From assembly GCA_003194525.1 (NCBI GenBank), contig NBIV01000010.1:186001-250000 (forward strand): 64,000 bases of DNA. The letters are read 5' to 3'. The notes under the pieces were generated by a model, which did no database searches, was not told the origin of the DNA, and worked only from the letters and a program-made list of their open reading frames with translations. Below, piece after piece: positions 1 to 64,000 of this stretch; position 1 is the first letter of the stretch; every line of letters starts with the position of its first letter. This DNA comes from Gracilariopsis chorda (Eukaryota; Rhodophyta; Florideophyceae; Gracilariales; Gracilariaceae). A program made the position numbers and the translations under genes.

Positions 1-145
1 TCCATCAGTTAACGTTCCGTTTATTTTTCAATTGACGAAATTTTGCCCAGTTGGTGGAATTCAGAGGCCGTGCCTATCGAGATTGGTCAGCAAAAAAAGG
101 TCTCACGCGCGTCAGGGTGCTGAAAATCGTTGGTGGAGAGAGAAT

Positions 146-475
146 CTAATTGAAGACTCTCTGATCTCGCATGTGACCAACTTTCTCCTCTTGGTCCAGT
201 CGAATTGCGGCTTCCAATCGTTCATAGAGTTCTTGATAGCTAACCAGTCCAGCATTGGCTCTGCTACAGGCCTCTCGGGCCCAGAAATGACCAATAACAG
301 CATTCTGCACTATTCGATTCTGTTGCGCTGGGATCGGCAGTGCATAGAGCCTTGTGGGGAGAGCTTCGAAATTTCTTCAAGGTGTTTCTTCAAACAGTTG
401 CTTAATGAAGAGCTCTTTGAAACAAATGTTTGGATTCGTAGGTTTCGTAGATAGGCAGCAATGCGGTTTTGACGA
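146..475 (-). pseudogene. C-terminal fragment of an unrecognised protein, one in-frame stop
   Basis: On the minus strand one frame reads through about 110 codons with a natural-looking composition (for example AVIGHFWAREACSRANAG and SYQELYERLEAAIRLDQEE) and ends at a TAG near 148. It is broken by a single TGA where the surrounding text suggests Trp (ETP-stop-RNFEALP). A stop lies just upstream near 475, so either an intron boundary or decay limits it there. I do not recognise the family. The surrounding small minus-strand frames could belong to the same decayed mobile element, but nothing proves it. Confidence 0.35.
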
Positions 476-973
476 GGGAGAGAATTATGGTCCTTTTTCA
501 TGACTGCCGAAGCTTCCCTGAAGCTTCGCACTCTGCCATCAACGTTTTGTACATAAAAACGTTTTGTGTTTCCACGCAAGTGGGTGTGAGTATTGGAGTC
601 TTTGGTGGTTGGATAGATTGTAATCTAAAGTTGCATAGTTATATTCGCTCAGAAACTCCTCCCAACATTCGCCAACGGCTCCTGAGAATTTGGACAATTC
701 GTCTTTAAAACGGGATGCGATATAATGAGCTACCTTGTCTCGGTTGTGTCCGAAGTTCGCTTGTTATTCATTGTTGGCTATTGAAGAGCGCCAGGGCTGA
801 CTTTGACAGTTTTGCTCAATCGCACGCTTGGGTGGAGAGAGTTCACGCAATGGCTCAGCTTCGACGTTCTCTTGAGTTTCGGTGTTCTCGGATGGTTGGT
901 TGCGGGTGTTCGGGGCAGCGGGTGGTGTTTGCTCGAATAAATTTATTGCAGCAAAAGCATCGTCAAAGTTTGA

Positions 974-1270
974 CTATTCATAAAACGTTTTAGCTATTAT
1001 TTTCAAGAAATGATTACTTTCATGTTCTGCAAGAATAATTCCTCGATCTTTTACAAACTTTGCAAATTCACGCATTAACAAGCCATTACACAAAACAGAA
1101 TAAGTAAGTAATTTGGCTGGCGGGTATTCGTTCCTTACAAGTTCGATGATCTGAGCGGTTGTAGCGTCAGCATTGTTTTCCTGGATGTTCTTAGGAAACT
1201 CAATGAATTGGCGTTGCTGTAGGTTAGCATACCTTACGTTCCTCGTAAAGTTTCCATTAAGTGGAGGCAT
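974..1270 (-). CDS. Hypothetical 98-residue protein, family not recognised
   Basis: A 98-codon frame beginning MPPLNGNFTRN and ending KIIAKTFYE. The middle (AQIIELVRNEYPPAKLLTYS) looks helical and soluble. There is no signal peptide, membrane segment or known motif. It lies between a C2H2 zinc-finger frame (upstream on the same strand) and the broken fragment at 146-475, so the three may be pieces of one old transposon. Coding status rests only on length and sensible composition. Confidence 0.3.
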   Translation of the reverse strand: MPPLNGNFTRNVRYANLQQRQFIEFPKNIQENNADATTAQIIELVRNEYPPAKLLTYSVLCNGLLMREFAKFVKDRGIILAEHESNHFLKIIAKTFYE

Positions 1271-1397
1271 GTTGTAATAATTAGCAATAATACTACGTTT
1301 CTTACCTATTACTTGTAGTACTATTGTCTAAAAATACAACCACTTTGTTATACTATACGAATATGTTTTACAGTAGAGTGTAAAAGAAAATGAAGAT

Positions 1398-1976
1398 TTA
1401 AATATTTAAGTTTCTACGGTAAAGCACCGTATAGTGATCCTTGCCTTTAATGTGGCGGTTAAGGTGGTGGTGTGACTCAAATTGACAGTCACAACTCTTG
1501 CAGAACGGAAGATTACGCTTGTTATGTAAACGTGTCTTGTGACCGCGTGACTGCTTCCGGTCAAAAAAAGTTTTCGCAGAATTGCACTGAATATCGCACG
1601 ATTTGCAATATCGTTTTGCATGCGCGATGTTACGTGTGCGCGTTTTCGGTTGACACTTGTCGGGGTATAGCTTATCCTTTTTTATACGAAGTTTTTGTAT
1701 GGCATGTCTCAATTTAGCTGGTGGCTTGGCACGTGACACACGGGGCACGGAGACTTCTTCGGCTTCCAAATCGATTATGGTTGGATGGCAGCGGGGCGGT
1801 TTGTAGTGCTCGCTGTCGACGTCACTGTCGGCCAGTTGCTCGAGCACTGTTCTAAGCATTGATGTGTTTTGATTGGTTGATGGTTGATTGTTGGCCGGTG
1901 CCAACAGTTGAGGCGGTGGTCGGGTATCCAGCAATAAACTGCAGCGCTGGTGTGTTGGAGTGTCGGTTTCTTCCAC
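1398..1976 (-). CDS. Two-finger C2H2 zinc-finger protein
   Basis: A 192-residue frame. The first 100 residues are low-complexity, Pro/Gln/Ser rich, with an acidic stretch. A basic segment (residues about 80-115) follows, and the C-terminus has two C2H2-like units: CKSCDIQCNSAKTFFDRKQ...H and CKSCDCQFESHHHLNRHIKGKDH. The second fits C-x2-C-x12-H-x5-H well; the first has an altered His spacing. Such a layout suits a nucleic-acid-binding protein. It could be a host gene or the accessory protein of a mobile element, given the broken frames downstream on the same strand. Start chosen as the first ATG of the open frame. Confidence 0.45.
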   Translation of the reverse strand: MEETDTPTHQRCSLLLDTRPPPQLLAPANNQPSTNQNTSMLRTVLEQLADSDVDSEHYKPPRCHPTIIDLEAEEVSVPRVSRAKPPAKLRHAIQKLRIKKDKLYPDKCQPKTRTRNIAHAKRYCKSCDIQCNSAKTFFDRKQSRGHKTRLHNKRNLPFCKSCDCQFESHHHLNRHIKGKDHYTVLYRRNLNI

Positions 1977-2053
1977 TGCATGTTTTTTTGAAGTTGGTGA
2001 CTACTTCAACGATAAACCCTGATTGGTTACGACGGACAATACTGTTAGACTAG

Positions 2054-3868
2054 AAATTAGCCACTGCCCAAATTGGAAATAGAAAAATCATGTAAATTAG
2101 TAATCAGGGCTTATTCGCCCTACGCCCTAGCTTAACAACGCCATATTGCAATGAATAAAATTGTTCAAATTTGCAGGGAGCTTAGTTAAACTTAGTTCAA
2201 ATCAAGATATCCTTCCGATTAATTCCGGAATGTGGATAAAAGTCGATCATTGGAAAAAGCGATACAGCGGTATGTACGGCTAGTATCGAAAACCTGTAGC
2301 CGTTTTGCTTACTATAGACAAGTTGACATAGAAATGTGGGTTGGGGAAGAGACGAGAGGTGAGGGCCGAGCTATGTCCTCTCCCTTTTATACCGATAGAG
2401 AAAGACGCTAGTCGTCGTTCTCCACTACAACTATCTTAAGATGCACGCATCAATGCGGCACTGTAAGCAACCATCCTACCATCCTCGGGGATGGTGAGAA
2501 GGCAGGACGCTTTTTCATCATCCCCAAAGATGGTGAAATAGCCCGTTGTATCTAAACTCTCCTCACCATCTGACTAGGATGGTGTGAGGACTGCATCTCT
2601 CACAATTTCTCCGTATTTCTTCAGTGCTATGCACCACAAGGTACAGTTTGAGATGTTGAAGTCTGATATTCTAAGCGCTTTGTCTGATTTTGTGACTGCG
2701 ATGGTATTTATGGCGTTGTGTGTGGTGTCGCGTGCTGCATGGTTATCGTCGTGATTGACGATGACGTTGGTGTATAGTTATTGTACGTAAAAATTTTTGC
2801 CGAGGTCGCGGCCGAGTTCTAGTGCTGCTTTTGTGGATGTGGAGCCGTTGTGAACGTGGCTGGTGGGTGCTGGGGGATGACAGCTCTATGCGCAGGTACT
2901 ATTTGCCCATAAACTGTGAATAAGAGGCACTAACTACCTCTTTACTTTTTCGTCCGTCTATGCCACGGTTATATACAGTTATTCTACTGTAATTCTGCTT
3001 TACTGTGCTTAAAGATGTGGGAGTTTTGACCAAAAGTGGGCCTTTTGAAACAAATCCACTCTGAGAGAATGACAAAGTTGACGCCAAGGAAATCGTGTAG
3101 AATGGAACCACACTCTTTGAGCGTTTCTCAATATGGAGTGAGTACGTCGGCTTCAGTAAAAGCGGCCAATCTTATTCTTTGCGTAACTTACACAATAAAT
3201 ACTCCCATTTTAAGAATACAAGCAGCAACTTAACATCTCATTATTGCTCACTCCGTCTACCTCGCTTTTATTATGAAACCGAACAGTGCCTTAACTAGCA
3301 ACTATTGTTCCACGTAAGAGTTCAATATCAGCCACCGAGTTTAGAAGATACCGAAAATTAACTGCGCTGCAGTTGATGCAATTTTTTTGCCAGTGCTTTG
3401 CGTTTTGACGAATAGAGAAGTCTCTAACGGAACGATATGGTTGGCGAACCGTACAAGTGGCCATGAAACTTCAATTGAGGCATGGTCATTTGTACGTTGG
3501 AGAGATTGGCCTATAAAAGTTGCACACAGACGTCAGTCGCCACAACTTGGCAGGGCTCTGTCCCTGTCCTCTAAAGGCCGTTATACGACGTTATTTACGT
3601 AGAAACAGAAAAAGCGAAATTTGAGGACGTCCAATAATGCGACAGCACTTTGCAAAACGTGGAAGCCAATTTTGTTTCCGTCTGCAGTTCAAACGTTTTC
3701 ATAGTCATTTTCGCAACACCCTAACTCACTTTCACGCTCTTGTTTAGTGATATTGAAAATCATTTTTGGCATCATGAAAAGATGGATGAAAATTCGATGC
3801 AAAGACCAAGCTAAAACATGCCTGAATAGCATTGGGAACATCAAGGTTTGTCCGATAACAGTCTCTAA
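2054..3868. other. Non-coding stretch with a cluster of short CCATC/GATGG hairpins
   Basis: No convincing gene on either strand. Between about 2465 and 2595 the pentamer CCATC and its complement GATGG recur many times and form several small imperfect hairpins, for example CCTCACCATC pairing with GATGGTGTGAGG around a TGACTAG loop. The rest is AT-rich with only short random frames. Confidence 0.4.
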
Positions 3869-4795
3869 CCTGGAAATAGCCAGATTGATGAAACGCAACG
3901 TCTAAATCTAACCGTTACAATTACATTTGGCGAAGCTCAAGAGCTTACAACAGCTGCTGCACTGGATAATCCCACATGGAAAGCCATACTCAAGTGTTTG
4001 AAGATAGCAGGAGCACAAAATGCTCTATTATCAACAAAGCACCTTCTTATAGCGCACAAAATGGTATAGAGATCAATAGTCATGGCCGAAATACTAAAGG
4101 CAGTGAGGAACCCGAACGCCAATGTTGTGCAACAATGGATTCAAAATCTTCGTTCAACCACGGTCAGAATCTGTCTAACGGAAAACGGTAGTGAACAAGT
4201 TGAATAAGTGAGAGGATACGTACCAGTTATAAGCAATGAAATTCTGTCAGTTCTTTTGCAGATTACTGTGTCCCATTACCAGAGTGTCACTCTGAGTGGT
4301 GAAAGAAGACCTCCATTTGAAGCAGTAGAGTACTGCCACCTCCTTCATCTTCTGGCAGATGTGCAGATGACTGCAGCAGAACAAAGTCTAATGCAATGTA
4401 TGTCTAGAGAAGAACTGGACAAACAGCCTGATGATCCGTGGTCTATTTCGATTGCACCACTACTTAATGACGAGCGATTTACTCTGCAAGCCATTGCGGT
4501 CTTGTGCGGTGGAGTTACTTTCGTTGACATAAGAATGATCAATCCGGCCCATCGCCCTCACTGGCGTGACGGTGGAGCACTGAAACGGAAATTTGGCGAA
4601 TTCAAAAGCCTTTACGGAATATTTGTTTCACAATTTGAAGCATCTGCACAGGGCGATCGAGATTCATTTCCGAACTTTGCTGATGGTAAGTTCTATATCA
4701 TGTATGCTTACTTTTTTCTACAGTTCTATCCCGTTCTTCAACCGTTAGCTACCCGTGCTTTACGTACTAATGTACAAAGGGAAGAAGATGTTTAG
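3869..4795 (+). pseudogene. Unrecognised protein frame broken by two stops
   Basis: One plus-strand frame runs from about 3869 to a TAG at 4795 and is interrupted only by TAG (near 4067) and TAA (4205-4207). The text on both sides is protein-like: FGEAQELTTAAALDNPTWKA, MAEILKAVRNPNANVVQQWI, then a 195-residue open part from 4208 containing DDPWSISIAPLLNDERFTLQ and HRPHWRDGGALKRKFGEFKS. I do not recognise the family. With no frameshift in about 300 codons it looks like a recently disabled gene or element protein. An intron between the parts cannot be excluded. Confidence 0.4.
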
Positions 4796-5033
4796 TATTC
4801 TATATCTCCTTATCGATTTTGTGGGCAACCAGTTTCGTATCATCCAGAGAAGTAGCGCAGGACAAATGCGCGAAAAATATATATGGTCGGTGTTAAGAGC
4901 CTAATTCCCGCGCTTAATTCCAATGCGATGAAGCAAGATGTTCACTCCAAAGAGTCCGAAACGAAAAATCGCTCGTTCGAAGAAATGAATGCAGCGTCAC
5001 GCACTACCAGATCTACTCCACAGGCCCTGTACT

Positions 5034-6770
5034 TAGTGCAATGCCCGGGAGCGAGAGAGCACCGAAAGTTTTTCGAGATATTTTCTCAATAGAGGTTAGC
5101 CCAGTTGGGTACAGCCCTCCCAGGAGTGGCACGAGTGTGCTGGGTTGTAAGGCCGAGGCCACCGGTCACGACTGGCGCAGGGAGGTTGACACAAGAATCG
5201 GGTATCCGCAGGAGTGGTGTGTGGGGGTTTTCGTCTTCTACAGAGGTGAGTCTTCCACGTTAGTGGCACGCGCGAACACGAGCCATGGGTAGCGTAAAAG
5301 CTATACTGTAAAGGGAAAATGAAAGGGGGAGCTGAGGCACGAGTGTCGTGACAAAGAATAACGACTGTTCTGGTGAATAAACCTTATACAATGCAAACAC
5401 CGAATAAACCTTATACAAGGCAAACACCGAATAAACTTTATACAAGGCAAACACCACGACAGTTGGAATAAAAACCCGAGTACTGGGGTCTTTTAGATAG
5501 GCAAGGGGGTTATAATTTCCGTATGCTACGGTGCTTCTCTCCAAAGAGAAGTGGAGAACACACGAAGGCCGTGAATCCTAGAGCCCATTGCTGTGGTGCA
5601 ATGGCCTCTGGAGGTAGAGGGAATCAAATCGCTCTTCATATAGGATGCGTGGTTAGCCGTTGGGATACGGAATACATGAGGTGTATTGGGCTAACCTATT
5701 ATATGGGAGGTGCCCCTACGAAGGGGGTACTTGTGGGTAACACGTGTAGTGCACACCGCCTGAGCGGGTGGCTCATGCCAAGTGGGCCACCACGCACGCG
5801 TCGATGTCAAGCCCGGTGCACCCGGGTTAGTTGGTTATATTTAGTTAGTAATCCGCACTACAGTGGCCGTACTTAGGTGGCGGCACTCGCCGCCACCCGA
5901 CGGAAGTAAACCTTAACAAGGGTCTTGGCTCTGACTTTGACCGTTGGTAGATGGCTACGACCCCAATGTAGGGGAGCGCTGCTACCGATCCGGCTCCGTC
6001 ATCCCCCTTGCGCATCCAGGAGTAATATCACCGTTACTTACGGACTATCTTCTGTTTTCTTTTGTTGTTTCTTTTTCTGTTTACCATCATACGGACTGTT
6101 TCTACTCCGCCCTGTGTCCAGGTTTGGCCCCAACGTCTCGGAATATTTATTGCTCGTCACGAGTCTGCGCACGCCGTGAAGTTTGTTCCCCCCCCTCATT
6201 TCTTTGACTTATAGGATACCGTTGTACGGATCGTTCCCTCATTCGTGGGTGTTCCACTCGCCGCCCCGCGGCATGCAGTGGATTCCACCAGATGACCGGC
6301 AACACCCGGTTGCACACTAATCGACTGTCCGTCGAGCGCTAGATCCAATTCTCCCTACACCTCCTTGCGCTGTGCGAGAAGTGACCGTTCGGCCCTACAT
6401 CCGACTCGTGTCGGTCACATTCGGAACGCTCTACCTCTGAGCAGCGCTCACCAAAAGAGCAAGGCTCGGACACCTTGGATGACTTTGCCGCTGTCGCGGG
6501 ATCCTTTCTGCACGTGGTATTGCACCACAATTCCCCAGGTTGACATCCCTTTTTGGAGCAGGTTTCCTGGCGCAATGGCAACTTGTCGGTGCAATAAGTA
6601 CAAACCATCCCAGAAATGGCAGTAAAGACAATAAATCAAACTAACTAAATTACTCCACTTTGTTGGTTCATGCTCAGTACTGTGCCCAGCGACTAATTGA
6701 ACCGTTCCTGTCCCACGTGTCAAATCCACTATTAGTGGTCATAGTTCAAGCAATGACTACACTACTGTAG
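5034..6770 (+). mobile_element. LTR-like element of family A, copy 1, split by a nested LTR
   Basis: 5034-5590 matches the 5' two-thirds, and 6530-6770 the 3' third, of the family A repeats at 40155, 41996 and 58926 (same text blocks, for example AGTGCAATGCCC at the start, CCCAGTTGGGTA..GCCCTCCCAG, and CCATCCCAGAAATGG near the end). The two halves are separated by another element at 5592-6529. The last 30-40 bp of the family, with its terminal inverted repeat, are missing, so this copy is truncated on the right. No protein is encoded. Confidence 0.7.
5592..6529 (-). mobile_element. Inverted LTR-like element nested in copy 1
   Basis: Begins TGTGGTGCAATGG and ends TATTGCACCACA, so the ends are inverted repeats beginning TG and ending CA. 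It is flanked by ATTGC (5587-5591) and ATTCC (6530-6534), a 5-bp target duplication with one mismatch. Removing it makes the two halves of the surrounding family A copy contiguous. Its hairpin module (5875-5898) and the flanking GTACTTAG and AGTAAACC match the reverse complement of family A, so it is a divergent relative in minus orientation. 938 bp. Confidence 0.65.
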
Positions 6771-7406
6771 GATAGTAAGCGAAGTGGGCAAACTCCTAAA
6801 GGTCTCCGCGGTAGCGGTGGCAGAGCAGTCCACGTGGGAAAGGCCAACAGTGACCTCTGATATGGGGGCCCAATGGGAAGACGCTAACGGTGCAATCCTA
6901 AAGGACGGATGTGCAGTCGCGGCTGCTTGGAAGCCTAAGGGAGTGGGAACGGCAAGCCTGGGGGCTGTTCGTTACCAAGATGGTGTCTGAGTTTACTGAC
7001 CAAGGGGAGGCGCAGCTCGAGGTGCATAAGTATCGGCACCGAGGCGCCTCGACCCTGTGGCACTGTAAAGCGCCCTACTCTACAGTAACTAATACTAGTC
7101 CTATGGATAATTAAATAAAAATTATAAAAATACAAATAACCCCTTCAGGCCAAGCACAAACACGTGTAGCATCCAATCAGGTCACCAGCAGTGTCGCCAC
7201 TCCTGGATCCACTCCCTCACATTGCCCTCTCCTTAGGCTTGACCACCTCGGTCTAGCTACCTACTCCTTATGGGTCTCCTGAGCCCACTCGGCCGGGCGC
7301 AGTATTTCCCACTTGGCCTCACCGTGGCCGGGGCGTGCCTGCCCGATCCCGGTCTTCACGGCGCCTAGCACCCTTTTGGACAACGACCTTTGGAACGCTC
7401 TGAGCC
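6771..7406. other. Unassigned sequence between an LTR remnant and a gag-like frame
   Basis: Only short frames occur. Around 7100-7140 there is an AT-rich patch with AATTAAATAAAAATTAT, similar in style to the poly(A)-signal zone of the LTR-like repeats nearby, so part of this may be another LTR remnant. Nothing firm can be called. Confidence 0.3.
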
Positions 7407-8138
7407 TTGTCCCTTCTGGCCCATGCACTTCCCATGGTCGGCACAGTGAGCACAAGCGCGTGCCCGGTCTCCAGAAAGGCCAGCGGTGGCGGCTCAGCGC
7501 GATTACTAACGGACGAAGGCAATCTGGGAAGTCCACGCGGTGGTAACATTCCTGCAGGTCCGGTGGTGGCTTCTGCGTCTGCTTCTGCTGGACCTGCGGT
7601 GGCTGCACCCGCTTCGGCACCGCACTTAACTCCAGTGGTCAACACGTATACCCTGGTGGGCGGGACGCTCCACCTATCGGTGACCCCGTTGCCCCCAACT
7701 CCGCCTATCCCTGTGGGCGTGACCAACGCGGCTGAGGGTCTCCGTTAGGTCGCTGGAGCCGCTGGTCTGAATGTTTCCGGTGGCCTTGAAGACTTGCTGC
7801 GCCGTGCCCGGTCTTTGGCGCGTCGGGCGTCGCTGTGGGGAGCCCTATTGGAACAGAATAAGGCCCTGAAGGACTCTGTCGCGGCGATTCTGCAGGAGAA
7901 CGCTCATATGCTGTCCAATACGTTCCTAGCGGATATCGATGCCCGTTATGGTCTCGACCTGAGCGACGGTAGTAGCGCTGAGAGCCCCGCGTCCAGTGGT
8001 CCGAATAGCCCTCCCCGCAAGCGTCAGCTTGTAGCGGGTCCAAGTCGACACGGTTCCAGTGGTCAGAGGCCAAGCAATTGTGGAGGCGCGTCCGAGGGTC
8101 ACGGTGGCGACGAGATTGAGCCCGATCCGTCGGCCTGA
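7407..8138 (+). pseudogene. Gag-like low-complexity protein with one in-frame stop
   Basis: One frame from 7407 to the TGA at 8138, interrupted by a single TAG at 7746-7748. The first part is rich in Ala, Pro, Gly and Val. The part after the stop has a helix that could form a coiled coil (GLEDLLRRARSLARRASLW, then LEQNKALKDSVAAILQENA) and a Ser/Pro tail with a basic patch (PPRKRQL). An AATAAAG lies 40 bp beyond the end. It resembles retroelement gag proteins in style (coiled coil, basic tail, strong bias) but no zinc knuckle is present, so the assignment is tentative. Local GC is higher than in the flanks. Confidence 0.35.
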
Positions 8139-8911
8139 TGGTGTTTGCTAGTTAGCCTGTTAGGTCCTGGCTCAATAAAGTTATCCATTTGGTTGTTAGC
8201 TTCTTTGCATTTGGTCGGCTTGACTGGCCTTCAGGTCAGTTAGCGTGATAAGTAGCCCTTAGGGAGCTCCGCGACGGTTCGCTTTCCAAAGTTCATGCGG
8301 TAGCCAATGGGCAAGCAGCCATGCTGCGCCGTGTTCCCGAATCATCAGCGCGGCGGTTGGCCAGTGGGCGTGTGTACGTGCCAACCGTGGCCGTGCTGGT
8401 GCTCGTGTCCCTTGTGGTCAGCCCCTTGGCACTCCAAAAAATTAGGCCACGAAATTGGCCATCAGAAATTGTCAATTTTTTGACGTGCCAGTGGTCAGCG
8501 CGATCGTGAGGGCCATTCTACACAGGCGTCCCAGCCGTACTGGCGTACTGGCGTCCTTGGAGTTTCTTGAAGAATTTTTTGATACATTTAACAAAAAGGC
8601 AGAGTTTAGATTCAGGACGACCAGATCTACTTCTCGTCAATAAATCTCATCTATTCATCAAACAAGAGCAATTCAATATACTCGAGCAAAGGCCTGCTGT
8701 TAAGCTCATGCAACTCCAAACCATTCAGACTGTCAGTGTTGATCCTCATATCTGCTACGCCTGGGATCCTACAAATTAAAAGTACTATACCGATCCAATC
8801 GTAGAAACTCCAACGCTCTGACGGCAGGACTATGAAATTCTCTACATCACTTTGTATTACCGCTAGCTACGTTTACGAAAACTTTCCATTGTTTCGTGTC
8901 ATCGACAAAAT
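8139..8911. other. Non-coding left flank of the Harbinger transposase
   Basis: No credible gene. Contains AATAAAG at about 8175 and small direct repeats (CGTACTGGCGTACTGGCG near 8536). I looked for a terminal inverted repeat that would mark the left end of the Harbinger element and did not find one. Confidence 0.3.
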
Positions 8912-10141
8912 ATGACTAACCTTCCAAACGACAATCTGACATCCAACTCAAATCAATTGCTCGCCTCTACCACACTGATTGTATGCCTATGGCTTCGTTT
9001 AAGACGAAAACGATCGTTTCAACGAATATCCCTCTTTCCAGCGATTCGGAAGCTTTCTGCTCGATATGGGGATCTCTTGCATCACTCGGTTTCACGGCGA
9101 TGCTTCTCAAGTCTGTACAGAATGAGCAGGGAAACGTTTAGAAACCTTATGTACAAGGCAGGACTATATCTCCAACGAGATAATTCAATGGCTACGAGGC
9201 TCGGTAACAGCGTGAATTCTCAGCAGCATCGCCTCGAGATCACTCTCTTTTTTCTAGCGGGGGGCAGATATCAGGATATATTCAAGAGCTACAAATGTGG
9301 GCCTTCCACAGTGTATAAGATTTTCCATGAGACGTGCGAGGCGCTGAATAAGGTTCTACAGTTCGAAGGGCTGCCTGCCACTGATGATGCCTATCGTAAT
9401 ATTGCAGACGAATTTAAAACCTTTCGAAGAACCCCCAGTCCATTGAGGGGATGTATCGGAGCATTGGATGGTATACTTATTAGAATTGCCTGCCCTGAAA
9501 AGATGCACAACCCCGCCACCTTTTACTGTCGAAAAGGATATTATGCATTGCCAGTTCAAGCACTCGCATCTTACGACTATCGGTTCTTGTTCGTTTCTAT
9601 CAAGTGTGCTGGTTTTACGCACGACCCTTTGTGCTTTAATTTATCAGAGCTTGGACGAAATCTTGTAGAGAAAGGCCTTCCGATAGGAATTTGGATTGTA
9701 GGTGATGAGGCATATACATGCTCAGAATTCTTGATTACCCCTGTACCGTTGTCAAAAGCGACTGATTGGGAGAAGGTCCTCAATTATTTTCTATCATCGT
9801 TGCGAATTGTGGTGGAACAGGCATTTGGAATTTTGGTATCGAAGTTCACAATGTTGAAGAAGGGACTCAAATTTGATCTTGCAAGTAACACCAGAGTGGT
9901 GGCCATTTGTATGAAGCTCCACAACTTTATTATTGAGAACGAGGGATGTCGAGTAATCCCAAAGTACAGTAGCGAGGACAGTGAAAAGGTAAAAGAGCAT
10001 TGTGAAGATTGGTATAACCTCTGTGGGGAGGCAAACAACGTGACCGATGAGGTTTCTGTAAAGAGATCCGACATGATTCGGATTGTAGAGCAGCTGAAAA
10101 TGAAGCGTCCATATGCCCATCCTGCATCCAGGGCCTCTTAA
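8912..10141 (+). CDS. PIF/Harbinger-type DDE transposase, intact
   Basis: A 409-residue nuclease of the DDE_Tnp_4 (PIF/Harbinger) family, which cuts and joins transposon ends and usually produces 3-bp TWA target duplications. The catalytic triad is present in family context: Asp186 in GALDG, Asp265 in GDEAY and Glu302 in VEQAFG. An N-terminal helical region (residues about 60-150, with YKCGPSTVYKIFHETCEAL) fits the helix-turn-helix part of the family. The frame has no stop or frameshift, and the length is normal. The gene ends at TTAA, which is also the stop of a convergent minus-strand frame, as expected for a two-gene Harbinger element. A copia element sits 110 bp downstream. The terminal repeats were not found, so mobility is unproven. 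Confidence 0.85.
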   Translation: MTNLPNDNLTSNSNQLLASTTLIVCLWLRLRRKRSFQRISLFPAIRKLSARYGDLLHHSVSRRCFSSLYRMSRETFRNLMYKAGLYLQRDNSMATRLGNSVNSQQHRLEITLFFLAGGRYQDIFKSYKCGPSTVYKIFHETCEALNKVLQFEGLPATDDAYRNIADEFKTFRRTPSPLRGCIGALDGILIRIACPEKMHNPATFYCRKGYYALPVQALASYDYRFLFVSIKCAGFTHDPLCFNLSELGRNLVEKGLPIGIWIVGDEAYTCSEFLITPVPLSKATDWEKVLNYFLSSLRIVVEQAFGILVSKFTMLKKGLKFDLASNTRVVAICMKLHNFIIENEGCRVIPKYSSEDSEKVKEHCEDWYNLCGEANNVTDEVSVKRSDMIRIVEQLKMKRPYAHPASRAS

Positions 10142-10253
10142 GTATCATCCTCTCTGGGTTTGTTTAACAAATCCAAGCAACATGAAGGGTTTGAAGCTTC
10201 GCCCTCAACGGCAGCCCGCCCAGTTCTCGTTGCCGCCTTCCTCGCTTCGCGAA

Positions 10254-10532
10254 TGTTGAGTGGTTGGGTGACTCCGATCAGCTCTCTCAGCTGCAGAGAC
10301 TCCTTTACTCTTTATATAGATTGTAACTGCGTAAAACCCTGCGAAAATCACAGTACGTATGTCTATTGTAGTCTAACGAGCATATCTTGGGTTTGTGGTC
10401 CCCTGCTCGTTAGACTACAATAGACATACGTACTGTGATTTTCGCAGGGTTTTACGCAGTTACAATCTATATAAAGAGTAAAGGAGTCTCTGCAGCTGAG
10501 AGAGCTGATCGGAGTCACCCAACCACTCAACA
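10254..10532. repeat. Perfect 127-bp inverted repeat forming the 5' LTR
   Basis: Arm 10254-10380 and arm 10406-10532 are exact reverse complements over 127 bp by direct reading, separated by a 25-bp spacer (10381-10405, CATATCTTGGG...). The palindrome begins TG and ends CA, exactly at the LTR limits defined by the target duplication and the primer site. Each arm has a TATATA-like box (TATATAAAGAG on the plus strand in the right arm), so the LTR could be read in both directions. An ordinary LTR has only a few inverted bases at its ends. Confidence 0.95.
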
Positions 10533-10619
10533 GTGGTAGCATCGCCGGCTAAAGAAAGCCGCTACCGTCGACCATCACTGAGCTTGTAACGCTTGAGTAC
10601 TGTTCTACTCACGTTGACA

Positions 10620-12749
10620 ATGGAAGAAGACACGTACAAAAAGCTTCCGTGCTCTTGTGCTCGTCGGTATGAAGATTTTGCTATTTGGACCATACGAATT
10701 GAAGCGCTGTTAGAATCTAAGGATTTGCTTCACGTCGTGGTTGATGATGTGATTGGTACGGAAGGTATTGATGCAATTACTACGGAAATGAAGCAAAGAG
10801 TATTGAAGGCAAGGATGTACCTTGTACAGTCTCTCGGTGAGAAGCCGTTGAGAGCAATTGCTTCGGAGAGACAAAACCCATTCGTTATGTACAGAAAACT
10901 CCGTGAGCGTTATGCAACTGAGAACACCGCGACGAGAGTACAGCTTCAAACCAGACTACACCAATTCCCCTATACCGAGGGCAAGCCCATGTCTGACTAT
11001 GTAGATGAGATGGAATCCGTGTTTGCTCGTCTTGATGGGATTGAAAGTCCTCTCGAGGAAAGCATGCAGATTGCCATCCTCTTCTCAAGCTTTGGCTCCA
11101 CGGGTGACAGTGCGTTTGGACCTGTGATATCTGCGTTGCAAACGATGTCAGACACTGAGCTTACTTGGGATAAGGTTACTGCGAGGCTCCTGCAGGAGTA
11201 CGACACTCGAGCAATTGAGGCAACAACTGGAACATCGTTGCCACCCGATGAACACGTAGAAGCCGAACGTGCCCTGAAAGCCAAAGTCAAGGGCCGTTGT
11301 TTCCTGTGCGGAAAGCAGGGCCATTACAAACGCAACTTCCGCTCACGGAATCAAAATCAAAGAGAAAGTGGTAGTGGCACAAGCGTTCATCGTGCTCTCC
11401 TCGCTCTTAGTGACCCAGGTTATCGCTTCTTGATTGACTCAGGCGCTACGTGCCATATGGTTGGGAGTCATGCTCTATCGCAATTGTTTACTCCAGTACA
11501 GCTTAGGACCATTTCCCTTGGAGATGGAAGGCGTGTACAAGCTAAGAGTGAAGGACGAGTTGTATTGAGTGTGATCTAACCACGAGGACGTACTGCGCAT
11601 CTAACACTTGATGGTGTGCTGTTCGATAATGAACTGGACTGCAACCTGATCTCGTGTTCAAAGCTAATTGCAATAGGACACCGCATCCGATTTGATACAT
11701 CGGGATGCACGATAGGGATGGGGAATAAGAGGGTAACAGCTGAAGCCTGTGGAGGGATGTATGTAATCCATGCTCACCTGAGCAGCGAACGAGCATACGT
11801 AGCCCAGAATGCGAGGGGTATCCAGTTATGGCACGAGCGACTTGCCCACAATGGCAGAAGTCGGATAAGTCAAATGTCCAACAGTACTGCGGTAATTGGG
11901 TTAGACCTAACAAAGGGTCCAGAGTCTGGATTTCGCTGCACGCCATGTCTAGAAGGCAAAATGGTCCGCCGTACTCTGCCCAGCCGAAGCGCCATTCACT
12001 CTTGTAATGTCGGAGATGTCATATTCTCAGAAATTTGTGGTCCTTTCAGTACTCTGAGTATTGGAGGAAAGACGTACTTTGTCTCTTTTGTCGACAAAAG
12101 ATCAAGATACAAGGACATTAGACCTCTAAGTAGACGATCGGAACTCACACAGCAGTTCAGATGCTTCCAAGCAAAGTTTGAAAGGCAGGCTGAGAAGAGA
12201 CTGAAACTGGTTTACTCCGACAATGCAAAAGAATACATTGCGCTCCGGAAGTACTTGTCTACTGAAGGCATAAATTGGGAAGCAAGTGCCCCGTATACTC
12301 CCCAACAGAACGGAGTAGCTGAGCGGTTCAATCGTTCAGTGATGGAAATGGCACGGTCCATGTTGCGCCACGCCGGACTTCCGCATAGGTTGTGGGCAGA
12401 AGCTGTTGTCACTGCTACAAGAATAATGAACACCATCAGCTGTGACGCCAATAATGGCATGAAACCACATCAAGTCCTCACAGGAACCATCTCAAACCTT
12501 GAGTCTTTGAGGACATTCGGCTGTGAAGTCTGGATACATGTTGCAAAGAGAAAGAAGCTGGAAAAGAAGGCACGACGTGGGATTCTACTCAGGTCCCTGC
12601 CACATCTAAACTACCGAGTGTATGACATTGAACGGAGAGAAGTGACGTTTGCCAGACATGGGACCATCAATGAAGACGTCTTCCCTGGAAGGCTTTTATT
12701 TTCCTCTGGAAGAGAGAGTGGAAGAGAGAATACCCTGGATGAGGTCTGA
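10620..12749 (+). pseudogene. Copia gag-protease-integrase with one in-frame stop and damaged motifs
   Basis: One frame runs from the ATG at 10620 (MEEDTYKKLPC) to TGA at 12749, broken only by TAA at 11577-11579. In order: a gag domain; a zinc knuckle CFLCGKQGHYKRNF, in which the last Cys of CX2CX4HX4C is Phe; an aspartic protease with LIDSGATCHMV; a GAG-pre-integrase zinc site (LWHERLAHNG ... CTPCLEGK); and an integrase core. The first integrase acid, normally Asp in SDICGP, is Glu here (FSEICGP). The second is in YSDNAKEY, and the Glu is in PQQNGVAERFNR. The frame continues past the TGA into an acidic linker to 13163. The motif losses and the stops mean that this copy cannot make a working polyprotein. 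Confidence 0.85.
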
Positions 12750-13146
12750 GGCAACCCGGCACCAGACATTGGCCTTGATGAAGACCAGGTGCTCACTGAT
12801 GCGCAAGATAGTGAGCATAATGGCGCTAATGAGACCGCCCTTGATGGTGTGGGTTCAGTTGGAAACCCAACGGGCTCTGATGAACTACTCGCAGAAGCAA
12901 ATTCAGATGAAGGCATCGAGTCCGATAATGTGGAAGATGCAGAAGCTGGCTCAATTACCTCCAGCATGCAGGAATTCCTTACCCGCTATCCCATTAGACG
13001 CTATCCCGAGCGAAGCAGAAAGCCTCCAGAATGCTTTTCAGATACGCAACACAGCAGCCATGTCAGCCTAGTTCAGAAACCAACAAGATTACCTGCAGAC
13101 CTCGATGAAGCCAGGAATCCTGGGACTGGGAACATTGGGAAGGGGC

Positions 13147-13458
13147 AATCAAGGAAGAACTAGCATCCCTCAGGTCTATGAACACATGGGATGTGGTACA
13201 GAGGCCACCGAATTCTCAAGTCCTGGCATCCAAACTCGTCTTTGCGACAAAGCTGAACGATGATGGTACAGTATCAAGGTACAAAGCATGGCTGGTTGCC
13301 AAGGGATGCCAACAGGGCCATGTGGAAAACATATACTCACCTGTCGTTGACTTTTCCACAGTCCGAATCGCCCTTGCGTTAGCATGTGTGTACAACTTTG
13401 AGATACACCAACTGGACGTCAAGTGTGCTTTCCTGAATGGGCGTATCGATGATACAAA
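13147..13458 (+). pseudogene. N-terminal fragment of copia reverse transcriptase
   Basis: Reading +1 relative to the upstream frame, WEGAIKEELASLRSMNTWDV leads into standard copia RT text: KLVFATKLNDDGTVSRYKAW, LVAKGCQQG, YSPVVDFSTVRIAL and HQLDVKCAFLNG. It breaks off after FLNGRIDD at the junction with the LTR end. The catalytic YVDD box and RNase H are absent. The frame change near 13120 and the truncation show that it is not functional. Confidence 0.8.
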
Positions 13459-13809
13459 CCCAACCACTCAACAGCGAAATCCGCCACAACATGATCTAAA
13501 GTTCTTTTCTTCTGAAAGAGTTGGGTGAGGCAGGTCCTCGAAAGCAAGGAGAGCGGAACAGCAAGATCGATCGTTTCTCCTGGAGCGATTGCTCCCACTC
13601 TTTGCATCTATAGCACCGGATTCCTTTATTCGGGAGCGAGGGATCGACGCGAACGAAAGCGTGTGCGGCAGGGAGCAGCCGCTTGAATGCGTGCGCTGGA
13701 GCTGCGCGCCGTCAACGCGCCACAGCATCCACACATCGCGTCCGTTCTTACCTGCACCGCTATTGACTGCCATACCGTACGAAACTGGACCAAAATCGAA
13801 AATTTTCTA

Positions 13810-15288
13810 ATTCGGAGTTAACAGTTCACAGATTAAGAAAATCATAGAACAGCCCTAAGTGTCAATTTGTTGGTTTTTGGAAAGCTCCAGTGAAGTGCGA
13901 ACTCTGAGATACAAGATTTGGTCATGCACAGTTTCTTCGTCTCAAATAACGCCCTGTTTCAAATAAAGCCCTTATGATTGCTACCGTTAGGGCTTTGAAT
14001 GCTCTGTGGGATGGTATTGTGATGACATTAAGTGAAAACTCATACCATGGACCCCGGTGTGAAAGCTTAGAAAGTTGATTGCGTGACAGATTTACATGTG
14101 TTAAAATTTAGCAACTCATAGAACGCCTCTTAAAGTATTGTTTATTTCTGTAGAGAAAGTGGAATACCTCGAAAACGAGACAAAGAAGAAATAATTTGCG
14201 TTTTTGTGTTTTTAGGGCACGCCTAGTGCTGGATATATCTGTATTTGAAAGAAACGTGTTCTCAAGATCAAGGTGTCAACATAGACGAAATATCTTATAT
14301 TCCTACTCTGCAGAATTCTGGGTGCGTATGCTCACGCTTATTGTAGAACCGTCACATTGCTCAGTAATGTGAACGAGCATATACAACTTTTCTTTCCGTG
14401 GTGTGCTGTCTCCGCGAACGAGAAACAGAAGCGCGAAAGTAGTTTGCAAACGGGTTTCTCATGGAGAACCAACATTTTCAATCATGTGGACGAGAAGTTT
14501 TGTTTGACGAAAGATGCTATACACATAAAGTCTCATTTACTGCGAACAGATTGGAGAAGACCAGGTATGTAGGCAGCAGGGTAGCATTGAAAGCCAGGCT
14601 ATTCCTTTCGTACATACACTGAATCTTGCTTCTGATATCGAGAAAACTGAGAGTATGCTGCTCCGCGTCCTTACCTGATCCTTGTATCCGTAGGGACGGC
14701 ATCACATCCCCCAGTTGCCTTTATGAATCAAAATGTGCGCGAGACTTCATAAATGATGGTTAAGTGTCTGTTGCTCTTCGTATTCTGTTACGAATTGAGT
14801 GTACATGCCGATTGATGGGGTTCAGACCATGACAATTCCTCTGTTGCGGATTGAGTGTGCATGCCAAATGCTCTTGTCCAGACCATGACAATTTGACTGA
14901 CTGGACACTATCACCTTAGGGTTCAGAGGACGAAATCGGAGCCGCAAATCGCATCACAGCAGAAAGCGTGCTCGCAGCGTCAAATTTGATAAAAACTGAG
15001 AAGACATACAATATTGGCGTCGCCATTGATGCTAACCCTCACAACGTACGAAAGGAATACTGGATTCCTGCGAGACATCTCGGCCTGAAATACATTTGGG
15101 TCAGACTAGCAAAAGAAGTCGTCGTGAGACTTCGCATCCTTATCAAACTGCTGCACAGCATTGTTCCTTGTAACATGTGATAACGTTACAGCATTTCGTT
15201 TCGGTGACCTTGTTCTTCTAGATAGGAGTATTGTATTAACTACTGTAAGACTGCACTTTCAAAGTATCGGAGATTTCTTCAGCGCTTA
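13810..15288. other. Unassigned, no gene recognised
   Basis: About 1.5 kb with only short frames on both strands and no recognisable motif. Imperfect direct repeats occur at 14790-14895 (two copies of TTGAGTGTACATGCC / TTGAGTGTGCATGCC, each followed by CAGACCATGACAATT). This may be flank and tail of the Harbinger element. Confidence 0.35.
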
Positions 15289-15429
15289 GAGCATCTCCAA
15301 CGGAAACGACAAACCGGGAGCAAACAAGCAAAACCTGGCCAACGTGGTGAACAATGAATGGCTGAGAGAGGTTTGGTTATTTGCTAATTTGCTCCCGTTT
15401 TGTTCCAAATCCAACAGCAAGACGGTACT

Positions 15430-15606
15430 ATGTCTTCAGACATCTTCAATTTTGAGCTTGACGAAGACCTTGATGGGCTGTTACGAGACATCCTCACGAG
15501 CTCAGATGTAGAGCAAAACCCGGTGGCGGGAAGTGCACCTCAAGGTGTTCGAAGCCTTGTCCTCGCGAGAGGTAGACAGTCAAGCAGAGCCCTCTGTTCC
15601 ACCCAA
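15430..15606 (+). pseudogene. 5' fragment of a Harbinger-element protein cut by an LTR
   Basis: From the ATG at 15430 the frame reads MSSDIFNFELDEDLDGLLRD, an acidic start, for about 59 codons and is then interrupted by the LTR starting at 15607. Its 3' continuation after the LTR may be the Ala/Thr/Glu-rich frame at 16409-16702, but the frames were not shown to join. Function not recognised. Confidence 0.35.
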
Positions 15607-16377
15607 TGTTGGGGCGTAACTCCCAGGGGGATTCAGAAACAACCTACAGAGGTTGTGGTCCGGGATTGGGGTTCGGTACCGGATTTGGTGTCTCCACTGT
15701 AAAGAGTCCGAAAGCGGAAAGAGTAAGCAGAAAAAGGGGAAGAGGGTCGTGCAAACGAAGGCAACGGACCCGAAGAAACCAGAGGAAAACAAGAAGAAAT
15801 AGCCCTATACAGGGTCAGAAATCTGTCCTCGAAAGGATACACAAACAATTATACCATTATGGTTAGAAGCCCCACAGGCGGTGTGATACAGATGACCTGA
15901 GCGTTCCCAAGGGGATAACCAAATGGAATCCACTCGTGGATACTCTCCGCAAGGAGTCGTAACCCGACGAGGGCAATTGTAGTTATAGCCACACTTGGTT
16001 GAGTTTACTTTGGACTGGCGCCCGCGAGGTCACTCGCCCCTAAGTAGGGTTCACTACAACTACCTAACATAGTTAAATAACTTAGTGCACACCTTCTTAA
16101 GGCCATATCCGTGGAGATCTCAGTGTCAGGGCCAAAGTAAAAACTAATTAAGTAATAAAATTCTGAAATCGTAGCCAAAAACTCCCACGCGTACCACGCG
16201 TTACATCCATTCAGGGCTAGTCTTAACCAACCCATTGGGATGCCATCCCTTTCAGAGGCCATCCTGACACACCCTTTACTAAAGAAAACTCATATAGTGA
16301 GCAGCACTAATCAAAGGGGGATCAACAGCATATGATGAGCATTCTTCGTTAATTCCCCAGAAGGGCGTTGCTCTACA
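15607..16377 (+). mobile_element. LTR-like element, divergent relative of family A
   Basis: Starts TGTTGGGGCGTAAC and ends CCCCAGAAGGGCGTTGCTCTACA-like text (TG...CA), about 770 bp, close to family A in length and end sequence (family A ends GAGGGCGTTGCAC..CA). It has the same module as the others: a small GC hairpin (GCGAG-GTCA-CTCGC at about 16025) followed at once by CCTAAGTA, then an AT-rich zone with AATAAA (about 16155). CCCAA precedes it but TCAGA follows, so no target duplication supports the limits. Confidence 0.45.
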
Positions 16378-16697
16378 TCAGATAGCGACAAAAACACACG
16401 CTATCACTATGGATCTACTGCCAACCGCAGTTGCAATATTGACCGTCAACGAGAGTGCGGCTACGACCGTTTACATTGCGACTATCTACTGCACGCGGGA
16501 CAGCGCCGCCACAAATGCCGCTATCGACAGCACGCCCAGCGTGGAGCACGACGCGAGCCTCGAAGCGGAGCGTTTGAAGCAGCTCATGTATGTTGTAGTG
16601 GGGAACAAGAGAGGGGGGTGGTGTGCAGCCTTAGCCTCAGTGAAGTCGAGCATTCCGTGTTCAAAGGCAAGAAGACACATAAAATTTGCAATTGGTT

Positions 16698-16920
16698 GTT
16701 AATAGTTTAATGTGGTTAAAAATGGACTCAATGGATTGTATTTAACGATTTGAATGCTTAATACTTTGTTGTAAACTTTGGCAATCGCGTCTTAGAAGTA
16801 TTTTTTGCGGTCTGTTCGTATTATACGGTCTTCTAAAATTTTGATGTAGGCTCTGGCGATTGCAGCGTCTTTTTGAGGCGTAAAACTTGGACCTCTGGTA
16901 CATGTCTTCTTCTGTTCCAT
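16698..16920 (-). pseudogene. Myb/trihelix-like DNA-binding fragment, in-frame stop
   Basis: From an ATG at 16920 the minus strand reads MEQKKTCTRGPSFTPQKDAA then IARAYIKILEDRI...DRKKYF-stop-DAIAKVYNKV. The pattern FT-x2-xD-x3-AxxxILED...F-x-x-I matches the trihelix/Myb-like (NAM-associated) domain of Harbinger accessory proteins and plant trihelix factors. One TAA (16794-16792) replaces the residue after KKYF. Its place inside a Harbinger-type element supports the reading. Confidence 0.5.
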
Positions 16921-17082
16921 TGTGAGTTTCTGAGATTTTCGAAGGAAACATGGTGGAACGAGAAAGAGTACTAAAACATATCCAGGTTCAATCGATGTAC
17001 TCTGTTTCGCTTTTTTGGCGCAAGAAGTTGGCTATTGAGCCATTCAGAGCCCGGCACTTGGATACTGCTTTGGTATCAGTCG

Positions 17083-17149
17083 TTTGAACAGGTTCGCATT
17101 TCCGAACCAAATCGTCCTGATTTGGTTCGGAAATATGAACCTGTTCAAA
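17083..17149. repeat. 31-bp inverted repeat (hairpin)
   Basis: Arms 17083-17113 and 17119-17149 are inverted copies differing at two adjacent bases (GC versus AT in the middle of each arm), with a 5-bp spacer. The arms begin TTTGAACAGGTTC and end CCGAACCAAATC. It lies in the subterminal part of the Harbinger element. Confidence 0.85.
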
Positions 17150-17239
17150 ATTTTGCTCCTGTTTCACAACCCTTGGAGATACAAATGGCAGTAAAATACT
17201 TTTTTGCTGTTTTGCTCTTACCCGTTGGAGATGCTCTTA

Positions 17240-20200
17240 AGGGTTGTGTTTTGTCAGTGGTGGACTATGGGCGTATGACTTGCCAGTAATATGTGTGTGT
17301 GTGTGTTTATATGAGCTCGCTTCTCTAATTCCAAGACTTCGGTAGGGGTTACATTGAGAAGAACCCCTCCCTCTCTAGATATACCAACAGCTTTTCTGGC
17401 CATGTCCTTACTATTGATTCGGCATCAGAGCCTTGCCTCTCTCGGAGATGCGGGAGCTCTCGACGCAGGGATGCCGCTCTTCGGCATTATCTAAGAACGA
17501 AATGGTCTTCACTATTAAGTATGTTGAGCCCACATCCGAGCGGGCAGAAACATTTCCTGTTGTTGAGAAAAGTGGAGTGTCGACCACGGAAGATCTCGAC
17601 TTAATTCTTTGGGAGTTGTCACTCTGGAACAATCATACGTTCTCAGCTCCAGCCTTAAGCCACTCAAAACAAGGGTGCGGTTGTTGTTTTGGGCGGACGG
17701 GGCTTAATTGCGATTTCGAAGTACCAACATTCTAAGAAGCTCGTCTCTGCCGCGAAGGCCTAGTTCTCGAGGCAGACACAGTTCCGGATCTATTTTCGGT
17801 ACCGAGGGTTAGAAACGCTATGTAGTACAGCGCACAGAACGGATTGGTTCGAAAGCAGAGATCTTACCCGTTAAAGAAACGAAAGGGAGAACTGAGTAAC
17901 TTTCCCGGACCCAGGGCAGCCCTCACCTATTTTGGAGGAATCCAAGAGAAACACAGCGATGCTTGTGGTTGAAAGTGATGTTGGTAGAGAAATGGGGAAG
18001 GGTTCTTAACTAATTCAGCGTCCTCAGACTTAGCTTTGCTTGATTCAAGGATGATCTTTGTCGTGAATTGATTCCAGGTTCATCGGGTTTTTCGCTGGAC
18101 CCTCATATCAACTATCTATCCCGGTAACCCTTTACTCTTCGCAGCTTTCTAGTGGAGCTGCATTTTCCATTCGGTATGCCTTTATTTTCGCCTAGGTATG
18201 AGAAGATGAACGGAAAGAGGGTTGGTACAACATGTTTACTATCTGATCGACAGATCAGAGCTGCATTGACATTGCCGATGGCTAGACTGGAATATAGCTA
18301 ATCCTCTACAAGGATGTCTATGTGTATTATCTCAAACACCGGGGTCTCGTTAACCATAAATGGTGGTGTAGTTTCATGTCCATTACTTGGAGGGCTGCCA
18401 TTCTACTCCGGTAGGCTGTATAGCTCGTACAATTCCGGCTCGTATTGGGTTTTTTTTCCTAAGGTAACAGAGGGCTGTTTTTTTTTTTCGGATTCGTTCG
18501 CACGTGCTAAGCCGCAGATTCAAGGTTTTATTCCTAATGACATCTATCACGAAAATGCATTGGAGTTGAACTTTCTCTCCGAGAGCGAAGTGTAAAGACT
18601 TGTTGAATTCAAAGCCCTTTCTGCTTTGCATAATTCTGATGAATGAGTTGTTTGTACCACCAAGGCCATGCATCTCCCGGAGAACATGTATCTGTACGTA
18701 CGGACTGGGACGTTGAGGGTGCTACAGCCAATGTAAAGGGTTAAAAGGATACCGTGGGAAAGAAGATGGGAAGGCTTTCCTGAAGGGTAGCCGGCATGTC
18801 GTTCAACTCGCCCAGGCGATCGGCGGACTGGTCGCCTTCGTCGACCCGGGATGTCTCTAAGAGCGACCAGCCAGTTGGCAGACCAACGGCCCCAAGCGAC
18901 CTGGGTGGCACTGTCCAGAAACGACCCCCGCTAAGCTGTGCGAAACGGTAGGCACGACGCACGCGCTTCCCGGAAGATCTTGACAGCCTTTCCCTGAATT
19001 TCCCCGGAAGGGTCAGGAGTTTCGCACGGAAACTGAGGTGGCAGTCTTATGTCTACCGCACGCAGCATTTCAGCACCGCGTGGATGATGGAAGAAAACAG
19101 GCCCGCCCGTACAGGGATCTGAATGGCTTTACAGGGGTTTTACGGAACTTGCGCCAGGATTGAAGGAAAGCACGTGTGTTAGGTTGGCTATACTAGCCGA
19201 ACTCGCCAAGGGTAAAGAGGAAAGGGTGGGTAGAACGTCTTTAGTGCTTCTAGACGACGAACACGAGGCAAAATGGAATCCGCCTTGTCGTGGTGTGCCC
19301 CTTAGCTGACGTCCACTGGTGGAAAGGGAAGGAATAGCAGGGAAGAGAATGAAAAAAGCGAGCCGCGTCAGAACGAAATGGATCCGATCTCGGGTCCTCC
19401 TGCAGAAGCTTGGTGCTGATCTTTCAATGTTCAGAGATTATATCTAGTGGGCGCCACACGGCTGCTGCAAGGTGAGAGCAAGCAGCAGTCATCGGCTACA
19501 TTCCGGCAAGATGAATAGAGATTGGTACTACGGGACAGAGAAAATCTTTCTTTCCGAGGAGCTTACATACATAGAGTTTAGCATGCTAGACGAAGAAAAG
19601 CTCTCCTGTAGTGTTAGATTCCACCACAATGCCGTAATCAGGTAATGTGTGCCCATAAAGAAGAAGGGTTAGCCTTAGCCTTTTTAATCCATAAGGATAC
19701 AGGGGTATTCATGAAAACCCTTCCTCGAGGTTCAATTATTCTGTTTCATCTGAAAACATATTCGCTGGTCACAACTTCCCCTTCGTCCGACCCCTCGTGG
19801 AGTTGTTTACCAAATCTCCTCAGTTCAAACATCCTCTCATGTCTGCCGCTGTAGCATGCATGAAGAGAGGAGGTTTTAAGAAAGAAGCGAGGGCTGTGGC
19901 GCTCGATTCGTTCTTCGAAGTGTTTTTATTGCGACATTTTTTCGGCGTCTTGGCCATGTGTCGTTCATTGATCAGCACAGAACATGGTAAGTCGCGGCGA
20001 CAATTTTTCAGGATGCTCTATAGATATCTACTTTGGCGATGCCCCGTGAGTGTTTGGGCGCATCTTTCACGGTTCATTGTCAATGAGAAGGCTGAGCTGA
20101 AGGCCGGAAGGCGTATCGCTACACTCCCTACGGCTGACTGATAAACATGCCGGGAGCATGTCCGACGGTTTTAGGTTCAAGAGACATGTACTGGTTCACT

Positions 20201-20559
20201 TGCGAACTGCTCTAACTGAATAATGTGACAGGACTGGCGGAGCGTAACTTCTGATATCTAACCTTTCTGGATTCTTGAACTGCCACTGCATCGCCTGTGT
20301 TGCTTATCATAGAAGAACACGCAGCGAATTGTCAATTTGTACGTTGTCTCATGACCTGAATGCAGATGTTCTGAGGTCTGAGAGGAAGTAGTGTGTGGTG
20401 AATCGAAATCTCTTCCGTTTGACTTACAATCGGGCAGATTTCCTCAGTTCCGTCTGTCAGACATCACCCCATGAAAACACTGCTTAAATCTCCCCTTTCT
20501 TATCGTGGACAGGGAAGGGTAGCCGAAGAGAGAAAGGTTTCACAGCTTCCATCTTTCGC
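17240..20559. other. 3.3 kb without a supportable gene
   Basis: Contains a (TG)n run at about 17291-17305 and several frames of 70-115 codons (for example 17433-17735 and 19797-20141), none with a recognisable motif. 18750-19400 is richer in GC than its flanks. The mix of short, protein-like patches in changing frames suggests an old decayed element, but no family signature was found. Confidence 0.4.
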
Positions 20560-20754
20560 TTGTTGCACATTTTGGGAAGAGTTTGCTACGTTGCAGAACG
20601 TTTTCGCAGTGTTCCAGCTCTTCCTTCGAAGCTTTTAACATTAATAGCTTTTCTCGTGTCATTCTCCACTCCTGGGCCCGCTTTGTTTACCTCATCCAAT
20701 CCCTATTCTCGGCTATACGATCAAGGAAAGTTCGTGTTGCTCAGTTTTTTTGGA

Positions 20755-23700
20755 ATGGACATCAAGATCGAAGAATTTCCTTCCGTGGCCCAAACCGGTG
20801 AGGTTGATATCCACGATCCAGTCAAAATGAAGGCCAACGAAGGAGAAGGCAAAGTGGACACTGCAGACTATCATGGATACGAACCGCTATCGCCCAATGA
20901 CTATCCGTATGACGAAGATGTTATGGAGGATTTTACGAAAGGCAAAGATGAAGTTAATCCGAATATGCTTCGAGATAAGTCGCAGTCGTCAAAGACTATA
21001 ATCATCTTCATTTCCATCTTTTCGGTCGCTCTGATTGCGATGCTTGTATGGCAGGTCCTGATTGCGAAATGCCTTGTTACAGAACTGTGTGAGGCGAATG
21101 ACAAAAGCTCTGGTGTTGCCTCTAAGTACCTTTTTAAAACCTTCACGTTCAGAATTCCTACGGCTCTTGTATGGCTTGGTCTACTCGCGGGCACCCTCGG
21201 TATGCTTGTGGCTGTTGTGCTAGCTTTCTTCTCCATTAAGAGCTCGGTGGGGTCTGCACGGATGGTTGAGCTTGCGACGATGCTGAGGAAGGCTTCAAAT
21301 TTATTTCTTGGTTTCCAAGTTCTTGCGTTTTTCTTTCCGTCCGTTCTCTTCTTTGTGCTGTATGGGGTTGCTGTCAACTGGGAAACCGCTGGGTCGTACG
21401 GCATTGGAGCGCTCTTGACCATTGTTGTATGCCTGATATCGAAATCCCTGATCTGCCGCGGAGGTCTTCGTTCGGCGGCTGCGTCGAACCAAGGAGTGTT
21501 TCAAGGGCTTAAGCTTTCTTATCGAATTGCATCAGTGATTTCCCTGGCGATTCTAAGCACAAGCCTGCTTGGGGTATCGTCGGTATACTTAATGTTCAAT
21601 GATATAAGGGCTCTGACAGGATTAGTAGCTGGGACGTCGATAACTACGTTGTTCTTACGCCTGTCTGGGCTTAGTTTCGCCCTGTCACCTGATTTAACGG
21701 AAGAAAACGTAAGAAGGAACAAGGAGTCTCAAGGTAGCTCTTCAACTATTGCAAAATTGGTAGTGTCTAGTGTCCGAAGCTCATGCAATACGGGGACGGA
21801 CTGGTTCGAATCTGTAGCTGCATCCGTCGTTGCGGCCGCAATTTTGGGTTCAAGCCTTCCATTTTTCTATCGCGACTCGTTTGCTATGTGCGTCTACAAT
21901 CATTTGAACATTGATCAGGCATGTGGTCCGTTTGGCTATCCTCAAGCTTTGTCCTACGCAGTATACATCTGCAGAAGTGACAGTCTTTATTTGACCTACC
22001 CGAACTTGAAGACATGGGGATCGAACACGGCTTTCGTTGCGATACCATTTCTTCTGACAGCCGCGGGTCTCGTGGTTTCCATCATATGCACCTTGTCTGT
22101 CAAACTGGACGATTCGCAGCCTAAGAACCGGGAGGCTCGGATCAAGAAATCGCGGCTGGGATTTGCTCAGAATGCTCTTGTCGGATGTGGAGTACTGATC
22201 ATTTGCTATGCTGCAATTTGCTTCGGGATGTTTGGTCCAAACTCTACGTTCCAGAGCCAGAAGGGCCTGAGCGGAAAGACGAATCTGCAGCGCATGGTTT
22301 TGAGCTCGACCAAAGACCGTTGCATCACAAGGTCACTCAATCCTGGGGATTCTGAGGCTCCATTTCCTGTCCCAAGTGGGGGGAAAATGACCACCGATAA
22401 GTATCGCCCGATCGCTGCTTCAGGGCGTGGCTTAGGAGCTGCGTCTTCCACATCATGGAAGCTTTTTTTATGCTGTGTGATTGGCATGATCCTAGGCATT
22501 GTGATGAGCGGAGTTTGTGGGTTGTACTTCACATCAGTGAGCTTTAGGCCAACGATACGCGTACGGAAGGTCTCAAAGTACGGTACAAGCGCAATGGTCC
22601 TTCAAGGGCTGGGAAACGGAGTTCTGTCCAGTGTGGTAGCGGGGATCTTAATTTTCGCTGCAGTCTTGGCTTCGTTTGAGTTGTACGATGCGTACGGAGT
22701 GGGAGTTATGACAGTGGCGTATATAAGCCTGTCCGGCATGTTCAGCGCTCTTGTGACTCTCGGTGTAGTGGGGGACCATGCACACGGCATTGCTCACGTG
22801 TCCTCACTTCATCGAGCACACAGGCATTCAAAACAGGTGAAGCAGATAGCGGCAATTGCCTCGACTGGTGAGCAGTTTTCAGATGGTGCCTCTGTGCTCG
22901 TAAGCATAGTTCTCATTCTCACAACCTTGCAACAGGCTGGCCTCCAGCTTTCGCCAAGAGAGCTTGTAGGCGGACCAGAGCAGCCACCGCTCAGACTCAT
23001 CTCTACGATCGGAATTCCGCTGACAGACTCTCTCATGATCTGTGGGGTGCTGCTAGGAAGCTGCCTGCCCCTGGTGGTCTCTGGAATGTTGTGCCTTGGT
23101 GTTGGCCATGGCTCACAGCTAGTCGGGCGGAAGAGCGACATCGACTCCGTTCAAAGTGCTGGATACACAGCGCTTTTACAAAGCACTCTGCCAACCTTGG
23201 TAACACTGGTTTCTCCCTTTGCAGTGGGGTTCGGATTCGGCCATCGCGCCCTTATTGCTATGTCTTTGGCGTCAGTTGGTGTGAGCTTTGCAGTTGGAAG
23301 CGCTCTGCGGAACATGGGACTATGCATCATGGAAGCCAGACGGAGCGTGGATAGGAAACATAATCAATCCACAAGGAGCGCTGAATCCCTCGCTAGGTCA
23401 TTGACAAACGTTGTCGGACCAGCAATGCGATCCGTTAGCAAGTCAGTAACTGCTGTTTCGCTTGTCTCTGCTCCGATGATGCGTCCAGATAGTAGCCAAA
23501 TATGGGTCGGAGGACTTATCCTCGGTATTGCTGTTCTTTTCGGATGCGCTTTCGCTCATTGGAAGCACGGCCACAATCAACGCATGGTACCCAACTCCGA
23601 CACAACCGAGCCACAGTCTCATGCCCCACCCAAGCGCGTAAGCCCGTTCTTCATGGAGTCACCCACCTTTGATCCGTCTTCCGTGATGCCAGGAAGCCAA

Positions 23701-23895
23701 ATGGCCGAAGCGCTGAAAGCATTTGGCTCGCCGAGAATGCCTGTGAGTCCCCGTGTGCTGCCGGGTTTGTCTCGTAGATCACATCCGGAATTCGTTTCTG
23801 TAGAACTAGAACCACTAGTTTCTCCTCGCGTGGGTAGTCCTTCTGTCACCTCACAAAGCGTACTCCCAGACACCAAGGGGAGATCTATGTCATAA
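20755..23895 (+). CDS. Divergent H+-pyrophosphatase-like membrane protein, probable pseudoenzyme
   Basis: A 1,046-residue polytopic membrane protein (the open frame begins at 20560; ATG 20755, MDIKIEEFPSVAQ, is taken as start because it opens the soluble N-terminus). About 15-16 hydrophobic segments follow the order of membrane-bound pyrophosphatases, which use pyrophosphate to pump H+ or Na+ across vacuolar-type membranes. By-eye anchors are YGVGVMTVAYISLSGMFSAL for YGIAVAALGMLS, VVGDHAHGIAHV for SDNAGGIAEM, IASTGEQFSDGASVLVS for AAGNTTAAIGKGFAIGS, and GVLLGSCLPLVVSGM for GLIVGAMLPYWFSAM. The catalytic blocks are degraded: DVGADLVGKVE reads DLTEENVRRNK (residue about 305), DNVGDNVGD has no Asp (about 340), and GDTIGDPLKD is lost (about 885). 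The usual length is about 750-800; the extra parts are an acidic N-terminus, longer loops and a C-tail with many Ser-Pro sites, possibly phosphorylated. The frame has no stops, so it is probably expressed. Family call fairly sure; loss of activity inferred. Confidence 0.72.
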   Translation: MDIKIEEFPSVAQTGEVDIHDPVKMKANEGEGKVDTADYHGYEPLSPNDYPYDEDVMEDFTKGKDEVNPNMLRDKSQSSKTIIIFISIFSVALIAMLVWQVLIAKCLVTELCEANDKSSGVASKYLFKTFTFRIPTALVWLGLLAGTLGMLVAVVLAFFSIKSSVGSARMVELATMLRKASNLFLGFQVLAFFFPSVLFFVLYGVAVNWETAGSYGIGALLTIVVCLISKSLICRGGLRSAAASNQGVFQGLKLSYRIASVISLAILSTSLLGVSSVYLMFNDIRALTGLVAGTSITTLFLRLSGLSFALSPDLTEENVRRNKESQGSSSTIAKLVVSSVRSSCNTGTDWFESVAASVVAAAILGSSLPFFYRDSFAMCVYNHLNIDQACGPFGYPQALSYAVYICRSDSLYLTYPNLKTWGSNTAFVAIPFLLTAAGLVVSIICTLSVKLDDSQPKNREARIKKSRLGFAQNALVGCGVLIICYAAICFGMFGPNSTFQSQKGLSGKTNLQRMVLSSTKDRCITRSLNPGDSEAPFPVPSGGKMTTDKYRPIAASGRGLGAASSTSWKLFLCCVIGMILGIVMSGVCGLYFTSVSFRPTIRVRKVSKYGTSAMVLQGLGNGVLSSVVAGILIFAAVLASFELYDAYGVGVMTVAYISLSGMFSALVTLGVVGDHAHGIAHVSSLHRAHRHSKQVKQIAAIASTGEQFSDGASVLVSIVLILTTLQQAGLQLSPRELVGGPEQPPLRLISTIGIPLTDSLMICGVLLGSCLPLVVSGMLCLGVGHGSQLVGRKSDIDSVQSAGYTALLQSTLPTLVTLVSPFAVGFGFGHRALIAMSLASVGVSFAVGSALRNMGLCIMEARRSVDRKHNQSTRSAESLARSLTNVVGPAMRSVSKSVTAVSLVSAPMMRPDSSQIWVGGLILGIAVLFGCAFAHWKHGHNQRMVPNSDTTEPQSHAPPKRVSPFFMESPTFDPSSVMPGSQMAEALKAFGSPRMPVSPRVLPGLSRRSHPEFVSVELEPLVSPRVGSPSVTSQSVLPDTKGRSMS

Positions 23896-24152
23896 CTGTT
23901 GGGAATAGTGCTTGAGACTTTTTCTTTCCCTCGAGGCCTTTATGAAAGAGCTGGAGTCGCGTCTCATCTCTAAACATCGATTGGTCTTTGAAGTATCTGA
24001 ACTGACTGCTTGTGTCCCATCATTTCACCCGCGTGTAGAATAGCCTCCGTGGCTCTTCTTGTTTAGGAGTTCAATACACGGGATCTCGATTCATATCCAA
24101 CACTTCCTGTACATGGTATAGTTACCAGTTAGGCAGCAATGTGCATTTTTTC

Positions 24153-25583
24153 TCACGCAACACCAGCACTAGAATTGATACTGCGATAACGTTCTGTTTG
24201 GTATCCGGCCCTCTCTTGCTCAGCGTCATTCATTGACTTCTCTAAACTGGAGCTTCCATTCATTACGCGTGTGCAGTACTTCAATCGAATCCCAACAAAA
24301 TCCGTTATAGCTCCCATCCAAAGAGCTACATGGGAAAACCCAGACCTAATAAACAACATGGATTTACCCTTCGACAAAAGGTATACGTCAACGTAAGTAT
24401 TCATGAAGTCACTCACCTTGCTTGGCGATTGACTTCGTCCGACCCTATTCATATGAACAGCTTGCCAATTACTCTGATACACTTTTGCACTTGGTCTAAG
24501 GCGGTTCACCTCCGTCTTAAATAGCGTCCTGAAGTGGTCCGTATCCGACGAGATGAAGAAGTGGTGCGGGTGCAGCATTCTGCGTTGATCAGCCATCCTG
24601 ACTGCCATTTGGGCCATGCATGTCGCCAATGACTCAGGAGTGAGGCCTTGGTTTTTCAAATTGAAGCGAGCCTCTGTTTCGTTAAAGCCGTACCCAACAC
24701 GAGCATGTACGGATATATATGCTGGCATCTCGTTCCTCCAAAGCAAGTTTTGATCAGGACTGAAGAGTGTGCTCAACGGCCATACTAGGTTATCTGTGTT
24801 TTCCTGACCGGGCAGCAAGGAGCGAAGCTCTGGGGACGGACAGAATAGGGCTTTTAAAATGAAAGGTATCACCTCCTCCCGAGTTGGACTGAAGCCTGAG
24901 CTCTGAGGCAGCTTCTTAGAAATTTCTAGCTGAGGATAAAGGCGAGGTATTATGAGAAACAGTTCCCAATCTAGAACGGTTTGGCTTTCATCCACGAGAG
25001 TCGGAGTATCACTAAGAGCCGTGTCTAGCTTGTCAAAATAAATGCTCTTGCGGAGCCACTGAATATGTTCATAACTGGACAACTCAGGGAAGAGGTAACG
25101 ATCATAAGTGAAGTTGTACCCGTTTGGACTTGTTAGCACCATAGAAAGCGGAAATGGGCGCTCTACATCGATGAAAAACATTCTCTTCGAGATCACGGCA
25201 ATTAGGTAACTATGGAGTAGACCTCGAATGACATCTCCAACTCCGTAGTTTCTCCTCATGCTCCTGTACACCAGCTTTGGAATTGTTTGCGCATGTGTGG
25301 CGTTCTCTTCACAGATATGAAGCTGTTGTCTATGCCAGTCGATGTAGTCGCTTGTTATGGCACGCAGTAACTGGTTCATGTGTTGCTTGTATACTTCAGG
25401 GTTGGGTTTTCCAGAAGCGACCGAGTTGACGGTGACACGCTCAAAATCGAAATATACTGGGGCCGAACGGGCATGGCGTATTCGGACGCGAACGAGGAAC
25501 GGAAAGAACACAAATGCAAGAAGAAAAACGGGCAAACGTCTAAGGATGACACTTACCGAAGGGCGGCGGGAGGCGCGCTTCAT
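24153..25583 (-). CDS. Fucosyltransferase-like type II membrane glycosyltransferase
   Basis: 476 residues. A basic N-tail is followed by a membrane anchor (residues about 15-32) and a lumenal domain, the layout of Golgi transferases. Signature positions of the GT-B fucosyltransferase superfamily (GT23/GT37/GT65/GT68) are visible: GVGDVIRG (114-121), equivalent to the GxGDRxxG loop; SVHARVG (291-297), equivalent to the HxRxGD GDP-fucose contact with the Asp missing; and DVYLLSKGKSMLFIRSGFS (399-417), the D-x-LLS...S.S motif. Several N-glycosylation sequons (NAT, NFT, NET, NGS, NSS) support lumenal exposure. It probably transfers fucose or a related sugar to cell-wall or secreted glycans. The acceptor cannot be told. 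The first ATG is used, just before the anchor. Confidence 0.7.
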   Translation of the reverse strand: MKRASRRPSVSVILRRLPVFLLAFVFFPFLVRVRIRHARSAPVYFDFERVTVNSVASGKPNPEVYKQHMNQLLRAITSDYIDWHRQQLHICEENATHAQTIPKLVYRSMRRNYGVGDVIRGLLHSYLIAVISKRMFFIDVERPFPLSMVLTSPNGYNFTYDRYLFPELSSYEHIQWLRKSIYFDKLDTALSDTPTLVDESQTVLDWELFLIIPRLYPQLEISKKLPQSSGFSPTREEVIPFILKALFCPSPELRSLLPGQENTDNLVWPLSTLFSPDQNLLWRNEMPAYISVHARVGYGFNETEARFNLKNQGLTPESLATCMAQMAVRMADQRRMLHPHHFFISSDTDHFRTLFKTEVNRLRPSAKVYQSNWQAVHMNRVGRSQSPSKVSDFMNTYVDVYLLSKGKSMLFIRSGFSHVALWMGAITDFVGIRLKYCTRVMNGSSSLEKSMNDAEQERAGYQTERYRSINSSAGVA

Positions 25584-27248
25584 AATGGCTTGGAGGTCGC
25601 TTGATGAACCAGAGCTGCAGATGCTTGAAGCAGTAGAAGGCTCTCAAGCGTGTGTACCGGCATACGACAGGACTCCAAGTGACATGCGAGTCTGCAGCAG
25701 AGAGAGAGAGAGAGCATCGTGGTCCGGTGCATGGGAGTCCAACATGGTAATAGTGTTTTTTGTGAAATATGAGCTGGGCATCGTCATCACTACCTCAAGA
25801 ACCCTTTTATAGATACAGTACAAGCCGAGGCAGCAATGCGCGTAAATGCAACCCTGGGGTGAACTTCCCCACTAAGCCTTCACTGAAGTGAGAATGTTTT
25901 TTAAAGCCCTGTTCCGTATTTTTGTTTGTTCTGTGTTTGTTCGTTCTGCAAGCTGTCTCGTAAGCCCAAATCAGAAGATTCGAGCAGTATGAATCATGAA
26001 CTCCAACCCTCAGGGTTAAAGGATTACCGTTTTTCAGAAGGGTTAGCAATCCTAGTGTCTATCCGCCCGGATGTAATGTTGCCAAATGATTATTTTTTGA
26101 AGGTTTTGAACCTTTCATACACGCGTCAGAAACGGTGTTTTTGAATCAAAAGTACGTTTTTGATATCAAAAAAGCCGGTTTTCTGAAGCTCTGTAGTAAA
26201 TTAGCCATATTTCACAAGCACATCTCTATCAACCCATTTGGTTGTCTTAAGTTTCTGCTTCTCACCTAGCATAAACAACAGAAGCTTAGAATTTTTGCTA
26301 TACAAAAACATGTTGCATAACTTATACGGACTACAAAAGGCAAAAAATTCCGATCAAAATAACTAAAATTAAACGTAAAGTTGATTGTTTTGACCTCATA
26401 TGAGGTCAGCGGTCCGATAGACACTAGACTATCTATTCTCTCGAAAGTGATGCAAATATACAGCTATCTGTGATTACACACAAAATCTGCCCTTCCGGAA
26501 GGCCAGAATACAGTATTATCGAATATCTCGGGCAGCGTAATCGCCCTCGCAGCCGGGTGATAATGCATACGTATTGTGTGTCAGAACATGCTGAATGCTA
26601 CTGACCCTTACATGGACCTTGTGATTAGATCTTTACTGCTTCTTCAGATCATTGCGCTGGCATTGCCAACGGTATAGACGGCTATGGGCCATATCATACT
26701 CTGACTTGCAGCACAAGTCGCAATCGTGCAAACGCGAGCACTAATAATGAGGATGGAATTGGGAAGGAAACAATAGCAACGTAGTCAGCAAAAAAGCCTG
26801 ACTCGAACTCGACAAAGCGCGACGGCGGTGGACCAGAAGACGTGAAACGCTCTGATTCAGACCCTCTGATGTGTAGCAATCGTCCACTTTGCTCAACCCC
26901 CCCGTCTTCTGCAGTAACGAAGGATGCTCGCAGCCTCATGCTTTCTCTTCAATTCAGGACCTATGACATCTTCCGTGGTCCTGCTCCTACAACTTGTTGA
27001 AGATCTTCTTTCATTGCTTCATTCACTCCCCAGTTAACGTGGTTGCGCTCTTGTGAAAGGAATAGCCCATCTGTGCATGGAAGCAGAACATCTTCAAAGT
27101 GTGCCAAAACTTACAGAATTGCGTTCAGTCACAGGTATACCTCAGGCTGCATCACAGGGTTCGTAGTTCTTAGGTTGTCTATACTTCTCGGTCATTTCCA
27201 TTTTCATTTCCTTCCATACTCATACACGACGTTGGTAGACCTCTACTC
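25584..27248. other. Intergenic region with a dispersed repeat
   Basis: Upstream of the fucosyltransferase-like gene and downstream of uL22m. Includes an (AG)n run near 25697 and AT-rich stretches (26140-26350). 26596-26890 is one copy of a repeat that recurs at 62640. No gene supported. Confidence 0.5.
26596..26890 (+). repeat. Dispersed repeat, copy 1 (pair with 62640)
   Basis: Shares interrupted similarity with 62640-62906 in the same order and orientation: TTGTGATTAGATCTTTA versus TATGTGATCTCTTTATT, CTGACTTGCAGCACAAGTC (exact), GAATTGGGAAGGAAAC versus GAATTGGGATGGGAAAC, and AATCGTCCA. Translated, both give S/A-DLQHKS-x2-CK-x-E, suggesting that the repeat was once coding. Here stops follow immediately, so it is a remnant. 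Confidence 0.55.
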
Positions 27249-28001
27249 TTATTTGTGTTGACTAGTTGGACTACTGGCGTCTTTGGATGGGTCAGCACCA
27301 TGGTCGTCAGAATTCAACAAGGCCTTAAGACCAGTGATGCGTTCTCTTGTCTTCTTGTAGCTGTCGTCCAAATCGCTCACCCAACTGACCAGTTTGCTAG
27401 AGTGAATGGGATGATTCTCATCATCACGAAGCCCTTTTCCCCGTCTCATATGAAAGTACTTCGTCATCACCCGTGCTTCCCAGAGTTCTTCATCCAACTC
27501 TCTCAGCTTAACAGTAAGGTGCGCATACTTCTTGTGCTCCACACCATAGCGCCCCTTGCCATGCCATGGTCTAATACGGGGAAGGTAACGGCCCTTCCCA
27601 ACGAACGCTTCGTCCACCACTAGCCGATCCTCTCGTAAATTAAAGGCTCGGGCATTCTTCACTGCGGCTTCTATAGTGGCCATTACATACGGTGCAGTCT
27701 TCTTCTTACAGCCTGCAAGTTGGCGACGGGCCTCCTCTATTCTGAGATTTCTCACCAACTTGGCCACAAGATTAAGCTTGTGCGGAGAGGTATTGATCCC
27801 AAGACGGCGTGCTTTCGCTGTACGAATCTCTTCGCCGCGCGGATCTAGTGGCCATTTAGGCTGCGGAACTCGCATGGGAGGGGGATTGCTTTGTTCTTCC
27901 GCGATGTCGAGGAATTCTGGCGAACATCTCTTTGGAGCTGAGGAATGCAATGATCGGTGAATCGATGACCTTAAATGGTTGACAGTGCGAGTAAATAGCA
28001 T
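27249..28001 (-). CDS. Mitochondrial large-subunit ribosomal protein uL22m
   Basis: 250 residues. A basic, Ser/Arg-rich N-terminus (MLFTRTVNHLRSSIHRSLHS) is a likely mitochondrial targeting peptide. The uL22 fold follows: KARRLGINTSPHKLNLVAKL, then VMATIEAAVKNARAFNL, then the family signature VDEAFVGKGRYLPRIRPWHG with GRYGVEHKKYAHLTVKL, the long hairpin that lines the exit tunnel. The C-terminal extension of about 80 residues is common in mitochondrial versions. It acts in the mitochondrial ribosome. It is divergent from ARP4, with 457 bp between start codons. No intron is visible. ATG at 28001 is the first of the frame. Confidence 0.9.
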   Translation of the reverse strand: MLFTRTVNHLRSSIHRSLHSSAPKRCSPEFLDIAEEQSNPPPMRVPQPKWPLDPRGEEIRTAKARRLGINTSPHKLNLVAKLVRNLRIEEARRQLAGCKKKTAPYVMATIEAAVKNARAFNLREDRLVVDEAFVGKGRYLPRIRPWHGKGRYGVEHKKYAHLTVKLRELDEELWEARVMTKYFHMRRGKGLRDDENHPIHSSKLVSWVSDLDDSYKKTRERITGLKALLNSDDHGADPSKDASSPTSQHK

Positions 28002-28458
28002 GATGCGTCAGCGTTGGATAGTGAAGCAGTCGTTTTCGGATTCCTCCTCCCTTTCCTAAAACTTGTAGATAACAAAAGTTCACGCCGGAAGGTAATTCTC
28101 CAAAAAGTCCAATCTATCTACACGAAGATGAATCAAGAATCACTGCGGCAACCCGTCCTACTAATCGTACATCTGTCGGTCGTCATTAAGCGATTCACAC
28201 TTGGTGCGGATCAACCTTTCAAGATCGCAGCAAGACACCTAAGATGGGTGACCCATCCAGCTACTTCGAGAGATGCAGTATCCCTTTGACGGCTACTTCG
28301 GATACTGCACGGATACTCAATACGGCTACCAGCCGTAACAGTGAAGGGTCTTGCATCGCAGCGTTGAAGCTAGGGATCAAAGCACCCACGACAGCACGCA
28401 AGGTCGCATTCCGCCTTTGAGTGTCTTCCGTATCACCTACATCACATCCCCTTTCGGA
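28002..28458. promoter_or_regulatory. Shared intergenic region of the uL22m/ARP4 divergent pair
   Basis: 457 bp separate the two start codons, so promoters for both genes must lie here (inference from arrangement). No TATA box of canonical form or known operator was identified. Confidence 0.45.
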
Positions 28459-29811
28459 ATGTATCAGGTCGAAGGAACGGTTCCTAGCCTCGTCGTCGAT
28501 GTTGGCTCCCACACCGTCAAGGCCGGCACTGCCGGCGAAGACCTCCCTCATGTTCTTATTCCATCTGCACTTGCGTGTGAGCACGAGTCCGAGCCACTAG
28601 AGAACGAAGCCCTCAAGAAGGCAATCAAATCGCCACGCGCAGGACATAATGCATTAGCGATACGCCGCGACAATGTGGAAATCCAAAGCGCTTTCAGTCC
28701 TGACGGACTGATAGAGAATTGGAACCTCTTTGAAACTCTATTGTCCCATACGCTATACAACGAGCTTCAAGCTCCCACGCGTGAAAACGCGTTGCTCTTC
28801 GGTGAACCAAACCATAATGGGAGAAAGGCGCGAGAAAGAATAGTCGAACTGATTTTCGAGAAGTTCGAAGTGCCCGCGTTGTATTTAGCTCGTTCAGCCG
28901 TGCTCTCTGCATATGCGAATGGTAAGACAACGGGCCTTGTTCTTGACGTAGGGCACTCTGGTACCAGCGCCGTTCCCGTAGAAGACGGTGCTGTTGTTAA
29001 GGGAAAAGCAATTCGAACCGCAATTGGTGGTCGTACACTTAATGCCGCTCTCGATACTCTTCTGGCCAGTGCCAACAAAGCGCTTCGTCCAATTTGGTCG
29101 TACAAGCGAACTATAACACGAATTGATGGCGTTGATGAGGACAATCTCATGCGACAATCTCAAGTTGAAGAACTGCCATTTCCGAAAACTACACGCTCCT
29201 TCTGGGAATTCTCTCGAACGCAGTTGTTGGAGGAGGTGAAGGCCTCCATCTGTGTCGTTCATGAAAATCCCTCCGTAGATCTGAAATCCTTGCCCGTAGT
29301 GCATGATTCATATGAACTTCCTGATGGAAACACAATTGAGATGAACGTGGAACGGTTTTCGGTTGCAGAACAAACCATATTTGGAAGGTTACCACACGTA
29401 ATTATGGAGACTAATACAGATGCACGGTTGTCCTATGTTAATCAATTCGTAAACGGTTCAAGACAGAGCACTGGAAATGAAAAGTCTGATGAATCGATTG
29501 GGCTACATGGACTCGTAGTTGACGCTATAAGAAGGTGTCCGGAAACAATACACCGTGACATGTACGCGGGTGTTTGTCTTACGGGCGGTACTTCGGACAT
29601 GCACGGTTTATTTGAACGGCTTAGTTATGGTTTGCAAGAAACGTACCACAAAGTGCGAGTGCTCGCAGCTACTGGGAGTCACGAACGGAAGTATTGTGCG
29701 TGGACTGGTGGAAGCATCCTTGCTACGTTTTCAGAGTTCCAGAAAATGTGGTTTTCGAAAGTTGAGTATGATGAGAACGGGTCTTCGTTTGTACATCGCA
29801 AGTGCCAATGA
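28459..29811 (+). CDS. ARP4: Actin-related protein 4 (nuclear ARP, NuA4/SWR1/INO80 type)
   Basis: 450 residues. The start MYQVEGTVPSLVVDVGSHTV, the phosphate-1 loop DVGSHTVKAGTAGED and the end WTGGSILATFSEFQKMWFSK followed by DENGSSFVHRKCQ are diagnostic of the ARP4/BAF53 group rather than conventional actin. Phosphate-2 (LVLDVGHSGTSAVPV) and the adenosine loop (CLTGGTSDMHGLFERL) are present. ARP4 binds ATP without known polymerisation and is a core subunit of chromatin remodelling and histone acetyltransferase complexes in the nucleus. The open frame extends 36 codons upstream without an ATG, so ATG 28459 is chosen. It has no introns. An insert of about 20 residues (SRQSTGNEKSDES) lies before the last third. 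Convergent with ARL8. Confidence 0.9.
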   Translation: MYQVEGTVPSLVVDVGSHTVKAGTAGEDLPHVLIPSALACEHESEPLENEALKKAIKSPRAGHNALAIRRDNVEIQSAFSPDGLIENWNLFETLLSHTLYNELQAPTRENALLFGEPNHNGRKARERIVELIFEKFEVPALYLARSAVLSAYANGKTTGLVLDVGHSGTSAVPVEDGAVVKGKAIRTAIGGRTLNAALDTLLASANKALRPIWSYKRTITRIDGVDEDNLMRQSQVEELPFPKTTRSFWEFSRTQLLEEVKASICVVHENPSVDLKSLPVVHDSYELPDGNTIEMNVERFSVAEQTIFGRLPHVIMETNTDARLSYVNQFVNGSRQSTGNEKSDESIGLHGLVVDAIRRCPETIHRDMYAGVCLTGGTSDMHGLFERLSYGLQETYHKVRVLAATGSHERKYCAWTGGSILATFSEFQKMWFSKVEYDENGSSFVHRKCQ

Positions 29812-30265
29812 AGGTTATGGCGAAAGACATGCCTCGAAGGTGGACGTTCGATTAATCTTCGAGAAGCTTAAGCTATGTGGAACTTACAGCAGTTTCTGCT
29901 CCGATTATTCGAACAAGTTGCGTTTAGTAACATACGTTCTGAGGAAGTTAGATCTTTTCTCTATGGTATTCCGTATACGAAGCGCAGACGACCTGGACCG
30001 ATTGCCCAGCTCTCATGATCTCTGCGGCAATGGAAGCAAAGTGAATATAATTTGCGCAACGAAAGAACGCGATAAGACGGCATGGAGATGCAACGAGAGA
30101 GTTGTTCAGAGGGAGGACATTGTGATCCAAACAGCTGCGAGTGTACCTTGATGATCGTGGGAAAGCAGAAGGAAAGGGCTATTCTCAGCACCGATCAGAT
30201 AGGGTAAAACTGTATGTGGCCAGATGTCATAAGGAGTGTGTATGCTATTCGGGGATTCTCTTCAG
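29812..30265. other. Spacer between convergent ARP4 and ARL8
   Basis: 454 bp between two 3' ends. Only frames overlapping the neighbours are open. Expected to hold both polyadenylation regions; no strong AATAAA was seen. Confidence 0.4.
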
Positions 30266-31028
30266 TTATGACGTTGACGGAGGGGTCTCTGTTGACGTGG
30301 TGGGGGCAGCACTGGCACTTTGGGCTGGTGTTGATTGTTGGGAATTGTGGAGTGCTGGGTTCACCACGGCAGCAGCGGTAGAAGCCGAGGTCTTCTTGCT
30401 TCCGTGGTCGATGAGCCATTGTAAGGTAACGTCAATGTTGACGCGATTCTTCGCTGAGATTGAGTAGACTGAAACTTCATGATTGTTAATCTCTGTAAGT
30501 CCAAATGTGTTGATGATTTCATCGATGTCCTTGACGGCGCCAGGAAGGTCACTCTTGTTCGCAAGCACGAGGACTGGGATGCCGTCAAGTGCGCGTCGTG
30601 ATAAAATATCCTGAAGTTCTAGTCGAGCGGTGTCGAAGCGATCGTAATCTGCGGCATCAATGACAAACACGACCGCGGATACGCCACGGCAATAGCGTTC
30701 CCACATGGTTCGGAAGCGCGCTTGTCCACCTAAGTCCCACATTTTCAAGGTGACCCCCCCTTTTTGAACACGACGCATGTTAAACCCAACGGTAGGAATT
30801 CGATCGTCAGTGAAGTCTCCAGTAGAAATGAGATTGACAAGTGTTGTCTTTCCAGCATTTTGCAAGCCAAGGATGGTCAGCTCCATTTCTTGCTGAAAGA
30901 AGAGACTGGGAACGGGAAAACGGATGACGTTAGCGAATCGGAGTAACGGTAGGTAGGCCGAGGCGAGCGGCGCGTACAACGTACTTTTGAAGCCATTCTA
31001 AGATGTTCTGCCACAACTGTGAGAACAT
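30266..31028 (-). CDS. ARL8: ARL8-type small GTPase, two exons
   Basis: Exon 1 is 31028-30985 (44 nt), intron 30984-30906 (79 bp, GTACGT...CCCAG), exon 2 30905-30266; 227 residues. Splicing gives MFSQLWQNILEWLQN joined to LFFQQEMELTILGLQ, which restores the amphipathic N-terminal helix of ARL8; the unspliced frame does not. G-motifs: GLQNAGKT, switch I IPTVGFNMRRV, WDLGGQARF, NKSD, and YSISAKNRVNIDVTLQWL. The family has no Gly2 for myristoylation, as here. ARL8 sits on lysosome or vacuole and endosome membranes and links them to motors and tethers. A Ser/Thr/Ala-rich tail of about 45 residues after LQWLIDHG is unusual. Divergent from the Msp1 gene. Confidence 0.88.
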
Positions 31029-31459
31029 GACGAAAGCGGCTACGACGAAAATCTGAGGAAGAACCTTCGGCGTCTGCTCGACACGGTTCCGCAGAGCACT
31101 TGCTGATGCGCAGGGCAAGTATCTTACGGATGCGTGGGAAGTGTGGAGTACTGCTGACTTGTCAAGCGGGACTGTACAGCATCCAATTCGTAAAGACGCA
31201 AGGTCAGCGCCCGTGAACGTCATTCCATCATTGAACCAAAGCAGCCAATCAATGAAGCCCAAGTGGTCACCACGTGCGCTCAGCTGCACCCGCACGGCGT
31301 GCCCCAAAAGGTTCCGCTGAATGCATCTATCTACAGTAACGTTTGTTCTCGACGACCTTTTTCACTCAAGTCTTCCAAGTCTGGAGCTGCCTTCGCCTCG
31401 GCCCAATTCGCCCTTCTTCCATTCTCACTTTTCCTGTAGCACGCCCTTCTACTTCCGTC
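31029..31459. promoter_or_regulatory. Shared intergenic region of the ARL8/Msp1 divergent pair
   Basis: 431 bp between the two start codons. Both upstream frames are open without ATG for part of this stretch (minus to 31307, plus from 31343), so the untranslated leaders are probably in here. No specific element identified. Confidence 0.4.
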
Positions 31460-32674
31460 ATGCCGTCTGAGGAACCGACAACTGACTTCGCAGAATCTGC
31501 ACCGTCTTTCTGGGCGCTGCTTTCTCGTGAACTTCTCTCAGCCGCATTCGCAGTTTTGGGAGTTTACGTGTCTGCACGAGTCATAAAGCGCGTCATGGAC
31601 CCTAATGCGGAATCCAGAGAGCGCACACGCCAGCGACGGGAAGCAGTTCTCACTCGCCTGCTGAGAACCGGTGTTCCCAACGAAGCGCTGCGCTACATGT
31701 CTCCGGCCGAGGAGCTTTTGCTCCACGATCTCGTCTTTCCCGAAGATATTTCCGCCACCTTTGGCTCAGTTGGTGGCTTGAATTATACGAAGGAAACTCT
31801 CAAGGAGCTTATCGTCTATCCGTTATTGTATCCCGACGTGTATCAGAGTGGCCAAAGCTCACTTCTACAACCGCCAAAGGGAATCTTGCTTTACGGTCCA
31901 CCTGGAACCGGCAAAACCATGCTTGCGAAAGCCTTGGCCAAGGAATCAGGCGCCAATTTCTTGGCTCTTTCACCGAGCTCCTTACTATCCAAGTGGTTAG
32001 GTGACACAGAGCAACTGGCACGCGCAGTCTTTTCACTGGCTCGTCGCGTTCAGCCTACAATAATATTCATTGATGAGATTGACGGCCTTTTCCGGGAGAG
32101 ATCGAGTAATGAGCACGAAGCCCATAAAAATCTCAAAGCTGAGTTTATGCAACTGTGGGATGGACTTACTACGGACGATAGACTAAACCAGGTTGTCGTA
32201 CTTGGCGCAACTAACAGACCTTACGATGTCGACCCCGCCATTCTACGTCGAATGCCTCGTCCATTTGAGGTCGCCTTGCCGAATGAGGGGGAGAGAGTAG
32301 AGATTCTCTCCAAAGTTCTCAACGGAGTTGCCCTCGAAGATGACTTTGACTTTCATTGCGTAGCGCGTGTCACAGATGGCTATTCTGGTTCGGACTTGAA
32401 AGAGCTTTGCCGCGCAGCCATGATGCATCCAATTCGAGAGGGTGTTAGAGGAGCTGCCAGAGAGAGAGCATCTTTTGGTGGCAGCACAGGGCAAAAGAAA
32501 TTGCGCCCCTTGACGCTGAAAGACGTCCTCCAAGCTCGAAAGGAAGTCAGCCGTACTGAGCAGGAAAGCGCCAACTACCACGCAAAGACTGTCAGAGATT
32601 CCATGTCTGGCGATGATAACCAAATGGATCTGCTCGTGCGACTCTTACAGGCTTATGGAACAAGGACAGTCTGA
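31460..32674 (+). CDS. MSP1: Msp1/ATAD1 AAA ATPase of the mitochondrial outer membrane
   Basis: 404 residues from the first ATG of the frame. Msp1/ATAD1 extracts mislocalised tail-anchored proteins from the mitochondrial outer membrane and peroxisomes. An N-terminal membrane anchor (about residues 17-42, LLSRELLSAAFAVLGVYVSA) is followed by a linker and one AAA module: Walker A GPPGTGKT, pore loop SKWLGDTEQLA, Walker B IIFIDEIDGLF, sensor GATNRPYDVD, Arg fingers RRMPRPFEVALP, and sensor 2 region GYSGSDLKELCR. RRMP-x-x-F is typical of Msp1 rather than spastin or katanin. Typical length is 350-400, so the gene is complete and has no intron. Confidence 0.9.
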   Translation: MPSEEPTTDFAESAPSFWALLSRELLSAAFAVLGVYVSARVIKRVMDPNAESRERTRQRREAVLTRLLRTGVPNEALRYMSPAEELLLHDLVFPEDISATFGSVGGLNYTKETLKELIVYPLLYPDVYQSGQSSLLQPPKGILLYGPPGTGKTMLAKALAKESGANFLALSPSSLLSKWLGDTEQLARAVFSLARRVQPTIIFIDEIDGLFRERSSNEHEAHKNLKAEFMQLWDGLTTDDRLNQVVVLGATNRPYDVDPAILRRMPRPFEVALPNEGERVEILSKVLNGVALEDDFDFHCVARVTDGYSGSDLKELCRAAMMHPIREGVRGAARERASFGGSTGQKKLRPLTLKDVLQARKEVSRTEQESANYHAKTVRDSMSGDDNQMDLLVRLLQAYGTRTV

Positions 32675-33694
32675 TCCTTTTCCTTCTTGCGAAGACACTA
32701 ACATCTGTATAGCTGCGAGCTCAGTCTTTTCTGAAACAGAATCAATACCATTCCCAACTCAAGTGTAATCCATACGACCTCTGCAGTTCCTCTGCTGACA
32801 CCTGATACTTTCTGCTGTCAACATCAAAGAAGTGACCAATTTCGTTTTCAGGGGCTGGCTGTGAGGACTAATTCTTGCATCACTACGGTAGTAACTCCCA
32901 TTCCATAATGCGCGGCAGTTAATTCCTTGTCTGTGCGGTGACGTGTGCCCGACATTCGATGGCTTGCTTCTGAACGTTCTGAATTCTAGCGGAACAAATT
33001 TGGCATGATCGGAAGCTGTGCGAAGAATCATCGTTGTGTCCTTTAGCAAGAAAGGTATCGTGGACGACAGGTGCATTTGTTCCGTTTGGTAACCAAACAA
33101 GACATCGTAAGATTGGTTTCATCGAAGACTGTGCCCTGCTTCAACTCTTTTATATTCAAGACATACATTATGAGCCGTAAAATGGTCTGTCGCCAAAAGG
33201 ATGCGCTTGTTGTACTTGAGTGACAATCACGAGTCCATCATGTTATGTTTATTCTAGAATCGAACGCGTGGTTCGCAAGCCAGTCCATGTTGTGCCCGTA
33301 TGTCTTGGGACCGTCATGCCGCGGACGAAGTGCTGTGATACCATTGCACATGTGAGCACATCTATGCCTCGAAACCCTGCTTTAAGGTCGTTTCGATAAA
33401 CGTTTGCCAATTTGCCCGCGACACTCATAGGACGATCATCATCGACATGTGTAACAGTAATCCCTGAGCTGGCATCTAACACATAATAGCATTACATGCT
33501 TAGTCGTTGGGTACAGTGTTTCGTGCTGTAGGTTCATGAGCCGGCGGAGCACGACGACCATGGTATCCCGTTTCACCCTCCTCGAAAGAAGAGTCAAAGT
33601 TATGGTCCTGCGGCAGAGGCATTGATTAGAGTGTTCAATTTTCATTTCTTCACTGCCCAATCGCTGGATAGTTTCCACCCTTTCAAATGTACTT
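32675..33694. other. Spacer between convergent Msp1 and DxD transferase genes
   Basis: About 1 kb. Minus-strand frames of 60-113 codons (32759-33100, 33249-33482, 33439-33678) show no recognisable domain. The series of same-strand frames may be an old insertion, but I found no motif. Confidence 0.35.
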
Positions 33695-35551
33695 TCAGGA
33701 CTTTGCCTTATCCCGCTTCAAATTCCGAGCGTTGCCCGACTTCTCAGGCATACGCATGGCCTTCAAAGATAAGCGGAGTGCAACCGCCAAGAACTGAGCG
33801 ACGGCGAAGGACTCTACCACAGAAAGGCGGGGAAAATCCCAATCATTTCCTCCACGACTAAGGTCGGTACATCTCCACCCCAAGGGAGTACGACTGACGC
33901 TGCCAGACGCCGAGAAACTTGTGAACGTTTTAGTGTACGGATTATCAAAAGAACCGTACGAAATTGCTTTCGAACTGAGCGGCGGACACCGAACTTCTCT
34001 AGGACCTGGGTCCGCCACAAAATGCTGATAGAGAATTATCTCCAAGACTGGTAAAAGCACTGGCGCGGTCCAGCTGATACCACCATACTTCCAATTTGAG
34101 AGCAATGTTTCGGGTTTAGGGAACCGATAAGGAAAAAAAGGGAATATCACTAGTCTTAGAACCTCAAACGCAATCTTCGAAAAGAGTACATTCGCATCAA
34201 TGCTGAGAGACCTGTGTCGACGGAGGCATTCCGCCCTGTTCATGGAGTTTCTGCCACACTGAAACGTATAAAGTGGTTGTCGCGAAACATGAATCGAGTT
34301 CTCCTGCATATCGAAAAGGGCTGCCTGTTCTTCTCCACCATCCCTTCGGCTTGTTTCGCCAGTCTCCTTTTTAAGCCACTCGTACAGAGTACTTGTATGA
34401 TTCACACTCTGCGACCCTCGAAACATGAACATAGCAGAGTCTGGTTTCAAACCACCCAAGTCTGAGAAAATCACATTTCTGTTCCTGAATGAAAACGAGG
34501 GATCCTTGTCCAAAATCAGATCTCGATCAATATATATAAGTTTCTCATACTTGGTGTTCTTCAACAACCAGATTCCAGTTAGCACTTTCAGCCAATTGAG
34601 CCTAACAGATCTACTTTCTCTGCTGACGAATGGAACTCGGAAATTCACGATGTCACATGTTGTGCGAAAGCGAATGTTTCTCACTTTTTTGAAGCGGTTG
34701 CATGTGTAAATGACACACTGGCTACTACCTCGGCGTTCAAAGGCTCTTGAAAAGTTATGCAATGCGAATCCAGCTACTCTCGTGGTAGCACCTTGGCCTA
34801 TCTCTTCGACATCAAGAGCGTATCTCGTGTCTGTCTTTGTGGATCTCGTGAATAGCCAGACTGATAACACAACCAGAGAGAAAAATACTAACGGAGTTCC
34901 GCGACGCCTCATGAGCGGTACACTACAAAGCGCAGCCAACAGGGGAAGGTAGTCCCAGTTGTTATTCTTTGTACTTTTCGTTCGTTGGAAGAGAAAGTTT
35001 CCCTGCGATAGCTCCCAAGATTTACCGTGACCCGTTACGACGGCCTTTCCATGGCGGACATCGACGGAACAGAATCCACCGCACAAACTCCATAACATTT
35101 CTCGATTTACAACGGTTGTTACATCACCAGGGCCTTCTTGAACGTTTTCAATAAGACTGTCCTGACAGATGTACTTGACACAAAGAAAAGCATTTGGAAA
35201 GGAAACGGCAACCGACTTCTTTTCTGTCGCGAGAAGTGTTGTGCAGAATTCCATGTTATCTCTTCGTTCAAGACCTAGGCTGTCGAGCTCAGTATATGAC
35301 TTCCCAAGCAATGTCAACGAATGGAAATCGCCTCCTGGGTTGGCGAAGGATGCTACTGAGGGATCACATTTTCGACCATGGTAGCAAACTCCCAAAGAAA
35401 TGCTCCCCAAGAAAAGAACCAGAGACAACGAGAACCACCTTCTGCTCATGGCATCGCTTTTGTTTTTCTTTCTGGAGGCGGGGTTTCTGTTCCGGACATC
35501 GTACAGAGTCCCAATTTGATCGAGTATACTGTTTCGACGAACAGCTGACAT
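33695..35551 (-). CDS. Membrane glycosyltransferase with DxD motif and Cys-rich N-terminal domain
   Basis: 618 residues from the first ATG; an alternative ATG at 35449 (MSRRWFSLSLVLFLG) would start directly at the first hydrophobic segment. Residues (first-ATG numbering): basic tail 1-38, signal or anchor about 39-55, Cys-rich domain about 56-190 (pairs such as CVKYIC and CGGFC), one or two membrane segments about 200-236, then a GT-A-like domain 255-460 with YIDRD (340-344) as the DxD metal and nucleotide-sugar site, DSAMFMFRGS, and GGEEQAAL. This resembles nucleotide-diphospho-sugar transferases of the Golgi. The tail (about 490-618) has more hydrophobic stretches. The donor and acceptor cannot be told. 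The two-domain layout is unfamiliar to me. Confidence 0.55.
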   Translation of the reverse strand: MSAVRRNSILDQIGTLYDVRNRNPASRKKNKSDAMSRRWFSLSLVLFLGSISLGVCYHGRKCDPSVASFANPGGDFHSLTLLGKSYTELDSLGLERRDNMEFCTTLLATEKKSVAVSFPNAFLCVKYICQDSLIENVQEGPGDVTTVVNREMLWSLCGGFCSVDVRHGKAVVTGHGKSWELSQGNFLFQRTKSTKNNNWDYLPLLAALCSVPLMRRRGTPLVFFSLVVLSVWLFTRSTKTDTRYALDVEEIGQGATTRVAGFALHNFSRAFERRGSSQCVIYTCNRFKKVRNIRFRTTCDIVNFRVPFVSRESRSVRLNWLKVLTGIWLLKNTKYEKLIYIDRDLILDKDPSFSFRNRNVIFSDLGGLKPDSAMFMFRGSQSVNHTSTLYEWLKKETGETSRRDGGEEQAALFDMQENSIHVSRQPLYTFQCGRNSMNRAECLRRHRSLSIDANVLFSKIAFEVLRLVIFPFFPYRFPKPETLLSNWKYGGISWTAPVLLPVLEIILYQHFVADPGPREVRCPPLSSKAISYGSFDNPYTKTFTSFSASGSVSRTPLGWRCTDLSRGGNDWDFPRLSVVESFAVAQFLAVALRLSLKAMRMPEKSGNARNLKRDKAKS

Positions 35552-37274
35552 CCATCATGCTGTACTCAACAACCTTCGTGAGCCATGATCAAGACAGATG
35601 CTTTCATTACGGCCTTTTTTCGGTCCATTCCGCTTACCAACCAAAAAATATTGCCATCTTCCTCAGCATTGGCCGCACCGTGTCTATATTGATAGCTCAC
35701 TGCCCCTTTAAAAGAACTGAAACGGGTGTCAGTACACACGGCTGCCAGAAAGAACGTTTCTGTGACTTGAACGGCACTGAAGGTAAAGGATTATCCTTAT
35801 TGTTCTGTGTCCCCTTCGTAACCCTTACCTGTTAGTAACAACAGGCTGTTACTGTTGGTGCCTGTGTTATTATTGTTGTTGTTCGGCTGTAGGAAACGGA
35901 TTTCTATAAGGCTGCAGCTATACTTGATGCTGTTTCTGTGCCGCCGCCTTCAACGAATTTCAAAGCAAGCGTACAAAACATTTTGTTCTTCTTTCTACAA
36001 AATCCCACGTAGCAGTTTGCTTATCTTTTCCGGAAGAGTAGATGCGCTACCAGTTTCAGCCTCAGTTGATGTAACTTCAGAACGTGGTGCAGGCTCCTTG
36101 TGTTTCTATCTACTTCTATCTACTTACCACATCCGTCTTTGCCCTCCTTTGGACATCCGTCTGCGTTCTCATTTCGCTCCGCCCTGGTGAAAAGGGATCG
36201 GAGTCAGGCACACCACGTAAAAGCGAGATGCACGTGCCCCAAAGAAAAGTAAGGAAAGTATAAAAGAGTTAATTCGAAATGAACCACAGATTCTTGACCT
36301 TCCTGAAGAGAGAGAGCTTTTACTGAAAGCTTTCCTTCAGCTTCGTAATAGAAATCTGTTGACCACAATAAAGAAGAAGAAGAAAGAAGAAATGCAGACA
36401 TTGTATGCTGCCGAGTCACACCGTCACCAGTTGCTTCGATGTCGCGTGCGAGCGCCGTCGTGAAAATTTGAGGTGCCAGCACCTTGAGAGGTGCAGGAGT
36501 ACGATGTGATTCAAAAACGGCAGGAGCGAGTGCTGGTTTTCGTAAGTGTGTATGTATGACTCGTATTCCTAATTCCGAAGAGACGGTAGGGCTTCTGACG
36601 AAAAGAAGCCATCTCCCTCAAGCTAAGCCAACGCGCGCTTCGGTCGTGACTACCCAAGTGGTTGCTGGCCTCCGAGGGAGACCCGGTCGCAGTTCCATTC
36701 GTTAAAGCGTCGGTTGATGTACGACAGATACGGCGCTCATGTTTAACTAGCTCAACAAAGCGAGATATCACTGCGACTTTTCAGTAAGCCACTAATACGG
36801 CGATGTACGACCTCCGAAAAGGTTGCAGGAGATGATGAAAGAAAAGGCCGGACGAGGAAGTCAAATGGAAATGCGATTAGGTTTACCTTCTAGAATTTAA
36901 TCTCATTGCCTTGGGATTAGGGACATTGTCCGCATGCATACACACACATTCGTTCTCTTTCAGTGTCGAAACATGATTCGAGTTAAATATAGCAAGATCG
37001 GAGTACCTATTCGCGCCGAAAGGAGATTCTCTATCTACTTTCATTATGTGATGACATACCGCGCGAAGATATTTATGCCATAAGTTCATAGTAGATGTTC
37101 CTTTTTCAAACTTATGATACACATATATCTGTGAAGTTCGTACGGTCTGTTAGTTCATCAGACACCATCACTGGCATGAAAAAAAAAACCAAGCAGATCC
37201 ACGAAGCCGCGTACAAAGAGAAGAGAAAGGACTGCTTTGTACGAACGGAGCTGAAAGCAATAGGAGAGATTGCA
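35552..37274. other. Intergenic, no gene recognised
   Basis: 1.7 kb upstream of the DxD transferase and downstream of the Nudix gene. Simple repeats: (TTG/TTA)n near 35866-35882 and (GAA)n near 36372-36395. Short frames only. Confidence 0.45.
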
Positions 37275-37973
37275 TCAGCGCTTTCTAACAAATTCTGCAA
37301 TTTGCCCACGTGCTGCAAACGCGTAGGATATAGCTGCTAGAGTGAGGGCACATCTTATTGCACCGCTCAAGACGTAATCACCAAGCTGTTCCATGGAAAC
37401 CCATTCTATACTGTCGATCACTTCGGCTTCATCTTTCGAATCTGTGACTTTTTCTTGGGGATCTACTAAAACCGCAAACACTGGTATATCAGTCATCGCA
37501 ATTGCCGTATTGAAGTTGCACCAGCCCAGTTGGCAAACTTTTCTGGTACCTATGCCAAGTTCTTCCCGCACTTCCCGTGCTGCGGCGTCACAGTGAGTTT
37601 CGTCACGCTCTGGAAAACCTCGTGGTAGCTCGATGGAGTAAAAGCCATGTGACGATTTCAAAGGATTGTTAAACGGTACTGATCCGGGAACAGTTGAAGG
37701 TATAGCTCGCCAATGACGAATGAGAGCGATTCGGTTTTGGTCATCTACGGGCAAAGTGATCGCGCCAGTTGGCTCTGCGATGGCGACAAGGTCATAACGC
37801 GGTTGCCGAGAAGCGTCGTTTACAACGACGTGATAGAAACGACTGAACGGGGAGTTATCGACTAGGAGATCAGTGTTTTGATTGAGACCAGAGCGAGTAA
37901 CATTCGGTTGGAAGTCCGGATTCTTTCCTTTCACGTCAGAAAAGAAGGCAAGATGCTGTGGGGGAGTTGTCAT
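37275..37973 (-). CDS. Nudix hydrolase, ADP-ribose pyrophosphatase-like
   Basis: 232 residues. The Nudix box at 119-141 matches GX5EX7REUXEEXGU exactly (G119, E125, R133, E134, E137, E138, G140). Before it, residues 60-115 carry the strand and loop pattern of ADP-ribose/NUDT5-like enzymes (AITLPVDDQNRIALIRHWR, then FYSIELPRGF with E115-L-P-R-G). Such enzymes hydrolyse nucleoside diphosphates linked to another moiety, clearing ADP-ribose or damaged nucleotides. ELPRG and the C-terminal EWVSMEQLGDYVLSG agree with this subgroup. No targeting signal is obvious. Single exon, complete length. The DIRS-type element begins within about 0.5 kb upstream. Confidence 0.85.
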   Translation of the reverse strand: MTTPPQHLAFFSDVKGKNPDFQPNVTRSGLNQNTDLLVDNSPFSRFYHVVVNDASRQPRYDLVAIAEPTGAITLPVDDQNRIALIRHWRAIPSTVPGSVPFNNPLKSSHGFYSIELPRGFPERDETHCDAAAREVREELGIGTRKVCQLGWCNFNTAIAMTDIPVFAVLVDPQEKVTDSKDEAEVIDSIEWVSMEQLGDYVLSGAIRCALTLAAISYAFAARGQIAEFVRKR

Positions 37974-38157
37974 CGCTTGAAGAGAAGGTGGGATATGGGA
38001 TAAGCAATGAGAACATGAGGTCGCAGTTGTCGCATTACAAAAATTTGCCGGAGTAAAAAAGTGATTGGGTTGAAAGGGTTATCGATACTTGGATTTCGAG
38101 GAACGCGGAAAAGAATTTATTTCCAGGTTCAAGCGCAACTCGGCCGCGCTGCCCAGT

Positions 38158-38345
38158 CTCCGTCGCGGACGACCGCAACCGTCGGGCAGCGCGGCAAAGG
38201 GTGCGCTTGGACTAGCTTCCTCGACGCTCGGCGCCCGCGGCTTTCTTTTTCCGTCGTCCGTTGCGGACGACCGCCACCGTCGGAGGCGAGGCGAAGAGCG
38301 CGCTTGGACTAGCTCCTCGACGCTCTGCGCCCGCGGCGTTCCTTC
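38158..38345. repeat. Imperfect tandem duplication, unit about 95-100 bp
   Basis: Two GC-rich copies in direct orientation. Shared blocks in order are GCGGACGACCGC, ACCGTCGG, GCGCTTGGACTAGCT, CCTCGACGCTC and GCGCCCGCGGC. The stretch lies between the Nudix start and the gag-like part of the DIRS-type element and could be its leader or terminal repeat. No matching copy was seen after the recombinase gene. Confidence 0.6.
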
Positions 38346-38877
38346 TCGCCGTCCGCGCTCTCGATCAGCATGGCCTCCTCCGTACGCAGCAGCAGCCGAC
38401 GCGCCCTTCATCCCCACCCCATTTGCTACGGTAGACGCAACACCTATACGTCATCGCCCAAAGCCTCAAACCTGTGCTTCGGTACACGAGTTTGCCCACC
38501 ACCGGTTTCGTCGCCATGACCCGACAGCAGCACCCTCCACTCATTGCCGGCGCCATCTCTCTCACTAACGTCCTGCCTGCGATCCTTGCTGAGCTTCGTT
38601 CACCTTCTGCTCAAACTTCCGGCGTTGATGCCGCCGCCGTCTCCAGCACTCCCACCATTTTCAACCAGGCAAACATCAAGACCAAACATCATCGCATACA
38701 CCAAAAGTCATTCAAATGACCGTTGCGGCAAACCAATATCGATAGTAGACTGGGCCCGTCTTATGTGCTCCGTTCGCATCCTTTGCCCGCTCTTTCTACA
38801 TATGACTGTAATGAAACAATGATTGTCTTGTTACACAAAGCACCGACGAAACGACACATGGCTACATCCGATCAATT

Positions 38878-39345
38878 ATGAAGCACAAGCTAAAGGTTCG
38901 GTCGGGCAAAGAACGCTATCACACCCCATCGCTTTCCCTAGAATGCCTTTGTGCCCTTATAAGGCAGCCACCGACGCCTTACCACGATCCGCACCTGTCG
39001 CACAGTTCAGAATCTGAGCCCGCATCAACCGACAGCCTCACTGCGTCAAGCACATATAAATTCAGTAAGCTTTTTGCCGCAAATACCGTCCACATGGCAA
39101 CTTCAGAGGGACACACTATGAGCTTTGATGTGGTACACTGTTCGCTCATCGAACTCATCAATGCTACCGATGAGTCAATCAAATCTTCGCTATTGGAACG
39201 CAATGATGTGCCACCGCAAGACTCTCCGTCTCGCAAAGAGCTGCTTTTGGCCGCGATTCAGTGCCGAGATGCGACTAATCAAAACTTTGACCTGAAGACT
39301 CCGGAAACTGCCATGAAACGCGTCCTGGCTATGACAGTAGACTAG
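38878..39345 (+). pseudogene. Possible N-terminal gag-like frame of the DIRS-type element
   Basis: 155-codon frame with SLIELINATDESIKSSLLER and a Lys/Ala-rich end. It precedes the main gag-like frame (39500) and is separated from it by stops and an apparent frame change. The function is inferred from position only. Confidence 0.3.
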
Positions 39346-39499
39346 ATCACGTCAAAGGCACATTCCGACCCTGCTGGACTCCAAGATCTCTTACGCCGTG
39401 CTCACTCGTACGACACAACTTCCAAACCCACCTGTCCAGCCATCGGCACCACAGCTGGCATCAATAGCGATATCATGGAAACTTAAATCACTCTAGACG

Positions 39500-41127
39500 A
39501 TGAACAACGCGCAAAACTCCTCCTTGCCAGGCGCAGTCCTGTTGCTGGACGTTCCGCCCCCACTTTCAGAACCACTAAATTTAGATGCTCTTCTGGGAAC
39601 CAAGAAGACCGAGGAAAATCAAGCAAATACCACCTCATCAAACGTAGACCACTCTCCTCCGCACAAGAAGGCCAAAAAATTTATATCTGTCGGTGGTATC
39701 CTTATCATCGATGAGAACGGTAAAAGTACCCCAAACCGCCCTCCACGTCTTGGTCCATACCCACGCAACTCGACACAGAAACCTCTGCTTTATGTCACTG
39801 AACTCGTGGCGTTCAAGCTCTTGCGAGGCCTTCTTCAGAAAGGATGCTGTCTGGAGTCTACAGTGGCAGACGTACAATGGTTTCGAGGCCAAAAGAGGGA
39901 ACTCATGGCAGCCGAGGCCGAGGCACACTTCCTCGCCCGCATCCTACACCTCGGCCTCCAAGACTTCGACCGCATGGAGAGGCACTCGAAACGTGCTCAT
40001 GGATGGAAGTGGCCACAAGGAGGCTGTACGCCTTAATATACGTCGAGAACGCAATGCGAACCATGAACGCATCCAGAGCCACAGCATGGACTGCGGCAAC
40101 CCCCACACTGGAATCCAACCCAGGAACCCCTGCACTGCTGCCGGAGCTCGACAGTGTGGTGCAATGCCCCCAAGGGGAAAAACATCGAAAGACGTTCGGG
40201 ATCTTCCTCTCACGAGGTGAACCCAGTTGGGTAGAGCCCTCCCAGAAGTGTCACAGCGAAGCCGGTTTGTAAGACCAGGGACACCTGTCGCGACTTGCGC
40301 AGGGGGGTGAAGGCGAAGAATCGGTATCCGCGTGAGCGGGGTGTGATCCTCAGTAGAGGTATGTTTCCACGTAAGTGGGGGCGTGTGAGCGGGTGCACAC
40401 AGGAGGGCCACGGATAGCGGGATGTACTACCCTGAAAGGGGGAAAGGAGGAGAGTGAAGGGAAAGGAGGAAGGGTGGGCGAGGCTGAGTCGCGAGAGCGA
40501 CGAACGAATATGGCAATGCCGGTGGACAGGACTCCCTATACAGGGCGAAACACTAATGTTATTGGAACAAATATACTCCCAAGGATGGGCCTCTTTAGAT
40601 GTGCAAGGGGGTTAGATGTCCCGTGGTTTACGGCGTTTCCCTCCAAGGAGGAGTAGAGCACGCGCGCAAGCGGTAACAACTAGAGCCAATTCCTCAGGTT
40701 GGGGTCCCTTGTTGGGAAAGGTTTACTGGTGCGACGGCAGTGCGCCGTCGCACTAAGTACTAGCTTCCTAGAAATGGGTGTGAAAATAATAAATAAAATC
40801 AACTAAAATACTCCACATTTCGTGGCAACATCCACTACTGTGGGTAACCGCCAATTCACCCAAAACCGTGTCCCACGTGTCTATACCCACCATTGTGGGG
40901 CATAGTTCATATACACACTACACAACCGATAATATCTGGAAAATGATCAAGTACCAAGAATCCCTCCCTGAGGGCGTTGCACTTCAGACAGCACACTTGC
41001 ACGAACTCTTGCAATGAACGCAAAGGTCCAGAATGCGTTTAGGTTCATGAAAACAATCCAAGGCAAGCAGCACAACCGAAACCGTCGCGACCTTCCAGAG
41101 GCTTTAAGGGACCGCCCAAGCCAGTAA
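39500..41127 (+). pseudogene. DIRS-type gag-like protein, frameshifted and split by a solo LTR
   Basis: MNNAQNSSLPGAVLLLDVPP opens the frame. A basic PHKKAKKF patch follows. Near 39950-40030 the text continues in another frame (YALIYVENAMRTMNASRATA) up to 40154, where the LTR begins. After removing 40155-40986 and one GACAG copy the frame resumes without a break (LLPELDS to TLARTLAMNAKVQNAFRF) and ends at TAA 41125-41127. So the LTR landed in a frame that was still readable. No zinc knuckle was seen. Confidence 0.6.
40155..40986 (+). mobile_element. Family A solo LTR, copy 2 (832 bp)
   Basis: Starts TGTGGTGCAATGCCC, ends GGGCGTTGCACTTCA. Target duplication GACAG is exact (40150-40154, 40987-40991). 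A hairpin at 40729-40753 (GTGCGACGGC-AGTGC-GCCGTCGCAC) is followed by TAAGTA and, about 35 bp on, AATAAA (40788-40793). TG...CA ends, 5-bp duplication, a poly(A) signal and the lack of coding capacity point to a solo LTR. Nearly identical to copy 3. Confidence 0.85.
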
Positions 41128-41276
41128 CGGAAACCAAAACATAACACTTTACTTCCAGCCTCATCCGCCTCAGTGGTAGTTACGACGGCCGAAGTTCTAA
41201 CCTTTTTCCCCTTCCGCTGCCAAAACCCCAATCCACCCTTCCCCTTTTTGCCGCCACCATCCCCTCCCTAAATTGG

Positions 41277-44232
41277 ATGTTCAACCCATCAGAGAATAAG
41301 AGCCACTTTGCCATCAAAGAAGGATCCACACAGACTATCGCAACGCCATTCATCCATTCCTTTCAGAAATCCTGTCTCACCTCAATTCAAAAGCGAACAA
41401 GCCCTCTCCTCATTGCAGCACCCTCCCCTCAATCAGACCTACCCAGAAGCATGCCACCTCTCTCCGGAAACCACGACTTTGACCAAATCAACGCATCTTT
41501 CGACTCGGACAACCTTCTTCCCCCGAACGAGCGCGGCGAATTTGCCTACATCCAGCCCAACCTCCTTGATCTTCCAGACCAATCTGTTCCTGCCCAACGA
41601 TACCCTTGCGAACGAGACCTTCCCGATGAATCAAGAGAGCTTTTTGCATCCCTATTTAACAAGTCCCTTGTTCTCCCGCTCAAGAAAGCACTAGTATCAA
41701 ACCAACATGCCAAACCCCGCCTATGCTGCAAGCAGAAATCCTACCCCCTACTCCTCCATCGCATGGAAAAATGTGGTCTCCTGTCCTGGTCGCTTGCGTC
41801 AAATGAAACGGCGCACTCGAAGCAGCTCTCAGACTTCCTCACTATGACTCTCTTCGCCGTACCCAAAAACCAGTCCCGGCAACGCCTCATCAGCTGGCCG
41901 CGCGTACACAACCAATTCCTGCCCAGCCCCCCGCATACCCCGCTACCAACGCCAGATCTATTCAAGACTATACGTCAGACATCTGTTCCGCTTGCTGTGG
42001 TGCAATGCCCCAAAGGGGAAAAACACCGAAAGACGTTCGGGATCTTCCTCTCACGAGGTGAACCCAGTTGGGTAGAGCCCTCCCAGAAGTGTCACGGCGA
42101 AGCCGGTTTGTAAGACCAGGGACACCTGTCGCGACTTGCGCAGGGAGGTGAAGGCGAAGAATCGGTATCCGCGTGAGAGGGGTGTGATCCTCAGTAGAGG
42201 TATGTTTCCACGTAAGTGGGGGCGTGTGAGCGGGTGCACACAGGAGGGCCACGGATAGCGGGATGTACTACCCTGAAAGGGGGAAAGGAGGAGATTGAAG
42301 GGAAAGGAGGAAGAGTGGGTGAGGCTGAGTCGCGAGAGCGACGAACGAATATGGCAATGCCTGTGGACAGGACTCCCTATACAGGGCGAAACACTAATGT
42401 TATTGGAACAAATATACTCCCAAGGATGGGCCTCTTTAGATGTGCAAGGGGGTTAGATGTCCCGTGGTTTACGGCGTTTCCCTCCAAGGAAGAGTAGAGC
42501 ATGCACGCAAGCGGTCACAACTAGAGCCAATTCCGCAGGTTGGGGTCCCTTGTTGGGAAAGGTTTACTGGTGCGACGACAGTGCGCCGTCGCACTAAGTA
42601 CTAGCTTCCCAGAAATGGGTATGAAAATAATAAATAAAATCAACTAAAATACTCCACATTTCGTGGCAACATCCACTACTGTGGCCAACCGCCAATTGAC
42701 CCAAAACCGTGTCCCACGTGTCTACACCCACCATTGTGGGGCGTAGTTCATATGCACACTACACAACCGATAATATCGGGAAAACGATCAAGTACCAGGA
42801 ATCCCTCCCTGAGGGCGTTGCACTACACTTGCATCCATCTACCTCGACATCGCCAATATGTTCCATACAATCTGTCTCCCAGACTGGCTCGCTAACCTCT
42901 TCCCACTCCCAACCATCCAATTCGGAAACCTACCGGGCCCTCTCCAAAGACGCATCCAAGCCACGCTCTCGCATCGACCCAAGCAGAAAGACATTGTCCG
43001 CCCTCTCCAGCGTACGCTCCCAATGGGCTTCAATTGGCCGTGCACATTGCACATCACCTCGTTGCATCTGCCATCCGAGAATCCTACGCGCCCTGTCAAC
43101 TACGTCAACCAGAACCGACCATTTATCCGGAGCATCTCCCCACCCTTTTCAGGTCACACACAGGACACATACTGTCAGAGCGATACGCGCTGTTGCTCCA
43201 CATAATCGATGACATAAACGTCGTCTTCGACGCATGGGACGACGCCGCTATAGATACCTTTCACTCGAAATTGCTCTCAGCACTGGATCGCCGCAGTCTA
43301 CCCGTCAAATGGTCAAAGCCCTCTGCCCTCGCGAAACCAGAGCGCACGCAAATCAAATTCATTGGCTGGACATGGAACTTCCTTCTCGGCTGCATTGCCC
43401 CCCCCCGGTACTCAAGCTCTCCAATACCATAAGCCGTCTGAAGCTCGCATCCGCCGCCCTCCGGAACGCAAGCAACCTCCCTCTTCAGGCTCATGCCTCC
43501 CAATCCCTCCAACGCATCGTTGGAAAATCAACCTGGCTTACGCTCGCCAATCGGCCTCTGCTCTCTATTCTTTTCAACACTTTCCACCTCCTCTCGCACG
43601 ACTCAACCCCAAACAGCCTGCTTGCCAGCACAGCCTCCGAGCTCGACCACCTGGCAAACCTCCTGCCCCTATCCTGATTCGCTACTCTTACGACCTGGTC
43701 ATCCCTCCTAATTGACTTCGACGCCTCCATGCAGAAAGGCGCAGTCGTCTACACCTTAGTGGATCCAGAATTAGTTGAAGGACTGTGGAGCTCAGGCGCA
43801 CTCACCGCCAACGGCTCCTCAACCGGAAACTAAGCCCCGCCCGCCGACAGCGGCACGTCTCAGGAGCAAATGCAACCGCCCTCCACCCCTCTTAGAAGCC
43901 CGGCCCTCGAGAACGTCGTCCAGTCGCTGCATTGGAAAACGGCTTTCGTGCGCGAATGGCAACGCACTGAACACATTAACATATTGAAAGGAACAACCGC
44001 CGTTCTCGCAGCCAGATGGGCAGTATCCCGCCAAATTACTGAAAAGCGAGTGATTTTCCTTTCTGACTCTGCCGCCGTCGTTGGAGTGCTTAACAAAGGC
44101 CGGTCATCAAGCCCGCAACTGAACCGCATCGCTCGAAACTTTGGTGCAGCATGTCTAGCCGCAGATCTGCACGCAACGCTGGCCTACATTCACACGTCAA
44201 CAAACCCGGCCGACGAACCAACCAGACAGTAA
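41277..44232 (+). pseudogene. DIRS-type reverse transcriptase-RNase H, split and frameshifted
   Basis: The frame from ATG 41277 reaches 41995 (TIRQTSVPLA). After removing the LTR and one CTTGC it continues SIYLDIANMFHTICLPDW, which is RT motif A. One missing base near 43042 (LPMGFNW to AVHIAHHLV) and a shift at a C9 run near 43398 change frame. HIIDDINVVF is the YxDD box, and KFIGWTWNF follows. RNase H is seen at 43700-44232: LLIDFDAS, LKGTTAVLAARWAV, FLSDSAAVVGVLNKGRS, and NPADEPTRQ at the end. RT copies RNA to DNA; here the gene is dead but complete in outline. Confidence 0.8.
41996..42827 (+). mobile_element. Family A solo LTR, copy 3 (832 bp)
   Basis: Starts TGTGGTGCAATGCCC and ends GGGCGTTGCACTACA, flanked by an exact CTTGC duplication (41991-41995, 42828-42832). 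Same length and nearly the same sequence as copy 2, including hairpin, TAAGTA and AATAAA. Different target duplications show two separate insertions, not a pair of LTRs around one element. Confidence 0.85.
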
Positions 44233-45350
44233 ACCCATACCTCCAATTGAAGCGAAGGACGTCATTGGCACTATCACCCGCAGCAGCCCTCCTGGAACGC
44301 ATGATACACGAACAAGACAATAGACCCAACCCAAATGAAGCAGTTGTCGTAAATAGACTACCGACTACCAGGCTGTTCCTCGCGGAGGCGCCCCCAAGAA
44401 TACCCCTCCAAGCCAGCAGTTTCTTCTCAATGCACCCCCTAATCGCACGCACGATCAAACCCAAGACCTTGCAATCATACTGCAAAGCGCTAGAAAAATT
44501 TACAGCAACACTCACGACAAGCTGTCGCGACCTGCACCACCTCAATCACCTAATCGACATGTACATTAACAAAACCTTCGAAGAGGACCCGATGGCCACC
44601 CGCAAACAAGAGATGACAAACCTGCTCTGTGCGCTCTACATCGTGGATGCTCGTACGAAAACTGGCCTTCCTCTGTCCCACAGAAGTATCAAGGGCTGGG
44701 AAAAATCACATAATGCCCAGCCATCCACACCATTTACCCCAGAAATCTTGCACGCCTTCGTAATGAAGCTCCTTCTTGACCGCAGAGCCGAAGCGGCCGT
44801 ATGTTTGGCAATATCATGGGCCGGCTACCTCAGAGTAAGTGAAGCTCTTGCGCGTCGCGCGGAGAACGTTCCGTTACCTGGAGATCCTCGCGTTGCTGCA
44901 TATGGAAACGAAGTTGCTGGAATCGCTATCTTGGATGCAAAGACTGGGCCTCTGCAATTTGTTTCTATTAAGGACAGGAATTGTATTACTCTTCTGACAT
45001 GTTATATGAAGAAGCTAAGCAATATCGGAGACACACTCTTTACCATCAAATACTCTACTTACGCAGCACAGCTGAAGAAAGTTACGTCTTTTTTTAACGT
45101 GACACATTTGAATTTTACTACACACTCTGCCCGAATAGACGAAGCACTGCATGGCTTCATGCGTGGTAGAAAGGCAGAGGATATCGCATTGAAAGGCAGG
45201 TGGAACTCGCTCACGTCGTTGCGACATTCTTTGACAACCGGCCGAGCATGGCTCATGAAAATGAATATAACGGACCAACAAACTGCCAAAATCAAGCAGT
45301 ACAGTTCCAATATGGTTCAAACAACCGAACCCTATCGCAGCTGTGTATAG
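44151..45350 (+). CDS. Tyrosine recombinase of the DIRS-type element, nucleophile changed to Ser
   Basis: A 399-codon open frame overlapping the RNase H end by about 80 bp, as usual in this group. The N-terminal core-binding part (TLQSYCKALEKFTATL) precedes the catalytic domain: first Arg in GYLRVSEAL (about 44830), HSAR at about 45121-45132, and GRW in IALKGRWNS. The site of the nucleophilic tyrosine, expected in SLRxYLxxGRA, reads SLRHSLTTGRA, with codon TCT at 45228-45230; one base change from TAT would explain it. The frame is otherwise intact. A recombinase inserts the circular DNA copy without target duplication. This copy should be unable to form the covalent DNA link. Confidence 0.8.
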   Translation: MSSRRSARNAGLHSHVNKPGRRTNQTVNPYLQLKRRTSLALSPAAALLERMIHEQDNRPNPNEAVVVNRLPTTRLFLAEAPPRIPLQASSFFSMHPLIARTIKPKTLQSYCKALEKFTATLTTSCRDLHHLNHLIDMYINKTFEEDPMATRKQEMTNLLCALYIVDARTKTGLPLSHRSIKGWEKSHNAQPSTPFTPEILHAFVMKLLLDRRAEAAVCLAISWAGYLRVSEALARRAENVPLPGDPRVAAYGNEVAGIAILDAKTGPLQFVSIKDRNCITLLTCYMKKLSNIGDTLFTIKYSTYAAQLKKVTSFFNVTHLNFTTHSARIDEALHGFMRGRKAEDIALKGRWNSLTSLRHSLTTGRAWLMKMNITDQQTAKIKQYSSNMVQTTEPYRSCV

Positions 45351-46036
45351 GAAGACACACACCTTCGGGAATTTGGGATATCATGGAGCTCTGCAGCTCC
45401 TGAGGACGGCAAGGAAAAGCTCCATGCCATCGCGTCCATGCCAGCAATGCAAGAAAGCCTATCTTGCCAAAGCTTGAACCGATTAGAATAATCTTGTATT
45501 AAGTGTACCATGTACCGTTGGTACCGTTCAGAACCTAAATTTGGAAAAAGGTCAAAGTTGGAAACTCTCATTAGAGAGTTTCAGCAACTCAACTGTGGGT
45601 AGATTGTGGGTAGCGTGGCATGGCATGTATGACATGTGGCCGATCTGGGCCAATCTGACCGACAATTCCTACCGGTCAATCGTTCAGAGAGGCTCCGTAT
45701 CAGCACGTAGGTAAATAAGGGACAGTTTCAACAAATTTAAAATGAATATAACTTCTTGAACTCCATTGCATCTGGTTTTTTGTGACATGTAAGCTTGGAG
45801 GATATCCTACGGGATAGCCAAGATTTGGGGTCAGACAGTGTCAAACAACCATTGTTGAATGAGATTTTTGCTACGACAAAGTATCCCCTTAAAGTACACC
45901 TTTTGAGGTAAAAAAGGGACACTGTCAAGCACTGTCGAGCGCCATTGGCGCACAAAAACAGCTTCAAACTTCAGTAGCTCCCTGACGCTGCGCCGCCCGT
46001 AACCTCGCTTACTGACGCCGATCGGCCCGTGAACGG

Positions 46037-47659
46037 CTAAGTTGCTCCCATCGCAATCCACGAGTTGACAGCCAAAGCGCAAACAGCTCTTTTTCTCTCT
46101 GAGCCTGAGCCCGCTCTTCTGCTCTGCGAACACTTTCTTGCTCCCTTTGCTCTCGTCGAGCTTCGGCCTTTGCCACCCTGGCCGCACGTTTTACAATTGT
46201 AGCCCTCTTTTCTAATTCCTTCGCCCTCCAGCCTATCCAATACAACCCTTGTAGTAAGTAATGCACCTGCCGTCGTAACCAACGTTCCGTTCTCAACTAC
46301 TTCACCATCTGACCTCAACATGTTCCGATTTTCCACATAATCTTTCACCAGAGCAAGATAGTTTTCATGCGCAACCTCTTGACAAGACGCTGTTCCAATG
46401 TTTGTTATATCCGTCTTCTTGATAACGTCCGGATTTGCCGTTTGCTTGTGCGGATCCCACAACCCGCAAGCCTCAAAACCCGTCACAATATTGTTGTAAG
46501 TTACAGCTCAAATGTAGGCTTTGGTTAACAGATCGCTTATGGTGTACACATCGTTTCGCGAATCGTCTTGCGCGCAAAGGGCTCGCTCGTTGAGATAGTT
46601 ACGGAAGTAATTCTTGAAGGGAGAGAAAACGGATTAGTCAAGAACTTGAGTTCTGTGACTTGTGTGTGCAGGCAAACAGAGAGCTATTATGCCATTATCA
46701 TTAAGAAGTTTTAAGGCTTTGTACGAGCAGTGCGCCCCGTAACCGTCGAACGTCAAGACAATGTGGCGATGCTTCCTTCTTATTTCCGTTGTTTCCTGTA
46801 CAAAGTGCTCAACCCATTCGAAGAAGACGGCTGTATCGACGCCTGCCGGGTCCCTGTAACAGGTAATGGCATTAGCTGGTAGATAGCAAGAGGGTGTTTC
46901 TCTGGTTCCATCGGCACGGAGTCGATATTTTGCGCGGGCACCTTGAAGTACGACAAGGGGAGACCATGCGCCTCCATCTCCAGATACGACGGGCATTATC
47001 GTAACATGCTGCGCATTTCCGGACCACTTCAATTCAACGGAGTTGCTTCGGCCTTTGCTATTGAATAAGGCCTTCGAGCGAGCTCTTGTTGCTGTACGTA
47101 CAGAAAAGCCACTTTCGTCGATGTTAAAGACTTGTTAGGGGCTGTTTATTTTGTACTCCTTGTACACTTGCACAATGCGAGCGAAGTGGGAGGCAAGATT
47201 TTCCGGAGACATCGCGATCGCTCTCAATTTTTCTAGGTTGCTACGCCGCTTGAGGGATATTTCTTGATGGGGTCTTAAGAAGCTGCGAACAAAGTACTCA
47301 CCGGGGCGGTAGTTTTTGAATGGGATTTGCAGACGTCTGGATTGTGGGAGACCTGTCACGTAGCACTGAACCATGTCCTTGAAGCATTCTCTTGAGAGTG
47401 GTGTTCCTCTGTTGGAGAAGTGGAGACCTGCTTCACATATTGTTTGTTCTTCTGAGGGTGTAAGGGATGGTGGTCTTCCCCTGGTTTGTTTGATCACTTT
47501 GTGGCATAGTGAGCGGTGGAGATGAGACTTAGCGACCTGGAAGCGATCGGCGCTTTTTCGCAGTGAAGTGTGACCTTGTCTATGAAAGTCGATGGTGTTC
47601 TGGAGCTTCTGCGTGTAGCCCCGATTGCTGTTCTGGGCCAAAACACGTTTGGAAACCAT
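46037..47659 (-). pseudogene. Pogo-type DDE_1 transposase with three in-frame stops
   Basis: A single frame of 541 codons from ATG 47659 with three stops (TAA after KINSP, TAG after RTQVLD, TGA after TKAYI) and no frameshift. N-terminus: Psq-type helix-turn-helix (GYTQKLQNTIDFHRQGHTSL then RKSADRFQVAKSHLHRS), then a CENP-B-like second DNA-binding part. Catalytic DDE_1: NIDESGFS (first Asp), LTFDGYGAHCS (second), LPAHTSHRTQVLD (third). The C-terminus has a basic, Glu-rich tail. It cut and pasted the element in the past; stops now prevent it. Confidence 0.85.
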
Positions 47660-48197
47660 GAGAATTAGCCTCGGATGATGAAAGATAATACGGTGGAAAT
47701 TCAGTCTTCAGACAGGGATATGGATATGAAAATGGTGTCCGGATTCGTTTGTGGGGGGTATCTGGCAGTAAAGGAGGATGCTGAGTTCGAATCTGGCGCC
47801 AGAATGTGAATCATATGAGCCGTTTGCTGGCTACAAGATAAGCTTTCTCTCTTCGTCGACAGTTTGCTGTAAATGCCTTCAATTGTAACCAAAACTCCGT
47901 CCCTAATTACCACACTGTCCCCGATTTACCTGCATCGATGATACCGAGCGCTCTTGGTTGTCCGTTCCTGCGAGTGTACTGTTACGCGACACCCCCCGTC
48001 CTCCCCCTTTCCGTTTTCCAGCCAGCAGAAAGATGGCAGCCGGCTAGGCTCTTTCCCCTCCCTCCCCCCGTCCCCATGGACATTCACTGCCAGCGGGCGC
48101 ATCTAGCTCGGTTGCAGAGGAGTCTTCCAAAGAATCTGGCGCCAATACGTCAAGCACAACCGTCAACCCATCGCCCGCTACGGCCAAAAAGCGCCGG

Positions 48198-49007
48198 GTG
48201 AAGTGTGACGGGGCAGGTGCAGACATGCTTTGTGCGCGTGTTTTGACAAGTGCAGGAGCGCACCTCGACAAGTGGGGAGAAGGCGAGAGAATGTATACAA
48301 AAGCGGCTGAACTTTTCAACGCGCAACCGAGCAAGCCGTTCGACAAAAACAGCAAACACATCAAGGACCGGTTTTTGCTGCTGACGGAGCGCTTCAAAAA
48401 GAAAGACGCAGCCCTGTCCAAGCAGTCGGGCACGAAGGAGGCGCAGGACGAGCTGTCGAACCTCCTAGAGGATGCCGCCGCGGCCATGAGTGACGCACGC
48501 TTGGCAGCAACTAAAGCAAAGGACAAGAAGAGTACGGTCGAAGATGAGCTCTCTCGTGCTGGGGCGGCCGCTCGAGATCTGTCGCTCATGCGCCGCACTC
48601 GTCGGAACAAGAGAGCACTCGATAAGAATATGGGCGGCCTTGACGTAGAAGACGAGTCGGAGGGCGACGGAATTTCAGCGTCGGCAAAGCGTTGACGACG
48701 TCGTGATGATGCAGAGGAGGAAAAGCAAAACGCTCTTATCGACCTCATCAAGGGCGACGTCGCCGAGCGCCGTGAAGTGGAGCGGCGGAAATGCGCCACT
48801 GCGGAGAAGCTTCTGGACCTGGACCAGCGCCGCTTCCAGCACGAGTTGGACATAGATGCGCCACGACGCCAGCGAGACGCGGCCGCAGAAGTTGCTCGTG
48901 CCAAGAGTTCCGCCGATGCTGCAGCTGCGTCCATGGCCGATCGAGAGGAGCGCACGCAGACCCTTGCGCTGATCGGGGAGCTCGTGCGTAGTGTCAGGAA
49001 GAACTGA
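48198..49007 (+). pseudogene. Harbinger accessory (Myb/trihelix-like) protein, one in-frame TGA
   Basis: One frame of about 270 codons with a TGA at 48693-48695. The open text extends upstream of 48198 (SSTTVNPSPATAKKRRVKCD) with no ATG, so the start is lost or changed. LDKWGEGERMYTKAAELFN and KHIKDRFLLLTERFKKKDAA form a trihelix-like DNA-binding domain. A long charged coiled-coil follows (ERREVERRKCATAEKLLDLD, QRRFQHELDID, then an Ala/Arg-rich helix). In Harbinger elements this partner helps bring the transposase to the ends and to the nucleus. Confidence 0.55.
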
Positions 49008-49289
49008 AGAAGAGTGGGTGGGTTGGAAGATATGGCGAAGTTATGAGTGCCTACCGCTGCGTTTGCTGACCGAGGCGAGAAAGCCGCCGCTCGGTGAGCG
49101 TGCACGCCGTCACTTGCCGCAGCACCTGGCGCCGCTGCTGCCGAATGACATTCTCTTGCAAGCTCCCTCAGAGTCGTCGTGACTTGGCCACGTTTGCGTC
49201 TCTTCGGAATCTTCTTTACTATGCGCTGATAGACAGGTAGCTCTCGAGAGTGGGGAACGTGCAGTCAAAAAAGGTCGCTGTCTGGCCAT

Positions 49290-50506
49290 CTTACATGCAA
49301 CAACCAACGTTCCACAGGAACACAGCAGCCGTGTAGACAGTACCAACAGGGCCGTCGTTGATCTTGAGTTTCCGCGCAAAGTCGAGAATGGAGAAGACCT
49401 GGTTCCCTTCCTTGTACTGTACCCCCATTCGACTGACACTCGGACGCTTGCCATTTCCGTGTTAAAAGACTCTTCTTCCTCGTTCAGAACCCCAGCTGCG
49501 TTGGCTGGAAACGCTACTTGCATCCACGTTCGAACCAGGTAGGCCTTGTCGCCAAAGAGACAATACTGTACACCTCCTACCATCAGGGCCAGATACAACA
49601 TGTCGTCCATTCCCGATTCTCGGTAGAGCGTGATTTCGTGCCGCCTTCCCTCCATGGGGTCCGGCCAGGTGAAAAAGGAGCCCATCTGGCGTCCCCACGG
49701 ACTGAAACTTCAGCATGTCCTTGGGCTTGTGACCGCTGTACACGCTCCGCTGCATTGCATGCCCAGGTCGCGCAATAAAGATCCCTGTGCCATCAATAAA
49801 GCCGACGCAGTTGTCAAGCGCCCCGCCCTTTTCAAGGACAGCTTTTGCATACATGGCCGCCCGCTCTTGCATCAAATCCCCCTCCACTGGCACAGAGCAC
49901 CACTCCAACGCTCCATCATCAGCTCCATGGTCTCGTAGAAGATGTCGCACAATGCTGAGCTGGTCCGTCCAAACAGTTTTTCGAGGTCACGCCAGCGCGC
50001 AGGCGAGGATAGCCGGCGCATCACAATGCACAGGCGCTCCACAGAAAGTACCCTATGCCGACGCCTGAAGGACCCTTCCGCGAGCTGCAGTAAACCAGCA
50101 ACGCGACCCAGGTCTACGGGCTTGAACCGGAAAAGAGACAAGGCGTCTTCAGTGGAAAACACGTTACATTAAAAGATACGCTATAAACCGCCATCTTGCG
50201 GGGGAGCAGAGCTCTCAGATCACGCTGGACGAGCAGAAAACGGCCCAGTACTGGTCCAAGCTCCACGAGACTCGCCCCGGATAAGTTTCGCGCCAGCAGC
50301 TCACGACCCAGGCGCCGCCGCATGTGGCACAGCTGCATCAAGTTGTAGTTCTTGATTGCCACCATTGCTGCTGTGCCACCAGCCGCCAAGAGACAACAGA
50401 TGTAGCAGGCGCTGCGGCCCGCCACGAAGACTGCGCGTGGGTTGAGGTGGTCTCCCGGTGGCCGTTCCGTGTCGCAGCGGTGGCTGTGCCGCGGCCTACA
50501 ACGCAT
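49290..50506 (-). pseudogene. PIF/Harbinger DDE_4 transposase, at least three frameshifts
   Basis: Pieces in shifting frames keep family order: an N-terminal helical region (LMQLCHMRRRLGRELLARNL, then VLSVERLCIVMRRLSSPARW with LEKLFGRTSSALCDIFYET), first Asp in VGFIDGTGIFIARPG, KPKDMLKFQSVGTPDGLLFH, second Asp in LFGDKAYLV, FNTEMASVRVSVEWG, and a final frame (FSILDFARKLKIND to NVGCCM) ending near 49290. Frameshifts fall near 50140, 49870, 49660 and 49420. Not functional. Confidence 0.7.
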
Positions 50507-50625
50507 TGAACGAAGAATTTCAGTGCTGAAACTGTTCAGGACAATTTTCGTTCAATTGTTTTTCCGGTAAGTGCAACCCATATTTTACCCACGATTGCAC
50601 CCACAGTTGATTTGCTGAAACTCTG

Positions 50626-52660
50626 TACTGTAGGCCCCGTATCTTTGAGCCAGAATCTCTAATTCCTAATCTGATAAATCCATTAGATTTCTCTCAATGA
50701 TAAAACCCTGCCAATACCAAAACGCGGTAGTTTCAAACTGCAAATGCGCGATATCAATAAAAACCTTGTTGAAGTTCTCATTTTTATCGTGAATGCGCAT
50801 TCTTTGATTTCGCTCTGAATATTACCATTTACTCCTGAGACCCTACCGGTCTATCACAACACTGCGATGGCTCTATCCATACGCAAACAAGCAAATAGTC
50901 TTCAAAAAAGCCTCAGACGAGCTAAACATAAACGCAAAATAAAGATGAAAACGATCAAAATGTTACAAAGCAAACATTTTTCATATATGATAAGTAATAC
51001 TGCACGAGCTCCTCAGCTTTTCAAAAGCCCCGTGTACATCCTCAAAAATATGTTGACACTGACAAAAAAAAAAAAAGCTGCAACAAAAACTCACTAACCT
51101 TTCTCATTTTCGAAAAGGAGCGCAGACAGTTTTGAATAAGATAAAAGAGAGGTAAATTGTGGACGAACTGAAAGAAACTGCAAAATGCGGCTTCGCGGTT
51201 GATAATGAAACCACGAAGTATTTCATTGAACGCCTTGCTGCCGATCGACGAACTGAGTGGTTGAACGGAATACCTTTTGATGATGCTGTTTGATCATTCC
51301 AAGCATAACATACAGATCTTACCTACAAACAACAATCCCCAAAAGATAACTCTATGTTAAAAGGAAAGACATACAGAAAAATCAAAAAGTTCTTCAACTT
51401 TGTTGCTAAGATAGGAGCAGAGGATCCGGCCATGCTTGTAGATCCAAATCTTTTGAAGAATATGGATTATACTACAGTTGACGCGACTTGGTGCGAAGCT
51501 AGAAAAGCGTACAGGTCTGTATCATCTACTTACTGGGGTTATAAGGTTTCACAAGACATGCATGACGTAAACAAGCACATCTACGCCGAAAGTGATAGTT
51601 TCGCTGAGGTTTTAAAAGCTCCTCCGTTCTTCATCCTTGCTGAGCACTACCTCAAGGCCAGAGATCCTCTCAAGGTGTTCGGGACCTTTTTCTATTGTAA
51701 GGTACGCACAGCGACAGGTTCATTCATACCAAATGGTGTTTGGTTAGAAAACCGAGGTCGCCTCCGGCTATACGGACGAAAGTATCACCGAAAATTGGGC
51801 TAGCAGCTGATCCATATAGCGCAAAGGTCCATGTAGGTTGTGTTCTAATCTACGGAGAGTCTAAAGAGAGAAGAGGAAGAAGAGGGAAATGACCAAAGAA
51901 ATTGTACAACCCGGCGGGTCGTGCGGAAAGCCGATAGAAACCATGCGATAGGAGTGTTGCTTATTCAGCCAGCACAGCAGAAGTAAATACTGAGTCGAAC
52001 GACACCTGTTAACACAATAGCGCGTACGCGATACGGTAAAAACAGTAAGCACTGGGCAAACCCACGGGGTAAGACAGATCAGCAGTTCTGATTGATACTG
52101 TGCGGGTGAGTATAACAATACCAAACGCGGTGAATATCCAAGAGAGAGTTAGTCAATTCGAGCAGGCGATAAACTCAGAGCTAAATTACAGCTTAACTTC
52201 ACTTCAGGGTGAAATGGCAGGGCCTTCCTTTCCTAAATACTATGAGGTGATAATAAAAATAAGAATACTACTAATGTAGTGTGCTACAGGTGTGGTACAC
52301 ACGTTTGTGTCAGTGAGTGGCATGGTCGGCCTCGGCGCAACACGAAAGGTGTAAATCATGCCAGCCATGAATAACGTCCCTACGATTAGTACGTGTGCAT
52401 CTATTCCATATACCATAGAAATCACCCATGAAAGTTCCAAAAATGACTCATAAAATTCAAATCGATTTCACAAGAAATTTCCAAGGTTTCACTCATACCT
52501 GAGATGAACTGATGCCACTTCGGTACAGAACCATCATGATCCACCTCGCATAGACGGTATGCACATTCACATTGCTCTACAATCGTGGCTGGCAAAAAGG
52601 TAATGTAGCATTGGGTGGACCTGCGTCCTGGCATATATAAGAAATGTGCCGCGGTATGTA
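50626..52660. other. AT-rich stretch with weak frames
   Basis: Includes a Lys-rich 76-codon frame at 50867-51097 and the 149-codon frame at 51354-51803, listed separately. An A13 run lies at about 51063-51076. 51870-52660 has no gene that I can support. Confidence 0.35.
51354..51803 (+). CDS. Hypothetical 149-residue frame, family not recognised
   Basis: MLKGKTYRKIKKFFNFVAKI opens the frame. The middle (MDYTTVDATWCEARKAYRSV, KVSQDMHDVNKHIYAESDSF) has good protein-like composition and is preceded by similar text in another frame (TTKYFIERLAADRRTEWLNG at about 51215-51275). It may be part of the same decayed element as the DDE_1 remnant 0.9 kb downstream. No motif is identified. Confidence 0.3.
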   Translation: MLKGKTYRKIKKFFNFVAKIGAEDPAMLVDPNLLKNMDYTTVDATWCEARKAYRSVSSTYWGYKVSQDMHDVNKHIYAESDSFAEVLKAPPFFILAEHYLKARDPLKVFGTFFYCKVRTATGSFIPNGVWLENRGRLRLYGRKYHRKLG

Positions 52661-52682
52661 ACCAGTTTCAGAAACCAACTGG

Positions 52683-53510
52683 ATGCTTAAAGACGCTGTT
52701 GTAGAATGTGCCGACAATGGTTCAACGAAGAATCAGATTCTGGAGGGGTTCATGAAGCACGTCCACGCTTTTGTTCTGAAACACGTACCTCAATGCAAGT
52801 TATTCTTCCTTAGACTGGACGGTCATTGTTCCCGCAAGGGCATAAGATACGTAATGGAGTGCGAAAAATAATCGGTTTTTTGCCCGTAATGGAGCCTGCA
52901 TACACATCTCATATACTCCAGCAATGTTATCTTGACTTAACAAGACTTTTAAAGAGTCTCTAGGCTACCTAAGTGACCGTTTTGCCCATCAAGTTGTCCC
53001 CAAAACCCAAAAATTGCGCTTTAACCATGCCTGTGCAGTATACGCACACCAAAATATCATGCCACCAACAATAATAACTTCATTTGAAAACATCACCCTT
53101 TCCCTTTTAACCCTGAGCTTGCTAAAGGTTACAACAGAGAGCAACTTGATAAAATCTCTATGGCGTCTGTTGTAATCTATTCTGTGCCAGAGAGAGTCCT
53201 GCAAGTTCGGAAAAGAATGATGGATTTTGAAATTAGTCATAAGACGTGTCACATAATTGCAAAGGAAAGAAAGGATATGCTTATGAGCCATAAACTCTCC
53301 CAGCTGTTTAAGAACGCAGATATAGCCAGCAATATCATCATGAATGCCATCTCTCTCATCCAAACCGTGAAGAACAGACTCGTAATTGCACGCCGCATGC
53401 CGAAGCTAGCACCGCTTGTCTGCGGAGCCCAGGCCGAGCACGTCACTGTAGACCAAATTCTCGCAGAATGTAAAAGAGAAGAATTTGCCGAACAAGAGCG
53501 AAAAGAATAA
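52683..53510 (+). pseudogene. Remnant of a second DDE_1 (pogo/Tigger-like) transposase
   Basis: MLKDAVVECADNGSTKNQIL, then HVPQCKLFFLRLDGHCSRKG carries the second catalytic Asp in LDGHCS. After a frameshift near 52875 comes EPAYTSHILQQCYLDLTRLL, the third-acid region (HTSHILQPxD in intact relatives). A downstream frame (53160-53510) rich in Lys, Glu and Met may be the C-terminal tail. The copy is different from the pogo element at 45.6 kb. The first catalytic region was not found. Confidence 0.6.
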
Positions 53511-53819
53511 TGGCTTAAGGCAGAAGCGAAGAAAGCGCTGAAAAAGAAAGAGATGCAGAGAATCAAAAGCTGAATAGGAGAAAGCAGCACAGCATCCCAA
53601 ACGAACAGAACATCGGGCAAACAGAGATATGTTAAAGTTCCACGGCCAAATTTCCAGCCACTCAAACTCCAAAGCGGGATTGCGTTGTGCCAGGCAAAAA
53701 CCACGAGAAAGATTGACACGAATAACGCAACAAGACAGAGCTAGTGCGTTGTACGCTATAGATGTGGTACCAGATTTCGTTGCAAGTGTAGTTTGTAGTG
53801 TTGATGGCTTGCTTTGAGT

Positions 53820-56236
53820 TTCAAAGTTTACCCTGCAAGCCTCTGAAAGGGATGACCTGTTCTGCAGCAGTGTTTAAGGGATAGCTGGAGGCGATAAGGT
53901 CGTGAAAGCACGCAGGCACGGATATTGATGAAACCGAGCACGCTCAAGCGATTGAACTTGATTCAAATGGTTGAAGTGAAGCAGGTTTTGAGATAACGTA
54001 AAAGTTTGACAAAAGTGCCCAATTCAAGCCTTTTGCGAACAAAGTTTATTTCCATGGCTAACCTTTGGAAACCCTTTGTAATCTTTCGTAGTCTTCCTTT
54101 ACATCTCCAAGAGGAAGATCGGTAATCTTTAGAGAACTTTAATGCCTTGGGTGGGCTACATCTTTGCCCTTATTAATGACCAATTACAGATCTCAATCCA
54201 TGCATGAAACCCACCACACAAACTTGAGGACTTGACCAGGACAGAAGGCCAAGGGGTTAGAGGGCAAGCGATTTATTTATAACCTAACTAAGCGTTTCTC
54301 TGACAATGAGCTAGTTGGTCCCTTAGAATACACGAATAAACCCACATTTATATCCCTCGAAACGATTAGTCAATGGTAATCAAACGATTTGCCTTACTGT
54401 CGCGAATCGGTCTAGCACGTGTAAGATCGGTAACTCTCGAGAGCATCGACTTCTATCAGCCCCGTCGAACGCGTCTCACACGTGGATATCTCTGAAGGCC
54501 AACGAACAGGCAACTCCTTGCTGCGTTCAATCATGCGGTAGTCTTCTAGTACCGTGTAAACGGTGTCAATCTTCGAGCCAACGGTGCACAAAATCTCTTC
54601 CACACCAACCAATTTAAAGTGCCACAGTGCACATCAATTTTGCTCCAATGCAGCCAGTATTATACATAATTTTTTCAATAATGTGGACAAGCACGGTAGT
54701 ATAGAATACTTACGGTCGCGCCAATGGCATAGTTGTAAGTAGCGAACATCTATATGGGAAATATCGGCCATATCAGCCATAGTGTTAGTTGATATTTGTA
54801 ATTAAGAAGCAAGTAAAGTGAACTAGGTTGTAGGTTGCTGCTTGAGGAAAAGTTTTCTACAACTTTATAGTACATTATAGGTTAAATAGAGAGTTGTCAT
54901 CACATTAGACAATAGGTAAAATTGAAACGTATCCTATTCGAACAACAATATAAATTAAGTACGGTACCGTCTACGTATACCCTGTGGTATCAGCAATACT
55001 TACCTAGAGGGATTCGGTAGCTCGCGGGGATCCACACAAATAACTATATACGAAGGGGTGCCACTTGCGGCCATGATTGTCCTATAGATATCCCGAACAG
55101 CGGTGCGCGACGCGGAACGTGTAATCACGGGTGGGTAAGCGGTTGGCGAGTGAAATGCTAGGAAGGGCGCAGGAAGCCACAATTCATGAAGTAGTTTCGG
55201 AAATCCGAGTAAGCATCCAACACTACGGACTTGGGTTCATGCCCTCCTTGATCCCGTTTCCTTAGAAGGTCCCAGCGCCAGCGACTAAGTACCGCACGGA
55301 CGGCCGCTCCTAGCTACTGCTAATCATAAAATATCTAGATATTATAGGCGTGTGCAACGTGGCAAGCACCTACTGTGTGACAACCAAATTAGTGGTACAA
55401 TCCAAATATGAGCGGCATCACCCATTGCTCCCACCAATAGCCCAAATGGGTACCCCCGGTTACCCGGAATTACCGTCCTGGTATGAATCGTCGTCTGTGA
55501 CTTAGGCAGAAAGTGTGCATCGGAACGCCAAATACTCCTGACGCCACATACCATTCTAACAGAACTTGTTATAGTTTACTTAGTGCCTACGTATGATGCA
55601 CAGTACTGCAAACGTATACCCTTCGAACAGAAATAGTTATATTTTCTGTAGTGCATACGTACGCTGCGGAGTACTGCAAACGTATACCCTTCTAACAAAA
55701 ATAGTTTTAATCTATGTAGTGCGTACTTGGGCCACACAGTGGTAGAAGCGTAGAACGCGCTATGAAGAACAGGAATTAACTATACGCTTAATACGAAGGT
55801 AAAAACGACCTCGATATGTACTAACGTCTGAAACCAATACTAAATAAGAATGCAATTCATATATACTTAGTAAAGTACTACATATGTAAACTGTCAATGT
55901 AGTGCTGGTGTCAGGAACACCTTGAGACCATGAGGAAAATATTTATACGTATATATCATGCAGGAAACTATTTTGTAACACGAGTTCTCTACTTAAGCGG
56001 CAAAGAAGGTACATGTATCATCGAAAGGTGATCACCAAATCTGTCAATCTCTCTCTGGTTCCTGCAATCCGACATGAGTTCTTCTTCGCATCGACCACCA
56101 TCACGACGGGGTGAAAACAGGAGCAGGCCGTCATCAAAGAGAGAATATACAGCCCTTGCATCATCCACACATAGCAGATGAGCTTGCGCAGGTGGACTTA
56201 GGAACTAGAACGGAGCTTCCTCAAAATGTTATTGAA
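53820..56236. other. Non-coding, with a short tandem repeat
   Basis: 2.4 kb without a supportable gene; mostly AT-rich and free of long frames. 55557-55730 holds a 68-bp tandem repeat. A related block (CGAACAACAATATAAATTAA...GTCTACGTATACCC) occurs near 54939-54985. Confidence 0.5.
55557..55730. repeat. 68-bp tandem repeat, about 2.5 units
   Basis: Units start at 55581, 55649 and 55717 (TAGTGCxTACGTA), exactly 68 bp apart. Each full unit contains AGTACTGCAAACGTATACCC and ends with an AACA-AAATAGTT block. The third unit is partial; a partial unit also precedes the first. Confidence 0.8.
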
Positions 56237-56241
56237 CCCCA

Positions 56242-57013
56242 TGAAGTGCACGCCCGTGCACGGGTGGCTTGCGCTGGGACTTGTGTTCTCCAGACTACCG
56301 GATCGGACTCACTTATGAGTAAGTGCAACAGCTACCGCCTGTGAGTGCCCGCGCTACACGTGTGCGTCGCGGCAGGGGCCAGTGGATGGATAGGGTGCGC
56401 AGTGCACAGCAGAGGTATGACAAGGATAGCAGAGCCTTTATTTATTTATTTTAGTAACTGCTTACAGTAGTTAAGGGCGCAAGCGTCGGCGACGCCACCC
56501 CGAGTAAACGGCCAACCGAGTCCCGGCTCTGAACCTTCCGCCTACGACGGTATTCCTTCCTCTTCGAGGGACTCCCCGTAGCCCATGGCTGCTCATCCGA
56601 CTCGTTCGACAGGAGCATCCATATTTGGGAAAGCTACTAACAGTTCTTCCTGTGCTCGCCCTTGTATAAGGTTCCTTTCCTGGCTTTGCCATACCGATCG
56701 ACATATTTTGTGCCCCATTTCTCACTCCCTTATTTTCGCCCACTGAGTAGTACATCCATCACTTACGTGGATTGCACGAGCCTCACGGCCCGTGGTTCCC
56801 TTTTCCCTCCTAGGAGGATAGGCACAAGCTCTAACACTGTGGGGATCTTTCTTCGTAACTTCTCATGCCAAGTGCGGAAGGGTTCGGCCTCGGCCTTACA
56901 AACCGACATAGTCGAGCTGATACCCGACAGAGCTCTCTCGCTGGGGTAACCTCTGTAGAGGAATACCCCAAACGTCTTCGTGGTGTTCCCCGCTTGCAGG
57001 CAATTGCACTACA
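56242..57013 (-). mobile_element. Family A-like LTR, copy 5, inverted (772 bp)
   Basis: On the minus strand it starts TGTAGTGCAATTGCC (at 57013) and ends GGGCGTGCACTTCA (at 56242). Flanks are CCCCA (56237-56241) and CCTCA (57014-57018), a 5-bp duplication with one mismatch. The usual landmarks are present in order: GGTTTGTAAGGCCGAGGCC, CCTTATACAAGGGCGA, a GC hairpin near 56475-56495, CTTAACTA and AATAAA-type text (56435-56455). More diverged than copies 2 and 3, hence older. Confidence 0.75.
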
Positions 57014-58485
57014 CCTCATAACTCTCAAGAGATGCACCTGAACTCCTCTCATTCTCTCAGAATTCAACAGGAACGAGATAGGACGGTTATGCAGTTTGCT
57101 GGGAGACCTCTTTAAGGCATTTACTATAGAGCAAAATATGTCTGGGATGCAATGGCAAACAATGTTCGTCAAAGCCTCGCAGATCCCAGTTCCTCACATC
57201 CAGAGTACCAACCAGTCACTGGCACACTTCGATCGGGTTTTGGGACGTGCGGTGCAAATGTTCATCGAGCAGCTTGATGTCCTCTCAACGATCTGGGGTA
57301 GGTGCTTCGTATTCGTACTTTCAAATATTGTGGCACATTTCTGCTTGGTGCGGAGACGAAAGGAACATGCTATGGATATGAAAGCTGCAGATCGTTTAGA
57401 GTTTGTTTCAGACGATTGCATACCAATCTGCAACTTGAAGACATATATCGCTTACGTTCCTTTCAAACGCTATCAACACATATGTTTTTTTGCAACGAAT
57501 GTCACATTCATGGATATGAATTAGGTTCGAGGTGGGGGTCCGTAATTTCTTCGACTTCAAGGCAGTTTTACTCTTTCTGTTCCAGGCCACGACGTGCACT
57601 ACACATATTTGTGATCGGGAGGACCTCCCAGTCTTAATTTAGGGGACTATTGTTCTTCTTTCACTGGAAGAATGGTCGCTAACCCGAATTTTCGATACTT
57701 GTTTCGGAAGCTCTGCGATCTCTTGCAACCAAGACCAGACATTGCCCGACAGAGGTATAGAAATTTGTTCAGACCTGACGAAAGTGTTCGGAGGAGATCA
57801 AAAGTGGACGAGTCTACTCCGGATATCTCTGCTGAGGCTGTTAAGGAATGAACAGCTGTCCGGAATTATCATGGTGCCCATGAAACCGGAATCGAGGTGA
57901 GCTCTGGTGCAGGACTTCTACCAGAAGATAGCCGAAGCAGACCTCTTGCAATGAGAGCTTTCTTAGATCCAAGAGGACTGTTCAGGTTGGAAGTCCCACT
58001 TGCCCAGCTGCCAGGGGGAAGAGAATACCATCATATGTGTACTGGAAACCTTCCAAGTCGAGTTGTCAATTACAAGCGTTTGAAGCCTGATTCAATGGAC
58101 GCTGAGAAAGGGGCTTTCCACCGCTCTACCCTTACGGTGAGATTCATGCATCTTATGATACAGCAACATACATGTAGTCCATGGAAGCGAACCACCGAGA
58201 CAAAAGGAGCCTAACTTGGGCAGAACACTCTAAGCGAAGACTGTATACCGATAATGTGCTGCTGAACTCTGGCACTCCTATTCAGTAATGGTTGCTTTGT
58301 TCTGGCACAAATATTGAAGATTTGAGTCTTCGTTACTTGGACACAGAACCAATGAGAATGGTTGAAGAACGTGAGCTGCGGGCTGGAACCCATACCGGAA
58401 CAGATGAACTCGGCACTCCCGGTAACTCTTCCTTGCAGTTAATCACAAAAACTCTTCGGCGTACTGGAGAATAAAAAAACTGCAT
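57014..58485. other. Helitron left flank with weak frames
   Basis: Plus-strand frames at 57096-57524 and 57897-58214 (LFRLEVPLAQLPGGREYHHM) lie upstream of the Rep region and may be its eroded N-terminal part, but no motif is diagnostic. Confidence 0.3.
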
Positions 58486-61400
58486 ATGCAAGCAATGATC
58501 GCTCGACTGGGCTCTCCAATACTTCTCGTCACAGTCACGATGAACCTATGCTGGGAAGAGATGAAAAGGCTTAATGTGGAAAACGAAAACACGGGAAGAT
58601 CTTCTCCACAGGGAGACAGAAGGCGTCCTTCTGATAGGCCACATTTTATTGCAAGAGTTTACAACCAGTATGCAAATTCAATCGTAAAGGACCTACAGAA
58701 TAATTCAGAAGAGTTCTTTGGCATGAAATGCAATGGGATTGCCACCAAACTTGCGTTCCAGGAGAGAAATACTCCACATCATCATATTATTCTTTGATTG
58801 GAGGAGGCGCAATTGAAGACCTGAGATCATTGACACTTTGATCAAAGCCAAGCTGCCTCGGGGTGACTCGCCTAAAGACCAGGAACTACGAAAATTGGTG
58901 AAGAAATTCAATATGCACAGATACTTGTAGTGCAATGCTTGGAGGCGGGAGTGCACCGAAAGATTTTCGGGATCTTTCCTCGTTAGAGGTGAGCCCAGTT
59001 GGATAGAGCCCTCCCAGGAGTGGCACGGTTATGTCGGGTTGTAGGGCCGAGGCCGCCCGTCGCGACTTGCGCAGGGAGGTTGAGGCAAGAATCGGGTATC
59101 CGCAGGAGAGGTGTATGGGGGTGGTCGTTCTCTAGAGAGGTGAGGTTTCCACATTGGTGGCATGTGCGGACACGAGCCGTGGGTAGCAGGATAGCCACCC
59201 TGTAAAGGGAAAAAGAAATGGGGAGCTGGGTCACGAATGTCGTGACGAAGACTAATGGCGGTGCCAGCGAATAAACCTTATACAAGGCGAACACCAAGAC
59301 AGTTGGAATAACAATCCGGATACTCGGGTCCTTTAGATAGGCAAGGGGGTTAGACTTTCCGTAAGCTACGGTGCTTTCATTCAAGGAGGTGTAGAGAACA
59401 CACGAAGGCGGTGAGGTCTAGAGCCAGTTCTCCAGGTTGGGCTCCCTTGTCGGGGAAGATTTACTGTTGCGATGGCAACTCGCCGGCGCACTAAGTACTA
59501 ACCATCCCAGAAATGGGTGTAAAAATAACAAATAGAATTAACTAAATTAATCCACTTTAGTGGTTCATGCCCACTACGGTGGCCAGCCACCAATTGACTC
59601 TTCCATGTCCCACGTGTCAAATCCACTATTAGTGTTCGTAGTTCATGCAATGAGTACATTACCGAAACACATTCGGGAAATCAACCAAATACCAAGAATC
59701 CCTCCCGGAGGGCATTGCACTTCAATACTCTCCATATTCCCGTGGTCGTACCTCTGACGGGAAGTGCTGATTTGGGTATGATCGACAAGAACTTTTTGCT
59801 GAAACAACGATAAATGAGTACATAAACCAAGTGACCAATCGAAGAAGAAGAACAGAAGATTTGAAAGTGGTTCCGTACAATCCAGATCTCACAATGAAGT
59901 ACAAGGCTCACATCAATGTTGAAAGAATACAGGGTGGCAGCGCTGTAGCATACCTGATGAATTATGCTTTAAAGATTGCCAAAGAACAGGATTTGGTTGT
60001 ATCAAGTTGAACGGAAAGCCAATCAAGTGCACAGAGCGACATGCTTAAAAATGATATCAGGGCGTACATGACAGCGAGAGTGGTGGGCAAGGTTGAAGCT
60101 GCATGGAAACTCTTTGAGTTCAGGCATGTTCTCATCAATCCAACTGTAAAGACACTTGATAAACATCTTTGTGGAGAGCAACAAGTTTTGATTCAAAACG
60201 TAAGACTGCCTAGACGTCTGAAGTCTTCCCTGCTGGAAAGATATTTCAAACGACCCTCCCGGTAGATAGACTTGGACTACGTGACATACTACGAGACAGT
60301 ACGTGTATACGATACGCTACTCCGGTCTGTACCCGAGTCTGACTGTACTTGGGATGGGGGAAGTCCACGAATGTACGTCGTGCAACGATCCGAAAACGAT
60401 TGAACTGTGACTCCAACTAGATTTGCTTCTCCCGCAAATCTCGAACTCTTTGCTCTTCTAATACTGCTCATGAACTCTGCATTCAGCTCCTTTGATGATC
60501 TGAAACGTGTTGGGAGCGAATCTTACTCAACTTAAAGAGAAGTGGCAGTAGCCTAGCCCGTGGACTATATATCCTTGGGGACGAGTACGAAACGTCTTTT
60601 GATGAGGCTGTAAGATATCATTCTACTCCCGCTGAGCTGTGCTTTTTGGTGATCCCTTCCTTTCAATAGGGGTTAGACTTAAAAACTGTGATTGAAAAGC
60701 ACGAACGAGCTATAACTGCAGATATAATCGAGGGAAACACAGGACAAAGAAGACTTGAATTACTTCGAAGAATCATTGAGATTTCGGACAAACATCGTGG
60801 TCGGCGTATCAGAAATGATCCTTTATTCATCATACTGTATCAGAACTTCATCTCAGAGAGAGTGAACTCCAACTAGCAGAGCAAAAAGCTGAAATACGTC
60901 ACTGCTCTTTTTCGAGGTCCAGGCGAAGGTTAAAAGAGCAATATGATGTTCTGAAAGAAGGCCAGAAGCACTTTTTTGACAAAGTAATGAGAGGAGTGCA
61001 ATACCTAGCGAGAGAGCATGAGAGAGTCGGAAAGAATCAATGAACACGGAAGCGTTTTCTTCTTACAAGGAAGGGCGGGAACGGGGAAGATCTATCTCCT
61101 ATCTTTGCTGAGAGATATTGCTGAGCATGAAGGGTTATAGGTGCAGATAGCAGCCACGACAGGTATTGCTGCTGCACTCTATAAAGGTGGGCGGAAGAAC
61201 TTTGCTTATTTTGCTTGGATTTGGATTTGATGAAAACGAAGATGTGTAGAGTTGAGTAGAGAGGGTCGGACGCTTTCCAAGTACGAACCAAGATCACAAA
61301 GAGCAGGTCTACTCCGGAAGACTGTTTTGCTGGTAATTGATGAAGCTTCAATGTGCCCATAAATGCTCTTTGCGATGTCTAAGAGCGTAATGAAGGAATT

Positions 61401-62330
61401 ACGTAACTCTATCAAAGATTTTGTAGGAATAGTCATATATATAGCCGGCGAATATATGCCACTGCTTCCAGTGGTTCCAATAAATAGAAGAGTCTCCGAA
61501 AATGATGTACCCATTCGTATTATTCTATTAAGTCATCTACGGGACCTTCCAAGGTATTCTTGCGAGCTTTGGGACAGAAGAGTCAAAGTTTTACGCCTTT
61601 CAGAACAGAATCATCAACAAGATGATCCATATTTTGCCAAACATTTGCTCATGTTTGGTCCTGGGACGTTTCCAGCATCTGCAATGCTTCCAAACTTGTC
61701 TAAATCAGATTCAAACGAAGCTTAAAAGTTACGGTAGAAATTGTTTAAAACAAGGAAGAAGAAATATTTCAAGCTCAACCGATTCATTTTTGCATCAACA
61801 AAACAATTAGTGGAGGAATGTAACCATAACGCATTGGATTATTTCCTAATAAAAACGTTTCAATTGAAGTCTGAAGTGGCAGTCGTTCCCAGTTGCGGTT
61901 CTAACGCTGAAAAAGTTCACAAAATATGTATCATTGGACCTGAAATTGCGTATAATTACGCTTTAGCTGAAGTTCTGCACCATCAAATGAAACTAAAGTG
62001 ATGATGATCCTGTTATGTTGATTAGAAATGTACTTCATCGCCAATTGTTGAATGGAAAGATTTTTATCGTTATCAGCACCTCTCGCAGAATGATTGAGCT
62101 GTTGGGCTTTGATGAACATGTGGAAACTCAGCAAAGCTTTTTAATTCAATGCGTGGACTTCTTCTTTTTGTGTACAGATATGAGAATCAAAGATCGACAT
62201 TTTTCCATCCGATTGGCATTAGGAGCAACTATGCACAGAGTGCAAGGACACACACTGAATAATTTGATAATTCACTGTCGAACAAACTTCTTTGCCGGAT
62301 CAAGATCTATGTTAGACTTTTTCGTTTGAA
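58486..62330 (+). pseudogene. Decayed Helitron: Rep nuclease and Pif1-type helicase
   Basis: Fragments on one strand in Helitron order. Helitron_like_N/Rep: ARLGSPILLVTVTMNLCWEE, RRPSDRPHFIARVYNQYANS and AFQERNTPHHHIIL, the HUH motif of the rolling-circle nuclease. After the LTR at 58926-59724: GYDRQELFAETTINEYINQV, VVPYNPDLTMKYKAHINVER and a segment with MTARVVGKVEAAWKLFEF. Pif1-type helicase: FFLQGRAGTGKIYLL (Walker A, about 61060-61100), VIDEASM (Walker B, about 61330), IYIAGEYMPLLPVVPINR, LLNGKIFIVISTSRRM and IRLALGATMHRVQGHTLNNL. Numerous stops and frameshifts; not functional. Helitron 3' hairpin and CTRR end not located. Confidence 0.8.
58926..59724 (+). mobile_element. Family A solo LTR, copy 4 (799 bp), inside the Helitron
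   Basis: Starts TGTAGTGCAATGC, ends GGGCATTGCACTTCA, with an exact ATACT duplication (58921-58925, 59725-59729). Removing it with one ATACT rejoins the Helitron Rep frame (KFNMHRY to SPYSRGRTSDGKC). The hairpin (TGCGATGGC...GCCGGCGCA), CTAAGTACTA and AT-rich zone are in the usual places. No coding capacity. Confidence 0.85.
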
Positions 62331-62639
62331 ATCACCTGATGATGTAATACTGCTTCAAATTGAAGCATACACGCCCCGTAGTGAGCAAGAGTTTTATCTA
62401 ATGCCAGTAAACGTCAAGAACCTTGCTTTACAAGGAGTTGTAGACTTTGTAGAGGTACGTCATTAATTTGACAAAGTTCAGTTTATGCGTAAACCAAAAT
62501 TTGTGCGGATATTATATGCAAACCCTTAGCCGCCGCACAAAGCGCCGCCTGGGGCCCAAGGCCGCTTTTCTTGAACCCCTCTTAATGCTTAACCTCCTTC
62601 ACGCTTTGTAGTCTTGATTACACGCCTACATCGTGGGGC

Positions 62640-62906
62640 AGAACACCCATTAAATGGATTATGTGATCTCTTTATTGCGTGTTCAGATCTTTGTAAATGC
62701 CAACAGCCTGTCCCATACGCTGACTTGCAGCACAAGTCATATCCCTGCAAAGGCGAGCGCTGCAAAAAGAGGAGAGAATTGGGATGGGAAACAAAAATAG
62801 AAAGGTCAGTAAGAAGACGTGTCAGAACGACAGAACCCGACGACGATGGAGACCAGAGATGCTCTGGTGCGAAGCGAAGCCATGCTACATTTTAATCGTC
62901 CATAGT
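62640..62906 (+). repeat. Dispersed repeat, copy 2 (pair with 26596)
   Basis: Same order of blocks as 26596-26890 with CTGACTTGCAGCACAAGTC exact. Here the frame is open longer and reads YADLQHKSYPCKGERCKKRR, then RELGWETKIERS, inside a 93-codon frame starting at 62614. That suggests a shared ancestral coding sequence or an element fragment. Confidence 0.55.
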
Positions 62907-63021
62907 TGCTAAAAATCCATATCTCGTTCACAAGGACACACAGACCACGTGAAGCGGAGCATGTGTCCTTTGATCCTTCGCCTAACACGAAGAGTGACAA
63001 CTTTGGATAACTCTGATAGTG

Positions 63022-64000
63022 CTACAGGCCAGTTTCTTGATGAAATCCGAGAACCGTGTTTGCCTTTGCTGATAGAAGCCTAGAGAGCTTTTTGAGTTCC
63101 TCGTCTTCATCTGTTTCTTCCTCTACAGTTCGCCACAGCGATAGACATCTTTGGATGTTATTCTCATTCGTCTCCTCGGCCAATATACTTGTCAGCAGAA
63201 CACGGGCGGAAATGTCGTTCCTCTCCTCTACAAGCCCCTCGAGCAAACCTATAGCTCGCGCCTTATCTTGTGGAACTACCCCCACACCTTTCCATAAGAC
63301 ATAGCTCAGATTCAACGTCGCAACGTCATGCAATTCTGTGCCCATCAGATCTTCAAACATACAAATGATTGTGTTGCTTGTTTCTGATGAACTGGGCTCT
63401 TCCAGGAGTAAGCTGGCCATATTGAGGATGAGTATATCATGGAGTCCCGCAAACCTCTTGACTGAATATGTAAAACATTGCTCATGCCCGTGGTATGGAA
63501 AACGGATCTTGCTCATTCGAAGATAAAGAGGAAGCCACCCAAAAGCCGTTACATACTCCGAGTCAAGAGTCACAATTGAAGGAATTATTCTTATAGCTCG
63601 CCCTGGGTCATACTCAGGATCACTTGGCTCACTGATGAATAGCGAGTGCGCAATATCATAAGCTGCCTTATTCTTGACTTGGCGATAACGTTTTTTAGCA
63701 GCGTGACGATTCACAGGAAGGCCAGGAGCTCCGTACCTCAGCATGAGTGACAGAGTGTAGTCGTTGGGCCAACGTGTTGTCCTTGCGATATCCACAGCAA
63801 ACTTGCGGCGTGGTTTGATGCCAATCGCACCGCTCCAAAGAACGCTGGCAACCGTTTCCGTTATCAACCGACAACGAGCACTCGAAGAGCGATACGGCTT
63901 TAGGATTGTGAGGACCCGTTTACAGTCAATTGGTATGTCAAATAGCCCATGGGCTAGGATGTAGATCAAAGCACACTTTGCCTTGCGTGAATTATACTTC
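63022..64000 (-). CDS. Sel1-like repeat protein, 5' end beyond the window
   Basis: The minus-strand frame is open from the window edge (64000) to a TAA at 63022, so at least 325 residues are present and the true start lies outside. Two or more Sel1-like repeats are visible, best in VATLNLSYVLWKGVGVVPQD followed by KARAIGLLEGLVEERNDISA, with the A-x2-NL-x3-LxxG-GVxxD-x-xKA consensus. Sel1/TPR-like solenoids act as protein-binding scaffolds, for example in ER-associated degradation or signalling. A basic segment (HAAKKRYRQVKNKAAYDIAH) precedes. An acidic region (EEETDEDEELKK) lies near the C-terminus. No signal can be judged without the 5' end. Confidence 0.6.
   Translation of the reverse strand, partial: KYNSRKAKCALIYILAHGLFDIPIDCKRVLTILKPYRSSSARCRLITETVASVLWSGAIGIKPRRKFAVDIARTTRWPNDYTLSLMLRYGAPGLPVNRHAAKKRYRQVKNKAAYDIAHSLFISEPSDPEYDPGRAIRIIPSIVTLDSEYVTAFGWLPLYLRMSKIRFPYHGHEQCFTYSVKRFAGLHDILILNMASLLLEEPSSSETSNTIICMFEDLMGTELHDVATLNLSYVLWKGVGVVPQDKARAIGLLEGLVEERNDISARVLLTSILAEETNENNIQRCLSLWRTVEEETDEDEELKKLSRLLSAKANTVLGFHQETGL

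Follow-up and report, generated by a model that had tools for sequence, protein, structure and literature searches.

A membrane-pyrophosphatase homologue with a degenerate active site and a largely retained ion gate in a red alga

The 64,000-nucleotide stretch of Gracilariopsis chorda DNA analysed here (hereafter the window) encodes a homologue of membrane pyrophosphatases (M-PPases) in which most residues of the Mg-PPi site are replaced, while most of those of the ion gate are kept. Loss of catalysis is well supported by the alignment, and the pump fold probably now serves a different purpose, since the parts devoted to PPi are lost, most of the gate is kept and new ends and loops have been gained. 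Our tentative preference is for a catalytically dead, pump-derived protein that would act independently of PPi, most likely as a regulated proton or cation pathway or as a sensor. The window protein would then be a pseudo-enzyme in the M-PPase family. With its active site gone and its gate largely in place, such a homologue would also allow the role of the gate on its own to be examined.

Gene Structure and Homology

The coding sequence is intact, as the first-pass annotation had reported for its 1,046 codons without a stop: the first in-frame ATG lies at 20755, the stop codon at 23893-23895, and the enclosing stop-to-stop frame has 1,135 codons. Several long genes of the assembly are single unspliced frames. 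The annotation had described a pump homologue with the segment order of the family and had proposed a profile search as a check. This search gave a significant match to Pfam H_PPase (PF03030; 179.8 bits, curated cut-off 29.7) over profile positions 2-620 of 645, which places the protein in the superfamily by descent and assigns it the M-PPase fold. Among solved structures, TmPPase (E 7.4e-18) and VrPPase are the closest in sequence. Twelve pyrophosphatase families of NCBIfam also match, but none of their cut-offs is reached (best 167 vs 546 bits), whereas two canonical M-PPases used as controls each exceed the cut-off of at least one model. A fold model was built with canonical relatives supplied; the core folded alone gave a pLDDT of 41 and no confident fold.

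20755..23895, + strand: coding sequence, M-PPase-fold protein without the catalytic residues (type 1), 1,046 aa
21151..23505, + strand: M-PPase fold core, aa 133-917

Elsewhere in the window, Pfam matches identify an actin-family protein (28351-29811), an AAA ATPase (31343-32674), a NUDIX protein (37275-37973), a transposase and a retrotransposon integrase. Three long frames have no Pfam match at E 0.01, namely 24153-25583 (-, 476 aa), 33695-35551 (-, 618 aa) and 44151-45350 (+, 399 aa).

Degeneration of the Active Site

Residues are numbered by helix according to PMC10897367, which identifies D6.43 and D16.39 as the Asp pair holding the attacking water, and K12.50 and D15.61 are named as active-site positions in PMC5150537. 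The window protein and its two paralogues (see below) were aligned with 87 canonical bacterial M-PPases from plasmids (5), genomes (80) and viral contigs (2). These represent all eligible loci, mostly alphaproteobacterial, and 83 of the 87 have K12.46; they were fetched with patterns drawn from blocks 1 and 2 and their surroundings, and the conservation of these two blocks among them is therefore partly by choice. The remaining positions of the 21-residue active-site set were placed from family motifs.

21682..21717, + strand: degenerate block 1, aa 310-321; K5.58 replaced by Leu, D5.61 kept (D313), D5.65 replaced by E317, K5.69 by R321
21751..21780, + strand: degenerate block 2, aa 333-342; D6.35 replaced by K334, D6.39 by S338, D6.43 by S342
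23380..23409, + strand: degenerate block 3, aa 876-885; D16.31 replaced by E877, D16.35 by R881, K16.38 by T884, D16.39 by N885

The count of catalytic residues, another proposed check, shows that the conserved Asp, Asn and Lys of the Mg-PPi site that characterize a functional M-PPase (EC 7.1.3.1) are retained at 2 of 21 positions, D5.61 and D11.57. The type-2 paralogues keep two and one, respectively. Over the whole protein, 59 of 174 columns that are strongly conserved among the canonical enzymes (at least 97% of the set) are kept, 15 of the initial 189 having been set aside as gaps. The earlier claim that the three catalytic blocks are lost thus holds for block 2, where all three Asp are gone, and for block 3, which contains neither Asp nor Lys, but is too strong for block 1, the least degraded of the three, in which D313 persists and E317 and R321 stand in for the original residues.

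Hydrolysis of PPi by the window protein appears very unlikely, because Ser and Asn occupy the positions of the water-holding Asp pair and only 2 of the 21 site residues are kept. One might imagine a PPi-using pump or pyrophosphatase with a rebuilt site, in which D5.61 and D11.57 would be assisted by the Glu, Arg and Glu found in place of D5.65, K5.69 and D16.31. We regard this as highly improbable, given that D6.35, D6.39, D6.43, D11.50, K12.50, D15.61, D16.35, K16.38 and D16.39 are all replaced, the water-holding pair (PMC10897367) among them.

Partial Retention of the Ion Gate

The gate residues listed in PMC10897367 are S5.43, D6.50, E6.53/57, S6.54, D/N16.46 and K16.50. The same text presents the energy coupling of M-PPases, a family of primary pumps, as disputed, with pumping placed before or after hydrolysis. 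Five of the six gate positions are kept in the window protein (Ser295, Asp349, Glu352, Ser353 and Lys896), and N16.46 is changed to Arg892. Ser at 6.54 was scored as kept, the canonical enzymes having Thr in 83 cases and Ser in 4.

21637..21660, + strand: helix 5, Ser295 (S5.43, gate) and Arg302 (R5.50), both kept
21799..21813, + strand: helix 6 gate kept, Asp349 (6.50), Glu352 (6.53) and Ser353 (6.54)
23428..23442, + strand: helix 16 gate, N16.46 replaced by Arg892, Lys896 (16.50) kept

The contrast between gate and active site is significant by Fisher's test (p 0.0014, or 0.011 if Ser353 is counted as lost, i.e., 4/6), as is that between the gate and the strongly conserved columns (p 0.019), with the qualification that the pattern was noticed before it was tested and is based on one sequence. 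When R5.50 is added and identity to the reference is required, five of seven positions are kept in the window protein vs two of seven in each type-2 protein. An additional alignment that included 41 canonical proteins puts the same gate residues in the same places.

Added Segments and Type-2 Paralogues

Two further full-length dead paralogues, which we call type 2, are found in the assembly (L002 on contig C5 and L003 on contig C10). They share 28% identity with the window protein over approximately 950 residues. Like it, they have an extra helix at each end, loops inserted after helices 6 and 8, six cysteines and the motifs YxGYxPxxxND and VSPFF. Unlike it, they have lost most of the gate (two of seven positions kept with R5.50 included), and they are farther from the canonical enzymes, scoring 72 and 74 bits vs 147 for the window protein.

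20755..20994, + strand: acidic N-terminal tail, aa 1-80, predicted cytosolic (side deduced from topology), low pLDDT
20869..20901, + strand: Y-x-GYEPLSPND motif, aa 39-49; type-2 form YxGYQPVDVND
20995..21051, + strand: extra N-terminal transmembrane helix, aa 81-99, missing in three aligned bacterial M-PPases
21052..21174, + strand: predicted lumenal loop with Cys106 and Cys112, both common to type 2
21868..22032, + strand: inserted loop between helices 6 and 7, aa 372-426, with Cys379, Cys390 and Cys406, predicted lumenal
22234..22461, + strand: inserted loop between helices 8 and 9, aa 494-569, with Cys523, predicted lumenal
23500..23556, + strand: extra C-terminal transmembrane helix, aa 916-934
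23557..23892, + strand: C-terminal tail, aa 935-1046 (112 aa), with six Ser/Thr-Pro sites and VSPFF (aa 962-966) common to type 2

The acidic N-terminus and the tail rich in Ser-Pro sites noticed in the first-pass annotation are both present, the former with 20 Asp or Glu vs 9 Lys or Arg in its 80 residues, the latter with its six Ser/Thr-Pro sites in 112. All six cysteines of the added parts (106, 112, 379, 390, 406 and 523) are Cys in both type-2 proteins, vs 1 of the 15 other cysteines of the window protein (p 0.00013). In the M-PPase family both termini are lumenal and the loop between helices 5 and 6 is cytosolic, and all six cysteines are predicted to be lumenal on account of this topology. 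By plain hydropathy, each of two canonical enzymes has 16 helices and each type-2 protein 20. In the window protein the same method detects 17, because helix 16 is sub-threshold; the count of 18 used below for this protein is that obtained after alignment.

Evolutionary Constraint

Constraint on the family of dead paralogues is well supported, the evidence being that of the type-2 pair rather than of the window gene: NG86 gave dN 0.064, dS 0.287 and a ratio of 0.22, and two other methods gave 0.23 and 0.30. Along the pair, the NG86 ratio climbs to approximately 0.42 in the final stretch. No close copy of the window gene is present in the assembly. Its nonsynonymous divergence from type 2 is about 0.96, dS giving no value, and we infer constraint on it from the intactness of its frame at this divergence. 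Selection, for which the annotation had argued from so long an open frame, is supported for the family and would extend to the window gene by that reasoning.

It is improbable that the window gene is a recently inactivated copy drifting to loss. Such a reading fits the retention of no more than 59 of the 174 strongly conserved columns and the transposon pieces of the window, and the lack of a dS value leaves room for it, but it would not readily account for 1,046 codons without a stop despite such divergence, nor for the extra motifs common to the window protein and type 2. A simply decaying copy is thus disfavoured by deep divergence with an intact frame, by the extra parts common to the paralogues and by the low dN/dS of the type-2 pair. 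Decay elsewhere in the genome looks different, in that copies of the type-2 3' half captured by a transposon have stops in three of five cases and dN/dS values of 0.64-1.39 relative to the L002 gene. Among copies the values are 0.48-1.42, the calculations using five of the six copies and leaving out the sixth, which is deleted.

The transposon is present at six loci (L110-L115, on contigs C41, C148, C35, C77, C1 and C117), where five of the copies are long and the sixth has an internal deletion, and measures approximately 7.0 kb in five of the six. It has inverted ends near GAGCAAGTC.ACCAGTG, with a 26-base inverted repeat measured in L113, and a frame that matches Plant_tran/DDE_Tnp_4; by our reading it is Harbinger-like. 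Its cargo runs from base 1458 of the L002 coding sequence to about 190 bases beyond the stop. The frame beside the captured piece resembles by eye the start of an FtsH-type protease and has no Pfam match.

Proposed Function

The red alga would thus hold two diverged dead lineages, type 1 in the window and type 2 at two other loci. With one helix added at each end to the family's 16, giving 18, both tails would be cytosolic, and the six conserved cysteines would be lumenal or extracellular, probably forming disulfides. Less surely, type 1, which keeps S5.43, R5.50, D6.50, E6.53, S6.54 and K16.50, may retain a proton or cation path, whose opening might be set by the tails (through phosphorylation or partners), by the lumenal domain or by pH, instead of PPi. 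Type 2, with most of its gate gone, might serve as a receptor, a scaffold or a dimer partner. The first-pass annotation had suggested a regulator, a channel or a partner of the active enzyme. The channel idea gains from the kept gate, from which we infer a transport role with caution; the partner idea does not (see below). The Arg at 16.46 could block the ion site, which would speak against transport, and no energised cytosolic entry path seems evident, K12.50, D6.43 and D16.39 being gone.

Possible too, if a little more doubtful than the reading we prefer, is a receptor, scaffold or trafficking protein, in which no ions would flow and the fold would be a frame for the cytosolic tails and the lumenal Cys domain. 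The features that most tellingly unite type 1 with type 2 are outside the fold (the six cysteines, YxGYxPxxxND and VSPFF), and the YEPL or YQPV within the second of these resembles the YxxPhi sorting motif. The two gate positions of seven kept in type 2 and the Arg at N16.46 in type 1 fit as well, but S5.43, D6.50, E6.53, S6.54 and K16.50 of type 1 are then left unexplained. Returning to the proton or cation pathway, a more specific version, which we hold to be rather unlikely, would make type 1 a PPi-independent channel or transporter regulated by its tails or by redox, possibly with a gate-less type-2 subunit, pump and catalysis having come apart in the evolution of red algae and the enzyme itself having been lost.

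Relation to Known Pyrophosphatases

The window protein shares with M-PPases (H+- and Na+-PPases, PF03030; TmPPase 4av3, PaPPase 8b37, VrPPase 4a01) the 16-helix core, the order of segments and most of the gate. It differs from them by its mostly replaced Mg/PPi residues, its extra helix at each end, its lumenal Cys loops and its long, predicted cytosolic tails. In red algae, CMO102C of Cyanidioschyzon and Gasu_15740, Gasu_15900 and Gasu_28190 of Galdieria belong to the same Pfam family; compared by description only, they are type II H+-PPases, the only type carried by the two red algae studied, according to sections of PMC7053079, which mention nothing resembling the window protein. No catalytically dead M-PPase or pseudo-enzyme of the family was found in the open-licence literature searched, including the accessible portions of PMC6716503, PMC5768655, PMC10897367, PMC5150537, PMC8163842, PMC11210485, PMC7053079, PMC7332688 and PMC7573149.

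Among viral contigs, 35 pattern matches yielded no confirmed relative of type 1 or type 2. Of the 11 records returned by a plasmid search, 4 carry the annotation sodium-translocating pyrophosphatase and the other 7 none under the match; all five records fetched have the DNVGDN catalytic motif.

Pyrophosphatases in the Assembly

Three kinds of search of the assembly (91.3 Mb, 1,081 contigs) returned no canonical M-PPase. The family search gave nine matches, the best being the window gene and none canonical, the canonical-protein query gave five, confined to the window gene and its type-2 paralogues, and an exact motif search gave none. The V-ATPase a subunit was recovered whole (959 bits), indicating that the search can find long membrane proteins. 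A canonical enzyme may have been missed through an assembly gap. Since H+-PPase genes are reported in all 27 plants and algae studied in PMC7053079, their apparent absence from this assembly is unusual. This apparent lack bears on pyrophosphate handling in such an organism; the soluble pyrophosphatase family has two matches in the assembly.

As M-PPases are dimers (PMC10897367), a dead partner is conceivable, and the window protein might, as a subunit, regulate an active M-PPase of the same alga. No canonical enzyme having been found by family, protein or motif, the partner role put forward earlier is unsupported, and even allowing for the possible gap we give it very little credence.

The phycobilisome linker family has 7 matches in the assembly and the light-harvesting family 15, although several of the latter are weak, incomplete or broken by stops. 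Together with the long unspliced genes, these matches fit a red alga and speak against an oomycete; a glaucophyte would be a less likely source. A dynein heavy chain is unexpected in a red alga; a match to one was found at C117:65417-66634, within an open frame that runs unspliced for 4,599 codons.
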